Assembly (NCBI RefSeq): GCF_947387515.1
Contig: NZ_CANDOB010000005.1
Location: forward strand, 62,001-126,000
Direction of reading: 5' to 3'
Source of the DNA: Alkalihalobacillus sp. CinArs1
Lineage (GTDB): Bacteria; Bacillota; Bacilli; Bacillales; Guptibacillaceae
DNA length: 64,000 nt
Below the pieces are notes generated by a model. That model made no database searches, had not been told where the DNA came from, and saw nothing but the letters and a program-made list of their open reading frames with translations. Position 1 is the first letter of the stretch. Every line of letters begins with the position of its first letter. The position numbers and the translations under genes are program-made. Below are positions 1 through 64,000 of this stretch, piece after piece.

Positions 1-459
1 TTTGATGAAGGAATCAATTATAAGACATCAAACGTCTATGAAGCTCTAAAAAGCGCATGTCCTGATGGTATCGACGTGTACTACGAAAACGTTGGCGGCG
101 AAATTGGAGATGCAGCGTTCAGTTTACTCAATAAGTTCGCCCGTATTCCGGTTTGTGGTGCAATCTCTTCTTACAATAAAACTGAGAAAGATCTTGGACC
201 ACGCGTACAGACGAAGCTCATCAAATCGAGTGCACTTATGCAAGGGTTCGTTGTGAATGATTTTGCAAAACGTTTCCAAGAAGGTGCAGAAGCACTTGGT
301 AAGTGGGTTAAAGAAGGACAGTTAACTTACGAAGAAACGATCGTGGAAGGATTCGAACGCATTCCTGAAGCCTTCATCGGACTCTTCGAAGGGAAGAACC
401 TCGGAAAGCAAATTGTAAAGGTAGCTGAGCCAGACATCGCTGTATTGCCTCATAATTAA
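1..459 (+). CDS. NADP-dependent MDR-family oxidoreductase, C-terminal part
   Basis: The frame is open from the first base, so the N-terminus lies outside the window; 152 codons remain. The segment DVYYENVGGE (about residues 26-35 of the fragment) is the glycine-rich end of the cofactor domain of zinc-independent medium-chain dehydrogenases/reductases of the YfmJ / curcumin reductase / leukotriene B4 12-hydroxydehydrogenase type. The ending FEGKNLGKQIVKV is also usual for the family. These enzymes reduce the C=C bond of enones with NADPH in the cytoplasm; the real substrate cannot be read here. A strong hairpin terminator follows, so it ends its transcription unit. Confidence 0.85.
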   Translation, partial: FDEGINYKTSNVYEALKSACPDGIDVYYENVGGEIGDAAFSLLNKFARIPVCGAISSYNKTEKDLGPRVQTKLIKSSALMQGFVVNDFAKRFQEGAEALGKWVKEGQLTYEETIVEGFERIPEAFIGLFEGKNLGKQIVKVAEPDIAVLPHN

Positions 460-468
460 GTAAAAGTC

Positions 469-500
469 GCCCGCTTTCGTAGAGAAAGCGGGCTGATTTT
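469..500 (+). terminator. Rho-independent terminator after the MDR oxidoreductase
   Basis: GCCCGCTTTC (469-478) pairs with GAAAGCGGGC (484-493) across a 5-base loop and is followed by a T-rich tail. Confidence 0.9.
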
Positions 501-595
501 TATTATTCTTTTTGTCCACGAACCTATCATATTGGTTATCTGTCCTTTTTTCGAGGAATAGTATTAACAACAGACTACTATTTAGGAGGACAACG

Positions 596-1324
596 ATGAT
601 AAAATTACTCCTTAATATTCTTGCCTACCTACTTGTTATCACTGTGAATGCACTAGCAAATATCCTACCGCTCAACGGACAGACTACTGGAGAAATTTCA
701 AACAAGCTTGACGTACTGTTCACTCCAGCAGGGTATGTCTTCAGCATCTGGAGCCTCATCTATCTACTGCTAGGGTTATGGATCCTTCGTCAATTTCCTA
801 AAGATCGTCGCAACTTACCCATCTATCAAGAAACAAGTGGACTGTTTGTTTTAAGCTGCTTATTGAATAGCCTCTGGATCTTCATGTGGCATTATGAGTA
901 TTTTGGAGCTTCCGTGCTCGTAATGATCTTATTACTTCTCACGCTCATCCGACTTTATGTGAAGGCAAAAGCGGCAGACGCCTCGTTTCTCGACCTCTTA
1001 CCTTTCTCTGTTTATCTCGGATGGATCAGTGTTGCCACCATCGCAAACATCAGCTACTTCTTAACGTATATCGATTGGAATGGATTTGGTCTTTCAGCAT
1101 CATTTTGGACAATTCTACTTATGATCGTCGCTTCGCTTCTGGCTCTTTATTTCCTGAAATACGAAAACGATTGGGTGTATTCGCTTGTGATCGTATGGGC
1201 ATTGATCGGGATCGGTGTTCGTAATCAAGGCGATGTACCAGCAGTTGTTTTCACAGCTTATAGTCTTGCGATCGTAATCGCACTATTCACGTTTATCTAC
1301 TTGGTGAGAAAAGTTAGGAAATAA
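596..1324 (+). CDS. TspO/MBR-related polytopic membrane protein
   Basis: The 242-residue protein is almost entirely hydrophobic with about six to seven membrane segments. The segment TPAGYVFSIWSLIY (about residues 43-56) is the hallmark of the tryptophan-rich sensory (TspO/MBR-like) group found in Bacillus (YtaB-like). I chose the ATG at 596 because AGGAGG lies at 584-589; an upstream in-frame ATG at 512 falls between the previous terminator and this ribosome site. TspO proteins bind tetrapyrroles or related ligands in membranes; for this longer relative the ligand is unknown. It stands alone between two terminators. Confidence 0.75.
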   Translation: MIKLLLNILAYLLVITVNALANILPLNGQTTGEISNKLDVLFTPAGYVFSIWSLIYLLLGLWILRQFPKDRRNLPIYQETSGLFVLSCLLNSLWIFMWHYEYFGASVLVMILLLLTLIRLYVKAKAADASFLDLLPFSVYLGWISVATIANISYFLTYIDWNGFGLSASFWTILLMIVASLLALYFLKYENDWVYSLVIVWALIGIGVRNQGDVPAVVFTAYSLAIVIALFTFIYLVRKVRK

Positions 1325-1327
1325 ACG

Positions 1328-1360
1328 AATCCCCTTTCCGTTTTGGAAAGGGGATTTCTT
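1328..1360. terminator. Terminator between the convergent TspO-like and yitT-like genes
   Basis: AATCCCCTTTCC (1328-1339) pairs perfectly with 1345-1356 around a 5-base loop, followed by TTCTTTT. It can serve the plus-strand gene and probably also the minus-strand gene ending at 1361. Confidence 0.85.
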
Positions 1361-2212
1361 TTATGCTAGAGATTTAAAGTCTTGTCCTAGTATTTCTTTC
1401 ATACTATGGACGGTAATAAACGCCTTATGATCAACACTGCCTACATGTTTCTTTAGCTTCAGTAGATCTTTTCTTCCTAGGATCGTCGTGATCACTTCTT
1501 TTTCATCTGAAGTAAATGCACCGCGTGCCGTATGAATCGTCGCGCCTTTTCCGATTTCATTAACGATGAACGTACGGATTTCTTCACTCTCTTTGCTAAT
1601 GATCACAATTTCTTTCTTAGCATCAAACATTTGAATTGTATAATCGATCACGAAACCATTCAGAATTACACCAAAGATCGCATACATACCAATTTCAGGA
1701 CCGAATAGGAAAATGGAAAGCATTGCAATTGAAATGTCCGAGATCAATACACCTTTACCAACATCGATTGAAAAGTACTTGTTGATGATCATCGCAATGA
1801 TATCTGTACCACCAGTGGAAGCTTTTTGATGAAAAACAAGTCCCATTCCAGCAGCAGCAATACACTGGCCAATGATAAGTTGAATCAGGATATCCTGACT
1901 AAATGGTTCCGTTATTGGAATGAATCGTTCAAGCAACCATACTGCTAAAGATAGAGCAAAGCTTGAATAAATCGTTTTTACTCCGAATTTGGGACCGAGA
2001 AACAGAATTCCAACTAACAAAAGCACTGCGTTCAAAATAATCATAAACATACCGACGGACAAGTTTGGGAGAAGATGGTTCATCACGATCGACAAACCGC
2101 TGACTCCCCCTGTTGCGAGACTGTTTGGAGATAGGAAAAAATGCACATGGGTAGCTACGCCGAGCGCCCCTAGTGTGATAAGCAGATAAGTTTTGATGTG
2201 ATGAAGCATCAT
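1361..2212 (-). CDS. YitT family membrane protein (DUF161 plus DUF2179)
   Basis: The 283-residue protein has five to six membrane segments in the first 190 residues, including LATGGVSGLSIVMN and STGGTDIIAMI, then a soluble C-terminal DUF2179 domain (about residues 195-280) with GATIHTARGAFTSDEKEVI. This two-domain layout is standard for the YitT/YpjC family, whose transport role is not settled. The start is placed at the ATGATG at 2212 because GGGAGG lies 5 bases upstream; an in-frame ATG at 2275 lacks a ribosome site. It is monocistronic and divergent from the small gene at 2538. Confidence 0.85.
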   Translation of the reverse strand: MMLHHIKTYLLITLGALGVATHVHFFLSPNSLATGGVSGLSIVMNHLLPNLSVGMFMIILNAVLLLVGILFLGPKFGVKTIYSSFALSLAVWLLERFIPITEPFSQDILIQLIIGQCIAAAGMGLVFHQKASTGGTDIIAMIINKYFSIDVGKGVLISDISIAMLSIFLFGPEIGMYAIFGVILNGFVIDYTIQMFDAKKEIVIISKESEEIRTFIVNEIGKGATIHTARGAFTSDEKEVITTILGRKDLLKLKKHVGSVDHKAFITVHSMKEILGQDFKSLA

Positions 2213-2537
2213 GTATCCCTCCCGTTGTTTTGTTTTCGTTTCATAAGCACAATCGGGATTATAATAGGGATTCATAGGTTTGTAAACAGCTTAAACCTAA
2301 GATTTATTAAGCAAGCGTTTCCAGTTTTAAAATAGGTATATATTACTATGATTTTTTGTTGTTTCGACAATAATTTACATATATTATCATAATTATCTAA
2401 CTATATCGACAATATTTTTCTCCTTCTTTCCTTGTCTATTTTCTTCAATCAAACGTTTGTTTAACCTTCGCTACGTTCTACTATTTCACCGCAAATCGTG
2501 GTAAAGTAGATTCAAAAGACGCAAAAGGAGCCATAGG
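2213..2537. other. Divergent intergenic region, AT-rich
   Basis: This 325-base gap between the divergent genes must hold both promoters. Apart from the dispersed palindromic motif at 2446-2465, I see no open frame with a ribosome site and no clear sigma-A hexamer pair that I would defend. Confidence 0.5.
2446..2465 (+). repeat. Dispersed palindromic motif, copy 1
   Basis: CAATCAAACGTTTGTTTAAC. The core CAAACGTTTG is a perfect palindrome. The same 19-20 bases recur at 22566-22584 (opposite strand) and 55428-55447, with a close variant at 47895-47914. It lies 73 bases upstream of the start at 2538, which suits an operator. Confidence 0.7.
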
Positions 2538-2717
2538 ATGGTCATCATTTCGGTTATTATCGTCGTTGTTATTATGACGATTGTTATAGCTGCAGCCTTC
2601 GGTCTAGCTGTTTCTAAAGGATATAGCGTTAAACATACTGTAGATCCACTTCCTGAAGATAAACAACGATATTATGGTAAGGAGGAAAGTGAACATGAAC
2701 GGACAGAATCGAAGTAA
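2538..2717 (+). CDS. Small single-pass membrane protein, YtzI-like
   Basis: A 59-residue ORF starting at ATG 2538, with AAAAGGAG about 9 bases upstream. Residues 3-25 form one strongly hydrophobic segment and are followed by SKGYSVKHTVDPLPEDKQRYYG, a pattern I associate with the small YtzI protein of Bacillus. Its function is unknown. The last 23 bases overlap the start of the next gene, and the ribosome site of that gene (AAGGAGG, 2679-2685) lies inside this frame, so the two are probably translationally coupled. The similarity to YtzI is from memory and moderate; the presence of a real gene is better supported by the overlap and the clean membrane segment. Confidence 0.65.
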   Translation: MVIISVIIVVVIMTIVIAAAFGLAVSKGYSVKHTVDPLPEDKQRYYGKEESEHERTESK

Positions 2718-2886
2718 TATCGAGCCCGGTAAAGAAGTAGAGATTGTTTTGAAGAAGGACCAACGTACCGGTAAATTAACAAAAGGCATCGTGAAAGATA
2801 TTCTTACTAAATCCGCTAATCACCCCCACGGCATTAAGGTGCGCCTTGAAGATGGACAGGTCGGTAGAGTAAAAAGCATTCTATAG
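2695..2886 (+). CDS. YwbE family protein (DUF2196)
   Basis: A 63-residue soluble protein with the family signature GKEVEIVLKKDQRTGKLTKG and HPHGIKVRLEDGQVGRVK, which covers most of its length. YwbE proteins are small, beta-rich and of unknown function, widespread in Bacilli. The ATG at 2695 is chosen because AAGGAGG lies at 2679-2685; an upstream in-frame GTG/ATG-like start at 2674 would precede that site. It shares a transcript with the small membrane protein and ends in a strong terminator. Confidence 0.9.
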   Translation: MNGQNRSNIEPGKEVEIVLKKDQRTGKLTKGIVKDILTKSANHPHGIKVRLEDGQVGRVKSIL

Positions 2887-2921
2887 AAAAGAGATCAGGT
2901 TCGCTTTACCTGATCTCTTTT
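2887..2921. terminator. Bidirectional terminator overlapping the 3' end of helD
   Basis: AAAAGAGATCAGGT (2887-2900) pairs with 2908-2921. The right arm is also the last codons and stop of the minus-strand helicase gene, so one hairpin serves both convergent units and is partly coding. Confidence 0.85.
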
Positions 2922-5017
2922 CTTATTAATGGTGACAATTCACCTCTATAAAATACCTTTAACTCATGTAATGCACGTGTACAGCCTACATAAAGAAGCT
3001 TTGCATCCTGCGTATTCTCTTTATAGTTCTCTTTTGATGCATCCGCTAGTATAACTGCATCGAATTCCAGCCCTTTTGTGAGGTAGATTGGGGTGATCGA
3101 AACTCCCCCAGAGTAAGAACGATTCTCCGCAGTTATAAGGTTTACTTCTACGTGCGCTTTCTCTAAAGCTTTATAAAGAACCTGACATTCTTCATCCGTT
3201 CTACCGACGATTGCAATCGTATTTATTCCTCGGCCCTGCATCTCCACCGTTGTCTGGACTAAATCTTGCGTATAATTTTCATCAATAACTTGCTCATCGA
3301 CACGTTTACCACTACGAAATACCGGTACTGCTGGTCTCACAGGTACATTCGCATGAGAGATAATGTGGTTCGCATACTCAATAACCTCCACAGTAGATCG
3401 GTAACTTTGCTCAAGTTCTATATAAAGCTCTTTCCCTTTAAATAGTTCACCGAACTCACTCCATTGATGAATACCCTTGTAACCGTGTATCCCCTGTGCT
3501 AAATCTCCAAGTATCGTGAAAGATTGACTTCGGTTAACTTTCTGCAAGATTGTAATTTGGAACGGTGAGAAATCCTGCGCTTCATCGATTACAACATGCT
3601 GCAATTTGTCGTCGTCTCGTACTCCAAATAACTTAAATTGCAGGTACAGCAAAGGGGCTAGATCTTCAGTCGAAACTGCTTTTTTCCTAAGCCTCTTCTG
3701 TGTTTGCTTCACAATATTCTCTGGTAGAATACTGCTGGCATTGTCGGTGAAACCAGGCTTACTCTGAAATAACGTTTTGTAAAACGTGAGAGCAGTATGC
3801 TTAGGCCATTGCTTAAAATAATTCTTCAGCTCTGCGTTCGCTTTTTTACGATACTCTTTCTGAAGATGACTTCCCTCTAGTTTCTTCACTTCGTCTTTAA
3901 TCCAAAGTTTTATACGATTCATCAACATGTCTCGTTGTTTACCTAAGGGATAAACATGGAGGTCCTTCATCCATTGTGTCATCTTTTCAGCTGTTATGAT
4001 CGCACCTTCCCATGCTTCAAACGGTCCAGGAGTTCCTATCGAATCTGAAAAATGTGTAAGAGCAGAATCTAGCCATTCCTTAAACCTGATCGATCCCTTT
4101 AATCTTCCTTCACTCTTATCAAAAGATAGGTCCTCTCCCTCAGGCTCAAACCACTTACTGAGGAGAAGGTCTGACTCTTCTAACTTTACTGTATCCTCAA
4201 GCTTCTGGAGCACCCAATCAGTAAATGTAGACTGTTGGATCCCTCCTACTCCAAGTTCAGGAAGAACGCCTGAAATATAATCGAGGAACATTCTGTTTGG
4301 TGCAAATATAATCATACGATCTGCTATGACCGTTTCACGATATTCATAAAGAAGATACGCGAGACGGTGAAGTGCCACCGTTGTTTTCCCACTCCCTGCT
4401 ACTCCTTGAATAATGAGGGGGGTGGTTCGTTCTGCGCGGATAATATCATTTTGCTTCGCTTGGATGGTTGAGACGATATCTCGCAACCTGTTATCCTTTG
4501 CTTCACTCAACCTGTACAATAGAAACTCATCAGATCCAGATAAGTCTTCACTACCTTCTACATAAGAATCAACAACTCGTTGGAGCTCTTGATTTCGTAT
4601 GACGATGTTTCTCTTAAGTTCAATATTTCCTTCCACTATGCCGTCAGGAGAATCATAGTAAGCTTCTTCCTCTCCTCCGGTAAAGGAGTAGAACATACTC
4701 GCGACAGGCGCTCTCCAATCGACCACGAGGGTTTCCTGGGTTTCATCGTCTGCCACTCCGACCTTCCCTATGTAATAAGCCTTCGTATCTTTATGATCTT
4801 CTTGAAAATCCATACGAGCAAAGTAAGGTTCCTTAGCGGCAATTTGTAACGAGCCTCTATTTTGTTCGCGAATACTTTCGAGTACTTGCTCTGTTACATC
4901 ATCCCCTGAGTACTTAGGATATCGATTCAATTTTTCTTTCTGCTGATTGATCTCCGCAGCGATTTGTCTGAGTTGCTGCTTCTCTTCACGATAGGCACTT
5001 TGAATTTTTTCATCCAA
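2906..5017 (-). CDS. helD: RNA polymerase recycling motor HelD (UvrD/Rep-like ATPase)
   Basis: 703 residues. A coiled-coil N-terminus (KIQSAYREEKQQLRQIAAEI) leads into a superfamily 1 ATPase: Walker A GVAGSGKTTVALHRLAYLLY (about residues 208-227), Walker B VVIDEAQDFSPFQ, then GDLAQGIHGYKG, LEQSYRST and the C-terminal TKGLEFDAVIL and LYVGCTRALHEL motifs. This is the HelD layout, in which the N-terminal arm enters the secondary channel of stalled RNA polymerase and ATP hydrolysis releases it from DNA. It is somewhat shorter than the 774-residue B. subtilis protein. AAAGGAGGT lies just before the ATG. A paralogous UvrD-like helicase is possible but the long N-terminal arm argues for HelD. Confidence 0.85.
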   Translation of the reverse strand: MDEKIQSAYREEKQQLRQIAAEINQQKEKLNRYPKYSGDDVTEQVLESIREQNRGSLQIAAKEPYFARMDFQEDHKDTKAYYIGKVGVADDETQETLVVDWRAPVASMFYSFTGGEEEAYYDSPDGIVEGNIELKRNIVIRNQELQRVVDSYVEGSEDLSGSDEFLLYRLSEAKDNRLRDIVSTIQAKQNDIIRAERTTPLIIQGVAGSGKTTVALHRLAYLLYEYRETVIADRMIIFAPNRMFLDYISGVLPELGVGGIQQSTFTDWVLQKLEDTVKLEESDLLLSKWFEPEGEDLSFDKSEGRLKGSIRFKEWLDSALTHFSDSIGTPGPFEAWEGAIITAEKMTQWMKDLHVYPLGKQRDMLMNRIKLWIKDEVKKLEGSHLQKEYRKKANAELKNYFKQWPKHTALTFYKTLFQSKPGFTDNASSILPENIVKQTQKRLRKKAVSTEDLAPLLYLQFKLFGVRDDDKLQHVVIDEAQDFSPFQITILQKVNRSQSFTILGDLAQGIHGYKGIHQWSEFGELFKGKELYIELEQSYRSTVEVIEYANHIISHANVPVRPAVPVFRSGKRVDEQVIDENYTQDLVQTTVEMQGRGINTIAIVGRTDEECQVLYKALEKAHVEVNLITAENRSYSGGVSITPIYLTKGLEFDAVILADASKENYKENTQDAKLLYVGCTRALHELKVFYRGELSPLIRKEIR

Positions 5018-5153
5018 TTCAGTTACCTCCTTTAGAGATATATTTTTTAAGAGACAGAAAACTTATCTTACCATAAAACAGCCTAAAGAACAGCATGTTT
5101 TCGGAAAATTTAAAATTAAGGTGCATACCGACGAATAAATATGAGAAGACATA

Positions 5154-5188
5154 ATAAAAGCTCCTGCCACACTGTAACGGGCAGGAGC
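5154..5188 (-). terminator. Terminator of the aminotransferase operon
   Basis: GCTCCTGCC (5160-5168) pairs with GGCAGGAGC (5180-5188); on the minus strand the hairpin is followed by TTTTATTA. Confidence 0.85.
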
Positions 5189-5197
5189 AAAACTCTT

Positions 5198-6520
5198 CTA
5201 TACACTTACAGGCTGTGCTTCATTTTCAAACGCAATGACAGCTTCTTCAAAAATGCGTAAACCTTCGTCGATTTGTTCTTTCGATACAATGAGCGGTGGA
5301 ATCATACGGATGACTTCCTGATGCTTTCCGCATAGATAAAACAAGACACCTTTTTCAAGCGATAAATCCAGGATACGCATCATGCCTGCTCCATCTGGAG
5401 CACCAGTTTTCGGATCGATAATTTCGATCCCGATCATAAGACCAACACCCCTGATTTCACCGATTACTTCGTGTTTAGATTTTATTCTTTGAAGACCCTC
5501 TAGTGCGTATTCTCCCATTTGCCTTGAGTTTTCCAGAAGCTTTTCCTCTTCTATTACATCAAGTGTTGCGAGTGCAGCTTCACAAGCGATCGGATTCCCA
5601 CCAAAAGTTGTGCCATGGGTTCCCATCGGCCATTGGCTCATCAACTCTTTCGATGCCACCGTTGCACTAAGGGGCATACCTGATGCGATTCCTTTAGCGA
5701 TGGCCATAATGTCAGGATTCACATCGAACGTTTGTGCAGCAAACCATTCCCCCGTACGCCCGAAACCAGTTTGAACTTCATCGAATATCAGCAAGATGCC
5801 GTGACGATCACAAATTTCACGCACTTTTTGCAGCCATTCTTTAGGTGGAATAATGTACCCACCTTCACCTAGAACAGGTTCAACGATCATACAAGCGACC
5901 TCTTCAGGTGTCACCTGATGATCAAATAATCGCTCCACATCTTTCTCAAGCTCTGCAACACAGTACTCGGCAGGATCGAGACCTTCTGGACAAGCTTTAA
6001 CATCTGCATAAGGAAGTTGATAAGTCAGTCCGTTCGGTTGTAAAAATTTTCGATATTTACTTTTCGACGTACTCACACCGAGCGCACCGAGAGAACGTCC
6101 ATGAAAACAACCTGTGAAAGAAACGACGTACTGACGTTTTGTAACATACTTTGCGAGCTTCAACGCGCCTTCGATCGCCTCTGTTCCGCTATTTGCAAAG
6201 AAGAAACAATCTAGATTTGATGGCATGATGCCACCCAGTCGTTCAGCTAGTTCTAAGATCGAATCGTACATGATTACGCCAGACGGTCCATGCATGAGTG
6301 AATCCGCGCCTCTTTTGATTGCATCGACAACTTTTGGGTGACGATGCCCTGTATTCGCAACAGCAATACCCGAGGTGAAATCTAAATATTTTGTTCCATC
6401 AGCACCGTAATAGTAACACCCCTCTTCTTTTACAACAGGAAGGTTAGGATGATCTTTCGCCATACTTGGTGCTAATAGTTCCGACATACGATTGTATCTT
6501 TCTTCAAATGATGCGTTCAT
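5198..6520 (-). CDS. Class III PLP aminotransferase (GABA/ornithine/beta-alanine type)
   Basis: 440 residues with the full fold type I motif set: [16 protein letters not shown] near the N-terminus, [17 protein letters not shown] (phosphate binding), [32 protein letters not shown] (PLP-contacting Asp) and [16 protein letters not shown] carrying the Schiff-base lysine, followed by [11 protein letters not shown]. This is closest in pattern to 4-aminobutyrate aminotransferases; exact amino donor is not readable. AAGGAGGAG precedes the ATG. It lies 25 bases downstream of the YjiH gene and shares its sigma-54 promoter, so it probably degrades an amino acid that induces the system. Confidence 0.85.
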
Positions 6521-6545
6521 TGTTTGTCTCCTCCTTAGATGTTAA

Positions 6546-7943
6546 TTAGAAAAATAAATGAGCCATAACGACGATAATAGGTAGTGTAATAATTGTTCTT
6601 TGGATGAAAATAATCGCTAATTCTAGCACAGAGATTGGAATTTTTGACTTCACTAGTAATATACCGATTTCAGACATATAGATGAGCTGCGTTAAGGAAA
6701 CAGCTGCAATCACGAAACGAGTTAATTCACTCTCGATTCCTGTACCGATTACCGCTGGCAGGAACATATCAGCGAATCCAACGAGCATTGCTGGTGCAGC
6801 AGAAGCAGCTTCAGGGATCTGCATCCATTGAAGGATTGGAACGATCGGCATTGCTAAATACGTGAAGAACGGCGTAAATTCTGCAATGATCAATGCAATG
6901 GTTCCTAGCGCCATCACGAGCGGAATAAGCGCAAAGTAGATATCAAGTACGGTATGAACGCCTTGACGAGCAACGGCCTTTACACCTTTTACTTGAGATG
7001 CTTTCTCTAGAGCCTTTTCTAACCCCCATCTGTAGTTTGAAACGCCCTCAGGAACGTCTTCAGAAATTTGCTTCCCTGTTACCTCATAATAGGTATCTTC
7101 TTTTCTAGAAAGAGGTGGAATTCTTGGGCAAACAACCGCTGCTACAAGTCCAGCAACGACAACTGTAAAGTAAAATGGAACAAACATGTCCTCAAGACCT
7201 ATGAAACTAATAACTACTAAACTAAATGCAATGGAATTAATAGAGAAGTTTGTAGCAATAACTGCCGCTTCTCGTTTTGTATAATAGCCTTCTTCATATT
7301 GTTTTGTTGTAATCAATACACCTACTGTGCCAGCACCCATCCATGATGCCAGTGCATCGATCGAAGAGCGGCCAGGTAATTTAAATAGCGGTCTCATCAC
7401 ACGTTGCAGTGACGTCCCAATAAAGTCCATCAAGCCAAACTCAAGAAGTAGCGGCATCAACAAGCCAGCAAAGAGAAACCATGCTGCGAGTACAGGTACG
7501 AGTGCATATAGCATCGTCCCACCGGATACGTCAGAAATAATGAATTCAGGACCAAACGTATATAATGTCATGACTGCAAAAATTGCTCCTATTGCTCTAG
7601 TGGCAATCCAGAACCAGTTCACATAGAAAAGTTGCTTTAAAAACGGTCTTAACATAATAGACTTTGGTTCAAAGATCTTTACAAAAATAGGAATGATTGC
7701 AGAAACTACTAAAACGGCCGTCATCAATCCTGGAAGTACTGGCTCTAGACCTGCTTGAATCGATTCAGCCATGATTCCTACACCAATCGTTATCTTCCCA
7801 TTAAATGGTACGGGAACAAGGAATAAAAGGACTCCGATGAGTGATGGGATAAGAAACCATAAATAATGACTAAGTGGACGAGTCGATACGGTACTTCCCC
7901 CTGTACCCTCGTACGAATAATTTTTTTGCTCTTTTGCTTCCAT
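6546..7943 (-). CDS. YjiH family membrane protein (nucleoside-recognition/Gate domain)
   Basis: 465 residues with about ten to eleven membrane segments. The Gate-type segment includes SIDALASWMGAGTVGVLITTKQYEEGYYTKREAAVIATNFS, typical of YjiH and spore-maturation-like proteins, and a second half with PAMLVGFADMFLPAVIGTGIESELTRFVIAAVS. Such proteins are probable transporters of unknown substrate in the cytoplasmic membrane. It is the first gene of a two-gene unit with the aminotransferase, directly downstream of a sigma-54 promoter and its regulator. The context suggests uptake of the amino compound that the aminotransferase uses (inference). Confidence 0.8.
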   Translation of the reverse strand: MEAKEQKNYSYEGTGGSTVSTRPLSHYLWFLIPSLIGVLLFLVPVPFNGKITIGVGIMAESIQAGLEPVLPGLMTAVLVVSAIIPIFVKIFEPKSIMLRPFLKQLFYVNWFWIATRAIGAIFAVMTLYTFGPEFIISDVSGGTMLYALVPVLAAWFLFAGLLMPLLLEFGLMDFIGTSLQRVMRPLFKLPGRSSIDALASWMGAGTVGVLITTKQYEEGYYTKREAAVIATNFSINSIAFSLVVISFIGLEDMFVPFYFTVVVAGLVAAVVCPRIPPLSRKEDTYYEVTGKQISEDVPEGVSNYRWGLEKALEKASQVKGVKAVARQGVHTVLDIYFALIPLVMALGTIALIIAEFTPFFTYLAMPIVPILQWMQIPEAASAAPAMLVGFADMFLPAVIGTGIESELTRFVIAAVSLTQLIYMSEIGILLVKSKIPISVLELAIIFIQRTIITLPIIVVMAHLFF

Positions 7944-7991
7944 TGGTCACGCCCCCTGTTTTATATTAATACAAATTCTTGCATATTAATA

Positions 7992-8031
7992 AAAAAGAAG
8001 CAAGAAGAGATTTACTCCTTTGCTTCTTTTT
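7992..8031 (-). terminator. Terminator of the sigma-54 regulator gene, overlapping the next promoter's start site
   Basis: 12-base arms at 7992-8003 and 8020-8031 (AAAAAGAAGCAA / TTGCTTCTTTTT) with a 16-base loop; symmetric A and T tracts. The expected start of the sigma-54 transcript (near 8023) lies inside the promoter-proximal arm, so only transcripts arriving from the regulator gene contain the whole hairpin. Confidence 0.75.
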
Positions 8032-8032
8032 A

Positions 8033-8050
8033 ATGCAAGACCCGTGCCAA
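8033..8050 (-). promoter_or_regulatory. Sigma-54 (-24/-12) promoter for the YjiH-aminotransferase unit
   Basis: On the minus strand TTGGCACGGGTCTTGCAT matches the sigma-54 consensus TGGCACG-N4-TTGCA at every position. It lies 3 bases beyond the stop codon of the regulator and about 90 bases upstream of the YjiH start. Confidence 0.93.
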
Positions 8051-8053
8051 TTA

Positions 8054-9418
8054 TCAGTTTATTCTGTATTTTTTAAGTTTTCTCACCACGCTCGGTTGGC
8101 TGATCCCTAGTGCTTCCGCTATTTTTGTCGTTGTTCTAAATTTACGTTTGGCTTCCTCTAACCTCTGTTTTTCTAGTTTTTCTAACGAAGATTGTAGACT
8201 CTCACTCGTATTATTCATTTTTGAATAGGAGTCTTGTTGGATTCTATACGTATCTGGTAGATCATCCAGGTGAATAGTAGATGAATTTGAGGTGACCACA
8301 ACACGCTCGATCAAATTCATTAATTCGCGAACGTTCCCCTTCCAATCAAGCTGACTCAACTCGTGTAAAACCTGCTTATCCATTACTCGTTTTCTTTTAT
8401 ACTCCTCGCAAAACTTGCTAAGAAAGGTATGAATCAGAGGAACGATATCTTCTTTCCTTTCTCTAAGGGGTGGAATGATAATCGGTACAACGTTTAGGCG
8501 GAAATATAAGTCTTCTCGGAACAACTTTTCTGTAACGGCACTTTCTAAATCTCGATTTGTTGCACTAATCAGCCTGAAATCCGAATGAATTTCTTTTCTG
8601 CCTCCTACACGATAAAAGCATTTATCCTGGATTAGTTTCAACACTTTCACTTGATTTGAAAGAGATAGTTCTCCGATCTCATCAAGAAACAGCGTTCCAC
8701 CTTCAGCCATCTCAGCTAATCCCATCCGACCGCCTTTTCTAGCTCCTGTAAACGACCCATCTTCATATCCAAAAAGCTCAGCTTCAAAAAGAGCATCAGG
8801 TATCGCACCACAGTTTACTTCTATAAAAGATCCGTCTCTCCGCTCACTATTGTTATGTATGAACCGGGCCATCTCTGATTTACCTACCCCTGATTCACCT
8901 AATAGTAGAACACTAACATCGACACCACAAATTTGTTTCGCAGTAGCAACTAACTTCCTCATTTCATCGCTACGCCCAACGATTCCATCTTCTGTATGTT
9001 GGGACTTCAGCCAATTAAGTTCGGTGCGCACCCGCTCGATTTCAGCAGACATTTCTTCCATTCCAGCTTTTATTTCCATAAGCTCTGTAACATCATGTGA
9101 ATAGCTAACAATTCGAATCAGCTTCCCGGTCTCATCATGCACCGGCACACCTGTAACAAGTAGTTTTTGACCATCTTGACCCGTTTGGACAAACGTCACT
9201 CGCTTATTCGACCGAACTACCATTGGCGTAGCTAGAGGGGTAAACAACCCTTCTTTCTCAAGCTCGTATACTGAGCGGCCCATTAGGTCCTTTGCCTTCA
9301 CTCCATAAACAGTCCCGGTTCCTTCACTCGCTTTTACAATGATTCCATTTGGATCTGTAACCAAAATATCATCCTGAAGTGAATGGAAAATTGCTTTGTA
9401 CTCATTCCAAGCATCCAT
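8054..9418 (-). CDS. PAS-AAA-Fis sigma-54-dependent transcriptional activator
   Basis: 454 residues. A PAS sensory domain (about 5-115) is linked by a short coiled coil to an AAA+ domain (about 145-385) with Walker A GESGVGKS (174-181), the sigma-54 contact loop GSFTGA (221-226, the GSFTGA variant of GAFTGA) and Walker B GTLFLDEI. The C-terminal helix-turn-helix TTKIAEALGISQPSVVRKLKKY binds enhancer DNA. It therefore senses a small ligand and activates sigma-54 polymerase, almost certainly at the promoter directly downstream. Copies of TATTC-N6-GAATA lie inside its own 3' coding region and upstream of its start, suiting enhancer binding and autoregulation. GGTGGGA precedes the ATG. Confidence 0.92.
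   Translation of the reverse strand: MDAWNEYKAIFHSLQDDILVTDPNGIIVKASEGTGTVYGVKAKDLMGRSVYELEKEGLFTPLATPMVVRSNKRVTFVQTGQDGQKLLVTGVPVHDETGKLIRIVSYSHDVTELMEIKAGMEEMSAEIERVRTELNWLKSQHTEDGIVGRSDEMRKLVATAKQICGVDVSVLLLGESGVGKSEMARFIHNNSERRDGSFIEVNCGAIPDALFEAELFGYEDGSFTGARKGGRMGLAEMAEGGTLFLDEIGELSLSNQVKVLKLIQDKCFYRVGGRKEIHSDFRLISATNRDLESAVTEKLFREDLYFRLNVVPIIIPPLRERKEDIVPLIHTFLSKFCEEYKRKRVMDKQVLHELSQLDWKGNVRELMNLIERVVVTSNSSTIHLDDLPDTYRIQQDSYSKMNNTSESLQSSLEKLEKQRLEEAKRKFRTTTKIAEALGISQPSVVRKLKKYRIN
8212..8227. promoter_or_regulatory. Candidate enhancer site (UAS) for the sigma-54 promoter
   Basis: TATTCATTTTTGAATA, an inverted repeat TATTC-N6-GAATA. It lies within the coding sequence of the regulator about 195 bases upstream of the predicted sigma-54 transcription start, a normal enhancer distance. 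Confidence 0.65.
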
Positions 9419-9432
9419 TGTATCCCACCTAT

Positions 9433-9448
9433 TATTCGTTTATGAATA
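9433..9448. promoter_or_regulatory. Candidate regulator-binding site upstream of the sigma-54 regulator gene
   Basis: TATTCGTTTATGAATA has the same TATTC-N6-GAATA form as 8212-8227. It lies 15-30 bases upstream of the regulator start codon, suiting autoregulation. Confidence 0.55.
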
Positions 9449-9494
9449 AGTATTCTATTTTTAGTCTCAATCCTTGCCATAGCTGTATTAAGTT

Positions 9495-9510
9495 AATTCA
9501 TTTTTGAATA
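9495..9510. promoter_or_regulatory. Second candidate regulator-binding site in the divergent region
   Basis: AATTCATTTTTGAATA differs by one base from the enhancer at 8212-8227. Its centre is 62 bases from the site at 9433-9448, about six helical turns, so two dimers could bind one face. Confidence 0.55.
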
Positions 9511-9619
9511 ATCTGTACTTTCATCATACCATATCGCTCTGTTTCAAAAGCAGAATTCTTTCCATTTAAAAACAAGAAAGATAAACTATTCTTTTAAATG
9601 AAATAAAGGAGGGTTTCCA

Positions 9620-10336
9620 TTGGAAAACCTAAAAGGCAAAACAGCACTTATTACTGGAGCAGCTAGAGGAATTGGGAAAGCAGTTGCAGTGAGATTAGCA
9701 GAAGAAGGCGTAAATATCGGAATGATAGCAAGAACGGAAGAAACACTTCAAAGCGTAGCAAAAGAAATAGAAGCCAAAGGTGTGAAAGTAGCGTATGCTG
9801 TTGCAGATATTTCTTCCAATGAAGAAGTCACGACCGCCGTATCTCGTATTCGTGAAGAACTTGGTCAAACAGATATCCTGATCAATAACGCTGGTATTGC
9901 TAAATTTGGAGGTTTCATGGACCTTGAGGTTTCTGATTGGGAAAAGATTATCCAGGTTAACCTTCTTGGTGCTTACTACGTTACTCGCGCCGTCTTACCA
10001 GATATGATCGAGAGAGAAACAGGCGACATTATTAACATTTCTTCAACCGCTGGTCAGAAAGGCGCCCCTGTAACGAGTGCTTACAGCGCTTCAAAGTTTG
10101 GTCTGATCGGACTAACAGAATCACTTGCACAAGAAGTGCGCAAGCACAATATTCGCGTTAGTGCCTTAACACCAAGTACAGTTTCTACTGACCTTGCTGT
10201 TGAAAACAATTTAACAGATGGAAATCAGGATCATATGCTTCAACCTGAAGATATGGCGGAGTTTATGGTTTCTCAGTTGAAGTTAAACAAACGTGTGTTT
10301 ATCAAAACAGCAGGACTTTGGACAACAAACCCGTAA
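9620..10336 (+). CDS. Short-chain dehydrogenase/reductase (3-ketoacyl-ACP reductase-like)
   Basis: 238 residues, a classical SDR: cofactor motif TGAARGIG (residues 13-20), NNAG (about 90-93) and the catalytic Ser-Tyr-Lys set in [20 protein letters not shown]. The arginine in IARTEET after the second strand suggests NADPH preference. The start is TTG at 9620, fixed by AAAGGAGGG at 9605-9613. FabG-like enzymes reduce 3-ketoacyl substrates, but isolated SDRs of this size often have other substrates. It is divergent from the sigma-54 regulator and has its own terminator. Confidence 0.85.
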
Positions 10337-10344
10337 CTCGCCTT

Positions 10345-10371
10345 AATCAGCCTATCAGGCTGATTTTTTTA
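10345..10371 (+). terminator. Terminator after the SDR gene
   Basis: AATCAGCCT (10345-10353) pairs with AGGCTGATT (10357-10365) around a 3-base loop, then a run of T. Confidence 0.92.
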
Positions 10372-10467
10372 TGCTCTCTTTACCCGCCTTACATTTTGGA
10401 CTATGACAACCCACCAATAGCGTAAGTTAGAAAAGTGTAGAACCTGTTTGGAAGGGAGAGGAAATGT

Positions 10468-10683
10468 TTGAACGAACAATACCCGACTCTTACAAGCCTC
10501 GTTGATCCATATGTATATGAGACGCTCCAATCGATCACAGGAAGCATGGTGACTGTTGAAACAACGAGAGGATCACTTCGTGGTGTCTTACAAACCGTTA
10601 TGCCAGACCACATCGTGGTGCAAGTAAAGCAGACTCCTTTTTTTATTCGAATTCAACAAATCGTCTGGGTGTTTCCTAACTAA
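10468..10683 (+). CDS. YuzF family protein (DUF2642)
   Basis: 71 residues starting at TTG 10468 behind GGGAGAGG; the nearby ATG at 10464 is in another frame that closes after 13 codons. The body SLVDPYVYETLQSITGSMVTVETTRGSLRGVLQTVMPDHIVVQVKQTPFFIRIQQIVWVFP is typical of the DUF2642/YuzF group, a small Sm-like beta-barrel fold often found with spore coat proteins. Its function is unknown. It sits 18 bases upstream of the manganese catalase and is probably cotranscribed, which fits a spore-surface or late-sporulation role for both (inference). Confidence 0.85.
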   Translation: MNEQYPTLTSLVDPYVYETLQSITGSMVTVETTRGSLRGVLQTVMPDHIVVQVKQTPFFIRIQQIVWVFPN

Positions 10684-10701
10684 TAAGATGGGAGGCCAAT
10701 T

Positions 10702-11592
10702 ATGTTTAAGCGAATCAATAAGCAATTGATTGAACTTCCCATCCCTGATCACGGTGACGCTAACGCAGCTGCAGCGGTTCAGGATTTATTGGGCGGAAAA
10801 TTTGGTGAGATGTCAACGCTAAACAATTACATGTTTCAGTCTTTTAACTTTCGACAAAAGAAAAAATTAAAACCCTTCTACGACCTTGTCGCAAGTATTA
10901 CTGCTGAGGAATTCGGCCATGTTGAGCTCGTTACAACTTCCATCAACCTATTAACAAAAGGAAGCTCTTTCCCTGGTCCACCGGATATCACGCCACTTCA
11001 AAACGGGAAAGATGTTCGAAACACCGCACAATTCGTTTCAACCGCTCAAACGGCTCTAGGCGCAGACTCGATGGGAAACTCCTGGCGAGGGGATTACGTT
11101 TTTAGTAGCGGAAACCTCGTTTTAGACTTAATGCATAACTTCTTCCTCGAAATTGGTGCCAGAGCGCACAAGATGCGCGTCTATGAAATGACCGATCACC
11201 CTACAGCAAGAGAGATGATTGGCTATCTGCTTGTTCGAGGCGGCACGCACGTCCTCGCATATGCAAAAGCGATAGAAATCGCGACAGGCACCGACTTAAC
11301 CAAGATGCTTCCAGTGCCAAACTTAAGTAATTCAAGTTTCGACTACGCTAGAAAATTTGAGGACCGGGGGTTGAATAACGTCCTTTACACTTGGAGTGAT
11401 GGAGAGTATCAAGGCATTCGTCAAATTTGGAAAGGCACGAATCCTGAAAATGGCATGCCTTTACAAGTTATTGAAGGCACACCTCAAGGTGCAAAAATCC
11501 CTAGTCTAGACGATTTACCAGAAGAATTTGCCCCGGGTATCACTAGGGACCATTATGAAGAGATCGCAAAACGCTTGATGAAGAATATGTAA
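10702..11592 (+). CDS. Manganese catalase family protein
   Basis: 296 residues of the di-manganese ferritin-like catalase family, which converts hydrogen peroxide to water and oxygen. The expected metal ligands are all present: Glu36 (GGKFGEMSTL), Glu70 and His73 (AEEFGHVE), Glu150 (FFLEIGARAH) and His183 (RGGTHVLAYAKA). The C-terminal extension NPENGMPLQVIEGTPQGAKIP is usual in Bacillus members, which are often spore-coat associated. GGGAGG lies 6 bases upstream of the ATG. It follows the YuzF gene in a two-gene unit and ends at a strong bidirectional terminator. Confidence 0.93.
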   Translation: MFKRINKQLIELPIPDHGDANAAAAVQDLLGGKFGEMSTLNNYMFQSFNFRQKKKLKPFYDLVASITAEEFGHVELVTTSINLLTKGSSFPGPPDITPLQNGKDVRNTAQFVSTAQTALGADSMGNSWRGDYVFSSGNLVLDLMHNFFLEIGARAHKMRVYEMTDHPTAREMIGYLLVRGGTHVLAYAKAIEIATGTDLTKMLPVPNLSNSSFDYARKFEDRGLNNVLYTWSDGEYQGIRQIWKGTNPENGMPLQVIEGTPQGAKIPSLDDLPEEFAPGITRDHYEEIAKRLMKNM

Positions 11593-11594
11593 AA

Positions 11595-11634
11595 ACACCT
11601 GCTTTCCATTTTGGAAAGCAGGTGTCCTCTTTTA
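11595..11634. terminator. Terminator between Mn catalase and the endonuclease gene
   Basis: ACACCTGCTTTCC (11595-11607) pairs with 11613-11625, followed by CCTCTTTT. It is flanked by A and T tracts and serves both convergent genes. Confidence 0.88.
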
Positions 11635-12804
11635 CCAGATCGATTCAACCCATTCAGGATGATCGATAAAAGGGTTTCGATTATGCTGATACTGATTATA
11701 AATCACATCATTACGGTTTCTCTCAAAGTCATCTACAGGATCCATCTCATGCCATGCTTTTAATACAGAAACTTTCCCCATGTATGGAGCAGAACCATTG
11801 TTAACGAGATCATTAAGCTCAAGATCTAGTTCTCCGCTATCTCCTTCGTAACGTACAGCCATATAAAATATCATTCTAGCTACGTCACCTTTTACACTGT
11901 CTCGTGGTTCCCATGAATCACTGTCAGAATAGTTTCCTCTCGCTTCAGTATTCTCTGAACCTCCATTATCAAAGTCTAGGTTACCTCTTGAACCGTTTAC
12001 AGTTACATCAGTAGGACGTAGATGATGGATGTCTGTCCCTGGTCCCATCGCAGTTCCGAAATCACCGTGAGATTTCGCCCATACGTGTTCACGGTTCCAA
12101 TCGTCGACATTGCCTCCGTTCTCATACTTACTCTTAGACCAACCGCTATATAGTAAGAGAACGTTATTAGGATTAGCTGGGTCTTCGTCAGTCACTCGAA
12201 GCGCATCCCACACTTGACTATATGAAAGCTCTGTATGGTCATCGATAATCATATGGAGTTCTGATTTCAATGCATTTCCTGTTTTTCCTTCAGCAGATTG
12301 ATAGTACGTACCATAATCCCCTCCAGAACCGCCGTTTCCGTCATTTCCTCCGCTACCGCTACTTGTTAACTCCATTGCAGTAACGCTTTTTTCACCTGGG
12401 TGTGCAAAATAATCAGTCAATGAACCCGTTACTTTAATTTTCTCACCCATTAATTCAGGGTTACTCTTCAACCCAAATTCACTTCTAAACTGTGATGGAA
12501 TTTGGACATACAGCATATCATCCATGTTTGATTCGCCCGCTTGATCTGCGATCGCCATCGCATAGTCATCTTGAAAGTTACTTGTCGAAACAGAAGTCGT
12601 CGATTCAGGCTTTCCAACGATGTATCCCTCTACCGTTACACCTGACTCCCCTTGATTCGCTATTCCCTGAGCTACTGAATACGGTGATGCAGCCGTTCCA
12701 GAACCAGACGCGTTTGAAGGTGTGATTGACATGTACAAAGAGACAAGTGAAAGAGCGACCATGATCAACACAGTGGTTAGTACACGATTTCTAGCAGTAG
12801 TCAT
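11632..12804 (-). CDS. Secreted endonuclease I family nuclease with N-terminal DUF6359 (OB-like) domain
   Basis: 390 residues. Residues 1-33 form a signal peptide (basic MTTARNR, hydrophobic core, cleavage near SNA-SG). Residues about 36-150 (ASPYSVAQGIANQGESGVTVEGYIVG) match DUF6359, an OB-like module; a Gly/Ser/Asn linker follows. The nuclease domain (about 170-390) has WNREHVWAKSHGDFG with the catalytic His, DIHHLRPTDVTVNGSRGNLDFD and the C-terminal RNDVIYNQYQHNRNPFIDHPEWVE. Related enzymes (Bsn, YurI) degrade extracellular DNA and RNA for phosphate or nucleosides. The gene is monocistronic. Confidence 0.9.
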   Translation of the reverse strand: MTTARNRVLTTVLIMVALSLVSLYMSITPSNASGSGTAASPYSVAQGIANQGESGVTVEGYIVGKPESTTSVSTSNFQDDYAMAIADQAGESNMDDMLYVQIPSQFRSEFGLKSNPELMGEKIKVTGSLTDYFAHPGEKSVTAMELTSSGSGGNDGNGGSGGDYGTYYQSAEGKTGNALKSELHMIIDDHTELSYSQVWDALRVTDEDPANPNNVLLLYSGWSKSKYENGGNVDDWNREHVWAKSHGDFGTAMGPGTDIHHLRPTDVTVNGSRGNLDFDNGGSENTEARGNYSDSDSWEPRDSVKGDVARMIFYMAVRYEGDSGELDLELNDLVNNGSAPYMGKVSVLKAWHEMDPVDDFERNRNDVIYNQYQHNRNPFIDHPEWVESIW

Positions 12805-13061
12805 ATAATATCCTCCCCGGTTTAATAGCCCGCTTAAGGCTACTACTAGATTAAACGTACCGTATTAAGGTGAATGAAACACGATGTAAATGTTACTTAA
12901 TTTTATCGTGACTTTAGAACTAAGCGCACGTTTTAGAAGACTATCGACCTAGATAACTTCATGAAGTTACCAAAGATTTAACCTGCCTTCACCTTTCATC
13001 AAAGCGTTTTGTCATATATAATCAATGAAGATTGTTAAACATTAAATAAAGGGTGTTTCCT

Positions 13062-14618
13062 ATGAGTATATTAACCGTGAAAAACCTTACTCACGGATTC
13101 GGTGACCGAGCAATTTTTGATGATGTTTCATTTCGTCTATTAAAAGGTGAACACATTGGACTGATCGGTGCCAATGGAGAAGGTAAATCTACGTTCATGA
13201 ACATTATTACAGGTAAACTTGAGCCTGATGAGGGGACCGTCGAATGGTCTAAAAACGTAAGAGTCGGCTACCTCGATCAACACACTGTGTTAGAACGAGG
13301 CATGACGATTCGCGACGCATTAAAAGGTGCGTTTCAATACCTGTTCGATTATGAAGCAGAAATGAATGAACTGTTTGCAAAGATGGGAGACGCTTCCCCT
13401 GATGAATTAGAAAAACTTATGGAGGAAACAGGTACTCTCCAGGATGTGCTAACAAACAACGACTTCTACGTCATCGATGCAAAAGTTGAGGAGATTGCGC
13501 GTGGACTTGGTCTCGATGAAATTGGACTTGAAAAGGATGTTCAAGATTTAAGTGGCGGTCAAAGAACGAAGGTTCTTCTAGCAAAGCTTCTCCTAGAGAA
13601 GCCTGAAATCCTTCTTCTCGATGAGCCAACAAACTACCTTGATGAACAGCATATCGTCTGGCTTAAGCGTTATTTGCAGGAATATGAAAATGCGTTCATC
13701 CTCATTTCACATGATATTCCTTTCCTGAACAGTGTAATAAACCTGATCTATCACATGGAAAATCAAGAGCTAACAAGATATGTCGGTGACTACAATAACT
13801 TCCTTGAAGTATATGAAGTGAAAAAGCAGCAATTAGAAGCAGCTTACAAGAAACAGCAGCAGGAAATTTCACAGCTTAAAGATTTTGTAGCACGAAACAA
13901 AGCTCGAGTAGCAACGCGGAACATGGCGATGTCGCGTCAGAAAAAACTCGATAAGATGGATGTCATCGAACTTGCAAAAGAAAAGCCAAAGCCTGAATTT
14001 AATTTTAAGCAAGCGCGAGCATCAGGTAAATTGATCTTCGAAACGAATGATCTCGTTATCGGATACGAAGAACCTCTATCTCGTCCTCTCAATTTAACGA
14101 TGGAGCGTGGACAGAAAATCGCGCTCATGGGGGCAAACGGTATTGGGAAAACCACTCTTCTCAGGAGTATCCTTGGGGAGATTAAGCCGATAAGTGGATC
14201 AGTTGAAAAAGGCGACTACCTTTATATCGGATATTTCGAACAAGAGATCAAAACGAAATCCAATAATACATGTATAGAAGAAGTGTGGAAGGAATTCCCT
14301 CACTACAGCCAGGCACAAATTCGAGCAGCGTTAGCAAAGTGTGGACTTACAACAAAACACATTGAAAGCAAAGTAGAAGTACTGAGCGGAGGCGAAAAAG
14401 CCAAAGTTCGCCTTTGCAAACTGATGAACAACGAATCGAACCTGCTCGTGCTCGATGAGCCGACAAATCACCTTGACGTAGAAGCAAAAGCAGAATTAAA
14501 ACGTGCTCTACAAGAATATAAAGGCAGCATTATCTTGATCTCACACGAACCTGAATTTTATCAAGATGTTGCGACTGACGTTTGGAATTGCGAAGACTGG
14601 ACGACCAAACTTGTGTAA
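13062..14618 (+). CDS. ABC-F family ATPase (duplicated ATP-binding cassette, cytoplasmic)
   Basis: 518 residues with two ATP cassettes and no membrane segments: Walker A GANGEGKST (about 38-46) and GANGIGKTT, signatures LSGGQRTKVLLAK and LSGGEKAKVRLCK, Walker B LLLDEPTNYLD and LVLDEPTNHLD. The charged interdomain linker EAAYKKQQQEISQLKDFVARNKARVATR is the P-site-tRNA-interaction motif region that defines ABC-F. These proteins act on ribosomes as translation factors; some protect against antibiotics. ATG 13062 with AAAGGG upstream is preferred to GTG 13053. Single-gene unit with its own terminator. Confidence 0.9.
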   Translation: MSILTVKNLTHGFGDRAIFDDVSFRLLKGEHIGLIGANGEGKSTFMNIITGKLEPDEGTVEWSKNVRVGYLDQHTVLERGMTIRDALKGAFQYLFDYEAEMNELFAKMGDASPDELEKLMEETGTLQDVLTNNDFYVIDAKVEEIARGLGLDEIGLEKDVQDLSGGQRTKVLLAKLLLEKPEILLLDEPTNYLDEQHIVWLKRYLQEYENAFILISHDIPFLNSVINLIYHMENQELTRYVGDYNNFLEVYEVKKQQLEAAYKKQQQEISQLKDFVARNKARVATRNMAMSRQKKLDKMDVIELAKEKPKPEFNFKQARASGKLIFETNDLVIGYEEPLSRPLNLTMERGQKIALMGANGIGKTTLLRSILGEIKPISGSVEKGDYLYIGYFEQEIKTKSNNTCIEEVWKEFPHYSQAQIRAALAKCGLTTKHIESKVEVLSGGEKAKVRLCKLMNNESNLLVLDEPTNHLDVEAKAELKRALQEYKGSIILISHEPEFYQDVATDVWNCEDWTTKLV

Positions 14619-14631
14619 TGCATTTAACGAG

Positions 14632-14662
14632 GCTTACCCCATTTAGGGGTAAGTCTTTTTTT
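14632..14662 (+). terminator. Terminator after the ABC-F gene
   Basis: CTTACCCC (14633-14640) pairs with GGGGTAAG (14646-14653), followed by TCTTTTTTT. Confidence 0.88.
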
Positions 14663-14732
14663 ATTGGTTTCTGAATGAATGAAAACATCTTGGAAAAAAT
14701 AGGAACGTTGAATACGTTAGGAGGTTATTGAA

Positions 14733-16268
14733 TTGACTGATAAGAATGCGTGGCCACAGTCTCCAGAACCCATTTGGCGGGTAGGGAAGCAACAAAGTCC
14801 TCACTCTGCTCTCACTGAGAATATAGAAACAGATGTGGTTGTTGTTGGTGGTGGAATTACAGGGATTACTTCGGCTTATCTTCTCGCAAAAGAGGGACTA
14901 CGCGTTGTACTTCTTGAAGCAAACCAGGTATTGAACGGTACAACAGGACATACCACTGCAAAGATTACAGCGCAGCACGACCTGATTTACGATGAATTTC
15001 TAAATCACTTTGGAAAAGAAAATGCACAGTTGTATTACCGTGCTAATGTTGAAGCATTGAAATTTATCAAACAAACGATTGATCAAGATTCCATTTCTTG
15101 TTCATTTTCAGAGGAAGATGCTTATCTTTATGCGACTACCCCAGAGTACGCAAGAAAATTAACAAATGAAATGCGTGCGTACCAACAGCTCGGCATTCAT
15201 GGAGAGTTCGTAAACAGCCTGCCACTTGACCTTCCAATAAAAGCTGGCATCAAGATGCCAAACCAAGCTCAATTCGATCCAGTTGCTTATTTAACGCCTC
15301 TTCTCAATTCGTTCCTACAAAATGGCGGGAGGATTTATGAGAAGACTGTCGCGGTCGATGTTCAAAAAGGGACGAATCCAGTTGTTGTGACGAAGAATGG
15401 CTCAACCGTTACATGCAAACACGTGCTAGCTTGCTCACATTTCCCTTTCTATGATGGAAATGCCCTCTATTTTTCTCGCATGTATGCTGAAGCTTCTTAC
15501 GTTGTAGCAGCATCCACGAAATCTGAATTCCCTGGTGGAATGTATTTAAGTGCAGAAGACCCTAAGAGATCGATGAGAAGTCATACCTTTAATGGTGAGA
15601 AGCTTGTACTCTTCGGAGGTGAGAGTCATAAGACCGGTCAAGGAAACAGATTGAGTGATCATTACAAAGCGCTTAAGTTCTTTGCAGAGGAAACGCTTGG
15701 AGTGAAGAATGTACTCTATCGCTGGTCGGCCGAGGACTTTTATACGCTAGACAAGCTTCCATACATAGGACCTGTTACATCCAAGCAGGATAACATCTTG
15801 ATCGCTACTGGGTTTCACAAATGGGGCATGACGAACGGCACTACGGCTGCTCTTTTGTTCAAGGACTATGTAATGGGGAATACGAATCCATATCAAGACC
15901 TGTTTTCCCCATCACGCTTCTATGCGGATCCGAGCATCAAAACATTCCTCGTACAAAATGCGGACGTGGCTGGTCAATTTGTGAAAGGGAAATTGTCTGT
16001 TCCAAAAAAGAAAATCTCAGAATTGAAGCAAGATGAAGGAGCCGTTGTCCGTATCAACGGAAGAAGGGCTGGAGCATACAAAGATCAAGAAGGATCCGTT
16101 CACCTCGTCGATACAACTTGTACCCATTTGTATTGCGAGGTCGAATGGAATGATGGAGACCGAACGTGGGATTGCCCTTGCCACGGCTCTCGATTCGGGG
16201 TTGATGGTAAAGTGATCGAAGGACCGGCTGACAGACCTCTTACCAACTTAACAGATGAGCTCGAATAG
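14733..16268 (+). CDS. FAD-dependent amine/glycine-oxidase-like oxidoreductase with C-terminal Rieske domain
   Basis: 511 residues. The N-terminus carries the FAD dinucleotide motif DVVVVGGGITGITSAYLLAKEG (about residues 32-53) and a DAO-type fold with LNGTTGHTTAKITAQH, and IATGFHKWGMTNGT near residue 365. Residues about 425-505 are a Rieske [2Fe-2S] domain with both ligand boxes intact (CTHLYC and CPCHGSRFG). Such fusions feed electrons between a flavin and an iron-sulfur cluster; the substrate is unknown. The start is TTG 14733 after TAGGAGG (14718-14724); a TTG at 14728 closes at once. Single gene with its own terminator. Confidence 0.88.
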   Translation: MTDKNAWPQSPEPIWRVGKQQSPHSALTENIETDVVVVGGGITGITSAYLLAKEGLRVVLLEANQVLNGTTGHTTAKITAQHDLIYDEFLNHFGKENAQLYYRANVEALKFIKQTIDQDSISCSFSEEDAYLYATTPEYARKLTNEMRAYQQLGIHGEFVNSLPLDLPIKAGIKMPNQAQFDPVAYLTPLLNSFLQNGGRIYEKTVAVDVQKGTNPVVVTKNGSTVTCKHVLACSHFPFYDGNALYFSRMYAEASYVVAASTKSEFPGGMYLSAEDPKRSMRSHTFNGEKLVLFGGESHKTGQGNRLSDHYKALKFFAEETLGVKNVLYRWSAEDFYTLDKLPYIGPVTSKQDNILIATGFHKWGMTNGTTAALLFKDYVMGNTNPYQDLFSPSRFYADPSIKTFLVQNADVAGQFVKGKLSVPKKKISELKQDEGAVVRINGRRAGAYKDQEGSVHLVDTTCTHLYCEVEWNDGDRTWDCPCHGSRFGVDGKVIEGPADRPLTNLTDELE

Positions 16269-16273
16269 TTTTT

Positions 16274-16308
16274 AGCTAGGAGGATTTCCTTCTGGCTTCT
16301 TTTTTTAT
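16274..16308 (+). terminator. Terminator after the FAD/Rieske gene
   Basis: AGCTAGGAGGA (16274-16284) pairs with 16287-16297 using two G-T wobbles, 2-base loop as drawn, followed by T7. Confidence 0.8.
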
Positions 16309-16330
16309 GGAAAATTCGAGTGAAACACTC

Positions 16331-16346
16331 TATTTCCGCGGAAATA
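16331..16346. promoter_or_regulatory. 16-bp perfect palindrome, possibly a variant Noc-type site
   Basis: TATTTCCGCGGAAATA is symmetric at all 16 positions. It differs from the Bacillus Noc binding consensus ATTTCCCGGGAAAT only by the two central bases. It may instead be an operator for the MarR unit 125 bases downstream. Confidence 0.4.
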
Positions 16347-16435
16347 ATTCAACAATCGATTCGGTTCGACTCTATTCTTAGAAGCTACTATTCTTTACAT
16401 TCCTCTCCTCAGCCGTTAGACTGGAGTTTATGATT

Positions 16436-16455
16436 TTATTTACCTAGGTAAATAA
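16436..16455. promoter_or_regulatory. 20-bp perfect palindrome, probable MarR operator
   Basis: TTATTTACCTAGGTAAATAA is symmetric at all 20 positions and lies 15 bases upstream of the MarR start codon, just before the ribosome site CGGAGGG. Position and form suit autorepression of the marR-MFS unit. Confidence 0.8.
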
Positions 16456-16470
16456 TGTGCGGAGGGCTCT

Positions 16471-16902
16471 ATGATCACAACTAATGACATCTTTCATTCA
16501 CTAAACCAAAAAATGCGTTTCATCATAAAAGAAGCAAATGAGAAACTGAACGAATTTGATCTCTACACATCTCAGTGGGCAATTCTTTATTGCTTGGATC
16601 AGTTTGGACCTATGAAGCAAACAGAGATCTGGAAATACTTAAATGTTGAAGCACCCACCACCACTCGAACGCTTACTAAAATGGAAAGCAACAACTGGAT
16701 CGAACGCGCTGAGGGTGAAGACAAACGTGAACGTATCGTTTGCTTAACGGATTATGCTAAATCAAAACTTCCAGAAATCAAGGCTTCGATTCAGGAAATG
16801 GAAGAATCGCTGCTGCAGAATTTATCAAACGAGGATCAAGAACAATTCATGACCCTGCTTAATAAGATTGGGTCAGAGAAAGAAGTGGTTACACATGGCT
16901 AA
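16471..16902 (+). CDS. MarR family transcriptional regulator
   Basis: 143 residues with the winged-helix core FDLYTSQWAILYCLDQFGPMKQTEIWKYLNVEAPTTTRTLTKMESNNWIERAEGEDKRERIVCLTDYAKSKL, typical of MarR repressors. GGAGGG lies 5 bases before the ATG. Its last 8 bases overlap the start of the drug-efflux-like gene, and a perfect 20-bp palindrome sits directly upstream, so it most likely represses this two-gene operon until a ligand binds. The arrangement resembles the B. subtilis ywoH-ywoG pair. Confidence 0.9.
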   Translation: MITTNDIFHSLNQKMRFIIKEANEKLNEFDLYTSQWAILYCLDQFGPMKQTEIWKYLNVEAPTTTRTLTKMESNNWIERAEGEDKRERIVCLTDYAKSKLPEIKASIQEMEESLLQNLSNEDQEQFMTLLNKIGSEKEVVTHG

Positions 16903-18079
16903 CAAACGTCCTATATGGTCAAAGAGTTTCATTAACATCTTTGTGAGCAATTTATTTATTTTTGTTGTTTTTTACGCACTCCTAACCCTACTGCCGATTT
17001 ACGTTACAGATGCAATGGGGGGATCTGAGTCTCAAGCAGGGTTGATCATCACCATCTTTCTACTCTCAGCAATTTTCGTTCGTCCTTTTTCTGGTAGATT
17101 AATAGATCGATTTGGAAAGAAAAAGATGCTTGTCGCAAGTGCCGCTATGTTTGGAGTCGCGACGTTTCTTTATCCGATAACCGATCAGTACATTCCGCTG
17201 CTATTACTCCGTTTTTTCCATGGTATGTGGTTTAGTATCGTTACAACAGCTGCCGGTGCGATCGCTGCAGATTCCATACCACGAGAACGACGAGGTGAAG
17301 GCCTTGGATATTTCGCAATGAGTATGAATGTAGCGGTTGTAGCAGGTCCATTCCTAGCATTGACGCTCCTTCAATTCGTTTCATACCTTACGATCTTCTT
17401 AGTCCTCAGCGGCATCATGATCATAGGGTTATTGTGCACAATTTCGGTTAAAACAATTGAACATGAGACGATTAAAAAGAAAAGTTTAACAATGGAAGAC
17501 TTATTCGAACGTCGCGTGATTCCAATCGCGCTTGTTGGATTATTTCTAGCTTTTTCATACGCAAGCGTCATTTCGTATATTTCTCTATATGCCAAGTCTT
17601 TAGGGTTACTTGATGCTGCTGGATTCTTTTTTGCAGTTTTTGCTGTCGCGATGCTCGTTTCACGACCATTCACTGGAAGAATGTTTGATACGCTTGGACC
17701 AAACACTGTGATTACGCCAGCGTTTCTGTTATATGCATTTGGTCTTTTGACGCTAAGCTTTACGGATACGTCATGGATGCTCCTTGCTGCAGGTGGCCTC
17801 ATCGGTCTCGGCTATGGCTCGATTGTTCCTAGCTTTCAAACTCTAGCCATTCAGGCTGCTCCTGACTCTAGAAGCGCTCATGCGACGGCTACCTTTTTCA
17901 CTCTGTTCGATATCGGAATAGCTACTGGATCATACGTGCTTGGTCTCATCGTTCATTCATTAGGATATTCAAACCTATATCTCTTCCTTTCTGTTTTTGT
18001 AGCTGGCATTCTAGTGTTTTATCAGTGGGTTTCAAAACGACAGCCGAAAAAACAGCTTCAATCACAAGCAAATTATTAA
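16895..18079 (+). CDS. MFS transporter, probable drug efflux (YwoG-like)
   Basis: 394 residues with twelve predicted membrane segments. The loop motif GRLIDRFGKKKMLV between segments 2 and 3 and GPFLALTLLQFV in segment 5 (antiporter motif C-like) mark a proton-coupled efflux-type MFS protein. ATG 16895 overlaps the MarR gene by 8 bases, giving translational coupling; an upstream ATG at 16868 is inside the MarR frame and lacks a site. Likely induced when the upstream repressor binds its ligand. The substrate is not readable. Confidence 0.87.
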   Translation: MANKRPIWSKSFINIFVSNLFIFVVFYALLTLLPIYVTDAMGGSESQAGLIITIFLLSAIFVRPFSGRLIDRFGKKKMLVASAAMFGVATFLYPITDQYIPLLLLRFFHGMWFSIVTTAAGAIAADSIPRERRGEGLGYFAMSMNVAVVAGPFLALTLLQFVSYLTIFLVLSGIMIIGLLCTISVKTIEHETIKKKSLTMEDLFERRVIPIALVGLFLAFSYASVISYISLYAKSLGLLDAAGFFFAVFAVAMLVSRPFTGRMFDTLGPNTVITPAFLLYAFGLLTLSFTDTSWMLLAAGGLIGLGYGSIVPSFQTLAIQAAPDSRSAHATATFFTLFDIGIATGSYVLGLIVHSLGYSNLYLFLSVFVAGILVFYQWVSKRQPKKQLQSQANY

Positions 18080-18116
18080 GTAAATAGTTACCATACCGTG
18101 TTAAAGGGTTGAAGTC

Positions 18117-18159
18117 CTCAGAAAAAATAGCTATTATTGGGGAATCTAATTTTTCTGAG
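18117..18159 (+). promoter_or_regulatory. Inverted repeat in the leader of the Na+/alanine-type symporter, next to the ribosome site
   Basis: CTCAGAAAAA (18117-18126) is perfectly complementary to TTTTTCTGAG (18150-18159). The right arm runs straight into GAGAGAG, the only purine-rich stretch before ATG 18174, so pairing could hide the ribosome site. Confidence 0.5.
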
Positions 18160-18173
18160 AGAGAGTGACAACC

Positions 18174-19487
18174 ATGAATATTATAGAAGAAATTAATTCC
18201 ATATTATGGGGACCGATCATGATATCGCTTCTTTTAGGAACCGGGCTATTTTTTACGATTAGACTTGGTTTCATCCAATTCACTGGATTAAAGGAAGGAT
18301 TTCGTCAAACATTTGGCCCCCTTTTTTCTAAGAAGAAAAAAGATGGGATCTCATCCTATCAAGCCCTATCCACTGCCATTGCCGCACAAGTCGGCACAGG
18401 AAACTTAGCTGGTGTCGCAACGGCTATTGCTGCAGGAGGTCCTGGCGCTATCTTTTGGATGTGGATCTCATCTTTCCTAGGGATGGCCACAATTTTTGCT
18501 GAAGCCGTATTGGCACAGAAATACCGGAAGAAAGAAAATGGTGTCGTCAAAGGCGGACCAGCCTACTATATTCGCGATGGACTCGGCAGTAAAAAGCTAG
18601 CCGTCTTTTTCGCAATCGCCATCATTGCAGCGCTTGGTTTTGTAGGAAACATGGTTCAATCGAATTCGATCGCTGACGCTTTCAATACTGCCTTTAACAT
18701 CCCACCGCTCCTAGTCGGAATCATTGTTGCTGTTCTGATAGGGCTGATTCTTCTCGGTGGTATAAAGCGAATCGCTACGTTTGCAGGAAATGTTGTTCCT
18801 GTCATGGCTCTTCTCTATATCATTGGAGCGATTGCCATACTAATCTTAAACTACGAATCGGTACTACCCGCACTCGCTCTTATCGTAGAAGCAGCATTTA
18901 CACCTGAATCTGCAGGTGGCGGTGTGCTCGGAGCTTCCATTAAAGAAGCGATCAGGTACGGCGTTGCACGAGGCCTTTTTTCAAATGAAGCAGGTATGGG
19001 TTCAACCCCACACGCACATGCTGTCGCAAATGTGAAGCACCCCGCTCAGCAAGGATTCGTTGCAATGGTCGGTGTGCTCATCGACACGGTCATCATCTGT
19101 ACCGCTACTGCACTTGTCATCCTTGTTACGGAAGGCGCAGGGTCTAATTTAACCGGTATCGAGCTTACCCAAGCTAGCTTTTCTAGTGGACTAGGTGGCT
19201 TCGGTATTTACTTTATTGCATTTAGTCTACTATTCTTTAGCTTTACGACGATTCTCGGTTGGGCGTACTTCGGTGAGACGAATGTGAATTTCTTATTCGG
19301 AGAGAAAGGGGTACCGATTTATCGCGCAATTGTTCTTCTATTCATTGTGGGAGGTACAGTGCTTAACGTTCCATTCGTATGGCAGCTTGCCGATACGTTC
19401 AACGCCTTTATGGTGCTTCCTAACTTAATCGCACTTGTTGCACTAAGTGGCGTTGTAAAGAAAGCCTATAAAGAGATCAAGACCTAA
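18174..19487 (+). CDS. Sodium:alanine symporter family protein (AGCS)
   Basis: 437 residues, about ten membrane segments. Family motifs are ALSTAIAAQVGTGNLAGVATAIAAGGPGAIFWMW (about residues 62-95), VKGGPAYYIRDGLG and YGVARGLFSNEAGMGSTPHAHA, the last containing the substrate-contacting SNEAG core. AGCS proteins import alanine, glycine or related amino acids with Na+. I prefer ATG 18174 to the in-frame GTG 18165, but the ribosome site (GAGAGAGAG) is weak for both. It is single, bounded by an inverted repeat upstream and a terminator downstream. A second AGCS gene is at 26862. Confidence 0.9.
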   Translation: MNIIEEINSILWGPIMISLLLGTGLFFTIRLGFIQFTGLKEGFRQTFGPLFSKKKKDGISSYQALSTAIAAQVGTGNLAGVATAIAAGGPGAIFWMWISSFLGMATIFAEAVLAQKYRKKENGVVKGGPAYYIRDGLGSKKLAVFFAIAIIAALGFVGNMVQSNSIADAFNTAFNIPPLLVGIIVAVLIGLILLGGIKRIATFAGNVVPVMALLYIIGAIAILILNYESVLPALALIVEAAFTPESAGGGVLGASIKEAIRYGVARGLFSNEAGMGSTPHAHAVANVKHPAQQGFVAMVGVLIDTVIICTATALVILVTEGAGSNLTGIELTQASFSSGLGGFGIYFIAFSLLFFSFTTILGWAYFGETNVNFLFGEKGVPIYRAIVLLFIVGGTVLNVPFVWQLADTFNAFMVLPNLIALVALSGVVKKAYKEIKT

Positions 19488-19498
19488 TACAGCAATTA

Positions 19499-19531
19499 AA
19501 AAAGCTAACCTCTCAGCGAGGTTAGCTTTTT
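19499..19531. terminator. Bidirectional terminator between the symporter and the phosphatase
   Basis: AAAAGCTAACCTC pairs with GAGGTTAGCTTTT around TCAGC; the core arms are 19504-19512 and 19518-19526, with A and T tracts on the two sides. Confidence 0.92.
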
Positions 19532-20141
19532 ACAATTCTAGATGTGTAGTGATATTCATGCTTTTTAAGACGATCTCATCTCCAGACACATCTACTATAT
19601 TGATCCCAGTATTATCTTGAAAGATCTTACGATAATTTGAAAATGGCATCCCTAGTACTCCTGCAAGAAAGAATCGAATGGTATTGTTATGAGCTACAAC
19701 AAGAATCGTATCGTCTGGGTGCTTTTTCGCCATCTCTTTAAAGAAGGCTGAAGCTCTTTCATACATTTCTCTTGCCGTTTCTCCAGTTCTTCCAGCTCTT
19801 GTTTCCCTAGGATTAGCCATCCAACTATGCCAGGAATCTGGGTCTTCTGCTATAAATTCCTTCTTCGCTCTACCTTCCCACTCTCCAAAATCTCCTTCAA
19901 AGATTCGTTCGTCAGATTCAACGGGTAGACGTTCGCCTAGAATTAGTTCCGCTGTAACACGTGCTCTAATTAATGGAGAGGCATAAGCAGCATCAAACGT
20001 CACTTTTCTTAAAAAGTCACCGGCAGCAGCTGCCTGCTTCCTACCAAGAGAAGATAATCCTATATCTGTTCTGCCGCAGTATAAATCTCCTGCTGCGTTC
20101 CATTCACTTTCTCCATGTCTGACGAGATAAATACGCGTCAT
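19530..20141 (-). CDS. Histidine phosphatase family protein (PhoE/phosphoglycerate-mutase-like)
   Basis: 203 residues of the histidine phosphatase superfamily: the phospho-accepting RHGESEWN (His9), the glutamate loop FGEWEGR and the second histidine in VVAHNNTIRFF. Members without mutase insertion are usually broad phosphatases of the PhoE/YhfR type acting in the cytoplasm. AGGAGG lies 9 bases before the ATG. It is single and converges with the symporter gene; structured repeats begin 35 bases upstream of it. Confidence 0.87.
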   Translation of the reverse strand: MTRIYLVRHGESEWNAAGDLYCGRTDIGLSSLGRKQAAAAGDFLRKVTFDAAYASPLIRARVTAELILGERLPVESDERIFEGDFGEWEGRAKKEFIAEDPDSWHSWMANPRETRAGRTGETAREMYERASAFFKEMAKKHPDDTILVVAHNNTIRFFLAGVLGMPFSNYRKIFQDNTGINIVDVSGDEIVLKSMNITTHLEL

Positions 20142-20175
20142 TCTTTAAGTCCTCCTAATTTATAAAACGGTATTC

Positions 20176-20246
20176 AAGATTGAGACACAAATCGTCTCAT
20201 TCGAAAGGCAGCGCTTGTCGAGCCTAGACGCCCACTTCCGCTTTTA
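20176..20246 (-). repeat. Structured ~118-base element, partial copy (inverted cluster)
   Basis: Read on the minus strand it starts TAAAAGCGGAAGTGGGCG, continues with the type I arm GACAAGCGCT and the inner hairpin with GAGACGATTTGTGTCTC, and is then cut off. The right half is missing on the side of the phosphatase gene. Confidence 0.85.
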
Positions 20247-20250
20247 TCTA

Positions 20251-20365
20251 TCCAGCTGCAGTGGGCAGGCTCTCGATCGCTTCACCTTTCAACTAAACAC
20301 AAAAAACGTGTTCCTTTTGAAAGGCTCCAGCGCTTGTCGAGCCTAGACGCCCACTTCCGCTTTTA
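20251..20365 (-). repeat. Structured ~118-base element, full copy, type I
   Basis: On the minus strand AGTGGGC pairs with GCCCACT, AGGCTC with GAGCCT, CGCT with AGCG, and the inner stem CCTTTCAAAAGG / CAACTTT region with AACACG and CGTGTT closes the tip. Adjoins the next copy with only a few bases between. Confidence 0.88.
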
Positions 20366-20370
20366 CTCTA

Positions 20371-20487
20371 TCCAGCTGCAGTAAGCCAAATCCTCCGGTC
20401 GTTTCACCCTTTCGATTGAGACACAAATCGTCTCATTCGAAAGGCTTCCAACGCCCTGCGGATTTAAACGGCTTACTTCCGCTTTTA
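20371..20487 (-). repeat. Structured ~118-base element, full copy, type II
   Basis: On the minus strand AGTAAGCC pairs with GGCTTACT and AAATCC with GGATTT; the middle arm reads GCAGGGCGTTGG with AACGACCGG, the same subtype as the copy at 51544. The tip is GAGAC/GTCTC. Confidence 0.88.
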
Positions 20488-20525
20488 CTATTATGCAAAA
20501 GCTGGTTCTATGATGCAAGTTACAA

Positions 20526-20553
20526 AAAATCCGCCAGCTTTTCACTGGCGGAT
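20526..20553 (-). terminator. Terminator of the NADH oxidase gene
   Basis: ATCCGCCAG (20529-20537) pairs with CTGGCGGAT (20545-20553); on the minus strand it is followed by TTTTTTG. Confidence 0.9.
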
Positions 20554-20558
20554 AAAAT

Positions 20559-21890
20559 TTATTGAGCGGCTTGTAGGCCTGCTTGGTTTAAGAAGTTCCA
20601 TGGTTTGTTGAAGTGTGGTTGGAAAAAGAAATCTACAAATCCAAGTTCATCTACTGTCATGTTGTTTTGGATACATACTGAAAGTGTATTTACAGATTGA
20701 GTAACGTCCGCTTTCGAGATGACTTGTGCCCCTACAATACGACGGCTGCCTTCTTCGTAAACAACTTTTAGCGTGATCACTTCATAATCCGGCATAAATT
20801 CAGGACGGTTATTTTCTTCTATTGTGATTGTTTTCACATTCATGCCCGCACGAAGCGCTGCTTTTTCAGTTAAGCCTGTTGATGCCATACTAAGATCAAA
20901 AAGATGTAGACCTGACGTACCTTGCGTTCCCATATACTTAATCGTAGGCTTCACGATATTTCTACCGACTAACGTTCCCATTCGAACTGCATTTGTTGCG
21001 AGCGGAATATAAGCGTGCTCCCCAGTTGGATTGTATTTGATCGCACAGCTGTCTCCCGCAGCAAAAATGTCTTTATTGCTTGTTCGCATATACTCGTCGA
21101 CGATGATCGCACCGTTATCAAGCATATCGACCTGACCTTTTACAAGTTCAGTATTCGGGCGGAAACCTACACATAGTATGACAAGATCAGATTCGTATTC
21201 GCCTTTATTTGTATAAACCTTTGTTACGTTTCCATCATACCCTTCAAAACGTGTTACCGTTTCATTTAATGCAAGGTTGATTCCTCTCGTTTTAAAATCT
21301 TCTTCGATAATATCAGTAAATTCAGGGTCCAAATATTTGCTCAAGATACGATCCTCACCATCGATGAGCGTTACTTCTTTTCCGTACTTCTGAAAAGCTT
21401 CTACAAGTTCAACACCAATATACCCAGCGCCAATCACTGTTACCTTCTTAGCATTCTTCGCTCGTTCAATGATGGTATTGGCTTGGTTATAGTTCTTTGA
21501 TAAAAGGATGTTATCGAGCTCTATCCCCTCGATTGGAGGAACGACTGGCCAAGACCCTGTTGCCATTACGAGCTTATCAAAGTTATCTTCTAGTTGTTCA
21601 CCTGTTTCTAAGTTTCTTACTGTGATTGTTTTTTGTTCTGTATCTATTGAAAGCACTTCATGCTTCATCTTCATCGTAACACCCATGTTTTCTAACTGTT
21701 CAGGAGAAGAGTAGAATAACCCTTTTGGATCTTTTACAACGCCACCAACATACAGTGCGATACCACATGATAAGAAAGAAACGTTATCGTTACGTTCATA
21801 AACGGTAACCTCAGCTTCAGGATAGAGATTTGCTATATTTGAAACAGCTGCTGTTCCAGCGTGTGTACAACCTACTACTGCTACTTTCAT
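20559..21890 (-). CDS. nox: NADH oxidase, H2O-forming (FAD, pyridine nucleotide-disulfide family)
   Basis: 443 residues. The FAD motif VGCTHAGTAAV opens the protein and SFLSCGIALYVGGVV contains the redox-active Cys42 that cycles through sulfenic acid. The NAD site is VTVIGAGYIGVELVEAFQKYGKEV and the second FAD motif is TSNKDIFAAGDSCAI. This is the pattern of H2O-forming NADH oxidases rather than CoA-disulfide reductases, though the two are close. It re-oxidises NADH with oxygen in the cytoplasm. Two Rex-type operators between its promoter and ribosome site imply control by the NADH/NAD+ ratio. AGGAGG precedes the ATG. Confidence 0.88.
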   Translation of the reverse strand: MKVAVVGCTHAGTAAVSNIANLYPEAEVTVYERNDNVSFLSCGIALYVGGVVKDPKGLFYSSPEQLENMGVTMKMKHEVLSIDTEQKTITVRNLETGEQLEDNFDKLVMATGSWPVVPPIEGIELDNILLSKNYNQANTIIERAKNAKKVTVIGAGYIGVELVEAFQKYGKEVTLIDGEDRILSKYLDPEFTDIIEEDFKTRGINLALNETVTRFEGYDGNVTKVYTNKGEYESDLVILCVGFRPNTELVKGQVDMLDNGAIIVDEYMRTSNKDIFAAGDSCAIKYNPTGEHAYIPLATNAVRMGTLVGRNIVKPTIKYMGTQGTSGLHLFDLSMASTGLTEKAALRAGMNVKTITIEENNRPEFMPDYEVITLKVVYEEGSRRIVGAQVISKADVTQSVNTLSVCIQNNMTVDELGFVDFFFQPHFNKPWNFLNQAGLQAAQ

Positions 21891-21909
21891 TTAAAATTCC
21901 TCCTGTTTT

Positions 21910-21927
21910 TTGTGAAGGTATTCACAT
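21910..21927. promoter_or_regulatory. Rex-type operator 1 upstream of nox
   Basis: TTGTGAAGGTATTCACAT matches the Rex consensus TTGTGAA-N4-TTCACAA except for the last base. It lies 20-37 bases upstream of the start codon. Confidence 0.82.
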
Positions 21928-21941
21928 GTTAGTTATCAGTT

Positions 21942-21959
21942 ATGTGAAATGTTTCACAT
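21942..21959. promoter_or_regulatory. Rex-type operator 2 upstream of nox
   Basis: ATGTGAAATGTTTCACAT, same form TGTGAA-N4-TTCACA. Its centre is 32 bases, three helical turns, from operator 1. Confidence 0.82.
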
Positions 21960-21972
21960 TAACCTTAACCAT

Positions 21973-22001
21973 AGTATACGACAGGACTTATACGTTGGCA
22001 A
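21973..22001 (-). promoter_or_regulatory. Sigma-A promoter of nox
   Basis: On the minus strand TTGCCA (22001-21996), a 17-base spacer and TATACT (21978-21973). Both Rex boxes lie downstream of the expected start, suiting a roadblock or occlusion mode. Confidence 0.75.
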
Positions 22002-22056
22002 TGATTATGCTCAATATTTCACAATCAGTTCACTTTTACTAAACATCCCCGCCCTT

Positions 22057-22503
22057 TTACCCATACTTGTTTTGGTGCTCCTTCTTCTTCTCTAAGTACT
22101 CTTCATCTGTTCTTACAATTTTCCACTTCTCTTCAAAGATACGTGCCGACTCAGCCTTCTCTTCATCTATGTTTCTTTCCTTCACATTACCATCAGAATC
22201 ATATTTCTTCCCACCTTTATAATTTGCATATCTTCTAGATCTCGTGTATCCCATCTGTATAAACTTTCTCGCCATATCCATTCCAACAAAATCATTTTCT
22301 TTCTTATATTGTTGAAACATTTGATAGATTTTCTCCGAAGATTCTTTTGCGATTTCTGGCGTTTTAAATCTCCAATGAGGCAAAATTTCACTTTTGTAAG
22401 GCTCTACCAGCAAAACTCCCTGTTCTCCACGACCTACTCGATACTTTTCTGGGTTCTCACGAAAATCTACCTTCTTAAAATCTACATCATAATTAAAGCT
22501 CAT
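22057..22503 (-). CDS. DUF4385 family protein
   Basis: 148 residues, soluble, with the conserved YDVDFKKVDFRENPEKYRVGRGEQGVLLVEPYKSEILPHWRFKTPEIA and DFVGMDMARKFIQMGYTRSRRYANYKGGKKYD blocks of DUF4385. Function unknown; relatives occur in many bacteria and some phages. The ATG at 22503 is chosen because GGAGG lies about 8 bases upstream; an ATG seven codons earlier precedes that site. A copy of the dispersed palindromic motif lies 63 bases upstream. Confidence 0.85.
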   Translation of the reverse strand: MSFNYDVDFKKVDFRENPEKYRVGRGEQGVLLVEPYKSEILPHWRFKTPEIAKESSEKIYQMFQQYKKENDFVGMDMARKFIQMGYTRSRRYANYKGGKKYDSDGNVKERNIDEEKAESARIFEEKWKIVRTDEEYLEKKKEHQNKYG

Positions 22504-22565
22504 CTCGACGCCCTCCTCTTTCATTACTCTTTCCCCAATTTGATAAAAGATAACGAGTTTTACTC

Positions 22566-22584
22566 TTAAACAAACGTTTGATTG
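22566..22584 (-). repeat. Dispersed palindromic motif, copy 2
   Basis: On the minus strand CAATCAAACGTTTGTTTAA, identical over 19 bases to the copies at 2446 and 55428. It lies in the promoter region of the DUF4385 gene. Confidence 0.7.
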
Positions 22585-22587
22585 AAC

Positions 22588-22616
22588 AAAAAAAGGACAC
22601 CCGTTTAGGTGCCCAT
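22588..22616 (-). terminator. Terminator of the DoxX-DsbA unit
   Basis: On the minus strand GGGCACC pairs with GGTGTCC (one wobble) around TAAACG, followed by seven T. Confidence 0.82.
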
Positions 22617-22619
22617 CGT

Positions 22620-23264
22620 TTAATGCGTGGCTTGTTCGACCATCTTTTTTAGTTCAGCAAGGCTTTCACCTTCAAATCGTTTACCATCGACATACAAAAC
22701 TGGTGTATCTGAGACATTCATCTCTTTTGCATAACTGATGTCATCATCAATTGCGTTACTTCCAGTACCGTCATTGTATGCCTTCATCACTTCTTCTGTC
22801 TTTTCTTCGCTTACTAATCCGTTAAGGGTTTGCTTTAAATACGCATCAGTGTAACGCTGTTCTTCACCCTTATCCTGGAGGTTATCGAACACGACATGGT
22901 GAAACTGCCAGAATACGTCATTGCCAAGGACTTGATAAACAGCTTCAGCAAACCTCGCCGCTCGTTTAGAATCTTCTTGGATAACAGGATGATGAACATA
23001 GTAGAACTTCACTTTACCCGTGGCGATCAGCTCTTCTTGCATTTGTAAGAATAAATTATCATTGAACTTTTTACATGACGAACAGTTGTAATCCCCGAAT
23101 TCAACGATCTCAACTGGGGCTGAAGCTTTACCAAGACTCGGCTGTTGATCACGATCAAAGCTTCCAGCCTCGGACGCCCCGTTTGAAAGGATAAAAGCAA
23201 TGAGACCAATAATAGCAAGTCCTAAAACCCACATTATTGGTCTCCGTATTGACCACCTCATCAT
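22620..23264 (-). CDS. Membrane-anchored DsbA-like thiol-disulfide oxidoreductase
   Basis: 214 residues. Residues 9-28 are a membrane anchor or signal; the rest is a DsbA fold with active site Cys61-Ser-Ser-Cys64 in FGDYNCSSCKKFND and the cis-proline loop VSDTPVLYVDG. BdbD-like proteins act outside the membrane to form disulfide bonds. It is 12 bases downstream of the DoxX gene in one transcript. No BdbC-type quinone partner is next to it; a DoxX protein may take that role (inference). Confidence 0.85.
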   Translation of the reverse strand: MMRWSIRRPIMWVLGLAIIGLIAFILSNGASEAGSFDRDQQPSLGKASAPVEIVEFGDYNCSSCKKFNDNLFLQMQEELIATGKVKFYYVHHPVIQEDSKRAARFAEAVYQVLGNDVFWQFHHVVFDNLQDKGEEQRYTDAYLKQTLNGLVSEEKTEEVMKAYNDGTGSNAIDDDISYAKEMNVSDTPVLYVDGKRFEGESLAELKKMVEQATH

Positions 23265-23276
23265 GCCACTCTCCTG

Positions 23277-23708
23277 TTAGTCTCTTGTTTCTACCTTTTG
23301 ATCTGTCATTTCAAAAGTCCAGCCTTTCTTTTTCAAGAAGTTCCATAGGCTGAACGGACCTCCGCCTCCTAACATTAACGAGATCGACATAGCTAATAGA
23401 GCAAGGTCCAATTCATAACCACCCAACATTCCTGTTGAACGCTTTACCGTGAGTAACGCGCCGATAAGAATGATAGCGAATAGCACACTCACGATACGTG
23501 TTCCGAGGCCAAGTATCATCAGTACACCACCAGCTAACTCAATGATTCCTACTACATAAGCGAGAAATCCTGATAACCCGATCGTTTCAAAGAATGCTAC
23601 AGTATTTTCAATTCCGTCCGAAAACTTAAAGAACCCATGTGAGAAAAAAAGGATTCCAAGAGCAAGTCGAATCATTACTAACCCTATATGGGGGTAGGTC
23701 TTCATCAT
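23277..23708 (-). CDS. DoxX family membrane protein
   Basis: 143 residues with four membrane segments. LALGILFFSHGFFKFSDGIENTVAFFETIGL is the typical DoxX opening, followed by IELAGGVLMILGLGTRIVSVLFAIILIGALLT. DoxX proteins such as CatD and MhqP are linked to quinone or thiol stress in Bacilli. It leads a two-gene operon with a DsbA-like protein. A 12-bp palindrome lies 37 bases upstream of its start. Confidence 0.87.
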   Translation of the reverse strand: MMKTYPHIGLVMIRLALGILFFSHGFFKFSDGIENTVAFFETIGLSGFLAYVVGIIELAGGVLMILGLGTRIVSVLFAIILIGALLTVKRSTGMLGGYELDLALLAMSISLMLGGGGPFSLWNFLKKKGWTFEMTDQKVETRD

Positions 23709-23744
23709 CGTTCCTCCCCAAGATATATTTTGACATCGTTCGAC

Positions 23745-23756
23745 ATAACTAGTTAT
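23745..23756. promoter_or_regulatory. 12-bp perfect palindrome upstream of the DoxX gene
   Basis: ATAACTAGTTAT; an operator is likely from position. MarR/DUF24-type stress repressors recognise palindromes of this size, but I cannot name the regulator. Confidence 0.45.
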
Positions 23757-23797
23757 ATCAAAGGTATCATAGCAAGATTACTTATTGCAAAGCTATT

Positions 23798-24247
23798 TCA
23801 CTTCTTTTCCTGGCGGATCATGGTGGCATTTCGAATAATTTGATTGATAACTTCAGAGAAAACGAGTCCGACTGCGATCGATCCAGAAATCATAAATGCC
23901 TTCGCTGCCAAATTGATTGCCGTATTATAATCATTCTGCACAAAGTTTCTCATCGCATCATAAGCGAGCCCTCCTGGAACGAGAGGGATGATTCCTGCAA
24001 CACTAAAGATAATCACAGGTGTTCGATATACCTTTGCAAATACTTGACTCATAACTGCTATGAAAAATGAAGCTGTTACAGTAGCGATCACGGCATCGAT
24101 ACCAGACTTCTCCATAAAGAAATAGATGAGCCAACCACACATACCAACAAATCCACCTTTTAACAAAGAAGGTTTTGGGGCGTTAAAAATCACACCGAAT
24201 CCGGTGCTTGCGATAAAACTCGTAATAAGCTGTGCAAGGAACGTCAT
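23798..24247 (-). CDS. Threonine/serine exporter family, small subunit (YjjB/DUF3815-like)
   Basis: 149 residues, four to five membrane segments. FLAQLITSFIASTGFGVIFNAPKPSLLKGGFVGMCGWLIYF and IIPLVPGGLAYDAMRNFVQNDYNTA are typical of the C-terminal half of ThrE exporters. In this family the exporter is often split into two proteins, and the other half is encoded 15 bases upstream. ATG 24247 is preferred to TTG 24250. Substrates known for the family are threonine, serine or small dicarboxylates. Confidence 0.85.
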   Translation of the reverse strand: MTFLAQLITSFIASTGFGVIFNAPKPSLLKGGFVGMCGWLIYFFMEKSGIDAVIATVTASFFIAVMSQVFAKVYRTPVIIFSVAGIIPLVPGGLAYDAMRNFVQNDYNTAINLAAKAFMISGSIAVGLVFSEVINQIIRNATMIRQEKK

Positions 24248-24262
24248 CAACTTTCTTCCCTC

Positions 24263-25024
24263 CTATAAAAACGACACGACAACTGCGATTCCAGCTCCGA
24301 TTGCAAAAGCAGTTAAAAAGGCTTCTGCTCCTTTTGAAAGACCTGATATCAGGTGTCCCGCCATAAGGTCCCTTACAGCGTTTGTGATCAACAGCCCTGG
24401 TACAAGCGGCATCACAGATCCAATAATGATTTTATCAAGCTCGGTACCAAGTCCTGTATAAACAAACAAAACAGCAAGCAGCCCAATAACAAACGATGCA
24501 AGGAACTCTGAGAAAAACTTGATCGGGACAAGTCGATTAAACCACGTCACACTAAAAAAGCCTCCTCCACCTGCTAATACCGCGGGAAAAAAATCATCCC
24601 AGCTTCCTTGAAACATAATGAGAAAGCACCCACTCGCTATAGCGGCTGCAACGAGTTGCGTTGGAAAGGTATAACGTTCGGACTGATTATCTAGTCTTTC
24701 AAGCTCTAGATACGCTTCTTGTATCGTTAATTCTCCGGCACTAATTTTTCTAGAGATGCTATTCACCTTAGTCACTTTATGAAGATCTGTTGTTCGTTCA
24801 ATGATTCGAATCAGCTGTGTTTTTGATGGCTCTGGTCCCTCTACAGAGAAAAAGATTCCCGTTGGTGTAACGTAACTATTGGAATTTGCCGCGCCATAAG
24901 CTTGCGCTATTCTTCTCATCGTATCCTCGACTCGGTAAGTTTCACCACCGTTTTGAAGCATAACCTTGCCTGCAAGTAGACATACTTGAATGACATCGTA
25001 GGTATATGTAAGTTGTTTTTCCAT
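24263..25024 (-). CDS. Threonine/serine exporter family, large subunit (YjjP/DUF1212-like)
   Basis: 253 residues. A soluble N-terminal part with LLAGKVMLQNGGETYRVEDTMRRIAQAYG and NSYVTPTGIFFSV (the conserved ThrE N-terminal motifs) is followed by five membrane segments including GSVMPLVPGLLITNAVRDLMAGHLISGLSKGAEAFLTAFAIG. It pairs with the small subunit downstream to make the complete exporter. AGGAG precedes the ATG. The two genes form one operon with no visible terminator between them. Confidence 0.88.
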   Translation of the reverse strand: MEKQLTYTYDVIQVCLLAGKVMLQNGGETYRVEDTMRRIAQAYGAANSNSYVTPTGIFFSVEGPEPSKTQLIRIIERTTDLHKVTKVNSISRKISAGELTIQEAYLELERLDNQSERYTFPTQLVAAAIASGCFLIMFQGSWDDFFPAVLAGGGGFFSVTWFNRLVPIKFFSEFLASFVIGLLAVLFVYTGLGTELDKIIIGSVMPLVPGLLITNAVRDLMAGHLISGLSKGAEAFLTAFAIGAGIAVVVSFL

Positions 25025-25124
25025 GAATTTCTCCTGACAAGTAATAAAATCACCTTTATATTACCATTAGTTTATATGAACAGGTTATTCTTTATCAAAT
25101 GACCATCGTCGTTATTTTATCGAA

Positions 25125-25157
25125 AACAAAAAACAAGCGCAGGAGTTACCTGCGCTT
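25125..25157 (-). terminator. Terminator of the TPR protein gene
   Basis: AAGCGCAGG (25135-25143) pairs with CCTGCGCTT (25149-25157); on the minus strand TGTTTTTTG follows. The arm touches the stop codon. Confidence 0.88.
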
Positions 25158-26539
25158 TAATTCGATACCCTCTGCATTTGCGTATAAATCGACATATATG
25201 CATCAGACTCTTCAATCTTACCCATTTCTCTGTACACTTTCGTTAACCACTGAACTGGTGTTGGATCAGTTGGATGCATCTCCATCTCCCAGTCAAAACA
25301 CTTTATCGCTTCATTGTACTGTCTTAATTTATGATAAAGCTTCCCTAGCTGAAATTGTTTGTCAGGATCATCGTGAATCTCTGCCATCGTCTGAATCGTC
25401 GTTAAGATAGGTAACTCTTTATTATCTTCATAAAGCGGCTTGAGCCATTCGAAGACAAAATCGATCTCATACCTCTCTAAGAGTTTCGGTACAAGCGTCT
25501 GAAGGAGCAGAGGAAGGTGTCGGCGATTTTCTTCTATGCACAAACAGTTCTGTAGAAGCGGAAGCTCGATTTCATCTAGATGTGTCTGTGGAGATTCAAA
25601 CACTTTTAACAACTGTTCACACTCTCGTTCTGATATTTCATCTTGTCTAGAAAGTAATAGGTTTATTGCTTCAGTGTTCTTATTTAAATCAATAAGGGAT
25701 TCAAAAACCCGTTTACGAAGGGCAGGTATATGTGGTGCTTCGGAATACATATTCCATAGCAGGAGTGCTCGTTCATGGTTAGTGAGAGGGATATCTAAAG
25801 AGGGAAGTTTTTTCTCATTTTCATCGTGTGGAGATACGAGGTAATGATGTAAGCTGAGAGCAGCGTGCTCAATCCGTCGACCATCGCGTTTATATAGGGA
25901 CGCAAGGTATGGCGTGCCCGAAACAAGGTCTTCATACGTAGCTATCTCAGCGTATAACGAATCGGCTGCTTGAAGCTCTTGACCACCCCACTCGTACATA
26001 GACTTCACTTTTTGAAAGTCTAACTGGTTGGATAGATCCTGAGCCCACTTTGATGTGGAGTCCGCATAAAGCGCAATCATAAGTATTTTGAATGCAAGAC
26101 GTAGCTGGCCGTTCCTTCTATATTCATAAAAGTACTTCTTCTGTAGATGAATGATTTTTTCTTTTTGAAGAAAGGATTCGAAATAAGAAAAGATGAGTAC
26201 GACTTCTTGAGGAGAGTATTTTCGTTGAATGGACTGTAAGACATGCTTGGTGGATTTTAATACAATGGTTTGAGGGTCTAAGAATTTTGTGATCAACGGA
26301 TGGGGTGCATTGAGAACGATACCTTGTTGAAAGGCTTTCTCTATAAGGGATTCAGGTTTCACTTCTATACTTTTACCAGTGATAAAATCATCTTTATAAA
26401 AGAACAGATAAAATTTACTGCCGTTCGACTTCACTGCTTCTAGAATTTTCATCCGATGATGAATCGCCAAACGTTCGATGCGTAGTTGGACAGGCTTCTG
26501 ATTCGAGATGAGTGTGACGCTTTGTTTTTGCTCGATCAT
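25157..26539 (-). CDS. Unrecognised protein with C-terminal TPR-like repeats
   Basis: 460 residues, no signal peptide or membrane segment. I do not recognise the family. The C-terminus has two clear TPR-like units (QFQLGKLYHKLRQYNEAIKCFDWEMEMHP and PVQWLTKVYREMGKIEESDAYMSIYTQM), and most of the middle is helical with Leu-rich repeats of similar spacing. The first 100 residues are mixed alpha/beta and differ. A scaffold or protein-interaction role is likely but unproven. GGAGGG precedes the ATG. It is single and divergent from the AlsT-like symporter gene. Confidence 0.75.
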   Translation of the reverse strand: MIEQKQSVTLISNQKPVQLRIERLAIHHRMKILEAVKSNGSKFYLFFYKDDFITGKSIEVKPESLIEKAFQQGIVLNAPHPLITKFLDPQTIVLKSTKHVLQSIQRKYSPQEVVLIFSYFESFLQKEKIIHLQKKYFYEYRRNGQLRLAFKILMIALYADSTSKWAQDLSNQLDFQKVKSMYEWGGQELQAADSLYAEIATYEDLVSGTPYLASLYKRDGRRIEHAALSLHHYLVSPHDENEKKLPSLDIPLTNHERALLLWNMYSEAPHIPALRKRVFESLIDLNKNTEAINLLLSRQDEISERECEQLLKVFESPQTHLDEIELPLLQNCLCIEENRRHLPLLLQTLVPKLLERYEIDFVFEWLKPLYEDNKELPILTTIQTMAEIHDDPDKQFQLGKLYHKLRQYNEAIKCFDWEMEMHPTDPTPVQWLTKVYREMGKIEESDAYMSIYTQMQRVSN

Positions 26540-26861
26540 TCAAATCCCTCCGGGCAGAGCTGATTTTATTCCTACCCTTATTCTACCACTCAATCGTGAC
26601 GGAGAAAAGAACGTGAAGAACGCTTCCTGTTCCTTTATTTGGATAAAGTTTCAATGTCAGGTTTTCTGACATGATTTCTAGAATATTTTCTGTTCAGCAT
26701 GTATAATAAGACTTTGCGTTTCAGAAAAGTCAAGCCGAACTATCTGAAAAATTAAATTTTTATAAAAATTTCCAGTAAGTGAGTTATTTTTTACTTCATA
26801 ATGGGAAGATGGGTAATATATCATACTCTTCTCAAAATCTAATAAATAGGAGGAAATACAT
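26540..26861. other. Divergent intergenic region upstream of the AlsT-like gene
   Basis: 322 bases without a gene. It holds a TnrA/GlnR-like box at 26655-26671. The stretch from 26740 to 26800 is very AT-rich. I see no RNA gene or known riboswitch pattern. Confidence 0.5.
26655..26671. promoter_or_regulatory. TnrA/GlnR-like box
   Basis: TGTCAGGTTTTCTGACA matches the TnrA/GlnR consensus TGTNANAWWWTMTNACA at all but one fixed position (G for A at position 7). It is about 190 bases upstream of the AlsT-like start. Confidence 0.65.
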
Positions 26862-28280
26862 ATGGATATATTGGAGACTATTGTATCCGCCGGGAACGAC
26901 CTCGTCTGGTCAAATATCTTGATCTTTGTCCTAATTGGTGTAGGATTGTATTTCACGATTCGCTCACGATTCGTACAATTCCGTCTTTTCGGTGAAATGT
27001 TCCATGTTCTTGCAGAAAAGGACACGATGAAAGGAAGAAAGAAATCCGTTTCCAGTTTGCAAGCGTTCTTCATCAGTACCGCTTCTCGTGTTGGTACTGG
27101 TAACCTTGCAGGTGTTGCATCAGCTGTCAGCATCGGTGGCCCAGGGGCAGTATTCTGGATGTGGCTCATCGCATTACTAGGTGCTGCAAGTGGATTTGTT
27201 GAAAGTACGCTTGCTCAGATTTACAAAGTACGTGACGGAGACGACTTCCGAGGTGGTCCTGCTTACTACATGCAGCGTGCGCTTAAAGCGAGATGGCTTG
27301 GCATTATCTTCGCAGTGCTCATCACGTTTAGTTTCGGTCTCGTGTTTAACTCCGTACAGTCAAACACGATTGCCCTTGCTTTTGAGAATTCCTTTGACGT
27401 TAACCGTTGGGTTCTAGGTGCAATTCTTACAGTAGCAACTGCAATCATTATCTTTGGTGGCGTTCGTCGAATCGCTGTAGTTTCTCAAATCATCGTTCCG
27501 ATCATGGCAGGTATTTATGTTATCGTTGCGCTTTACGTATTGATCGTGAACTTCGCACAGGTTCCTGACAAGTTCGCACTTATTTTCCAGCATGCTTTTG
27601 GTCTTAAGGAAGTGACTGGTGGTGGCGTTGGTGCTGCCATGATGCTCGGGATCAAACGTGGACTCTTCTCTAACGAAGCAGGTATGGGTAGTGCGCCGAA
27701 CGCTGCCGCAACTGCAGATGTCTCACACCCTGTTAAACAAGGTCTAATTCAAGCGTTAGGCGTGTTCGTCGATACACTTTTAATCGCTACAGCTACTGCT
27801 TTTATGATTTTGATGTCTGACGGGTATGTCGATTCTAAACTCGACGGTGTTCAGCTAACACAGGAAGCAATGAATCAACATCTTGGCAGCGGAGCAGGTA
27901 TCTTTGTAGCCATCGCCGTTCTATTATTTGCCTTTAGTTCGATCATCGGGAACTACTATTATGGTGAAACGAACATCGAATTCATCAAATCTAGTCCAAC
28001 AGCGAAATTTATTTATCGTCTTGCCGTTCTCGGCATGGTAATGTTCGGAGCGAATGCCGGATTCGGAATCGTTTGGAGCATGGCCGATTTATCTATGGGA
28101 CTCATGGCACTTCTTAACTTAATCGTCATCGCGATTATTGGTAAGATCGCATTCACTGCCCTGCAGGATTATCGAGAACAGCGAAAAGCTGGTTTGGACC
28201 CTCAGTTCTACAAAGATACGATCAAAGGGTTAGAATCTGACATTTGGACAGATAAACCAGTACAAGATAAATCTAACTAA
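26862..28280 (+). CDS. Sodium:amino acid symporter, AGCS family (AlsT/GlnT-like)
   Basis: 472 residues, about ten to eleven membrane segments, with the AGCS motifs SASRVGTGNLAGVASAVSIGGPGAVFWMW-type (here STASRVGTGNLAG), FRGGPAYYMQRAL and LGIKRGLFSNEAGMGSAPNAAATADVSHP. The C-terminal soluble tail (LQDYREQRKAGLDPQFYKDTIKGLESDIW) resembles AlsT of Bacillus, reported to carry glutamine. TAGGAGG lies 8 bases before the ATG. A TnrA/GlnR-like box upstream suggests nitrogen control. Compared with the AGCS gene at 18174 it is longer and has the extra tail. Confidence 0.9.
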   Translation: MDILETIVSAGNDLVWSNILIFVLIGVGLYFTIRSRFVQFRLFGEMFHVLAEKDTMKGRKKSVSSLQAFFISTASRVGTGNLAGVASAVSIGGPGAVFWMWLIALLGAASGFVESTLAQIYKVRDGDDFRGGPAYYMQRALKARWLGIIFAVLITFSFGLVFNSVQSNTIALAFENSFDVNRWVLGAILTVATAIIIFGGVRRIAVVSQIIVPIMAGIYVIVALYVLIVNFAQVPDKFALIFQHAFGLKEVTGGGVGAAMMLGIKRGLFSNEAGMGSAPNAAATADVSHPVKQGLIQALGVFVDTLLIATATAFMILMSDGYVDSKLDGVQLTQEAMNQHLGSGAGIFVAIAVLLFAFSSIIGNYYYGETNIEFIKSSPTAKFIYRLAVLGMVMFGANAGFGIVWSMADLSMGLMALLNLIVIAIIGKIAFTALQDYREQRKAGLDPQFYKDTIKGLESDIWTDKPVQDKSN

Positions 28281-28288
28281 TACACACT

Positions 28289-28340
28289 ATACCCTCTGAG
28301 GAATTTGGTAGTTTGGCCAATCCCTTCAGAGGGTATTTTT
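28289..28340 (+). terminator. Terminator of the AlsT-like gene, containing the next promoter
   Basis: ATACCCTCTGA (28289-28299) pairs with TCAGAGGGTAT (28326-28336), followed by TTTTGATT. The 26-base loop is unusually long because it holds the -35 region of the csbD promoter. Confidence 0.75.
28311..28336 (+). promoter_or_regulatory. Sigma-B promoter of the csbD gene
   Basis: GTTTGG (28311-28316), 14-base spacer, GGGTAT (28331-28336). This fits the general-stress consensus GTTTNN-N12-15-GGGWAW and precedes a family known to be sigma-B dependent. Confidence 0.82.
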
Positions 28341-28376
28341 GATTATGAGTTAACTTTGAAAGGAGCGTGCTACAAG

Positions 28377-28553
28377 ATGAGCAATAACAAAGGCTTAAGT
28401 GACAAAGTAAAAGGTGCCGTTTCTAAAACAAAAGGTGAGCTTAAAGATCAAGTAGGAAATGCAAAAAACGACCCTAAGATGCAAGAAGAAGGTAAAAGAG
28501 ATAAATCAAAAGGTGAATACCAGGAACGTAAAGGTGAAGTGAAAGACCATTAA
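28377..28553 (+). CDS. CsbD family general stress protein
   Basis: 58 residues, strongly charged and Lys/Glu-rich, with the CsbD pattern LSDKVKGAVSKTKGELKDQVGN and KGEYQERKGEVKD. CsbD-like proteins are abundant stress proteins of unknown mechanism, induced by sigma-B in Bacilli, which agrees with the promoter found at 28311-28336. ATG 28377 follows AGGAG at 28361-28365 with long spacing. It is single and ends at a very strong terminator shared with the convergent glucanase operon. Confidence 0.9.
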   Translation: MSNNKGLSDKVKGAVSKTKGELKDQVGNAKNDPKMQEEGKRDKSKGEYQERKGEVKDH

Positions 28554-28567
28554 TCGTTTCACAGTAT

Positions 28568-28604
28568 AAAACACCCTCTCGATTCTCATTCGAGAGGGTG
28601 TTTT
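28568..28604. terminator. Bidirectional terminator between csbD and the glucanase operon
   Basis: AAAACACCCTCTCG (28568-28581) is perfectly complementary to 28591-28604. A and T tracts on both sides let it end transcription from either direction. Confidence 0.92.
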
Positions 28605-28630
28605 ATTTCGACAATAATCTAGCTAAAGCG

Positions 28631-28645
28631 GGTGGTGACAGGCAC
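28631..28645 (+). repeat. Short dispersed motif GGTGGTGACAGGYAC, copy 1
   Basis: GGTGGTGACAGGCAC, touching the stop codon of the GH16 gene. The same motif is found at 39873-39889 (inverted) and 41080-41095. Confidence 0.6.
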
Positions 28646-31600
28646 TATTTCACTTCTTCGATTTTCACGTTATCTAGTGTGATTGTTGCAGGTACTGATT
28701 CACCATTTACCATACCAAGTTCAAATACGAGTTTTCCGTTCACATTTGTATCTTGATTCATGACAAACTCCAACGTATGAGTTCCCATGTCTTCTGTAAT
28801 GGAGATTATTTTAGGCTCTGTAAAAGTGTTAAACCAAGGGTCGCTACTTAAAGGCTCACCGATTACGAGCTTAATATCTCTTGCTATTGAAGATTCAGCA
28901 TCAAGGGATACTCGATACGTCTTCCCTTTTTCTAGTACTAAATTCTCCTGGTATACCTGTGGGCTATAGGATTGTGCACCTGTTTTTGAGATGAGCACTT
29001 CAAGTTGTCCGTTAACAACCGAAGCGTCTCCTTCAGCAACGCCGCTCCATTGGTCTCCCCACCATGTTCCCCAGTATTCCTCACCTTGTTCAAAATCACC
29101 GTTCGCTACAATCTCATCTGTAGAAGATTCAGTTGCAAACGAAAACCAATCCACATTCACATTAGGAGCATTTATCTGTAGCGTTTGGATACCTTCATGT
29201 AAATAAATCGTATCGGTTACAGTTTTGAATGCACCCCATCCGCCTGTTCGAGCAACATTAATCGATGTTTTAACATCAGCGTTTTCAGGAGTAATTTCAC
29301 CCCTCCCACGTGTACCGTTATAAACGTTGCCTGCTTTACTCAGTAATGTGACACTTCCATTATCTCGATCAGTCGCAACATGATAACGTACTGTATAGTC
29401 GCCTGCTTCCTTAACATCTACGGCATATTGCATCCAATCGCCTTCATCGATCCACCCAACGCTGCCGCCGTCCTCGCCAACTTGGACGCCAGACATCGCT
29501 TGGAAAGTTTCTGCTTCTAGCCTTGTTGCGCCATCAATCGTTACAGGTGCTGAAATACGCTTTATTTCAACATTATCGATTGTTACCGCAGAACGTTCAC
29601 CGCCAAGTAAGAACTCAAACGTACTTTTAGGATCAGAGTCAGCCAACTGAAGCGTTCGTTGGTACGATTTCATTTCGCCACTTACGTTGATATCATCTTC
29701 CCGAGCTAAATCTGTATTAAGATCTTCGCTTCTGACTCGAACACCGATCGACCTTGCTTCATCCGCTTTTGCATCGAAGGTCAGGACATAAGTCCCTTGT
29801 TCTAGGTTCAGCTTATCCTGAGTAAGACGTACATCATCTAGATTAGTAGATTTTTTAACATCAACTTTCATTTCTCTATGATAGACAGCTGAATCGACTG
29901 AAGTATGGGCCTTTACCTTCTTATCTAAGTCGAGATCCCAGTACACCATACGGTCCTCTCCTTGATCGAACGTACCGTTATAAATGTAATTACCGTCAGG
30001 AAGAACTTTCTTTGATGCATTAAGATCTTTCGGTAGCTTCGTTAAGCTGACGTTATCGATCCAAACAGGTAAGTCTGAGCTTTGTCCCATATTGAATTCG
30101 ATGCGAGCATTTGGATCCGTTGAATCTTCCATGTCAAATTCAAACGTGAACGCCTCTGACTCTGAAGTAAGTGCAATCGTTTTGTCTGCTAGATACCTTG
30201 TAAAACTTCTTTCTGGACTAGAAACGTTAACTACCATATTTCGATTTTCAGTAGATCGTGCGTTAAATGTTAGTTTGTAACGTTCTCCCTTTTCAATTGG
30301 AAGATTCGATTGCACAAGTTGAATTCCATATGTCTCGGAACCAGGTTTTGAGATTTCAACCTTCACTTCACCGTTATCCACAGTGGCTGATCCTTCTCCT
30401 GCAAAACCAGCTTCCGGGTCGAACGGCTGAAAATCCCAGTATTCAAGATCAGAATTGAAATTCCCGTTATATACATAGTCGCCATCAACAGCTGGTCGTA
30501 AATCTCCTGCGTTCTCTTCCGTAACTGGACGCGGCCCAGCTTCACGATATTCACCGTCCAACTCATATACTTTTACGTAATCGACTAGCATCTGATTAGG
30601 AAATGAAGTAGTTGCATCTGGGTAACCTGGCCAGTTCCCCCCAACAGCTAAATTAAGCTGCAAGAAAAAGTCTCGATCAAACGGAGCAGGGTACGTGTAT
30701 GCCGCAGCTTCATTCTCACTCTTTGTAAACCAATCGTTCTGCTTTGCATAAAGAATACCATCTACATACCATCGAAATTCTCCTGGCTCCCAATCAACGG
30801 TAAAGGTATGGTAGTCTTCTGAAAAATCACCGGCTGGAAGTTCAAATTCTTCGCCAGTATTCTTCCACGGCTTTCCATAATGAAGCGTTCCATAGATCGT
30901 ATTCGGATCATGACCTAAAAGCTCCATAATATCGATTTCTCCTGTTGCAGGCCAACCCGAATAAAGATCATAATCCGTAGGCATCATCCAGATCGCTGGC
31001 CACAACCCCTGTCCTTTTGGAAGCTTTGCACGAATCTCATAACGACCGTATGTCCAGTCACCTTTATTCTGTGTGGTCAACTTTGCAGACGTATAGTCGC
31101 TTCCTTCATACTTTTCTTTATGCGCTTCAATAACAAGCGAGCCATCTTCTACTCGAGCATTTTCCTCGCGATCTGTATAGTTCTGCAGCTCATTATTGCC
31201 GTACCCTCCAGCACCTTCAATGAAATTCCACTTCGTTCGGTCGATCGCATCACCATTAAACTCATCTTCCCAAACGATGCTCCACTCTTCTTTTTGAATC
31301 TGATTTTTCTTTAGCTTCACTTGTTTATACTCTACAATTTCTTCATTTTCGTTTAGAACATACACCATCACATACTTGTTAATTTCTGCATCCACTCCAG
31401 AAATATCGTCGCCCGACTGATAAGGGTTCGTTACAGTACGGTCCTTCGGAACAGCTTGTCCTGCTTCAGCTTGGATCGGTTGATGAGATACCTTCACCGC
31501 AAGATGCAAGTCTTCCCCAACTTTTGCTTTCACTCTCGTTGTACCATGAATCTTTCCTTTTGTTGCAACTGGTTTAAAAGGGGCATTAACAGTCATCTCA

Positions 31601-31701
31601 CTTTTTTCACCATTTCCTTTATCTAGGCTGGTTGCAGCAGTTGGAACAGTTGGACTTAGAATCAGAACGCCAGCAAGCATGACAGACAATACATTTCGCA
31701 T
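28645..31701 (-). CDS. Secreted multimodular GH16 beta-glucanase (laminarinase) with carbohydrate-binding modules
   Basis: 1018 residues. Signal peptide about 1-25 (LSVMLAGVLILSPTVPTAA). A linker and beta-rich domain lead to the GH16 catalytic domain (about 140-385) with WEDEFNG, YGNNELQNYT, GLWPAIWMMP and the catalytic box GEIDIMELLG (Glu255 nucleophile, Glu260 acid/base). Then come two CBM4_9-type modules (YNGNFNSDLEYWDF and YNGTFDQGEDRMVYWDL), a CBM6-like module (RLEAETFQAMSGVQV ... IDEGDWMQYAVDV) and a last CBM4_9 module (NGDFEQGEEYWG). It should cut beta-1,3-glucans such as laminarin outside the cell. ATG 31701 follows AGGAGG; an ATG at 31722 precedes that site. Last gene of the operon. 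Confidence 0.9.
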   Translation of the reverse strand: MRNVLSVMLAGVLILSPTVPTAATSLDKGNGEKSEMTVNAPFKPVATKGKIHGTTRVKAKVGEDLHLAVKVSHQPIQAEAGQAVPKDRTVTNPYQSGDDISGVDAEINKYVMVYVLNENEEIVEYKQVKLKKNQIQKEEWSIVWEDEFNGDAIDRTKWNFIEGAGGYGNNELQNYTDREENARVEDGSLVIEAHKEKYEGSDYTSAKLTTQNKGDWTYGRYEIRAKLPKGQGLWPAIWMMPTDYDLYSGWPATGEIDIMELLGHDPNTIYGTLHYGKPWKNTGEEFELPAGDFSEDYHTFTVDWEPGEFRWYVDGILYAKQNDWFTKSENEAAAYTYPAPFDRDFFLQLNLAVGGNWPGYPDATTSFPNQMLVDYVKVYELDGEYREAGPRPVTEENAGDLRPAVDGDYVYNGNFNSDLEYWDFQPFDPEAGFAGEGSATVDNGEVKVEISKPGSETYGIQLVQSNLPIEKGERYKLTFNARSTENRNMVVNVSSPERSFTRYLADKTIALTSESEAFTFEFDMEDSTDPNARIEFNMGQSSDLPVWIDNVSLTKLPKDLNASKKVLPDGNYIYNGTFDQGEDRMVYWDLDLDKKVKAHTSVDSAVYHREMKVDVKKSTNLDDVRLTQDKLNLEQGTYVLTFDAKADEARSIGVRVRSEDLNTDLAREDDINVSGEMKSYQRTLQLADSDPKSTFEFLLGGERSAVTIDNVEIKRISAPVTIDGATRLEAETFQAMSGVQVGEDGGSVGWIDEGDWMQYAVDVKEAGDYTVRYHVATDRDNGSVTLLSKAGNVYNGTRGRGEITPENADVKTSINVARTGGWGAFKTVTDTIYLHEGIQTLQINAPNVNVDWFSFATESSTDEIVANGDFEQGEEYWGTWWGDQWSGVAEGDASVVNGQLEVLISKTGAQSYSPQVYQENLVLEKGKTYRVSLDAESSIARDIKLVIGEPLSSDPWFNTFTEPKIISITEDMGTHTLEFVMNQDTNVNGKLVFELGMVNGESVPATITLDNVKIEEVK

Positions 31702-31728
31702 AATGAACGTGTTCCTCCTCATATTGTT

Positions 31729-33069
31729 CTAAATTAAGAATGTAGAGATAGAATGACGCGGCATTTCCACACTAAACTTCTCACTATTCAAGTCAATGTT
31801 TACAGCTACTGACTCGTCGCCCTGATTCATCATGACTACTACAATTTCACCGGATGGATTGCGGAAGGTTGACGACTGGATAAGGTTACTTGATTTTGTA
31901 TGATCAATTCTCACTGCTCCAGGCTTTACATATTTGCTAAAGTGCCCGATGTAGTAAAACGAGCTATTATAGTGAACTTCATCTTTCTTCGTATCCACGA
32001 TGACAGGAGCATCACAGTAGTTCCCGACATGATTTGGTCCACCTTCTTCATTCAGAACGATGTTCCAATCGATCCATGCTTCTAGGTAATTATTGATGTC
32101 TCCCATAATATTACGGGCATAGCGCTCGCCAGTATGCCAAGCTCCTAGCTGGACGCCGCCTTCGATACACCCTTCTGTGAAAATAAGGTGCTTATTAGGA
32201 AACGCATGGTGTACCTTTGAAAGGTTCTCAAACTCCTCAGACACGTACCAATGAAGACCTGTTCCCCAGACGTACTTCGCTGCTTCCTGATCAGAAAGAA
32301 CCGTCTTTGCTCTTTCATAAACGACGTCACGATTGTGATCCCAGATGATGACCTTGAGATCGCTTTTCCCATGCTTTTGTAACGTTGGTCCAAGATGATC
32401 TTTAATAAAATCGCGCTCATCTTCAGCTGTGTAGAGACATGAATCCCAAACCTGCTTCGCTTCAGGCTCATTTTGGATTGTGATTCCCCATATCGGAATC
32501 CCCTCATCTTCCATCGCCTCTATGTACTTCACATAATACTCAGCCCAAACAGGCATATATTCTTTGAGAAGTGACCCACCGTGATTCATTTCTTTGTTAC
32601 TCTTCATCCAGTGCGGAGGGCTCCATGGAGAGGAAACAATCGTTATGTTTTCACCCGCGATTTTTGCTGCATCTTTAATGAGTGGAATGACGAGCTCTTT
32701 TTCTCTATCGATCGAAAAGCTTTCGAGCGATGTATCTCCCTCTTCTACATACGTATAATTTTCTAAGGAAAAGTCACAGCTATTGATATGAGTTCGACCA
32801 AGTCGATAGCCAAGACCCTCTTCAGGATCAAAATAGTTGTGAAGGATTTCTTGTCTCTTTTCTTTACTGATCAAAGAAAGAGAATAAGCGGCTGCTTCTG
32901 TAAAAGCACCGCCAAAACCTACTATCGTTTGAAACGTTTTATCTGGATTGATTGAAATGTCGACAGCACTTGGTGAGACTGCTGAGGAAAAGGAAACGGG
33001 TTCCTTTTCCTGCAGTCGATCTCCTGTATCTCTTGCCGTTTGAACATGCGTTATCGTCTTTGTCTTCAC
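31729..33069 (-). CDS. GH30 family glycosidase (beta-1,6-glucanase/glucosylceramidase type)
   Basis: 446 residues. FQTIVGFGGAFTEAAAYSLSLI, RLGRTHINSCDFSLENYTYVE and SSPWSPPHWMKSN are the GH30_3-like opening; the acid/base glutamate is in ITIQNEPEA and the nucleophile in LIFTEGCIEGG. No signal peptide is present, so it probably works on imported oligosaccharides in the cytoplasm. Family members cleave beta-1,6-glucosidic bonds, suited to laminarin side branches. The start is GTG 33069 behind AAAGGAG. It is 19 bases downstream of the GH1 gene. Confidence 0.88.
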   Translation of the reverse strand: MKTKTITHVQTARDTGDRLQEKEPVSFSSAVSPSAVDISINPDKTFQTIVGFGGAFTEAAAYSLSLISKEKRQEILHNYFDPEEGLGYRLGRTHINSCDFSLENYTYVEEGDTSLESFSIDREKELVIPLIKDAAKIAGENITIVSSPWSPPHWMKSNKEMNHGGSLLKEYMPVWAEYYVKYIEAMEDEGIPIWGITIQNEPEAKQVWDSCLYTAEDERDFIKDHLGPTLQKHGKSDLKVIIWDHNRDVVYERAKTVLSDQEAAKYVWGTGLHWYVSEEFENLSKVHHAFPNKHLIFTEGCIEGGVQLGAWHTGERYARNIMGDINNYLEAWIDWNIVLNEEGGPNHVGNYCDAPVIVDTKKDEVHYNSSFYYIGHFSKYVKPGAVRIDHTKSSNLIQSSTFRNPSGEIVVVMMNQGDESVAVNIDLNSEKFSVEMPRHSISTFLI

Positions 33070-33088
33070 ACCGATCTACTCCTTTCTT

Positions 33089-34435
33089 TTAAGCGTTCAA
33101 AGGTAGGACAGTTCCTCTGTTCTTAACGATTTCTGCGTACCAAAGTGCACTGTCCTTCCAGATTCTTTGTTGCGTCTTGTAATCTACATAAATGATTCCG
33201 AATCGCTTATCATATCCGAAGCTCCACTCGAAGTTATCGAGCAATGACCATAAGAAGTAGCCTTGAATGTTCATGCCCTCTTCATTCAAATCAGACACTG
33301 CTTGAAGATGCTTATTCACATAATCGATTCGCTTCTGATCGTGAACACGGCCGTTCTCGAGTTTATCATCGTACGCAGCCCCGTTTTCAGTTATATAGAT
33401 CGGTAGATTCGTATAATCACTGCGCAATCTTCTAATAAGATCTTTAAACTCTTCAGGTGCAATGTCCCAGCCCATTCCTGTTTTTTCATAATCAGAGTGT
33501 GCGCCTGCTGTTAGAAAATCGTTTGCGGCGTTAAATTCTACGAGTCCTCGACTATAGTAGTTGATTCCGAAGAAATCGCAAGGAGTAGAGATCTTCTCCA
33601 TATCTCCATCTTTAATGAAATCGTATGAATGAACATACTTAGAAAAGAGATTCATCATATCTGCCGGATAACTGCCCTTAAATACAGGATCAAGGAACCA
33701 ACGGTTAGAATATCCATCAGAATTGTTCGCAGCAAGGCGATCATTCACAGAATCCGTTTTCGGGTAGACAGGTGAGAGGTTCAACGTGATTCCGATCGAT
33801 GTTGTTGAACCAAAACGTTGTTTCAGCATATTCACAGCTTCTCCATGAGACAGAAGCATATGGTGAACAGCACGAACTGCTTCATCTAGATTTCTATGTC
33901 CAGGTGCATGAACGCCAAGGTGATAGCCAAGGAATCCTGCACACCATGGCTCGTTATGAGTAATCCATGAATCAACTAACTCATCGAGTTCACGGAAGCA
34001 GACTTCAGCGTAATCAAGAAACCACTGTACAGAATCTCGATTCACCCATCCGCCTTCTTCGTGGGCCCACATTGGGAGGTCCCAATGGTAAAGCGTGACA
34101 GCTGGCTTAATCCCTTCTTCTCGCAAACGCTTTGCTAGCGTCTTATAAAATGCCATTCCCTCTTCGTTATACTCGCCTTTTGCTGGGAAGATTCGCGGCC
34201 ATGCGATGGAAAATCGATAAGAGTCAACGCCAAGATCTTTAATGATCTTGATATCTTCTTCGTAACGGTTGTAATGATCACACGCTACGTTTCCATTGTG
34301 ACCTTCATGTACTTTTCCTGGAATATCACAAAACATATCCCAGATAGACGGTGTTCTTCCCCCTTCTTGGTGTGCTCCTTCGATCTGATAGGAGGATGTT
34401 GCCGTACCGAATGTAAAGTGTTTATCAAATTTCAT
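33089..34435 (-). CDS. GH1 family beta-glucosidase
   Basis: 448 residues, full-length GH1: FTFGTATSSYQIEGA at the N-terminus, YRFSIAWPRIFP, acid/base glutamate in WITHNEPWC and nucleophile in LPIYITENGAAYDD, ending with YFLWSLLDNFEWSFGYDKRFGIIYVDY. No phospho-sugar signature was judged, but coupling to an ABC importer rather than a PTS favours unphosphorylated beta-glucosides. It would release glucose from imported laminari-oligosaccharides in the cytoplasm. It follows the second permease by 14 bases. Confidence 0.92.
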   Translation of the reverse strand: MKFDKHFTFGTATSSYQIEGAHQEGGRTPSIWDMFCDIPGKVHEGHNGNVACDHYNRYEEDIKIIKDLGVDSYRFSIAWPRIFPAKGEYNEEGMAFYKTLAKRLREEGIKPAVTLYHWDLPMWAHEEGGWVNRDSVQWFLDYAEVCFRELDELVDSWITHNEPWCAGFLGYHLGVHAPGHRNLDEAVRAVHHMLLSHGEAVNMLKQRFGSTTSIGITLNLSPVYPKTDSVNDRLAANNSDGYSNRWFLDPVFKGSYPADMMNLFSKYVHSYDFIKDGDMEKISTPCDFFGINYYSRGLVEFNAANDFLTAGAHSDYEKTGMGWDIAPEEFKDLIRRLRSDYTNLPIYITENGAAYDDKLENGRVHDQKRIDYVNKHLQAVSDLNEEGMNIQGYFLWSLLDNFEWSFGYDKRFGIIYVDYKTQQRIWKDSALWYAEIVKNRGTVLPLNA

Positions 34436-34449
34436 AACTATTCACTCCT

Positions 34450-35361
34450 CTATTCCTTAACAGCTCCAGCAGAGATGCTATTAATGATGTATTTCGATAA
34501 GAATAAGAATGCGATCATGATCGGAACAACTGAAATCGCAATTCCAAGGTACATAGAACCAAGATTCTGCGCTACCTGAGATCCTTTTAAGAAGCCCATC
34601 AGTACAGGCAACGTATATTTCTCTGGTGAGAACAAGATAACGAGCGGCATGATGTAGTTATTCCAGGATCCGATGAACGTAAAGATCGACATCGTTGCAA
34701 CAGCTGGCATCATGATTGGAATCGCTACCGTATGGAAGATTCTCCATTCACTTGCTCCATCGATTCGAGCTGCTTCGATCAAACTCGGATGCAGCGTTGT
34801 TTTGATGTATTGACGTAAGAAGAACACGACGAATGGACTCGCGATCGCAGGGACGATAAGTGGAATAAACGTATCCAGAATCCCAAGCGTTTTGCTAAGC
34901 TCGTAGAATCCGATGAGTCCTAGCTGTCCAGGCACCATCATCATGACCAGCATGAAAACGAAGAGAAAATTTTTACCTTTGAACTCGTAGAAAGCAAATC
35001 CGTATGCAGTCAGTGCAGAGAAATATCCAGTCAGCACAGTTACAAGTACAGAGATGATTAGACTGTTTTTAAAACCGTTCCAAATATTCACGTACTCCAT
35101 CATCGTTCTGTAGTTTTCTAATAGTGAACTACCTGGGATCAATGTGAAGCCTGTTAAGATTGCATCGTTCGAGCGAGTAGCGTTCACAAGCATCATTAAG
35201 AAAGGAATGAAACAGACGATCGCCATTAAAATCAGGAGCGTATAAATAATTCCTTTAACGAGCGCTCGGCGTTTTTTGATTTTCGCTTCATGAGGCAGAA
35301 GCGTTTTCTCTGGCAATTTCTCCTGAGGGACACCTTTTTCGATTTCAGTTCTGTCTATCAT
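34450..35361 (-). CDS. Carbohydrate ABC transporter permease (MalG type)
   Basis: 303 residues, six membrane segments. The ATPase-coupling loop EAARIDGASEWRIFHTVAIPIMMPA is the EAA motif of sugar permeases. The N-terminal 35 residues are a charged cytoplasmic extension. It starts 3 bases after the other permease gene ends. Together they form the channel for the beta-glucan oligosaccharide importer; no ATPase gene is in the operon, so a shared MsmX-type ATPase elsewhere is expected. Confidence 0.92.
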   Translation of the reverse strand: MIDRTEIEKGVPQEKLPEKTLLPHEAKIKKRRALVKGIIYTLLILMAIVCFIPFLMMLVNATRSNDAILTGFTLIPGSSLLENYRTMMEYVNIWNGFKNSLIISVLVTVLTGYFSALTAYGFAFYEFKGKNFLFVFMLVMMMVPGQLGLIGFYELSKTLGILDTFIPLIVPAIASPFVVFFLRQYIKTTLHPSLIEAARIDGASEWRIFHTVAIPIMMPAVATMSIFTFIGSWNNYIMPLVILFSPEKYTLPVLMGFLKGSQVAQNLGSMYLGIAISVVPIMIAFLFLSKYIINSISAGAVKE

Positions 35362-35364
35362 CGT

Positions 35365-36264
35365 TTACACCTGCCTCGCTTGTTTACGTTCGTTTCGGTA
35401 CATCGATTTAAATACGATTGCTGAGAAGATAATGGTGATAATAAATAGTCCATACGCAACAGCTGCTGCATATCCATAGTTGTTATACTTGAAAGCCTGG
35501 TTGTATAAATAAAGAACCATCGTATTTAACGAGCCATCTGGAGAACCAATTCCATCCGTTAACAGCATCGGTAAATCAAAGAGCTGAAGACCACCGATTA
35601 ATGATGTGATCATGATGTATAAAAGAATCGGCTTTAACAATGGCAGCGTAATCTTAAAGAACGTCTGCGCACGATTCGCTCCATCGATAAGTGCAGCTTC
35701 GTAGTAATCGTTTGAAATCCCGGAAACACCCGCCATCACAACGATGAAGGAGTGACCGAACCACATCCACGTTAAGATAAGAGACACGGATAATTGAGCC
35801 GTCGCTGGCTGGTTCAACCAGTTGATCGGTTCAGAGATAAGTCCGAGGTTCATTAGAACCATGTTTAACGATCCATGCTGCCAATCAAGTAGAATTCCAA
35901 ATAACAATGCTACTGAACTAACCGTAATTAAGTTTGGCAAGTAAAAGATCGAACGAAAGAATGCTAGACCTTTCATTTTTACACGCATATCTGAGAAGAT
36001 CGCTGCAAGAACGAGCGCGATTGCAATTTGGAGTGCGAAGTTAATCCCCCAGATCTTCCAGGTGTTAAAAAATGCCTCAACGAAAAAGGTATCAGTGATC
36101 AAACGTTGATAATTCGCTAGTCCAACTACTTCAGCTACTCCACTTCCACTGTAATTCGTAAAGCTGTAGTAAAACGTTAGAGCGACAGGATATATATTAA
36201 AAACGAGAAAGATGATCCAAAACGGGGCAATGAAGAGATAGCCATACCGGTTTAGGTTCTTCAT
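35365..36264 (-). CDS. Carbohydrate ABC transporter permease (MalF type)
   Basis: 299 residues, six membrane segments, opening YGYLFIAPFWIIFLVFNIYPVALTFYYSFTNYSG, typical of MalF/UgpA-type permeases. The EAA loop is YEAALIDGANRAQTFFKITLPLLKPI. It pairs with the MalG-type protein encoded immediately downstream. A 13-bp-stem hairpin lies in the 66-base gap between it and the upstream binding-protein gene. Confidence 0.92.
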   Translation of the reverse strand: MKNLNRYGYLFIAPFWIIFLVFNIYPVALTFYYSFTNYSGSGVAEVVGLANYQRLITDTFFVEAFFNTWKIWGINFALQIAIALVLAAIFSDMRVKMKGLAFFRSIFYLPNLITVSSVALLFGILLDWQHGSLNMVLMNLGLISEPINWLNQPATAQLSVSLILTWMWFGHSFIVVMAGVSGISNDYYEAALIDGANRAQTFFKITLPLLKPILLYIMITSLIGGLQLFDLPMLLTDGIGSPDGSLNTMVLYLYNQAFKYNNYGYAAAVAYGLFIITIIFSAIVFKSMYRNERKQARQV

Positions 36265-36290
36265 TTCATCGCACTCCTTTCAAAATTAAG

Positions 36291-36321
36291 ATAAGCGGTA
36301 TAAGGATGTTATACCGCTTAT
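36291..36321 (-). promoter_or_regulatory. Intercistronic stem-loop between binding protein and permease genes
   Basis: ATAAGCGGTATAA (36291-36303) pairs perfectly with 36309-36321 around GGATG. There is no strong T-run on the minus strand, so it looks like an mRNA stabiliser or partial attenuator that keeps binding-protein mRNA in excess. Confidence 0.75.
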
Positions 36322-36330
36322 GAATGGTTA

Positions 36331-37647
36331 CTAGTTTTTAGGTACTTGTAATTCTGGGTAGGCATTCTGTGCCTTACGATAAAATTCTTTGATCGCTTGT
36401 TCTTTTGTTTTCTTTCCATCTACATATTCTGAAACAGCATTTCCATAAAACGTATCTAGCTGCTGGTCATACTTCGTTACGATACCTGGTTCAATACTCT
36501 TTGCTTGCTCAAGGAAGAACTGATAGTTGTTTTGTCCGCCAAGGAATTCATCACTAAAGTCATCTTTGATTTCATTCGTTACAGGAAGGTAAGAAAGAAC
36601 GTCACCCGTTTCTTTCGCCCAGTCAGTTAAGAACTCATCGTCTTGCGTCATCATTTTTACGAAGTCATATGCAAGTTCTTTGTTTTCAGACTTGTTGTAA
36701 ACACCTAACCATGTACCACCCCAGAAGTAAGGGCTTGGACCACTCGTAACTGCCCAGTCACCATTTGGTTCTTTTACATTTGTCTTAAGTACGCTGTGAA
36801 GACCCCACGTTGGAAGAACGTAAGAGAATACTTCTGTTTCAGTCTCTTTACCATTTTCTTTTACTTTAATTGGCTTCTCCATCGCTTCGAACCAAGAAGG
36901 AGACCATTCTGGTGCAAGAGCCGTGTAGCTGTTTTCGCGAAGTTTCTTTGCATGATCCATGAACTCGATCTTCTGATCTGTAAGCTTCAACTCACCATCT
37001 TCACTCACCCATGGCTGAGGGTTGTCACCTTGAGAGAACCAGCGAATCGAACCTTCATCAGGGAACATACGATAGCCAGCTTCTTTCAGCTTCTCAGAAA
37101 CTTCGAATACTTTGTCCATTGAAGTAAGCATCTCGCCAACTTCTGTTGGGTCGTCAGTTCCAAGCACTTCTTTTGCGATGCTACGCTTGTAGAAAAGTCC
37201 ACCTGGCGTTGTTTGCCAAGATAGTGCACGAACATTTCCATCCTGGTCTTTCCCAAGATCGAATACATATGGAACGTAGTTATCAGCTAGCTCATCTACG
37301 CTATAAGGTTCTTCCGAAAGGTTTTCCCAGTAGCCAGCGTTTACCCATTGCTTCAGGAATGCAATTTCACCAGTGAAAACGTCAGGTGCTCCTACTCCGC
37401 TTTCTAGTACTGGCTTTAATTTAGTAGGGTAATCTGCGATCGGAACGATTGTTAGTTCGACTGTAACCCCATTCTTTTCTTCAAACTTTGTGATTGGTTT
37501 CTTCAATTCATCTGTGAATGACCAGACCTTTAAGTCAGCTTTCTTCTTTCCTTCTTTCGCTTCACCCGAAGACTCTGAATTAGAACAACCTGCAATGACT
37601 CCAAGCACCAGAACAAGTGACATCAGCAGACCGACAAATTTCTTCAT
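36331..37647 (-). CDS. Sugar ABC transporter substrate-binding lipoprotein
   Basis: 438 residues. The lipobox is VLGVIAGCSN (lipidated Cys about 21). The mature part ADLKVWSFTDELKKPITKFEEKNGVTVELTIVP and the late YDFVKMMTQDDEFLTDWAKETG are typical of family 1 solute-binding proteins. It should capture beta-gluco-oligosaccharides outside the membrane. It is the first structural gene of the operon; three LacI-type operators lie 35-125 bases upstream. GGGGG precedes the ATG. Confidence 0.92.
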   Translation of the reverse strand: MKKFVGLLMSLVLVLGVIAGCSNSESSGEAKEGKKKADLKVWSFTDELKKPITKFEEKNGVTVELTIVPIADYPTKLKPVLESGVGAPDVFTGEIAFLKQWVNAGYWENLSEEPYSVDELADNYVPYVFDLGKDQDGNVRALSWQTTPGGLFYKRSIAKEVLGTDDPTEVGEMLTSMDKVFEVSEKLKEAGYRMFPDEGSIRWFSQGDNPQPWVSEDGELKLTDQKIEFMDHAKKLRENSYTALAPEWSPSWFEAMEKPIKVKENGKETETEVFSYVLPTWGLHSVLKTNVKEPNGDWAVTSGPSPYFWGGTWLGVYNKSENKELAYDFVKMMTQDDEFLTDWAKETGDVLSYLPVTNEIKDDFSDEFLGGQNNYQFFLEQAKSIEPGIVTKYDQQLDTFYGNAVSEYVDGKKTKEQAIKEFYRKAQNAYPELQVPKN

Positions 37648-37681
37648 GCTTTTTCCCCCTAAGGTTTAAGTTTATTATTTT

Positions 37682-37695
37682 CGAAAGCGGTTTCG
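37682..37695. promoter_or_regulatory. LacI-type operator O1
   Basis: CGAAAGCGGTTTCG, near-palindromic, flanked by TT and AA; 35 bases upstream of the binding-protein start. Confidence 0.88.
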
Positions 37696-37714
37696 AAATA
37701 GGTTTAAAAATATT

Positions 37715-37728
37715 CGAAAGCGGTTTCG
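37715..37728. promoter_or_regulatory. LacI-type operator O2
   Basis: CGAAAGCGGTTTCG, identical to O1, centres 33 bases apart (about three helical turns). Confidence 0.88.
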
Positions 37729-37758
37729 ATTACCATAAAATAAAAAGGCATTTCATTT

Positions 37759-37772
37759 CGAAAGCGGTTTCG
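37759..37772. promoter_or_regulatory. LacI-type operator O3
   Basis: CGAAAGCGGTTTCG, 44 bases from O2, just beyond the 3' end of the repressor gene. Confidence 0.88.
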
Positions 37773-37794
37773 TGTTGGGTTAAAAAAATTTGTT

Positions 37795-38808
37795 TTATTT
37801 TTTTAATGGTAAACAGGACTCTCTTTCAATCAACTGTACTGGAATGATCTCTTCTGTTACGATCTTCTTTTTCTGAATCATCTGCTTGATTAAAATCTGT
37901 GCTGCTCTAACCCCTAGCACATCTGTATCCTGTCGTATCGTTGTGAGCTTTGGCGTTACATAGCTAGCCATCTCTATATCATCATAGCCGACAATCGAGA
38001 CGTCTTCAGGAATTCTAACTCCTCTCGATTTCGCAAGCTCCATAGCACCGATTGCCATATGGTCTCCAGCTACGAAAACAGCTGTTGGCGGATCAGGTAG
38101 ATCCAGTAGCTTCGACATGGCTTCACTTCCCTCTTTAATGGAAAAAAGGCCGCCATTCACAAGATAGTGATCAGGGACAGGTAATCCCAATTGACTCATT
38201 GCTTTCTTGTAACCTTCAATTCTTTCTTTCCCTGCATGAATTGTAGGGTCACCTGAAATATGAGCAATCTTCGTGTGTCCTAATGAGTGAAGATAGTTGA
38301 TTGCAAGTTTTCCTCCAGATAGATCATCCGATAGGATTACGCTGCAATTTTCATTTGTCATATCGATTACGACGATTGGGATGTGATTGTTAATCATTTC
38401 TTGAACTTGTTCATCGTTAGGATCAGAGCTTATGACAACAATGCCATCGACTCCACGGTAGAGAAAGTGTTCAAGGTAGCTCGTGTCTCTGTTCCTCAGA
38501 TTCCTAGAAGCGAGGATCAAATCATAGCCCTCTTTCTCAGCATGCTTTCGAAAACTCTCAATCACTGCACTAAAGAACGGATGCTTCATGCCGACTTCAT
38601 TTGCTTCTGAAAACATCACACCGATTGTCCAGGATTTCTTCGTAGAGAGAGACTGCGCATGTGCATTAGGTAAGTATCCCATATCAGCTGCGGTTTGAAG
38701 TATAGCTTGTCTTGTTTTTTGACTAACATCAGGATAATTATTCAAAGCTTTAGAGACCGTCGTATAAGAAAAGCCAGTCTTTTTCGCAAGGTCATAGATT
38801 GTTATCAT
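37795..38808 (-). CDS. LacI family repressor of the beta-glucan operon
   Basis: 337 residues. The N-terminal helix-turn-helix is TIYDLAKKTGFSYTTVSKALNNYPDVSQKTRQAIL, followed by the periplasmic-binding-protein-like sensor domain (LTTIRQDTDVLGVRAAQILI near the end). ATG 38808 follows GAGGAG; an in-frame ATG 17 codons earlier would translate through its own operator. Operators upstream of both this gene and the transporter operon show that it controls itself and the operon, probably released by a beta-gluco-oligosaccharide. Confidence 0.92.
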   Translation of the reverse strand: MITIYDLAKKTGFSYTTVSKALNNYPDVSQKTRQAILQTAADMGYLPNAHAQSLSTKKSWTIGVMFSEANEVGMKHPFFSAVIESFRKHAEKEGYDLILASRNLRNRDTSYLEHFLYRGVDGIVVISSDPNDEQVQEMINNHIPIVVIDMTNENCSVILSDDLSGGKLAINYLHSLGHTKIAHISGDPTIHAGKERIEGYKKAMSQLGLPVPDHYLVNGGLFSIKEGSEAMSKLLDLPDPPTAVFVAGDHMAIGAMELAKSRGVRIPEDVSIVGYDDIEMASYVTPKLTTIRQDTDVLGVRAAQILIKQMIQKKKIVTEEIIPVQLIERESCLPLKK

Positions 38809-38825
38809 GATTATCTCCTCTTTTT

Positions 38826-38839
38826 CGAAAGCGCTTTCG
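38826..38839. promoter_or_regulatory. LacI-type operator of the repressor gene
   Basis: CGAAAGCGCTTTCG, a perfect 14-bp palindrome and a variant of O1-O3, 18 bases upstream of the repressor start: autoregulation. Confidence 0.88.
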
Positions 38840-38965
38840 TTGAAGTCATTATATATCACTTAATTTGACATAGCAATACTTTTTCAGAGAATCTTTTGAA
38901 TACTTTTTTCCAATGAGAAGAGGCATCCTTGAAAAGGTGCCTCTCCTCATTACTTATGAAGAACA

Positions 38966-39772
38966 TTATTTAAGTGATCTTATAAATTGATCTACAACTT
39001 CATTAAACCGCTCTGGTTCTTCCAAGAAAGGACAGTGACAGCTATCCTCAAATATTTCTAATTTAGATTGTTTGATTTCTTTATTTAAATGTTCGCCTGC
39101 TGCAACTGGGATCAGTTTTTCTTCCTTACCGAAGCATAACAGCGTCGGCTTTGTTATTTCATTAAGATAAGGACGACAATCCACAATCGATTGATCGAAT
39201 AAGATGGCGCTAGCAATCGACGCTGGAAGCCTCGTTGTTTCCTCAAGCATCCACTCTAACTCTTCTTCTGAAACTTCCTCTTTGAACATTAGCGGTAGGA
39301 ATCCCTGTAGCAATCCTCTCTGGTCAGTTTGAATTTGCTGCATCATTCCTGATAATGCAGGAAGATCGAACGCACCGATTTCGAAATCTGGCCATTTGAA
39401 GTCTGAGGCGAGCTCATCTACAATAACAGTTCCTTTTATTCCATCTTCACCAAACTGATGGATATATTCCCAAATAACAAACGCTCCCATCGACCAGCCG
39501 ACTAGCGTCACGTCTCTAAGATCGAGCTTTTTGATAAACTCCTTTAAGTCCTTCGCATAGGTGGCGACTGTGTGACCAGAATCTGCATGAGACGATTGCC
39601 CATGTCCTCTTAAATCGATGGATATTGCTCGATACTTCTGTCTGAAGTATGGAAGCTGTTTCTTAAAGAAACGACTGCTCATCCAGACGCCATGAATAAA
39701 GAGAATCGGGTCTCCCATCCCAACATCTTCATAGTATAGCTCAACGCCGTCTTCAAGCTTTAGGAATGCCAT
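38966..39772 (-). CDS. Alpha/beta hydrolase
   Basis: 268 residues. Oxyanion segment ILFIHGVWMSSRFF, nucleophile elbow VGWSMGAFVIWEY (Ser in GWSMG), late Asp in a strand PTLLCFGKEEKLIP and the catalytic His in DSCHCPFLEEPERFN. The fold is that of esterases, haloperoxidase-like or dehalogenase-like hydrolases; the substrate is unknown. ATG 39772 follows AAGGAGGG; an ATG 14 codons earlier precedes this site. Single gene. Confidence 0.85.
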   Translation of the reverse strand: MAFLKLEDGVELYYEDVGMGDPILFIHGVWMSSRFFKKQLPYFRQKYRAISIDLRGHGQSSHADSGHTVATYAKDLKEFIKKLDLRDVTLVGWSMGAFVIWEYIHQFGEDGIKGTVIVDELASDFKWPDFEIGAFDLPALSGMMQQIQTDQRGLLQGFLPLMFKEEVSEEELEWMLEETTRLPASIASAILFDQSIVDCRPYLNEITKPTLLCFGKEEKLIPVAAGEHLNKEIKQSKLEIFEDSCHCPFLEEPERFNEVVDQFIRSLK

Positions 39773-39872
39773 AGCTTCTCCCTCCTTACACACTCTCACA
39801 TAGATTGGATTCACTTAACACAATACGCTCGTATCGTTTAAAACATTCCCTATTCCTTTCGACACCAATCGA

Positions 39873-39889
39873 GTGGTACCTGTCACCAC
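39873..39889 (-). repeat. Short dispersed motif GGTGGTGACAGGYAC, copy 2 (inverted)
   Basis: On the minus strand GTGGTGACAGGTACCAC. It lies between the divergent hydrolase and PH-domain genes, 35 bases upstream of the latter. Confidence 0.6.
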
Positions 39890-39923
39890 GTTTGATAAAA
39901 TACGATTGAAAGGAGGAATAGCA

Positions 39924-40301
39924 ATGGGTATTCTCAGCGGATTCATGGGTAACGCATCGACGATGGATAAAGGTGAGGTAAAGAAAGAACTATCAAACAT
40001 CCTTGCAGAGGCAGAAGAAGTTAATGCGGCGTTCAAACTTGTACGTGACTTGATTGTTTTCACAGACAAGCGGCTACTGTTTGTTGATAAACAAGGCATG
40101 ACTGGAAAGAAAATCGAGTACCATTCCGTCCTTTATAAGAGCATTTCACACTTCTCAATCGAAACAGCGGGACACTTTGATCTCGATGCAGAACTAAAAA
40201 TATGGATATCAGGCTCGCAAGCTCCTACAATTTCAAAGCAGTTTAAGAAGGATGACAGCATCTACGATGTACAAAAAATCCTCGCAGCATTATGCGGATA
40301 A
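39924..40301 (+). CDS. PH domain-containing protein (bPH type)
   Basis: 125 residues. The core LVRDLIVFTDKRLLFVDKQGMTGKKIEYHSVLYKSISHFSIETAGHFDLDAELKIWISG is the bacterial PH-like domain seen in Bacillus YvbH-like proteins. Such proteins form rings; the biological role is unknown. AAAGGAGG lies 6 bases before the ATG. Single gene, followed by a hairpin. Confidence 0.85.
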   Translation: MGILSGFMGNASTMDKGEVKKELSNILAEAEEVNAAFKLVRDLIVFTDKRLLFVDKQGMTGKKIEYHSVLYKSISHFSIETAGHFDLDAELKIWISGSQAPTISKQFKKDDSIYDVQKILAALCG

Positions 40302-40313
40302 TACTTAACTATG

Positions 40314-40336
40314 AAGCAGGCCAATGGCCTGCTTTA
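40314..40336. terminator. Terminator hairpin between the PH-domain and zinc-ribbon genes
   Basis: AAGCAGGCC (40314-40322) pairs with GGCCTGCTT (40326-40334) around AAT; the T tail is short. Confidence 0.7.
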
Positions 40337-40353
40337 TATGTATGCTCATCGGC

Positions 40354-40923
40354 TCATCTGAACGTTTTCCCTGACACCTGTTCCATCAACCCACAAAACT
40401 CTTCCCACGTTTCTGGATAGGCATTTGAGCCGTGCTTTCTGATGACCTTATCCTCTGTTCTGATTTCCACACTCCAGGAGGTGCCGTCTAACACCATTTC
40501 TTCTGGTTGATAGTTACGTTTCCATCTTAAGAGGTTTGTAGATTGAAAAGCGTTTATGGATGGAACACAAGTTGTGTTCCATCTGATGGGCTCTTCATCT
40601 CTTGAATTCTCCCATTGTAAATGCGTTACCTCGCCTGTTGGTAAATGCCAGTCGATTTCATAGCTATTCCCGAAGAAGCCGCCAACATTTGCTTTGATGC
40701 TAGTAATCTTCTGGTAAGCGTGATCCACCGCTTCTTCTCTCGACCATTCAAATCCACAGCTCTTACAGTGGTAATCCTTGCTCGATTTAGGGAGGGAACA
40801 CCCGCCTAGCACGACTTCTCCCCTCTCTACCTTTGGTTTCACGTCATGCGTTGGCATTCCATATATGATTTTTGCTGCTTGTTTCGCACCACATTGAAGA
40901 CAAACGTTGTATTTAATCGCCAT
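40354..40923 (-). CDS. Unrecognised protein with two Cys pairs (zinc-ribbon-like)
   Basis: 189 residues. CLQCGAK (about residues 7-13) and CKSCGFEW (about 53-60) make a four-cysteine zinc ribbon; a third Cys lies in LGGCSLP. The C-terminal part (WSVEIRTEDKVIRKHGSNAYPETWEEFCGLMEQVSGK) resembles an enzyme-free beta domain that I cannot name. The start ATG 40923 follows GAGGAG; an ATG 8 codons earlier precedes that site. Function unknown. Confidence 0.75.
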   Translation of the reverse strand: MAIKYNVCLQCGAKQAAKIIYGMPTHDVKPKVERGEVVLGGCSLPKSSKDYHCKSCGFEWSREEAVDHAYQKITSIKANVGGFFGNSYEIDWHLPTGEVTHLQWENSRDEEPIRWNTTCVPSINAFQSTNLLRWKRNYQPEEMVLDGTSWSVEIRTEDKVIRKHGSNAYPETWEEFCGLMEQVSGKTFR

Positions 40924-41079
40924 CGAATCACTCCTCGATATTCTCACTAGACTACAATTCTCACTTTATCATAATTGTTAAATTTAGGATGCTGTTTCAC
41001 GCTCGTTTTCCCTCACTCGTAAAAACCAGTATAATGAAAAGAAACCGCTCTATTATTCGACACTCTTCGAGCCAATACG

Positions 41080-41095
41080 GGTGGTGACAGGCACC
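41080..41095 (+). repeat. Short dispersed motif GGTGGTGACAGGYAC, copy 3
   Basis: GGTGGTGACAGGCACC, directly before AGAAAGGAG, the ribosome site of the LytS-like gene, so it would be in the leader mRNA. Confidence 0.6.
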
Positions 41096-41111
41096 AGAAA
41101 GGAGCTTCGAG

Positions 41112-42845
41112 ATGTTTGAACTGCTATTAACGATGCTTGAGCGCCTTGGGATCATCGTAACGATCGCATTTGTGTTGACTCGCTTTCGCTTTTTTAGAGA
41201 CATGATCTACAGTGAGCGTCTTGCTAGAAGACAGCAGTATGTTGCGATCGGCTTCTTTGGTTTCTTCGGCATCATCGGTACATATACTGGACTTACGTTC
41301 AATACAGAGTCCTTCCAATTCAATGCATGGCCGCTCGATGTCTCTTCAGATGAAGCCATCGCGAATTCAAGGGTCATCGGCGTGGTGCTCGCAGGATTAC
41401 TGGGAGGTTATCGCGTCGGAATCGGTGCTGGTATTATCGCAGGTGCGCACCGGTACTTCCTCGGAGGCTTTACAGCTCTTGCATGCGGATTAGCGGCCAT
41501 CATCGCTGGGTTAATCTCAGGAGCTCTTCATAAACGAAATCGTCACGTCAAACTTCAGTCTGCCTTCATGATCGGTGCTGGTGCAGAAGCAGTTCAGATG
41601 CTCATCATCCTTGGACTATCTAAGCCATTTGAGAACGCATTAGCGCTAGTTGAAGTCATCGGCCTCCCAATGATCTTAGCGAACGGAATCGGCTGCGCCC
41701 TCTTCTTACTGATCATCAAGAACGTCGTGAACGAAGAGGAAAAGGCTGGCGCGCTTCAAGCTCAAAAAACACTTCGCATCGCAGATCAAACGCTCGGCCA
41801 TCTGCGAAAAGGGCTTACAACGGTCTCCGCAACAGAAGTTTGCCGAATTCTTCATCGAGAAGTCGAGGGAAGCGCTGTAGCCATTACGGACAAAACTCAT
41901 ATCTTAAGCCATGTTGGGATGGGAGACGATCATCATCAAGCAGGAAACACGATTCAAACGAGCATTACGAGAGACGTAATTCAAGATGGCGACATGATGA
42001 TCGCAAACGACCGCACAATCCATTGTGCCGACAAAAACTGTCCCCTTGGCGCGGCGATCGTAGCTCCATTGAAGCAACGGGGCGAGACGATCGGAACACT
42101 AAAGTTTTATTTTCAATCTGAAAAAGAGATAACGAATGTTATCACTGAACTCGTTACAGGTCTTAGTGTTCTATTAAGTAACCAGCTCGAAATAGCTGAA
42201 GCGGACAACGCCTATCAGCTTGCAAAAGAAGCAGAAATCAAGGCGCTGCAAGCTCAGATTAGTCCTCATTTTTTATTTAATTCATTGAACACCATCGTTT
42301 CCTTAGTTAGAACTGAACCAGCAAAGGCTCGAAAACTCTTACTATCGTTATCTCATTTTCTTAGACAAAACTTATCAGGGACAACAGCTGATATGACCAC
42401 ACTCAACCAGGAATTGAAACATGTAAAAGCATACCTTGAGGTTGAAGAAGCACGTTTCGTAGACAGACTTCGTGTAAACTATGAGATAGACGAACAAACG
42501 CTGTATCGGAAACTTCCACCGCTAACGCTGCAGCCTATTGTTGAAAATGCAATTAAGCACGGAATTAAAAACAAAAACACGAACTGCATCGTTGAAATCA
42601 GCATCATCTGCCAACAGAACGAAACCCTTGTTAGCGTGAAAGATAACGGAGCAGGAATTCCGCAGCACAGAATAAAAGAAATCGGTAAGGCTCCATTGTA
42701 CTCAGAGAGTGGAACTGGACTCGGTCTTTATAATGTGAACCGCCGTCTTACCATGCTCTACGGAGAACGAGCCAGCCTTCAGATTTCTAGTGAACAAGAC
42801 AACGGAACAATCGTCCGTTTTTTGATCCCATCTATGGAGGAGTAA
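41112..42845 (+). CDS. LytS/BtsS-type sensor histidine kinase (5TMR-GAF-HisKA_7TM)
   Basis: 577 residues. The first 210 residues are a 5TM-LYT sensor domain with about six membrane segments, including GGYRVGIGAGIIAGAHRYFLGGFTALACGLAAIIAG. A GAF domain follows (about 225-350), then the kinase core with phospho-acceptor box QISPHFLFNSLNTIVSL (His in SPHFLFN) and the ATP site LQPIVENAIKHG and GTGLGLYNVNRRL. LytS-type kinases sense membrane state or pyruvate. The gene is 3 bases upstream of its response regulator. AAAGGAG precedes the ATG. Confidence 0.92.
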   Translation: MFELLLTMLERLGIIVTIAFVLTRFRFFRDMIYSERLARRQQYVAIGFFGFFGIIGTYTGLTFNTESFQFNAWPLDVSSDEAIANSRVIGVVLAGLLGGYRVGIGAGIIAGAHRYFLGGFTALACGLAAIIAGLISGALHKRNRHVKLQSAFMIGAGAEAVQMLIILGLSKPFENALALVEVIGLPMILANGIGCALFLLIIKNVVNEEEKAGALQAQKTLRIADQTLGHLRKGLTTVSATEVCRILHREVEGSAVAITDKTHILSHVGMGDDHHQAGNTIQTSITRDVIQDGDMMIANDRTIHCADKNCPLGAAIVAPLKQRGETIGTLKFYFQSEKEITNVITELVTGLSVLLSNQLEIAEADNAYQLAKEAEIKALQAQISPHFLFNSLNTIVSLVRTEPAKARKLLLSLSHFLRQNLSGTTADMTTLNQELKHVKAYLEVEEARFVDRLRVNYEIDEQTLYRKLPPLTLQPIVENAIKHGIKNKNTNCIVEISIICQQNETLVSVKDNGAGIPQHRIKEIGKAPLYSESGTGLGLYNVNRRLTMLYGERASLQISSEQDNGTIVRFLIPSMEE

Positions 42846-42848
42846 CGA

Positions 42849-43580
42849 ATGAACGTAATTAAAACCTTAGTTGTCGATGACGAGCGATATAGCCGCGAGG
42901 AACTCGTTCACCTTCTTGGTGAATTTAATTCGATCGAAATTACTGGCGAAGCAGACTCAGGGCAAGAAGCTGTCGTAAAAGCGATCCAGCTTCAGCCTGA
43001 TGTTGTGTTTCTAGATGTAGAAATGCCAGCGATGAATGGAATGGACGCCGCTAAAGCACTACTTGAGCTTAAGAAGCCTCCTTTCATCGTATTCGCGACT
43101 GCTTATCCTGAATTTGCAGCTGAAGCGTTTCGTTATGAGGCCGTCGACTATTTGTTGAAGCCCTATGATGAAGAACAGCTCGAACAAACGATCAAGCGTC
43201 TTGAAAAACTGGTAACTTCCAACACTGAAGTGACTTCACCACAAATGAGAAAAGGGAAATTATCCATCGAAACTGATGGCGACATCCATTACATCGATCC
43301 GACCGATATCCTATACATTTGCCGGGACGACCGCGTGTCCCGAATTTATCTTAAGAACAATGCCTTCGAAGTCAAAATGACACTGAAAGAATTAGAAAAC
43401 CGATTATCTACACACCCATTCTTTCGCATTCATAAAAGCTATATCGTTAATCTGATGTATGTTACAAGGCTGACACCATGGTTTAACGGCGCTTACCAAC
43501 TCGAATTAGAAGGTGTAGAAGAAAAGCTTGCTGTAAGTCGAAATTATGTGAAGTCTCTTCGGTCACGTCTCGAATTATAG
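42849..43580 (+). CDS. LytT/BtsR-type response regulator (REC-LytTR)
   Basis: 243 residues. Receiver domain 1-120 with VVDDERYSREELVHLL, phospho-acceptor Asp in VVFLDVEMPAMNGMDAA and Lys in YLLKPYD. The LytTR DNA-binding domain (about 140-243) has DILYICRDDRVSRIYLKNN, RIHKSYIVNL and LAVSRNYVKSLRSRLEL. LytTR proteins bind direct repeats about 21 bases apart; such a repeat (TACATCTT twice) lies in the promoter of the next gene. It is the natural partner of the upstream kinase. Confidence 0.93.
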   Translation: MNVIKTLVVDDERYSREELVHLLGEFNSIEITGEADSGQEAVVKAIQLQPDVVFLDVEMPAMNGMDAAKALLELKKPPFIVFATAYPEFAAEAFRYEAVDYLLKPYDEEQLEQTIKRLEKLVTSNTEVTSPQMRKGKLSIETDGDIHYIDPTDILYICRDDRVSRIYLKNNAFEVKMTLKELENRLSTHPFFRIHKSYIVNLMYVTRLTPWFNGAYQLELEGVEEKLAVSRNYVKSLRSRLEL

Positions 43581-43603
43581 ATTGCATGTTAAACGCTTTC
43601 ACA

Positions 43604-43632
43604 TACATCTTACCCGCTTTTTTCTACATCTT
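43604..43632 (+). promoter_or_regulatory. Candidate LytTR binding site (21-bp direct repeat)
   Basis: TACATCTT at 43604-43611 and again at 43625-43632, exactly 21 bases apart, two helical turns. Located about 35-63 bases upstream of the TATAAT of the CstA gene, where an activator would bind. Confidence 0.65.
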
Positions 43633-43666
43633 GTTCAAATCTTCCCCACTTTCGTCCTATCTTTCC

Positions 43667-43689
43667 TATAATTTATGTAAACGCATACA
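43667..43689 (+). promoter_or_regulatory. -10 element and cre-like site of the CstA gene
   Basis: TATAAT at 43667-43672 with no good -35, which suits activator dependence. TGTAAACGCATACA (43676-43689) fits the relaxed CcpA cre consensus TGNAANCGNWNNCA and overlaps the expected transcription start, so glucose repression is likely. Confidence 0.65.
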
Positions 43690-43713
43690 AAGAACGGAAA
43701 GGTAGGAGTTATC

Positions 43714-45165
43714 ATGATTACATTTTTAGTAGGAATCGTACTTCTCGTAATAGGCTACTTTACTTACGGTAAATTCGTTGAAAAAACGTTCGGTGTGAAC
43801 AGCACGCGACACACACCGGCATATACTCATCAAGACGGTGTCGATTACCTTCCGATGAACACACCTAAAAACTCACTCATCCAGCTCTTGAACATTGCAG
43901 GAGTAGGTCCAATTTTCGGACCGATTCTAGGCGCTCTTTATGGTCCAGTGGCATTTCTATGGATTGTGTTCGGGTGTATTTTTGCCGGGGCCGTACATGA
44001 CTATTTAACCGGGATGATTTCGATACGAAATCGCGGCGCTCACTTACCAGAGCTCGCAGGGAAGTTTCTAGGAAAAGTCATGAAACATGTCGTGAACGCT
44101 TTTGCTGTACTCCTTCTCTTACTGACGGGTACAGTATTCGTTACCGCACCAGCAGGACTACTAAACAACATGATGAACGGCTGGGTCACGATGGGACTCA
44201 TCCTTGGAGCAATCTTCATCTATTATATTATCGCGACTCTATTGCCGATCGATAAAGTCATCGGGCGCTTTTACCCTATCTTTGGTGCACTACTATTGAT
44301 CAGTGCCCTAGGAGTTGGCGCAGGTCTAGTCTTTACTGGCGCTCCAATTCCAGAAATCAGTCTTACAAACTTACACCCTGACAGCGCACCGATCTTCCCA
44401 CTACTATTCTTAACGATTTCTTGTGGTGCTCTATCAGGTTTCCATGCGACGCAGACTCCGATCATTTCAAGAACAACTCAAAACGAAAAGCAAGGACGTC
44501 GAATATTCTACGGGATGATGATCGCAGAAGGAATCATCGCGATGATTTGGGCAGCTGCTGCTATGAGTCTATTTAATGGACCAGTTGGATTGAACGAACT
44601 ACTTGCAAGCGGTGGACCAGCTGCTATCGTAAGTGAAGCTTCAACACTTATGCTTGGCGCGATCGGTGGAACACTAGCAGTACTCGGTGTAATCGTGCTA
44701 CCGATTACCTCTGGTGATACAGCATTCCGAAGCGCTCGTATGATTATCGCAGACTACTTCAAGTATTCTCAGAAAAAGATCACGAACCGCCTATGGATTG
44801 CACTACCATTATTCGCTGTCGCATTTGCTTTAACTAGAATCGATTTCACGTTGCTCTGGCGCTATTTCTCATGGGCAAACCAATCCACCGCTATGATCGC
44901 ATTGTGGGTAGGGGCGATGTACCTCTTCATCGCTAAGAAAAACTACTGGATCGCGATGATTCCGGCAGTATTCATCACGATGGCAACGACAACGTATATT
45001 TTATATGCCCCGATTGGCTTTAGTCTACCGATTAACATTGCCTATATCGGTGCAACGATCATCACGATCGGTGTAATCATCAGCTTCTTCTTCGCCGCTC
45101 GTAAACAACGTGCAGCAAACATTCCATTAGAAGAAGACATCACAGGATGGGACAGTGTTGCTTAA
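43714..45165 (+). CDS. CstA family transporter (pyruvate or peptide uptake, BtsT-like, short form)
   Basis: 483 residues and about 12-14 membrane segments. LLNIAGVGPIFGPILGALYGPVAFLWIVFGCIFAGAVHDYLTGMISIRNRGAHLPELAG is the CstA signature, and PITSGDTAFRSARMIIADYF a second conserved block. It is shorter than the 600-700 residue E. coli CstA and BtsT, as in many Bacilli. Family members import pyruvate or peptides. Its place after a LytS/LytT pair mirrors the BtsSR-BtsT arrangement of logic in E. coli, which points to pyruvate. GGTAGGAG precedes the ATG, and a small ORF overlaps its stop. Confidence 0.9.
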   Translation: MITFLVGIVLLVIGYFTYGKFVEKTFGVNSTRHTPAYTHQDGVDYLPMNTPKNSLIQLLNIAGVGPIFGPILGALYGPVAFLWIVFGCIFAGAVHDYLTGMISIRNRGAHLPELAGKFLGKVMKHVVNAFAVLLLLLTGTVFVTAPAGLLNNMMNGWVTMGLILGAIFIYYIIATLLPIDKVIGRFYPIFGALLLISALGVGAGLVFTGAPIPEISLTNLHPDSAPIFPLLFLTISCGALSGFHATQTPIISRTTQNEKQGRRIFYGMMIAEGIIAMIWAAAAMSLFNGPVGLNELLASGGPAAIVSEASTLMLGAIGGTLAVLGVIVLPITSGDTAFRSARMIIADYFKYSQKKITNRLWIALPLFAVAFALTRIDFTLLWRYFSWANQSTAMIALWVGAMYLFIAKKNYWIAMIPAVFITMATTTYILYAPIGFSLPINIAYIGATIITIGVIISFFFAARKQRAANIPLEEDITGWDSVA

Positions 45166-45314
45166 TGGGATGCTGCAATCCTAAATATAGAGAAACAGTT
45201 AATGAAGAGGAAGAACGAATCAATACGAACGGCAAGGAGACCCTTCCTCTCGCAGGAAAAATTTTTCTCGCTAGTATCTTTTTGTTCGGATTAGCTTTAA
45301 TCGGAATACTTTAG
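45165..45314 (+). CDS. Small cysteine-containing single-pass membrane protein linked to the CstA transporter
   Basis: A 49-residue ORF whose ATG overlaps the CstA stop codon (TAATG), so it is probably translated by coupling. It starts with MGCCNPKYRETVNEEEERIN, a CC pair and acidic stretch, and ends with a single hydrophobic segment (about residues 29-49, KIFLASIFLFGLALIGIL). A terminator follows at once, so it is the last cistron of the unit. E. coli CstA-type genes are also followed by a small partner (YbdD/YjiX), but I see no sequence likeness beyond a CC pair, which in that family is at the C-terminus. Role unknown. Confidence 0.7.
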   Translation: MGCCNPKYRETVNEEEERINTNGKETLPLAGKIFLASIFLFGLALIGIL

Positions 45315-45316
45315 TC

Positions 45317-45348
45317 AAAGGAGCTCAGGCATTTGCCTGGCTCCTTTT
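45317..45348 (+). terminator. Terminator of the CstA unit
   Basis: AAAGGAGC-T-CAGGC pairs with GCCTG-GCTCCTTT around ATTT (45317-45347), with one bulged base and a T-rich end. Confidence 0.85.
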
Positions 45349-45472
45349 CGTTTAAAATTGACTACCATTCACCCCAGATTGAACGCTTTCCCTATTCCTT
45401 TCATATTCTAATCGTACAGTGGGAAGTAGTGCTCTCCCTGCTTTTCAACCTCTATTAGAAATGAGGAGAAGC

Positions 45473-45715
45473 ATGTCCTATTATGATGTGTTCACAAACA
45501 ACATTGGAAAATGTGTAAAGATCCTCTGTTACGATGATTATGTTTATCATGGCTATATTGACCAAGTAGATGAAACACACGTTTACCTACGCCCTCTTGG
45601 TAGTAAGCAAAAAGAAGAAGAAGATACGAGCTACTTCTTTCTTGGAGCTGCCTTGATCTCAATTCCTTTTACAACGATCGAGGATATCTCTTTTAATCCG
45701 TTTCATTATTGGTAG
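45473..45715 (+). CDS. Unrecognised small protein, Sm-like or SH3-like barrel pattern
   Basis: 80 residues. I do not recognise a named family. The pattern NNIGKCVKILCYDDYVYHGYIDQVDETHVYLRPLGS (short strands with charged turns) resembles small Sm-like barrels such as YuzF/DUF2642, and the end ISIPFTTIEDISFNPFHYW is aromatic. The start is ATG 45473, because GAGGAG lies 4-5 bases upstream; an ATG at 45461 contains that site. Single gene ending at a bidirectional terminator. Confidence 0.7.
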   Translation: MSYYDVFTNNIGKCVKILCYDDYVYHGYIDQVDETHVYLRPLGSKQKEEEDTSYFFLGAALISIPFTTIEDISFNPFHYW

Positions 45716-45729
45716 AGTGACATAAAAAA

Positions 45730-45752
45730 AACGCTCAGCGACTGAGCGTTTT
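45730..45752. terminator. Bidirectional terminator between the small protein and the GNAT gene
   Basis: AACGCTCAG (45730-45738) pairs with CTGAGCGTT (45742-45750) around CGA, with A7 on one side and T on the other. Confidence 0.88.
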
Positions 45753-46299
45753 AACCGTTATCAGAAGTTTTCTCAAAAACCGCAAGCTGCAGATACTCCC
45801 CACTCGGCCCTTTTTCAGAGATTGTCTTTATCTTCGAAAAGCCACACTTTTCTAATAATGAGATCGAACGCTGATGATCTTTATTCGTATACGCCTCGAT
45901 TGTTTCGAGCCCCATCGTATGAAATCCATAATGAAGCACTTCTTCAAGAGCTTCTGCCATAAGTCCTTTTCCAGTATGAGCTGGATGTAACCCATAGCCT
46001 AGCTCTCCCTTTCGGTCATCTTCTGAAAGGTTCCATAAGGAAATCGTACCGATGATGCTATTCGTAGAAGCTTCTGTTATTGCCCAGATCACCCATTTAT
46101 TCTCATCAACACCTTTGTTCATCTTGTTGATATAGTGACGGCTGTCTTCAACGCTTTGGTGTTCAGGCATGTCCACGTATGGAAAATGTTGTTTCGTGCG
46201 ATGGTACTCATAAATCCCATCGACATCGTTCATCGATAACTTTCTAAGACATAGACGGTCGGTATGTAATAGTGGAAACGGGTTAAAGTTATATGACAT
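45751..46299 (-). CDS. GNAT family N-acetyltransferase (RimJ/RimL type)
   Basis: 182 residues. TDRLCLRKLSMNDVDGIYEYHRT is the RimJ/RimL-type start; IIGTISLWNLSEDDRKGELGYGLHPAHTGKGLMAEALEEVLHYGF holds the acetyl-CoA loop, and NKDHQRSISLLEKCGFSKI the last conserved part. These enzymes acetylate protein N-termini or small amines. GGAAGGA precedes the ATG. Single gene; the substrate is unknown. Confidence 0.88.
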   Translation of the reverse strand: MSYNFNPFPLLHTDRLCLRKLSMNDVDGIYEYHRTKQHFPYVDMPEHQSVEDSRHYINKMNKGVDENKWVIWAITEASTNSIIGTISLWNLSEDDRKGELGYGLHPAHTGKGLMAEALEEVLHYGFHTMGLETIEAYTNKDHQRSISLLEKCGFSKIKTISEKGPSGEYLQLAVFEKTSDNG

Positions 46300-46420
46300 A
46301 AACGCTTTCCTTCCTGTATGTAGTATTTCGCTTAATTTAGGCGATTACAATAGGTCTCTTGTCCAAGCACTCTCACGGTTTGTCCATATACTATTATAGA
46401 TAAACCAGGAGAGTGAGACC

Positions 46421-46600
46421 ATGCCTTGTATAATTAAAGGACCAGTTATCATTGAGAACAACAGTGGTACCGTTGTCCAATGCGCTCATACCATTTCCCC
46501 GATCTCTGCTAGTAAAACAGTCTCTGGCTCAGGCGGAGGCAACACGGGTTCATTTATGATTATAAATAACTTCATCAGTATTACTATTAAGTGTAAATAG
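46421..46600 (+). CDS. GerPF/GerPA-like small spore germination protein
   Basis: 59 residues starting ATG 46421 behind AGGAGAG. The sequence MPCIIKGPVIIENNSGTVVQ followed by ISPISASKTVSGSGGGNTGSFMI is the typical gerP pattern (SPkSxSKtxsGSGsxNTG). GerPA/GerPF proteins are small inner-coat proteins that help germinants reach their receptors. Here it stands alone rather than in a gerPABCDEF operon. Upstream CATATACTA at 46385-46393 resembles a sigma-K -10 (CATANNNTA), which suits mother-cell expression, but I could not place a good -35. Confidence 0.8.
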   Translation: MPCIIKGPVIIENNSGTVVQCAHTISPISASKTVSGSGGGNTGSFMIINNFISITIKCK

Positions 46601-46632
46601 CCTCATCTATATTTTATAACCTTAAATCAGAG

Positions 46633-46664
46633 CTCCTCAATCGTGATACGGTTGGGGAGTTTTA
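46633..46664 (+). terminator. Terminator after the gerPF-like gene
   Basis: CTCCTCAATCG (46633-46643) pairs with 46649-46659 (two wobbles) around TGATA, followed by TTTTAT. Confidence 0.78.
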
Positions 46665-46724
46665 TCGTGAACCGATTGGCCCCGATATGAGATAATAATA
46701 GGAGTACAAACATAACGAGGTGAC

Positions 46725-47537
46725 ATGATGGAGAAGTTATTTTATGGAAACGATGAAAACCAGTTTGGAGAACTACGCATACCTGAAGGCGATGGCCCTC
46801 ACCCGGTTGCGATCGTTATTCACGGAGGGTTTTGGCGAGAGCCATTCAAGTTAGATTTAATGACAAACGTTGCTGAAGCGTTGACCAAAAAAGGAATCGC
46901 AACTTGGAACATTGAATACCGCAGAGTATCAGAACGTGGTGAAGCATGGCCAGATACGTTAACAGATGTCGCGAAAGCAGCTGACCACCTCTATGCCCTT
47001 AAGGATAAACATGCGCTGGATCTAAGCAATGTTATCACGATTGGTCATTCTGCGGGAGGTCACCTTGCGACCTGGTTAGCTGCTAGGCATAAGATTAGAA
47101 GCGAAAGCCCGCTACATATGGACAAGCCCTTACCAATCGCCGGCGTCATCAGTCTTGCAGGTGTGACCGACCTCGAACTGATGCACGAAGTTCATGAATA
47201 CCGCGATGAAACGTTATCACTCGAGCCGAACAATCCTACAGCTGACTTAATAGGAGGATCTCCGAAGGAATTCCCTGAACGATACAAAGATGCGTCTCCT
47301 ATCGAACTGCTTCCTTTGGATATTCATCAAGTTCTCATCCACGGCTCACTAGATATTCATGTGCCAATCGGCATCAGCAGTCAGTATCATAGAGAAGCTC
47401 AGGAAGCAGGAGACTTCGTGAAATTGGTAGAACTACCTCAAGCAGAACATTTCATGCTGACAGATCCAACATCTCTAGCATGGGAAATGGTAATGGAAGA
47501 AGTTGAGCTATTGTATACAACGATTAAGGGAGGCTAA
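46725..47537 (+). CDS. Alpha/beta hydrolase (esterase/kynurenine-formamidase-like)
   Basis: 270 residues. Oxyanion box VIHGGFWREP, nucleophile elbow VITIGHSAGGHLATWLA, Asp in the strand QVLIHGSLDIHVPIG and His in QAEHFMLTDP. The HGG(F/W) and GHSAGGH motifs place it with the BD-FAE/kynurenine formamidase type of esterase; the substrate is not known. It is 3 bases upstream of a small gene and forms a two-gene operon with it. Confidence 0.85.
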   Translation: MMEKLFYGNDENQFGELRIPEGDGPHPVAIVIHGGFWREPFKLDLMTNVAEALTKKGIATWNIEYRRVSERGEAWPDTLTDVAKAADHLYALKDKHALDLSNVITIGHSAGGHLATWLAARHKIRSESPLHMDKPLPIAGVISLAGVTDLELMHEVHEYRDETLSLEPNNPTADLIGGSPKEFPERYKDASPIELLPLDIHQVLIHGSLDIHVPIGISSQYHREAQEAGDFVKLVELPQAEHFMLTDPTSLAWEMVMEEVELLYTTIKGG

Positions 47538-47540
47538 AGA

Positions 47541-47867
47541 ATGTCTGAACCAACAGTTTCTATCGCACTCTATCGCCCTCATCCGGGTAAGGAAGAGGAT
47601 CTACAAAAGGTAGTGAAAGATCACTTACCAACATTACGAAGAGAAGGTCTCATTACAGAACAAACACCTCTTCACTTACAAGCAAACGATGGAACCATTT
47701 TAGAAATATTCCAATGGAAATCCATCGCTGCTAAAGATGAGGCTCATCAATCAGATGTCGTGATGGAAGTATGGGAAAAATTTATGGCTGTCGCAGAAAT
47801 GACCACCCTCTCTTCACTTGAGGAAGCGAATCAACCGTTCCCTAACTTCAAACCAATCACGTTTTGA
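47541..47867 (+). CDS. Small protein with a predicted dimeric alpha/beta-barrel (ABM-like) fold
   Basis: 108 residues. VSIALYRPHPGKEEDLQKVVKDHLPTLRREGLITEQTPLHLQANDGTILEIFQWKSIAAKDEAH is the typical pattern of antibiotic-biosynthesis-monooxygenase-like or related barrel proteins (beta strand, helix, strand pairs). No catalytic residue can be assigned. It shares an operon with the upstream esterase and ends in a hairpin. Function unknown. Confidence 0.72.
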   Translation: MSEPTVSIALYRPHPGKEEDLQKVVKDHLPTLRREGLITEQTPLHLQANDGTILEIFQWKSIAAKDEAHQSDVVMEVWEKFMAVAEMTTLSSLEEANQPFPNFKPITF

Positions 47868-47894
47868 AAAGGAAGCAGCACGCTACTTCCTTTT
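47867..47894 (+). terminator. Terminator of the esterase operon
   Basis: AAAAGGAAG (47867-47875) pairs with CTTCCTTTT (47886-47894); an inner AGC/GCT pair adds to the stem. Confidence 0.75.
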
Positions 47895-47914
47895 CAAACA
47901 AACGTTTGATTAAC
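47895..47914 (-). repeat. Dispersed palindromic motif, variant copy
   Basis: On the minus strand GTTAATCAAACGTTTGTTTG: the core CAAACGTTTG and 15 central bases agree with the other copies. It lies 34 bases upstream of the PAP2 gene start. Confidence 0.55.
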
Positions 47915-47947
47915 TGTTAAAAGTGCTACATCATCCAGGAGGAACAC

Positions 47948-48580
47948 ATGAAAAGAAAACTTCTATATCCGGTCCTATTCATCAGCTTGATCAGCATCGG
48001 AATCATTCTAGCATTCATCGTCTCAAACAATCGCACTCCTGCAATCGATGAAGGTATTGCTAACATTTTTGCAAAATCACCAAGTACTACCGTTGAAATC
48101 TTAGAAGCTGTCTCTCACATCGCCTCTAAACCTTTTATCGTGACACTATTAGTTTTATTTGTAATCGTGTTAGCGTTTAAAAAGAACATCCTAGGCTTGA
48201 TCACAGTAACCTTTGCTGTGGTCATCGGTAACTATTCTTATAAGTACGTTAAGGTCCTTATTCAAAGAGATCGCCCCACAGTGGAAGGTACCGTTGCGGA
48301 AGGATATAGCTTTCCGAGCGGACACGTAACGATGGGCGTCATCTTGTACGGATTAATCGTCTACTTCCTTTTTCAGTATGTGACGCGTTCAACATTCAAG
48401 AAAATCAGTTTGATCGTCGCACTCATTTTAGTCGTGGTCATCGGATTAAGCCGTCTGGTTACAGAAGAGCATTATTTTACTGATGTCATTGGTGGATATT
48501 GTTTGGGAGGAGCGATCTTGGTTGCAGCTATGTATGGGTATGAGTATTTCAGGAATAGATTGAGTCGAAGTGTTACATAG
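47948..48580 (+). CDS. PAP2 family phosphatase (membrane lipid phosphatase)
   Basis: 210 residues, six membrane segments. The three PAP2 motifs are present: KVLIQRDRPT (KX6RP), YSFPSGHVTMG (PSGH) and SRLVTEEHYFTDVIGG (SRX5HX3D). Such enzymes dephosphorylate lipid phosphates such as undecaprenyl-PP or phosphatidate at the outer membrane face. CCAGGAGG precedes the ATG. Single gene. Confidence 0.9.
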   Translation: MKRKLLYPVLFISLISIGIILAFIVSNNRTPAIDEGIANIFAKSPSTTVEILEAVSHIASKPFIVTLLVLFVIVLAFKKNILGLITVTFAVVIGNYSYKYVKVLIQRDRPTVEGTVAEGYSFPSGHVTMGVILYGLIVYFLFQYVTRSTFKKISLIVALILVVVIGLSRLVTEEHYFTDVIGGYCLGGAILVAAMYGYEYFRNRLSRSVT

Positions 48581-48596
48581 AAATGTGATAAACATA

Positions 48597-48625
48597 AAAG
48601 AGCACCTGTCATACAGATGCTCTTT
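48597..48625. terminator. Bidirectional terminator between the PAP2 and rlmD genes
   Basis: AAAGAGCA (48597-48604) pairs with TGCTCTTT (48618-48625), with an inner CTG/CAG stem and A/T flanks. Confidence 0.83.
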
Positions 48626-48639
48626 CACATTATAGAAGT

Positions 48640-50010
48640 CTATTTTAATTCTAAGGAAGCTACACACTCCACGTGCGTCGTGTGAGGAAACATATCGACA
48701 GGCTGAACTTCCTTCGTCTCATACCCGCCATCTTCAAGAATTCTAAGGTCTCTTGCTAACGTAGCAGGGTTACACGAAACGTAAACGACTTTCTTTGGCT
48801 TCATTTCAAGAATAGTCTCTAAAAGAGACTCATCGCAGCCTTTACGAGGTGGATCCACGACGAAAACATCCGGTTCAATGCCCTGCTTTTTCCACATCGG
48901 TAAGATGGTTTCAGCTTCGCCTACTTCAAATTCTGCGTTCGTAATGCCGTTCAGTTCGGCGTTTCGCTTCGCATCTTCAATCGCTTCAGGCACGATCTCT
49001 ACCCCGTACACTTTTTTTGCTTTTTGAGCTAAGAATAGGGAGATCGTTCCGATGCCACAATACGCATCGATGACCGTTTCTTCTCCAGTTAACCCTGCAT
49101 ACTGCAACGCTTGATCATAAAGTACCTTCGTTTGGTCAGGATTCACCTGATAAAACGAGCGCGCGGAAATCGCAAACTTAATATCACCGATCGTATCGTA
49201 AATGTAATCAGTTCCCCAAAGAACCCGTGTTTCGTCACCAAAGACGACGTTTGTACGCTTTGGATTAATATTTTGAACGATTGATTTCACGCCAGGGACT
49301 TGTTTCGTAATATCACGAATGATGTTCTTGCGGTTTGGTAAATCTTTTTGCTTTGTAACGAGAACAACCATGACGTCCTTCGTTTGTTTACCATACTTTG
49401 CAACAACGTGTCGTAATGTCCCACGGTGCGTGCGCTCATCGTATGCCCGTATGCCATATTTTTCAGCAATTCCCTTGACCACTTTTAGTACATGATCATT
49501 TTCTTGCTCTTGAATCAGACACTGATCCATGTCGATGATTTTGTGGCTGCGCTGCTGATAGAAACCGGCAACGATCTTGCCCTCTTCTTCCCCAACAGGG
49601 ACTTGCGCTTTGTTTCGGTAACGCCACGGATCCTCCATTCCGAGTACATCATGAATAGGAACGTCGATTTTTCCGATACGCTCCATGACGTCCTTTACTT
49701 GTTTATGTTTAAACTTCAATTGACTATCATACGTAATATGCTGAGTTTGACATCCTCCACACTTATAAAAAATCGGACACGGCGGCGTGTTTCGTTCTTC
49801 ACTTTCTTCTATTACATCGAGAATCTTACCGAATCCGTAGCCTTTCTTCGTTTTGACTACTTTCACTCTAGCTTTTTCTCCTGGGATGCCATAAGGAACA
49901 AAGAGCGTATAGCCTTCTACTTTAGCAACACCAGCGCCATCATGGGAAAGATCCTTAAACTCAACTTCGACTATGTCGTTTTTTGTTACGGGTGTTTCCT
50001 GGATACTCAT
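48640..50010 (-). CDS. rlmD: 23S rRNA (uracil-5-)-methyltransferase RlmD/RlmCD family
   Basis: 456 residues. N-terminal TRAM domain ([45 protein letters not shown]), a [4Fe-4S] cluster region with [15 protein letters not shown], a SAM-binding domain with [16 protein letters not shown], the catalytic-site VVDPPRKGC and CNPATLARD. This is the RumA/YefA group, which methylates uridines of 23S rRNA; in Bacilli one enzyme may modify two sites. The gene lies directly downstream of dgkB, as its homologue yefA does in B. subtilis. Confidence 0.92.
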
Positions 50011-50098
50011 ATTTTCAGTCCTTTTCCGTTCAATGTCATGTACAAAAATTGTACCACAGTGTGAATCGATATAGAAATTGGGTAGTTTTGCACCAAGT

Positions 50099-50124
50099 AA
50101 AAAAGCCAGAGATCAACTCTCTGA
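50099..50124 (-). terminator. Terminator of dgkB
   Basis: On the minus strand TCAGAGAGTTGATCTCTGG folds with CAGAGA/TCTCTG arms (50107-50112 and 50118-50123) and is followed by CTTTTTT. It overlaps the end of dgkB. Confidence 0.75.
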
Positions 50125-51072
50125 CTTCTCCTCCTCAGGTAAGGTGTTTCTCATCGCTTCTTCATCTGTCGAATGTTTCTTATTCGTTTTTGATGGGACG
50201 ATCATCGTGATATGGCGATAGAGATTTGTAAACTCTGCAGGTAGAGGCCCACCATACTCACCATCAAGATTAAGCTGCATTTTATCAACGGCTTCTACTT
50301 TAATACGGCTCGCTTTTTTATAAACGACGTTTGGATCATTGATATGATCCCCTCGTAGTGCACTGCTCGCGATTCTAATAAACTCTGCGATATTGGTTTT
50401 CTTCAAAATCATTAGATCGAATAGGCCGTCATTGAGAGACGCATGCGGCGCTAGCTTCTCAAAACCGCCGATCGAGTTCGAGTTCGATACGAGGAATAGC
50501 ATGATTTCATCTTCGAATAGTTTTCCGTCATACTCGATTCTAGTCTTTGTCGGACGGATCGATGGAAGCATCTCGATACCCTTCATATAATAAGCAAGCT
50601 GACCTAGCATCGTTTTCAGCTTACTAGGCACTTCATATGTTAATTCCGTTAGACGTCCACCACCGGCAATATTAATGAAATAATGATCGTTTACGCGACC
50701 GATATCGATCGGCATTTCAAGACCTTCGCATAGCACATCCATCGCACCTTCAACCGTCCTAGGTACTCCGATCGCACGAGCAAAGTCATTCGTTGTCCCA
50801 ACAGGAATAATACCGAGTTTCGGCCTGTACGGCTGCTCAGCAATGCCATTGATCACTTCATAAATCGTTCCATCACCACCAGCTGCGATGACAAGGTCAA
50901 ACCTTCTTTCAACTGCGATACGAGCCGCTTTCGTCGCGTCTCCCTCACAAGTCGTCGCATGTGCAGATGTTTCATATCCGTTTATTTCAAGACGTTCTAG
51001 TATATATGGTAACGAACGCTTCACCTGTTCTCTTCCGGACGTGGGATTATAGATCAGTCTAGCACGTTTCAT
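50113..51072 (-). CDS. dgkB: Diacylglycerol kinase DgkB
   Basis: 319 residues. YNPTSGREQVKRSLP and AAGGDGTIYEVINGI are the ATP and catalytic motifs of the soluble DgkB/YegS lipid kinases, with ANGLUE-type GTTNDFARAIGVPR and a C-terminal domain with LNLDGEYGGPLPAEFTNL. It phosphorylates diacylglycerol to phosphatidate so that lipids from lipoteichoic acid synthesis are recycled. It stands between rlmD and the structured repeat array; the gat operon lies beyond. An imperfect AGGATGATGAAGG ribosome site precedes the ATG. Confidence 0.92.
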   Translation of the reverse strand: MKRARLIYNPTSGREQVKRSLPYILERLEINGYETSAHATTCEGDATKAARIAVERRFDLVIAAGGDGTIYEVINGIAEQPYRPKLGIIPVGTTNDFARAIGVPRTVEGAMDVLCEGLEMPIDIGRVNDHYFINIAGGGRLTELTYEVPSKLKTMLGQLAYYMKGIEMLPSIRPTKTRIEYDGKLFEDEIMLFLVSNSNSIGGFEKLAPHASLNDGLFDLMILKKTNIAEFIRIASSALRGDHINDPNVVYKKASRIKVEAVDKMQLNLDGEYGGPLPAEFTNLYRHITMIVPSKTNKKHSTDEEAMRNTLPEEEKSES

Positions 51073-51291
51073 CCTTCATCATCCTATCTTCTATATCTCT
51101 ATTCTATGCTACCATTATAACCCAATAGTAGTCTCTTTTATCTTATTTGAAAAGCCTTAACCGCTCGACAAATTCGAACGAAAAGACTAATAAAAAATGT
51201 TTAACAAACAAAAAACGCCCACATCACCGTGACCGTCTCAACCCGATTAACCTCAGATATGATTATATTCGTTTAAGGTGGAAAAAGCAAT

Positions 51292-51410
51292 GAAAAGCGG
51301 AAGTAGCCGTTTAGGTCCGACAAGCGCTGGAGCCTTTCAATTTGAACACGCTTTTTGTGTTCGGATTGAAAGGTGAAGCGATCGAGGACCTGGCTACTGC
51401 AGCTGGACAA
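51292..51410 (+). repeat. Array copy R1 (type I)
   Basis: AGTAGCC (51302-51308) pairs with GGCTACT (51392-51398), AGGTCC (51313-51318) with GGACCT (51386-51391). Almost identical to R5. Confidence 0.92.
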
Positions 51411-51411
51411 T

Positions 51412-51542
51412 GAAAAGCGGAGATGGGCGATTAGACCCGACAAGCGCTGGAGCGCTTTCCCATGAACACGATTTTTAACACGATTTTTGTGTTCTTGGGA
51501 AAGAGCGAAGCGATCGAGGGTCTGCCCATCACAGCTAGACAT
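51412..51542 (+). repeat. Array copy R2 (type I, internal duplication)
   Basis: GATGGGC (51422-51428) pairs with GCCCATC (51524-51530), AGACCC (51433-51438) with GGGTCT (51518-51523). The tip is enlarged by a repeat of AACACGATTTTT. Confidence 0.92.
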
Positions 51543-51543
51543 C

Positions 51544-51661
51544 GAAAAGCGGAGGTGGCCCGTTTAAATCCGCAGGACGTTGGAGCCCGTGAGGATGAGA
51601 CGCTTTCTGTCTCAACCGAAGGGGCGAAACGACCGGAGGATTTGGCCACCGCAGCTAGACA
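51544..51661 (+). repeat. Array copy R3 (type II)
   Basis: GGTGGCC (51554-51560) pairs with GGCCACC (51644-51650), AAATCC (51566-51571) with GGATTT (51638-51643). Middle arm GCAGGACGTT with AACGACC; tip GAGAC/GTCTC. Same subtype as 20371-20487. Confidence 0.92.
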
Positions 51662-51663
51662 AT

Positions 51664-51780
51664 GAAAAGCGGAGGTGGGCGATTTGAAACGGAGGTATTG
51701 GAACTCTTGAACTTGAACACGATTTTTGTGTTCTGTTGAAAGAGTGAAATATCGCAGTTTCTGCCCACCGCAGCTGGACA
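51664..51780 (+). repeat. Array copy R4 (type III)
   Basis: GGTGGGC (51674-51680) pairs with GCCCACC (51763-51769), GAAAC (51686-51690) with GTTTC (51757-51761); ACTCTT pairs with AAGAGT. Confidence 0.92.
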
Positions 51781-51783
51781 TGT

Positions 51784-51901
51784 GAAAAGCGGAAGTAGAC
51801 GTTTAGGTCCGACAAGCGCTGGAGCCTTTCAATTTGAACACGCTTTTTGTGTTCGGATTGAAAGGTGAAGCGATCGAGGACCTGGCTACTGCAGCTGGAC
51901 A
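51784..51901 (+). repeat. Array copy R5 (type I)
   Basis: Nearly a duplicate of R1; the outer left arm reads AGTAGAC against GGCTACT, one mismatch in the stem, so this copy has recently lost one pair. Confidence 0.92.
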
Positions 51902-51903
51902 AT

Positions 51904-52020
51904 GAAAAGCGGAGACGAGCGTTTAGAAACGGAGATATTGGAACTCTTGAAATAGAACACGCTTTTTGTGTTCTGTTGAAAGAGTGAAATATCGCAGTTT
52001 CTGCGAGTCGCAGCTGGACA
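51904..52020 (+). repeat. Array copy R6 (type III)
   Basis: Like R4: GAAAC pairs with GTTTC, GATATT with AATATC. The outer stem GACGAGC/GCGAGTC has an internal mismatch. Confidence 0.9.
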
Positions 52021-52022
52021 TC

Positions 52023-52072
52023 GAAAAGCGGAGATGGGCGATTAGACCCGACAAGCGCTGGAGCCTTTCAAA
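52023..52072 (+). repeat. Array copy R7 (type I, truncated)
   Basis: Left arm identical to R2 (GATGGGCGATTAGACCCGAC) up to CCTTTCAAA, then stops where the gatB terminator begins. Confidence 0.9.
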
Positions 52073-52100
52073 TAAAAAAAACCCTCCAATCAAGGAGGGC
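52073..52100 (-). terminator. Terminator of the gatCAB operon
   Basis: CCCTCC (52082-52087) pairs with GGAGGG (52094-52099); on the minus strand eight T follow. It touches the end of repeat R7. Confidence 0.8.
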
Positions 52101-52113
52101 TTTCGAAATCAAT

Positions 52114-53547
52114 CTATCGCTTATCCATTTCTTCAACAATTAACTTATTAACCATTGGAGGATTCGCTTTACCTTTTGTTGCTTTCATCACTTGTCCAAC
52201 TAGGAAACCAAGCGCACGGTCTTTACCATTCTTGTAGTCTTCGATCGATTGCTCGTTCTCATCAAGAATACCAGTAACGATTCCGCGTAGCTCGCCTTCG
52301 TCAGAAATCTGAACGAGGCCTTTGTCCTTAACGATCTGTTCAGGATCGCCACCTTTTTCAATAAGATCTTTGAAGACTTTCTTCGCGATCTTAGATGAAA
52401 TGGTACCTTTTTCGATCAATGCAATCAGCTTGCCAAGACCTTCTGGTGTAAGAGCCACTTCGTCAATTTCTTTATAGTTCGCGTTCAAGTAGGCAGACAC
52501 TTCACCCATCAACCAGTTAGAAGCCTGTTTTGGATCTGCGCCTTGTTCGATTGCGACTTCAAAGAAATCGGACATCTTCTTAGACTGAGTAAGAACCTTC
52601 GCATCGTACTCAGGAAGATCGTACTTGTTCACATAGCGCTCACGGCGTGCATCCGGTAGTTCAGGGATATCCGCACGAACGCGGTCCATCCAAGCCTTGT
52701 CGATTGAAAGACGAACAAGGTCTGGTTCAGGGAAATAACGATAGTCGTCAGACCCTTCCTTCACACGCATCAAGATTGTTTTCTTACCTGCTTCATCGTA
52801 ACGGCGTGTTTCTTGTCCGATTACGTTTCCAGCAAGTAGTTCTTTCTCCTGACGTACTTCTTCGTACTGAAGACCTTTTTGAACGTTAGCGAATGAGTTC
52901 AAGTTCTTAAGCTCTGTCTTCGTTCCAAACTCTTCTTGTCCGTATGGACGAAGTGACAAGTTTGCATCACAACGAAGTGAGCCTTCTTCCATCTTACAAT
53001 CAGATACTTCTGTGTATTGAAGAATAGACTTCAACTTCTCGAGATAAGCATACGCTTCTTCAGGTGTACGGATATCTGGCTCAGATACGATCTCAACAAG
53101 AGGTGTACCTTGACGGTTAAAGTCAACGAGAGAATGATTTTCTCCATCAACGTGAGTCAGTTTACCTGCATCCTCCTCTAGGTGAAGACGCGTAATCCCA
53201 ATTCGCTTTGTCTTCCCGTCCACTTCAATATCGATCCAGCCATTTTCACCGATCGGCTTATCATATTGAGAGATCTGATACGCTTTTGGGTTATCAGGGT
53301 AAAAGTAGTTTTTACGGTCAAATTTCGTGTCTTCTGCAATCTCACAGTTTAGTGCCATAGCAGCACGCATTGCGAAATCAACAGCCTGTTCGTTCATGAC
53401 AGGCAGAACACCAGGGTGTCCTAGACAAATCGGGCACACGTTCGTGTTAGGAGGCGCACCGAAATTCGTTGAACAGTTACAGAAAATCTTCGTGTTTGTC
53501 TTTAGTTCCGAGTGAACTTCAAGACCGATGATTGTTTCAAAATTCAT
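52114..53547 (-). CDS. gatB: Aspartyl/glutamyl-tRNA amidotransferase subunit B
   Basis: 477 residues. Opens with [26 protein letters not shown] and has [19 protein letters not shown] (zinc-binding Cys pairs) and the kinase-like core [22 protein letters not shown]; the C-terminal YqeY-like tail ends in the conserved [13 protein letters not shown]. It phosphorylates the glutamate of misacylated tRNA in the GatCAB complex. 16 bases separate it from gatA; it is the last gene of the operon. Confidence 0.96.
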
Positions 53548-53563
53548 TTTCAGTCGTCACCCC

Positions 53564-55012
53564 TTACAGCTCTGGTTTAGCTTTATGATGATCAGTTGCT
53601 TGTTCGTAAGCATGAGCTACACGATAAACAGTTTTCTCATCAAAATGCTTTCCGATTATTTGTAATCCGACAGGTAGGCCATTAGACAATCCACAAGGTA
53701 CAGAGATAGCAGGTACGCCAGCTAAGTTAACCGGAATCGTCAGAATGTCGTTCGCATACATCGTTAGTGGGTTATCGATCTTCTCGCCCACTTTAAATGC
53801 AGGTGTCGGTGTTGTAGGTCCAATAATGACATCGTAGTCCTCAAACACTTTTTCAAAGTCGTTCTTGATCAGCGTACGAACCTTTTGCGCTTTTTTATAG
53901 TAAGCATCATAATAACCTGAACTTAGTGCAAACGTTCCAAGCATGATACGACGCTTCACTTCCTCACCGAAGCCTTCACTTCTTGTTTTCTTGTACACAT
54001 CAAGAAGGTTATCTGCTTCAGCACGTACGCCATATCTTACACCATCAAAACGAGCTAGGTTTGCTGATGCTTCAGAAGAAGAAAGTAGATAGTACGTTGC
54101 AACGGCATACTTTGAATGCGGTAAGGAAACTTCTTCCCATGTCGCACCAAGTTCTTCAAGCTTCTTCAATGCTGCAAGAACTTTGTTCTTCACATCTTCA
54201 TCTACACCTTCAGCAAGGTATTCCTTTGGAACCGCAATGCGCAGACCCTTCACGTCTCCAGTAAGACTTGTAAGATAATCAGGAACATCAACGTTCGCTG
54301 AAGTAGAGTCCATCTTGTCGTGCCCAGCAAGCGTCTGAAGAAGATATGCGTTGTCTTCTACAGTATTTGTGATCGGACCAATTTGGTCGAGAGATGATGC
54401 GAATGCGATCAATCCGAAACGAGAAACACGACCATATGTTGGTTTCAACCCAACTACACCGCAAAATGCTGCCGGCTGACGAATCGATCCACCGGTGTCA
54501 GAACCAAGTGAGAAGAATACTTCTCCAGCTGCTACAGATGCAGCAGAGCCACCGCTTGAGCCACCAGGTACATAGTCTGTATTCCATGGGTTACGGGTCG
54601 CATAGAAACCTGAATTCTCGTTTGAAGAACCCATCGCGAACTCATCCATATTTAATTTCCCAACTGTAACTGTTTCAGCTGCTTGCAAACGCTCAACTAC
54701 TGTTGCGTTATGTAATGGTTCAAAATTTCCTAATAGCTGACTCGCAGCTGTTGTACGAAGACCTTTCGTGACGATGTTATCCTTAACCCCGATCGGCAGT
54801 CCGAAAAGTAGACCCCTTGCATCTTCCGTTCCAAGCTTATCATCAAGGGATTTTGCAGCTTGCATAGCCCCTTCTTCGTTCAAGGTCATGAATGCTTTTA
54901 CTTTGTTTTCAACCGAGTTAATACGATCAAATGAACTTTGAACAAGTTCACTAACTGATAGTTCTTTCTTGTGTAGCAAGCTATGGAGCTCGCTTATGCT
55001 TTTATCAAACAT
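53564..55012 (-). CDS. gatA: Glutamyl-tRNA(Gln) amidotransferase subunit A
   Basis: 482 residues. Amidase signature with the catalytic Lys in [13 protein letters not shown] and the serines in [14 protein letters not shown] and [15 protein letters not shown]. GatA releases ammonia from glutamine, which is passed to GatB. The start ATG 55012 follows GGAGGT. It lies 18 bases downstream of gatC. Confidence 0.96.
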
Positions 55013-55030
55013 CGGTATCTCGTACCTCCC

Positions 55031-55321
55031 TTACTCTAAAATTGATGGAACCTTCACTTGTCCGTTTTCTTGATCTGGTGCATTTTTAAGTGCATCTTCA
55101 CGTGAAAGCCACGGCTGTACCTTGTCTTCACGAAGAACATTCTTCAGATCAAGAACGTGAGTAGTTGGTTCAACATTTTCTGTATCTAGTTCATTCAGCT
55201 GCTCTGCCATCGAAATGATGTCATCGAGCTGAGTTGTAAACTTTTCGACTTCTGATTCATCCATTTCAAGTCTCGCCAGGTTCGCAACATGCTTAACCTG
55301 TTCATTTGTAATTCTGGACAT
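55031..55321 (-). CDS. gatC: Glutamyl-tRNA(Gln) amidotransferase subunit C
   Basis: 96 residues with [68 protein letters not shown], the standard GatC body that wraps around GatA and GatB. The ATG at 55321 is fixed by GGAGGTG; an ATG 24 codons earlier has no such site. It leads the gatCAB operon. Confidence 0.95.
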
Positions 55322-55427
55322 CTCTTTCACCTCCGTAAAATTCGAACAACCTGCAATATATAGATGATACCAAAAACAGACTTCATTAAGCAACAGAATG
55401 CCGTTTTGTCAATATTAAGCAGATTTT

Positions 55428-55447
55428 CAATCAAACGTTTGTTTAAC
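55428..55447 (+). repeat. Dispersed palindromic motif, copy 3
   Basis: CAATCAAACGTTTGTTTAAC, identical at all 20 positions to the copy at 2446-2465. It lies 107 bases upstream of gatC. Confidence 0.7.
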
Positions 55448-55491
55448 ACACCTTATATTGCCCTCACCGTTCGAAGTACTTGTATAAGAAC

Positions 55492-55525
55492 AAAAAAAAA
55501 GACCCACTCCAATTGGAGTGAGTCT
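55492..55525 (-). terminator. Terminator of putP
   Basis: AGACCCACTCC (55500-55510) pairs with GGAGTGAGTCT (55515-55525, one wobble) around AATT; on the minus strand nine T follow. Confidence 0.9.
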
Positions 55526-55536
55526 TAGTGTAACAA

Positions 55537-57000
55537 TTAAACTTGAGAAGATTTCGCTTCATCAAATTCTGCTTCAATTTCTTCTCCAGGTTCTTTACCA
55601 ACATAGCTGAATACCAATACAGCGATCCAGCAAAGAATGAAACCTGGTACGATTTCGTAAAGGTCGAACAGACCACCTGAAAGTTGCTTCCAAATGATAA
55701 CTGTCGCAGCACCTACAAGGATACCTGCAAGTGCACCGTTACGAGTCATGCGTTTCCAGAACAAGCTTAGAATGATTACTGGTCCAAATGCAGCACCAAA
55801 TCCTGCCCAAGCGTAACTTACAAGACCAAGTACAGAGCTTTCTGGGTTATAAGCTAGAAGGATTGCTAGCAATGCGATTCCAAGTACAGCAATTCGACCT
55901 ACCCATACAAGCTCAGTCTGGCTTGCATTCTTACGTAGAATCGCTTTATAGAAGTCCTCTGCAACAGCACTTGAAGATACAAGAAGCTGAGAGTCAATCG
56001 TACTCATGATTGCAGATAGGATTGCTGCAAGCAAGAATCCTGATACCCAAGGGTTAAATAGGATTTGAGTGAATTCAATAAATACTGTCTCAGAGTTCTC
56101 AAGGCCGCCTGAGAAGAATGCGATACCGATGAAACCTGTGAAGATCGCACCGAATAGAGAAACAACCATCCAAGTCATACCAACAAGGCGCGCTTTTGGA
56201 ATTTCTTTTGATGATTTAACTGCCATAAAACGTGTGATGATATGAGGTTGTCCAAAGTATCCAAGTCCCCAAGCAAGAAGGGAAATGATACCCATGAAGC
56301 TCATGCCAGTGAAGATATCAAGGTAAGTTGTATCGATCTCACCAACTTGATTCACTGTTTCGCCCCAACCGCCCATTTCAAAGATCGCAACGATTGGTAC
56401 GACAACTAGAGCTAGGAACATCAAGATTCCTTGGAAGAAGTCCGTCCAGCTAACTGCTAAGAAACCGCCGAGGAACGTATAAGAAATAATTACGATTGCA
56501 CCGATCCACAAAGCACTTTCGTAGCTCATGCCAAACGAGCTTTCAAACAGGATTGCGCCCCCAACTAGACCTGAAGACGTATAGAATGTAAAGAATACAA
56601 GAATGACAATTGCTGAGATAACACGAAGAGCTTTTGATTTATCACGGAAACGATTTTCAAGATAATCTGGAACCGTAATGGAATCATTTGCTACCTCAGT
56701 GTAACGACGAAGACGTGTTGCAACGAATTGCCAGTTCAGGTAAGCTCCGACCGCGAGCCCAATCCCGATCCAAATCTGGCTCATACCACCTGCGTACATT
56801 GCACCAGGCAGTCCGAGTAAGAGCCAACTACTCATATCTGATGCACCCGCACTAAGTGCTGCAACAGATCCACCTAATCTTCTTCCTCCAAGAACATAAT
56901 CTGATAAGTTGCTTGTTAGTCGGTAAGATATTAGACCGATTGCAAGCATTCCGACAAGATATACTATAAACGTGACTAACGTAGGCGTTTCAATACTCAT
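55537..57000 (-). CDS. putP: Sodium/proline symporter (SSS family, PutP/OpuE)
   Basis: 487 residues, 12-13 membrane segments. RLTSNLSDYVLGGRRLGGSVAALSAGASDMSSWLLLGLPGAMYAGG is the PutP signature; the Na+ site region is GLVSYAWAGFGAAFGPVIILSLFWKR. It imports proline with Na+, for nutrition or osmoprotection. Its position between camS and gatC equals that of opuE in B. subtilis. A 34-residue membrane ORF starts it, and its P5C dehydrogenase partner is upstream in the neighbouring unit. GAAAGGAGAG precedes the ATG. Confidence 0.93.
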   Translation of the reverse strand: MSIETPTLVTFIVYLVGMLAIGLISYRLTSNLSDYVLGGRRLGGSVAALSAGASDMSSWLLLGLPGAMYAGGMSQIWIGIGLAVGAYLNWQFVATRLRRYTEVANDSITVPDYLENRFRDKSKALRVISAIVILVFFTFYTSSGLVGGAILFESSFGMSYESALWIGAIVIISYTFLGGFLAVSWTDFFQGILMFLALVVVPIVAIFEMGGWGETVNQVGEIDTTYLDIFTGMSFMGIISLLAWGLGYFGQPHIITRFMAVKSSKEIPKARLVGMTWMVVSLFGAIFTGFIGIAFFSGGLENSETVFIEFTQILFNPWVSGFLLAAILSAIMSTIDSQLLVSSSAVAEDFYKAILRKNASQTELVWVGRIAVLGIALLAILLAYNPESSVLGLVSYAWAGFGAAFGPVIILSLFWKRMTRNGALAGILVGAATVIIWKQLSGGLFDLYEIVPGFILCWIAVLVFSYVGKEPGEEIEAEFDEAKSSQV

Positions 57001-57006
57001 CTAGTA

Positions 57007-57111
57007 CTATTCTCTCCTTTCGGTAAAAAATGTAATTATGGATAGTATGACTAATAAAGGCATCGGTATAAGCAGCCAAAACCAAGTTGCTGTTGTTAAG
57101 GTGTATTCCAC
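57007..57111 (-). CDS. Small symporter accessory protein (34 residues, one membrane segment)
   Basis: The ORF starts at GTG 57111 behind AAAGGAGGTG and ends 6 bases before putP. It reads MEYTLTTATWFWLLIPMPLL then a hydrophobic VILSIITFF and TERRE: one membrane segment with a positive end. Such tiny ORFs ahead of SSS and BCCT symporter genes have been annotated as symporter small accessory proteins, and the ribosome site of putP lies at its 3' end, so coupling is likely. Function untested. Confidence 0.7.
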   Translation of the reverse strand: MEYTLTTATWFWLLIPMPLLVILSIITFFTERRE

Positions 57112-57265
57112 ACTTTCACCTCCTTTAAGTCATTATTCACAGGTATGCATTTTCCTGAGAATTAAAATTTTCATTATAGACCATAAGTCCTTTTACAAAC
57201 CAATGATTACTATATCATAAAATATTTTTCAGAACAATTAAAATCTTATATCATAAACTTTTTTA

Positions 57266-57279
57266 TGAATAATTATTCA
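57266..57279. promoter_or_regulatory. Palindrome upstream of putP, 1
   Basis: TGAATAATTATTCA, perfect over 14 bases; contains GAATA-N2-TATTC. Confidence 0.5.
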
Positions 57280-57317
57280 CCAATATCCTTCCATACACTG
57301 CCATATTGAACGATCTA

Positions 57318-57329
57318 GAATAAGTATTC
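57318..57329. promoter_or_regulatory. Palindrome upstream of putP, 2
   Basis: GAATAAGTATTC. Centres of the two palindromes are 51 bases apart. The same 12 bases occur at 9444-9455 next to the start of the sigma-54 regulator gene. Confidence 0.5.
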
Positions 57330-57494
57330 AATGAAATTAATTAAAATTAATTAAGAAATATGTAATGATAAGACACACTCTAGTAACATTTACCCACCAA
57401 ATTGACATGTTAATCTTGATTCTGAAATATTCTTTAGTGATTTTGGCATTTTTATAATATCCCGTTTTAATTCATTACATGCAAAACGTTAAAA

Positions 57495-57535
57495 CAAAAA
57501 AAAGAAAAGCACTCTCGAACGTTGCGAGAGTGCTT
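57495..57535 (-). terminator. Terminator of the P5C dehydrogenase gene
   Basis: AAGCACTCTCG (57507-57517) pairs with CGAGAGTGCTT (57525-57535); T-rich on the minus strand. Confidence 0.87.
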
Positions 57536-57552
57536 ATTCAGTCTCATTTATT

Positions 57553-59100
57553 CTAGTACATTTCAGAAATTGTTTTCGCCTGCATATGAAGGATCAAGTA
57601 ATCAGGGCCACCCGCTTTGGAGTCAGTACCTGACATTTTGAACCCACCGAATGGATGGTATCCAACGATTGCGCCAGTACAATTTCGGTTGAAGTAAAGG
57701 TTACCTACATGGAAATCTTCCTTCGCGCGCTCGATGTGCTCACGGTTGTTTGTAATAACAGCACCCGTAAGTCCATATTCAGTGTTATTGGCGATTTCAA
57801 GAGCGTTATCAAAGTCTGTTGCTTTCGTTAAGCAGACAACTGGCCCAAAGATCTCTTCTTGTTGCATTCGAGATTCAGGGTGTAAGTCAGCAAATACTGT
57901 CGGTTGAATGAAGAACCCTTTCGAGTCATCTCCAGTACCACCAGCAACGAGACGGCCTTCTTCTTTACCGATCTCGATGTAGCTCATGATCTTGTCATAA
58001 GCACCTTGATCGATCACTGGTCCCATATACACATCAGGCTTTTTCGTTTCGCCGACAGAAAGCTCATTTGTAAGCTTCACGACGCGATCGAGTACTTCGT
58101 CATATACATCCTGATGGATAACGGCACGGGAGCCAGCTGAACATTTTTGTCCAGAGAATCCGAATGCTGAAACAACGATCGCTTCAGCAGCAAGTTCAAG
58201 ATCAGCAGTATCGTCAACGACTACCGTATCCTTACCACCCATCTCAGCGATTACTTTCTTCAAGTGCTTTTGACCAGGCTGAACCTTTGCAGCACGCTCA
58301 TAAATGCGTGTACCGACTTCAAGCGATCCAGTAAATGAAATCAAAGCAGTCTTAGGGTGATCTACAAGATAGTCACCTACTTCTTTACCGCTTCCTGGTA
58401 CAAAGTTAAGTACACCTTTAGGTAGTCCTGCTTCTTCAAGCACTTCTACGAATTTAGCAGCGATTACTGGTGTCGCACTTGCAGGCTTCAGTAGAACGGT
58501 GTTACCCGTTACGAGTGGAGCTACTGCTGTTCCAGCCATAATCGCAAACGCAAAGTTCCAAGGTGGGATAACGACAGACACACCAGCCGGAGTATAAACA
58601 TAGCGGTTATGTTCATTCGGGCGACTGTTTATTGGTTTCCCTTCGCCAAGATCAATCATCTGGCGCGCATAGTATTCCATGAAGTCGATCGCTTCAGCTG
58701 TATCAGCATCTGCTTCCTTCCATGGCTTACCTGCTTCTTTTACTAGATACGCCGAAAATTCATGCTTACGACGGCGTACGATCGCTGCAGCACGGAATAG
58801 TAAATCCGCACGGGCACGAGCGGACCATTTTCTCCAGCCTTCAAGAGCTTTGTCAGCAGCTTGAATCGCTTTTTCCGCGATATCTTGATTCGCTTTAGAA
58901 ACTCTACCTACGACTTCTTCCTTGTTCGCAGGGTTAATAGAAACGATCTTGTCTTCGGTGCTAATTCTCTCACCGTCTACGAGAAGATCGTAATCTTTTC
59001 CAAGTTCGCCTTCAACTTGCTTAAGCGCTGCCTCGAACGCTTTACGGTTCTCATCTACCGTAAAGTCTGTAAATGGCTCATGTTTGTAAGGTACTACCAT
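57553..59100 (-). CDS. rocA: L-glutamate gamma-semialdehyde (1-pyrroline-5-carboxylate) dehydrogenase
   Basis: 515 residues of the aldehyde dehydrogenase superfamily with the P5CDH-specific opening [37 protein letters not shown]. Catalytic Cys is in [15 protein letters not shown], general-base Glu in [30 protein letters not shown] is near the end. It oxidises glutamate semialdehyde from proline or arginine to glutamate with NAD+. AAGGAGG precedes the ATG, with a cre-like site just before it. A proline symporter gene lies next downstream. Confidence 0.93.
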
Positions 59101-59122
59101 GTAAATCCAGCCTCCTTGTCGA

Positions 59123-59136
59123 TTAAAACGTTTTCA
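59123..59136 (-). promoter_or_regulatory. cre-like site in the rocA leader
   Basis: On the minus strand TGAAAACGTTTTAA, one mismatch from TGWAANCGNTNWCA, about 23-36 bases upstream of the rocA start. Suggests CcpA control. Confidence 0.55.
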
Positions 59137-59313
59137 CATCTACCATTCTATCATGTGATAACACAATTCTTCAAACAAAGAAAATATTGCCACAATTTTT
59201 GATAGAATCGCATGTTTTTTTATTGCTATATATTGGGTGTATCCTGAATTGCTTTCTACTAAACCCCTGATTTTCATCCTATTTATTTAGTCGTAAATCG
59301 AAAAGATTACTAT

Positions 59314-59341
59314 TTGCAAGTGGACTAAATTCCTATATAAT
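59314..59341 (+). promoter_or_regulatory. Sigma-A promoter of the zinc-binding lipoprotein gene
   Basis: TTGCAA (59314-59319), 16-base spacer, TATAAT (59336-59341), 40 bases upstream of the ATG. Confidence 0.8.
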
Positions 59342-59380
59342 GAACTACAGTAAACAGTAAAAGGTAAAAAGGAGTTTATT

Positions 59381-60376
59381 ATGAAAAGATACGTTTCGGT
59401 AGCGTTCCTGCTATCTATATTTACGTTTCTGTTAGTTGGCTGTGCTTCAGGTGACGATAACGAGACTACATCAGAAGGCAAGCTTACGATCTATACAACG
59501 TTATACCCAACTGAATACTTCGCTGAGCGAATCGGTGGCGATGCAGTAGAAGCTGAGTCGATCCTCCCTCCAGGGAGCGATGCACATAGTTTCGATCCAA
59601 CTACTAGAACGATGACTGAGCTTGCAGAATCTGACCTCTTTATCTTTAATGGTGCAGGTTTAGAAGGTTTTGCTGATACTGCAAAAGATATTTTAGACAA
59701 AGAAGGCGTTACGACTCTTGAAGCTTCAAAAGGTATTGACCTCGCTGAAACGGAAGAAGGTCACGAAGAGCATGCCGACCATGAAGATGAACACGAGGAC
59801 CACGATAGTCATGATGAAGGAAATGAAGAGCACCACGATCATGACCATGGTAATGTAGATCCTCATGTATGGATCGATCCTATTTTTGCAATAGAGCAAG
59901 CTAGAAACATCAAAGAAGCTCTTATCGAGTTAAAACCAGACCAAGAAGAAGCATTTGAAGCGAACTTTACTGAGCTTGAAAATGACTTACTCGAGCTGGA
60001 TGAATCGTTTAAAACGCTGGTAAGCAATGCCGATAAAAAAGAATTTCTCATTTCCCATGATGCTTATGGGTATTGGGAAAAACGCTACGGGCTAGAACAA
60101 TTGAGCGTTACAGGTCTTTCTCCATCACAGGAACCTACTCAACAGCAGTTGGAGGAAATCATTGAGACCGCGAAACAGTTTAACTTGCAATATATGATTT
60201 TCGAGCAAAACGTTACCCCTAAGCCTGCAAAAACGGTACAGAAAGAACTAGGACTAGAAACACTTCGCATCCATAACCTATCTGTACTCTCGGAAGATGA
60301 TATCAAGAATGAAGAAACTTACCTTTCTCTCATGAAGAAGAATATTGAAACACTAGAGAAAGCACTGAGCGAATAA
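59381..60376 (+). CDS. Metal (zinc) ABC transporter substrate-binding lipoprotein, ZnuA/AdcA-type
   Basis: 331 residues. Lipobox LLVGCAS. TLYPTEYFAERIGGDAVEAESILPPGSDAHSFDPTTRTM is the A-1 family opening. Residues about 125-160 are a His/Glu/Asp-rich loop (HEEHADHEDEHEDHDSH region) typical of zinc-binding members, followed by DPHVWIDPIFAIEQARNI. It captures Zn2+ outside the membrane for an ABC importer, whose other genes are not nearby. AAGGAG precedes the ATG. Single gene with its own promoter and terminator. Confidence 0.93.
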   Translation: MKRYVSVAFLLSIFTFLLVGCASGDDNETTSEGKLTIYTTLYPTEYFAERIGGDAVEAESILPPGSDAHSFDPTTRTMTELAESDLFIFNGAGLEGFADTAKDILDKEGVTTLEASKGIDLAETEEGHEEHADHEDEHEDHDSHDEGNEEHHDHDHGNVDPHVWIDPIFAIEQARNIKEALIELKPDQEEAFEANFTELENDLLELDESFKTLVSNADKKEFLISHDAYGYWEKRYGLEQLSVTGLSPSQEPTQQQLEEIIETAKQFNLQYMIFEQNVTPKPAKTVQKELGLETLRIHNLSVLSEDDIKNEETYLSLMKKNIETLEKALSE

Positions 60377-60381
60377 CACGA

Positions 60382-60416
60382 AAAGGCTTCTACGGAAATT
60401 CCGTAGAAGCCTTTTT
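60382..60416. terminator. Bidirectional terminator between the lipoprotein and camS genes
   Basis: AAAGGCTTCTACGG (60382-60395) is complementary to 60401-60414 around AAATT. Confidence 0.92.
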
Positions 60417-60418
60417 CA

Positions 60419-61627
60419 TTAGCTGTAGATATGAACGAACGGTTCTTCTTGATTCGGGTCTTTTACGATGATACTCTCCGGCTTTCCATTACTCGTGATG
60501 TAAATCGATACCGGTAAATTCTGCTGGAACGTATCGTTTCGCTTTTTGACAAGCCCAGTAACAAACTGAGTAAATGAAATTACTTCAGCTTTACTATAAA
60601 ACTGAATAGGAATTTCCACCTTCAACTGTCGAAGTTCATCCTGCTTGTAAAAGCCAGCACCGATAACTCCTACAAAGTTAGGAAAGAAATCCTGAACTTC
60701 ACGAGTAAAGTCTGCAAACTTTTCAGCATCAGCTGGAAACTCATTCTCTGCTTTATCAGATGGAAATGCCACATATTCCTCGTTTAAATCTTTCCAAGAA
60801 CCTGCACTCGCCTTTCCTTCTTCAACAATTGTCGAAGCAACAAAGTTTCCAGGAACGACCGATTGTCTCGGCTCTTCGATAAAGAGCGTAAACATAACAG
60901 GAACATCATGTTCTTCACGGATTTTCTTTATGATCGGCTTGATCGCTTCCTTACCCTGCTGAATAACTTTTTCACGATTTAATTTAACGTTGCCAGTGTA
61001 TTTCAACCCTTCTTCATCTAACACGGAATAGGGATACTCAGAATATAAGGATAAGGCAATCGAAATACCGCCTAGTTGGAGTTCATCATCTTTGTTTTGA
61101 ACATAGTAGTCTTGTTCATGAATAAAGGAAAGGAATTTAGGATTGTTTTTCTCCGCCTCGATGACTTTCTCGTGTTGGCTAGGATCATCCTCTACTCCTA
61201 GAGCAGGGTTAAGTCCCTCACTGTCTCCCTTTTTTCGATACAACCAATTGTGAATCTGCTCAGAGTCAAATAGCTGACCTTCTTTAAAAAAGTACTTCTC
61301 TGGATCAAAATGTTCTTGGGAAAGACGGATCAGGCCCATCTCAAGAGAATCCACATCGAGTCTGTTATCCACTCCAGCTGTAATAAGCCCTCTTACTTCT
61401 GACGCATCTAAAGAGTTCTTATCTCCCTTTTTCTCAAGTACGGAACGGTAATACTTTTCAGATGTTTTAATATCTTCACTGACGATCATTTCTTCACTTT
61501 CTTCATCCTTAGAATTAGGCACTTCCACTGTGTCATTCTGCTCGTCCTTCATGAAACTAGGAACACAGCCTGATAAAACCAGCGAAAGAGCCATCATACT
61601 ACCGATGATCGCTCGCATCTTTCGCAT
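60419..61627 (-). CDS. CamS family lipoprotein (sex pheromone precursor homologue)
   Basis: 402 residues. Lipobox SLVLSGCVP (lipidated Cys about 21), then an acidic linker and the CamS body (YYRSVLEKKGDKNSLDASEVRGLITAGVDNRLDVDSLEMGLIRLSQEHFDP). In enterococci and staphylococci the signal peptide of CamS is processed to a peptide pheromone; in Bacillus (YerH) the role is unknown. It is 13 bases downstream of ligA, in the standard pcrA-ligA-camS order. GAGGAGAGGG precedes the ATG and overlaps the ligA end. Confidence 0.9.
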   Translation of the reverse strand: MRKMRAIIGSMMALSLVLSGCVPSFMKDEQNDTVEVPNSKDEESEEMIVSEDIKTSEKYYRSVLEKKGDKNSLDASEVRGLITAGVDNRLDVDSLEMGLIRLSQEHFDPEKYFFKEGQLFDSEQIHNWLYRKKGDSEGLNPALGVEDDPSQHEKVIEAEKNNPKFLSFIHEQDYYVQNKDDELQLGGISIALSLYSEYPYSVLDEEGLKYTGNVKLNREKVIQQGKEAIKPIIKKIREEHDVPVMFTLFIEEPRQSVVPGNFVASTIVEEGKASAGSWKDLNEEYVAFPSDKAENEFPADAEKFADFTREVQDFFPNFVGVIGAGFYKQDELRQLKVEIPIQFYSKAEVISFTQFVTGLVKKRNDTFQQNLPVSIYITSNGKPESIIVKDPNQEEPFVHIYS

Positions 61628-61640
61628 TAATTCCCTCTCC

Positions 61641-64000
<2,360 letters not shown>

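Follow-up and report, generated by a model that had tools for sequence, protein, structure and literature searches.

The closest described relatives of the elements reported here are treated in PMC2864571, PMC2267715, PMC6006769 and PMC12306157, from each of which we draw on a part. REP, BIME and REPIN sequences, which are associated with RAYT proteins, are intergenic hairpins present in many copies, a share of them close to stop codons, and according to the sections of PMC6006769 used here REP is defined by a GT[AG]G tetranucleotide at the hairpin foot. The same sections describe IS608 and ISDra2 as targeting the replication fork, and a role as RNA, at the 3' end or on the terminating ribosome, has been reported for those E. 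coli REPs that lie no more than 15 nt from a stop codon (PMC12306157, in part). Bhal-1 of Bacillus halodurans, from a related genus, is an intergenic stem-loop repeat of 74 nt in 36 copies for which the passages used give no gene-end or strand rule, and bcr1 of the Bacillus cereus group is an intergenic repeat of 147-167 nt (PMC2267715, in part); both can be set beside our element by description only. Bacillaceae-1 RNA (RF01690), a structured repeat of Bacillaceae that reaches 68 matches in a single genome, has its own sequence and fold (67 nt, two hairpins). It adjoins rRNA operons. The bcr1 repeat, going by the title of a study on it, is said to be mobile-element-like and specific to the B. 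cereus group.

The element described below shares with REP-type sequences its intergenic hairpin form, its many copies, its frequent closeness to stop codons and a proposed single-strand mobility. It differs in having no GT[AG]G foot, in forming head-to-tail arrays, in its length (about 118 nt as against 21-65 nt, about two to six times longer) and in being missing beside the 14 RAYT-type loci inspected. We analysed an array of these elements in a 64,000-nt stretch of DNA from Alkalihalobacillus sp. CinArs1 (the window) and read it, at about even odds (a probability near 0.5), as a tandem cluster of non-autonomous mobile hairpins, REP/BIME-like elements that spread via single strands at the replication fork and have a secondary role as RNA.

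The array between gatB and dgkB

The array occupies the intergenic region between two minus-strand genes that we take, from the original prediction and from their translations, to be gatB and dgkB (Table 1); its copies were placed by sequence, repeat search and covariance-model matches. The original prediction had described seven head-to-tail hairpin copies of 118 bases here, and direct reading and the repeat search confirm that the array is real. Six copies are complete and the seventh is 3'-truncated, running into the gatB terminator at its A-run (on the minus strand, the T-run), while lengths are 117-118 nt except in copy 2, which has 130 nt. The statement that left and right arms change together in every full copy holds largely, the exceptions being a mismatch in copy 5 (AGTAGAC/GGCTACT) and a tandem G-A pair in copy 6. 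Nine full-length or near full-length copies had been counted; with a second cluster, which lies on the same strand as its neighbour genes and 71 nt after the upstream gene, the window actually holds 8 full and 2 truncated ones. The folding energy of each of the six complete copies of the array lies at z -5.6 to -7.7, and none of 200 shuffles was as low. Minus-strand open reading frames of 89-116 aa across the array are open frames through repeats, and we rejected them as evidence of genes.

Table 1. Features of the two element clusters and their surroundings in the window.
Feature	Position	Strand	Basis and remarks
dgkB	50113..51072	-	
Short leader ACGGTCACGGTGATGTGGGCGTTTTTTGTTTG before dgkB	~51204..51236	-	
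Probable dgkB promoter (TTGCTT, 17 nt, TATAAT); abuts copy 1	51262..51290	-	Sequence kept in relative L078, by eye
Copy 1, subtype A, full	51292..51409	+	GAAAAGCGGA...CAGCTGGACA; R1 133.0 bits; MFE z -7.7
Copy 2, subtype A, full, 12-nt duplication in apical arm	51412..51541	+	R1 114.4 bits; sequence
Copy 3, subtype B, full	51544..51661	+	R1 108.3 bits
Copy 4, subtype C, full	51664..51780	+	R1 118.1 bits
Copy 5, subtype A, full, 1 outer-stem mismatch	51784..51901	+	R1 129.3 bits
Copy 6, subtype C, full, tandem G-A pair in outer stem	51904..52020	+	R1 121.0 bits
Copy 7, truncated, 5' part only	52023..~52069	+	Sequence; repeat family D3
gatB intrinsic terminator; array boundary, 3' side	52077..52104	-	Terminator scan
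gatB	52114..53547	-	
Cluster 2, copy 1, subtype B	20369..20487	-	R1 97.5 bits; strand is that of downstream gene 19530-20141
Cluster 2, copy 2, subtype A	20249..20365	-	R1 119.1 bits
Cluster 2, truncated copy	20178..20246 (3' limit approximate)	-	Sequence, by eye

The gatB terminator bounds the array on one side and the probable dgkB promoter on the other. A promoter scan of the array region gave nothing above threshold, the probable dgkB promoter itself scoring below it. A terminator hairpin also follows gatB in the loci of relatives (L078-L085, by eye). Eight named relatives have the window site without an array, and the spacer of about 40 nt in L078 is not recognisable in the window; judged by dgkB, the closest named relatives carry the labels Alkalihalobacillus algicola (97%) and Pseudalkalibacillus hwajinpoensis (95%). 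Since the window array is antisense to both neighbours and missing from these eight relatives, it is probably a lineage-specific, largely neutral insertion without a role in the expression of gatB or dgkB.

Separately, the short leader between the probable dgkB promoter and dgkB shows few changes in L078-L085, and is possibly a small RNA or an attenuator.

Extent of the family and conservation of its fold

Further copies had been expected elsewhere in the genome, and a covariance model (R1) built from 21 copies of the source genome (G000) finds at least 45 there, along with at least 97 in G010 and at least 67 in G007, two single-contig genomes of the same genus. Each of the 14 genomes of the genus that were searched contains at least 45 copies, R1 matches occur in at least 34 of 41 genomes (own included), and in a class-wide sample at least 41 of 299 genomes match, 20 of them from the same order (own included) and 21 from outside it (19 in one family, 2 in another). 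These counts are lower bounds, and zeros may be misses, because the searches scored limited numbers of candidates per genome: 89 in the 41-genome search, 150 for the counts in G000, G010, G007 and G027, and 12 in the 299-genome sample. In addition, 80 named dgkB loci contain 10 copies in 9 loci, for example in Metabacillus idriensis, M. bambusae, Gracilibacillus oryzae and Lentibacillus populi. The first observation of the array was right, and understated.

The element begins with GAAAAGCGG in 124 of 207 copies, with GAAAAGCGA in 24 and with GTAAAGCGG in 13. In other genera its ends are, by eye, largely shared (starts like GAAAAGCG, ends like AGCTRGAYN) and its interior varies in sequence and length, up to about 200 nt. 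Rfam gave no relevant match to the window copies, either in the window at the gathering score or in 51000-52300 at E up to 5. A literature search, which lies mostly outside the subscription literature and does not prove absence, returned no description that we recognised as this family, and, among the matches listed (20 of 25), papers containing 9-10-mers of the element looked unrelated by title. What emerges is a large structured family in the genus and several other families, whose window copies have no Rfam match.

The family also links up with the unexplained Bacillaceae-1 RNA. RF01690 has 57 matches in G023, a genome of another family, and 68 in G021; there are none in G000 under stricter filters, none in the window, and none up to E=5 in 51000-52300. 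In G023, 15 RF01690 matches fall in 11 of the 16 loci scanned, on the same strand as the elements and many of them abutting (e.g. L257, L261, L264, L270, L271 and L272), an association that is physical and does not amount to homology. At L116 a match lies inside a 194-nt variant of the element, and at L111 a sub-threshold match lies on the opposite strand.

The fold is one long interrupted hairpin with helices P1 of 3 bp (AGC/GCT), P2 of 7, P3 of 6, P4 of 4 and P5 of 16 bp, separated by conserved, purine-rich internal loops. Across 138 distinct copies (150 before duplicate rows were removed), in an alignment biased towards the model because it was fitted to it, pairing holds in 95.6% of 4960 cells and double changes occur in 28 of 36 pairs. 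None of 500 shuffles reaches any of five measures, and slid versions are at most 48% paired, so that the covariation is significant against both kinds of control. A MAFFT alignment made independently of structure already has double changes in 21 of 32 predicted pairs. G:T cells lie far above A:C cells (275 versus 16 of 4960, or 138 versus 16 when one fixed closing G-T pair is set aside), and therefore the GAAAAGC strand is the one that folds; this imbalance comes mainly from P5 and is weak in P1-P4 (29 versus 13). The proposal that constraint acts on the fold and not on the letters is supported by the covariation, by this imbalance and by the structure-free alignment. G:U intermediates are rare in the outer helices, which, on a judgement uncalibrated against known RNA, may point to a constraint at the DNA level.

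Placement at gene ends and the case for an RNA role

Positions relative to genes were assessed for 135 clusters, 80 from G000, G010 and G007 and 55 from G023, G040, G037, G033 and G027. The sets comprise the best-scoring matches of chosen genomes (the best 150 of 164 for G010 and G007), the further loci being 20 each from G023 and G040 and a few from G037, G033 and G027; six of 213 matches were dropped before counting, and L240, which overlaps L064, was dropped from the cluster counts. Open reading frames came from a simple in-house caller, and a sense open frame had to span at least 40 codons.

The first copy lies between -2 and +5 nt of a sense stop codon in 59 of the 135 clusters (36 of 80 and 23 of 55), as compared with 1 of 135 when the same test is applied at the 3' boundary on the other strand. 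In nine rrn loci the first copy lies 4-5 nt downstream of the Rfam-placed 3' end of 23S rRNA, a tenth (L243) has the same sequence context with its 23S rRNA only partly placed, and at L285 the element begins 2 nt after tRNA-Gln. In six more clusters the stop codon lies, by eye, inside the beginning of the element. When the 59 stop-adjacent clusters, the ten rRNA loci and six hand-added clusters are taken as the sense-gene-end class, and the tRNA locus is left among the others, 60 of 135 clusters, including both in the window, are not classed at a sense gene end. Many of these are antisense to both neighbours, and several, the window array included, have their 5' end a few nt from a promoter-like site, as judged by simple scoring with mostly weak scores. 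In G000, G010 and G007, 126 neighbouring pairs are separated by less than 40 nt, and 123 of these have spacers of 0-4 nt.

Two intercistronic sites of the atp operon could be compared across the genus by eye: atpG-atpD is filled in 6 of 13 members and atpD-atpC likewise in 6 of 13. At atpD-atpC, comparison of G002 (filled) with G011 (empty) places the insertion just after the stop codon, at the base of the native hairpin, which survives, and no target-site duplication was seen by eye at this one pair. At atpG-atpD of G010, G005 and G008 a native GAATAG containing the stop occupies the position of the element's GAAAAG, which may be a microhomology.

This placement is what would be expected if the element were a functional cis-acting RNA, a hairpin under selection directly behind stop codons and the 3' ends of mature RNAs, which would there protect or process the 3' end or slow the terminating ribosome, with mobility secondary. 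Adjacency within 0-5 nt to the 3' ends of open reading frames, 23S rRNA and tRNA argues for such a role, as do the coincidence of transcribed and folded strand at those ends and the E. coli REP precedent cited above. At atpD-atpC, moreover, the element occupies the position that a native hairpin has in relatives free of elements, and that hairpin is unrecognisable by eye in G000, G001, G003, G004 and G008. However, 60 clusters fall outside the sense-gene-end class, and copies from such clusters fold equally well: in G000, G010 and G007 the Watson-Crick share in P1-P4 is 94.2% at sense gene ends (77 copies) versus 94.6% elsewhere (61 copies). Each atp site is also without an element in 7 of 13 genus members, G002 keeps its native hairpin beside the element, and an excess on the lagging strand, described below, persists even in stop-adjacent clusters. 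The non-coding RNA suggested originally agrees with the strand in the atp and rrn operons but not with the many clusters placed elsewhere, and we hold a primarily cis-acting RNA to be a doubtful, though tenable, explanation. In either case, the exact spacing at gene ends and the replication-strand bias described below make it testable, within one system, how hairpin repeats that have no evident transposase spread and whether repeats at stop codons act on mRNA.

At L178 and L226 in the genus, and at L260 in G023, the element lies 2-4 nt from a -35 box in the same orientation, and the leaders of the genes concerned (GGATACTCTTATCC), which we take to be S-box-like, are similar across distant families.

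Replication strand, turnover and proposed routes of spread

Replication direction was inferred from GC skew, leaving out seven clusters in rRNA operons and one locus where the skew was ambiguous. In 62 of 76 non-rRNA clusters of three genomes the GAAAAGC strand coincides with the lagging strand, with lagging to leading ratios of 25:6 in G010, 19:4 in G007 and 18:4 in G023, and nearby genes lie on the leading strand in 142 of 186, 102 of 138 and 67 of 97 cases, respectively (69-76%). Stop-adjacent clusters alone give 12:3, 9:3 and 8:4 in the same order. Shared sites tie G010 to G007, which leaves G023 as the one independent repeat of the bias. The leading strand carries the copies in rrn loci and those at atpG-atpD in G010.

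Orthologous clusters were compared as same-orientation matches, leaving out rRNA clusters. Of 23 such clusters in G007, 22 have an orthologue in G010, so new insertion is rare there, and copy number differs in 15; of 18 in G000, 7 have an orthologue in G010 and 5 in G007. The set of occupied sites thus varies from species to species, though more slowly than copy number does. Later copies carry the unusual start of the first copy in 16 of 46 cases against 2.3 expected. The three subtypes alternate, as had been noticed in the window: in G000, G010 and G007, neighbours are of the same type in 33 of 127 pairs, below the 45.3 +/- 3.3 of within-cluster shuffles. From the copy-number changes at shared sites, the shared odd starts and the alternation, arrays seem to turn over locally, whereas closely related species keep the same sites.

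These observations are most economically explained by REP-like hairpins that are mobile and have, at gene ends, a secondary role as RNA. New sites would be reached only rarely, by way of single-stranded DNA at the fork during replication, a route that would give rise to the strand bias, and the element would insert where harm is small, either a few nt from a gene 3' end in sense or beside a gene on the opposite strand. Clusters would then grow and shrink locally, alternating and diverged subtypes persisting because slippage removes identical neighbours, and copies inside transcripts (the atp operon, the 23S-5S spacer) may act as 3'-end or intercistronic RNA hairpins. Several observations count against this account. 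No target-site duplication was seen at the one pair compared, the enzyme searches described below gave no candidate tied to the elements, new insertion is rare between G007 and G010, which are not independent, and the G:T imbalance is weak in P1-P4. If insertion were merely harmless, spacing as narrow as 0-5 nt would not be predicted. Plasmids and phages are also places to look for a mobile element, yet nucleotide searches, which are weak for diverged copies, gave no match in a plasmid collection (two queries) or a phage collection (one query).

The lagging-strand bias is also consistent with the hairpin substrate of a single-strand transposase that had been put forward for the array, but searches for Y1 proteins, RAYT loci and reverse transcriptase (PF00078) tied no mobilising enzyme to the elements. 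Y1 transposase genes occur in 37 of 41 genomes, and those of G000, G003, G010, G007, G023, G040 and G033 include proteins that, by length and motifs, we take to be RAYT-type. G023 also has IS200-type Y1 copies (L326, L327 and L335), the L327 open reading frame beginning about 255 bp from an element. Canonical REP sequences mobilised by a resident RAYT would be in keeping with such proteins, with the adjacency to stop codons and with the fork targeting of IS608 and ISDra2 (PMC6006769, in part). They are nevertheless unlikely here: foot, length and arrangement all depart from REP as set out above, no element lies within about 2 kb on either side of the 14 RAYT-type loci (0/14, one 13.8-bit match with E 0.46 being disregarded), and G027 has at least 30 elements and no Y1 match.

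What stop codons, mature 23S rRNA and tRNA ends and the 3' end of a preceding element may have in common is that RNA ends or is cut there. That the elements are targeted to RNA 3' ends of all these kinds is a speculative idea to which we give little credence, yet if it were true, a structured element that is joined to such an end, or copied onto it, at the lagging strand of the fork, and this where no reverse transcriptase is matched in the genome, would be a new kind of mobile element that reads RNA ends.

Still less probable is that the elements serve as terminator or insulator modules between genes, as the position of the window array between a terminator and a promoter, and the complementary strand, which ends in a hairpin followed by CCGCTTTTC, might suggest. 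A terminator scan of 50900-52300 gave only gatB's own terminator and none in the array, and sense copies stand inside atp and rrn operons; the transcription barrier among the original suggestions is weakened on the same grounds.

Fragments of the element are distributed unevenly around clusters. Downstream of 59 of 80 and 22 of 55 clusters there is a 5' fragment of a further copy, with 10 and 4 in shuffled downstream sequence, and 3' fragments lie upstream of only 10 and 6, counts that depend on a random sample of 60 element ends and on a score cut of our choosing. Target-primed retro-insertion, which would leave one exact junction and, at the opposite end, truncated copies, as in 5'-truncated retroelements, could draw on these fragments and on the possible microhomology seen by eye at the atpG junction of G005, G008 and G010, but is highly improbable, as local duplication can also make fragments, given the odd starts that later copies share with the first, and PF00078 has no match in seven genomes rich in elements (G000, G010, G007, G023, G027, G032 and G033), though it is present in 17 of 41 genomes, including the element-bearing G001, G005, G008, G009, G037 and G040 (the last two element-rich). 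A MITE of a DDE transposase fits poorly as well: the element has no terminal inverted repeats, its outermost pairing being only AGC/GCT, inset from both ends.

Other repeats are found next to the elements in some genomes. Several arrays of G000 (L162, L163, L164, L165 and L167) are adjoined by a second short repeat family with units of about 23-26 bp that alternate between TTGGACAATAAA and TTAGCTAATAAA, with TTCGCTGATAAAATC-like variants too, and in G040 another repeat (GGAGTGCAAGACGAAGACTCC ... CGCGGAAAGCGAAGTC) borders the elements at L278, L286, L290, L292, L293 and L296.
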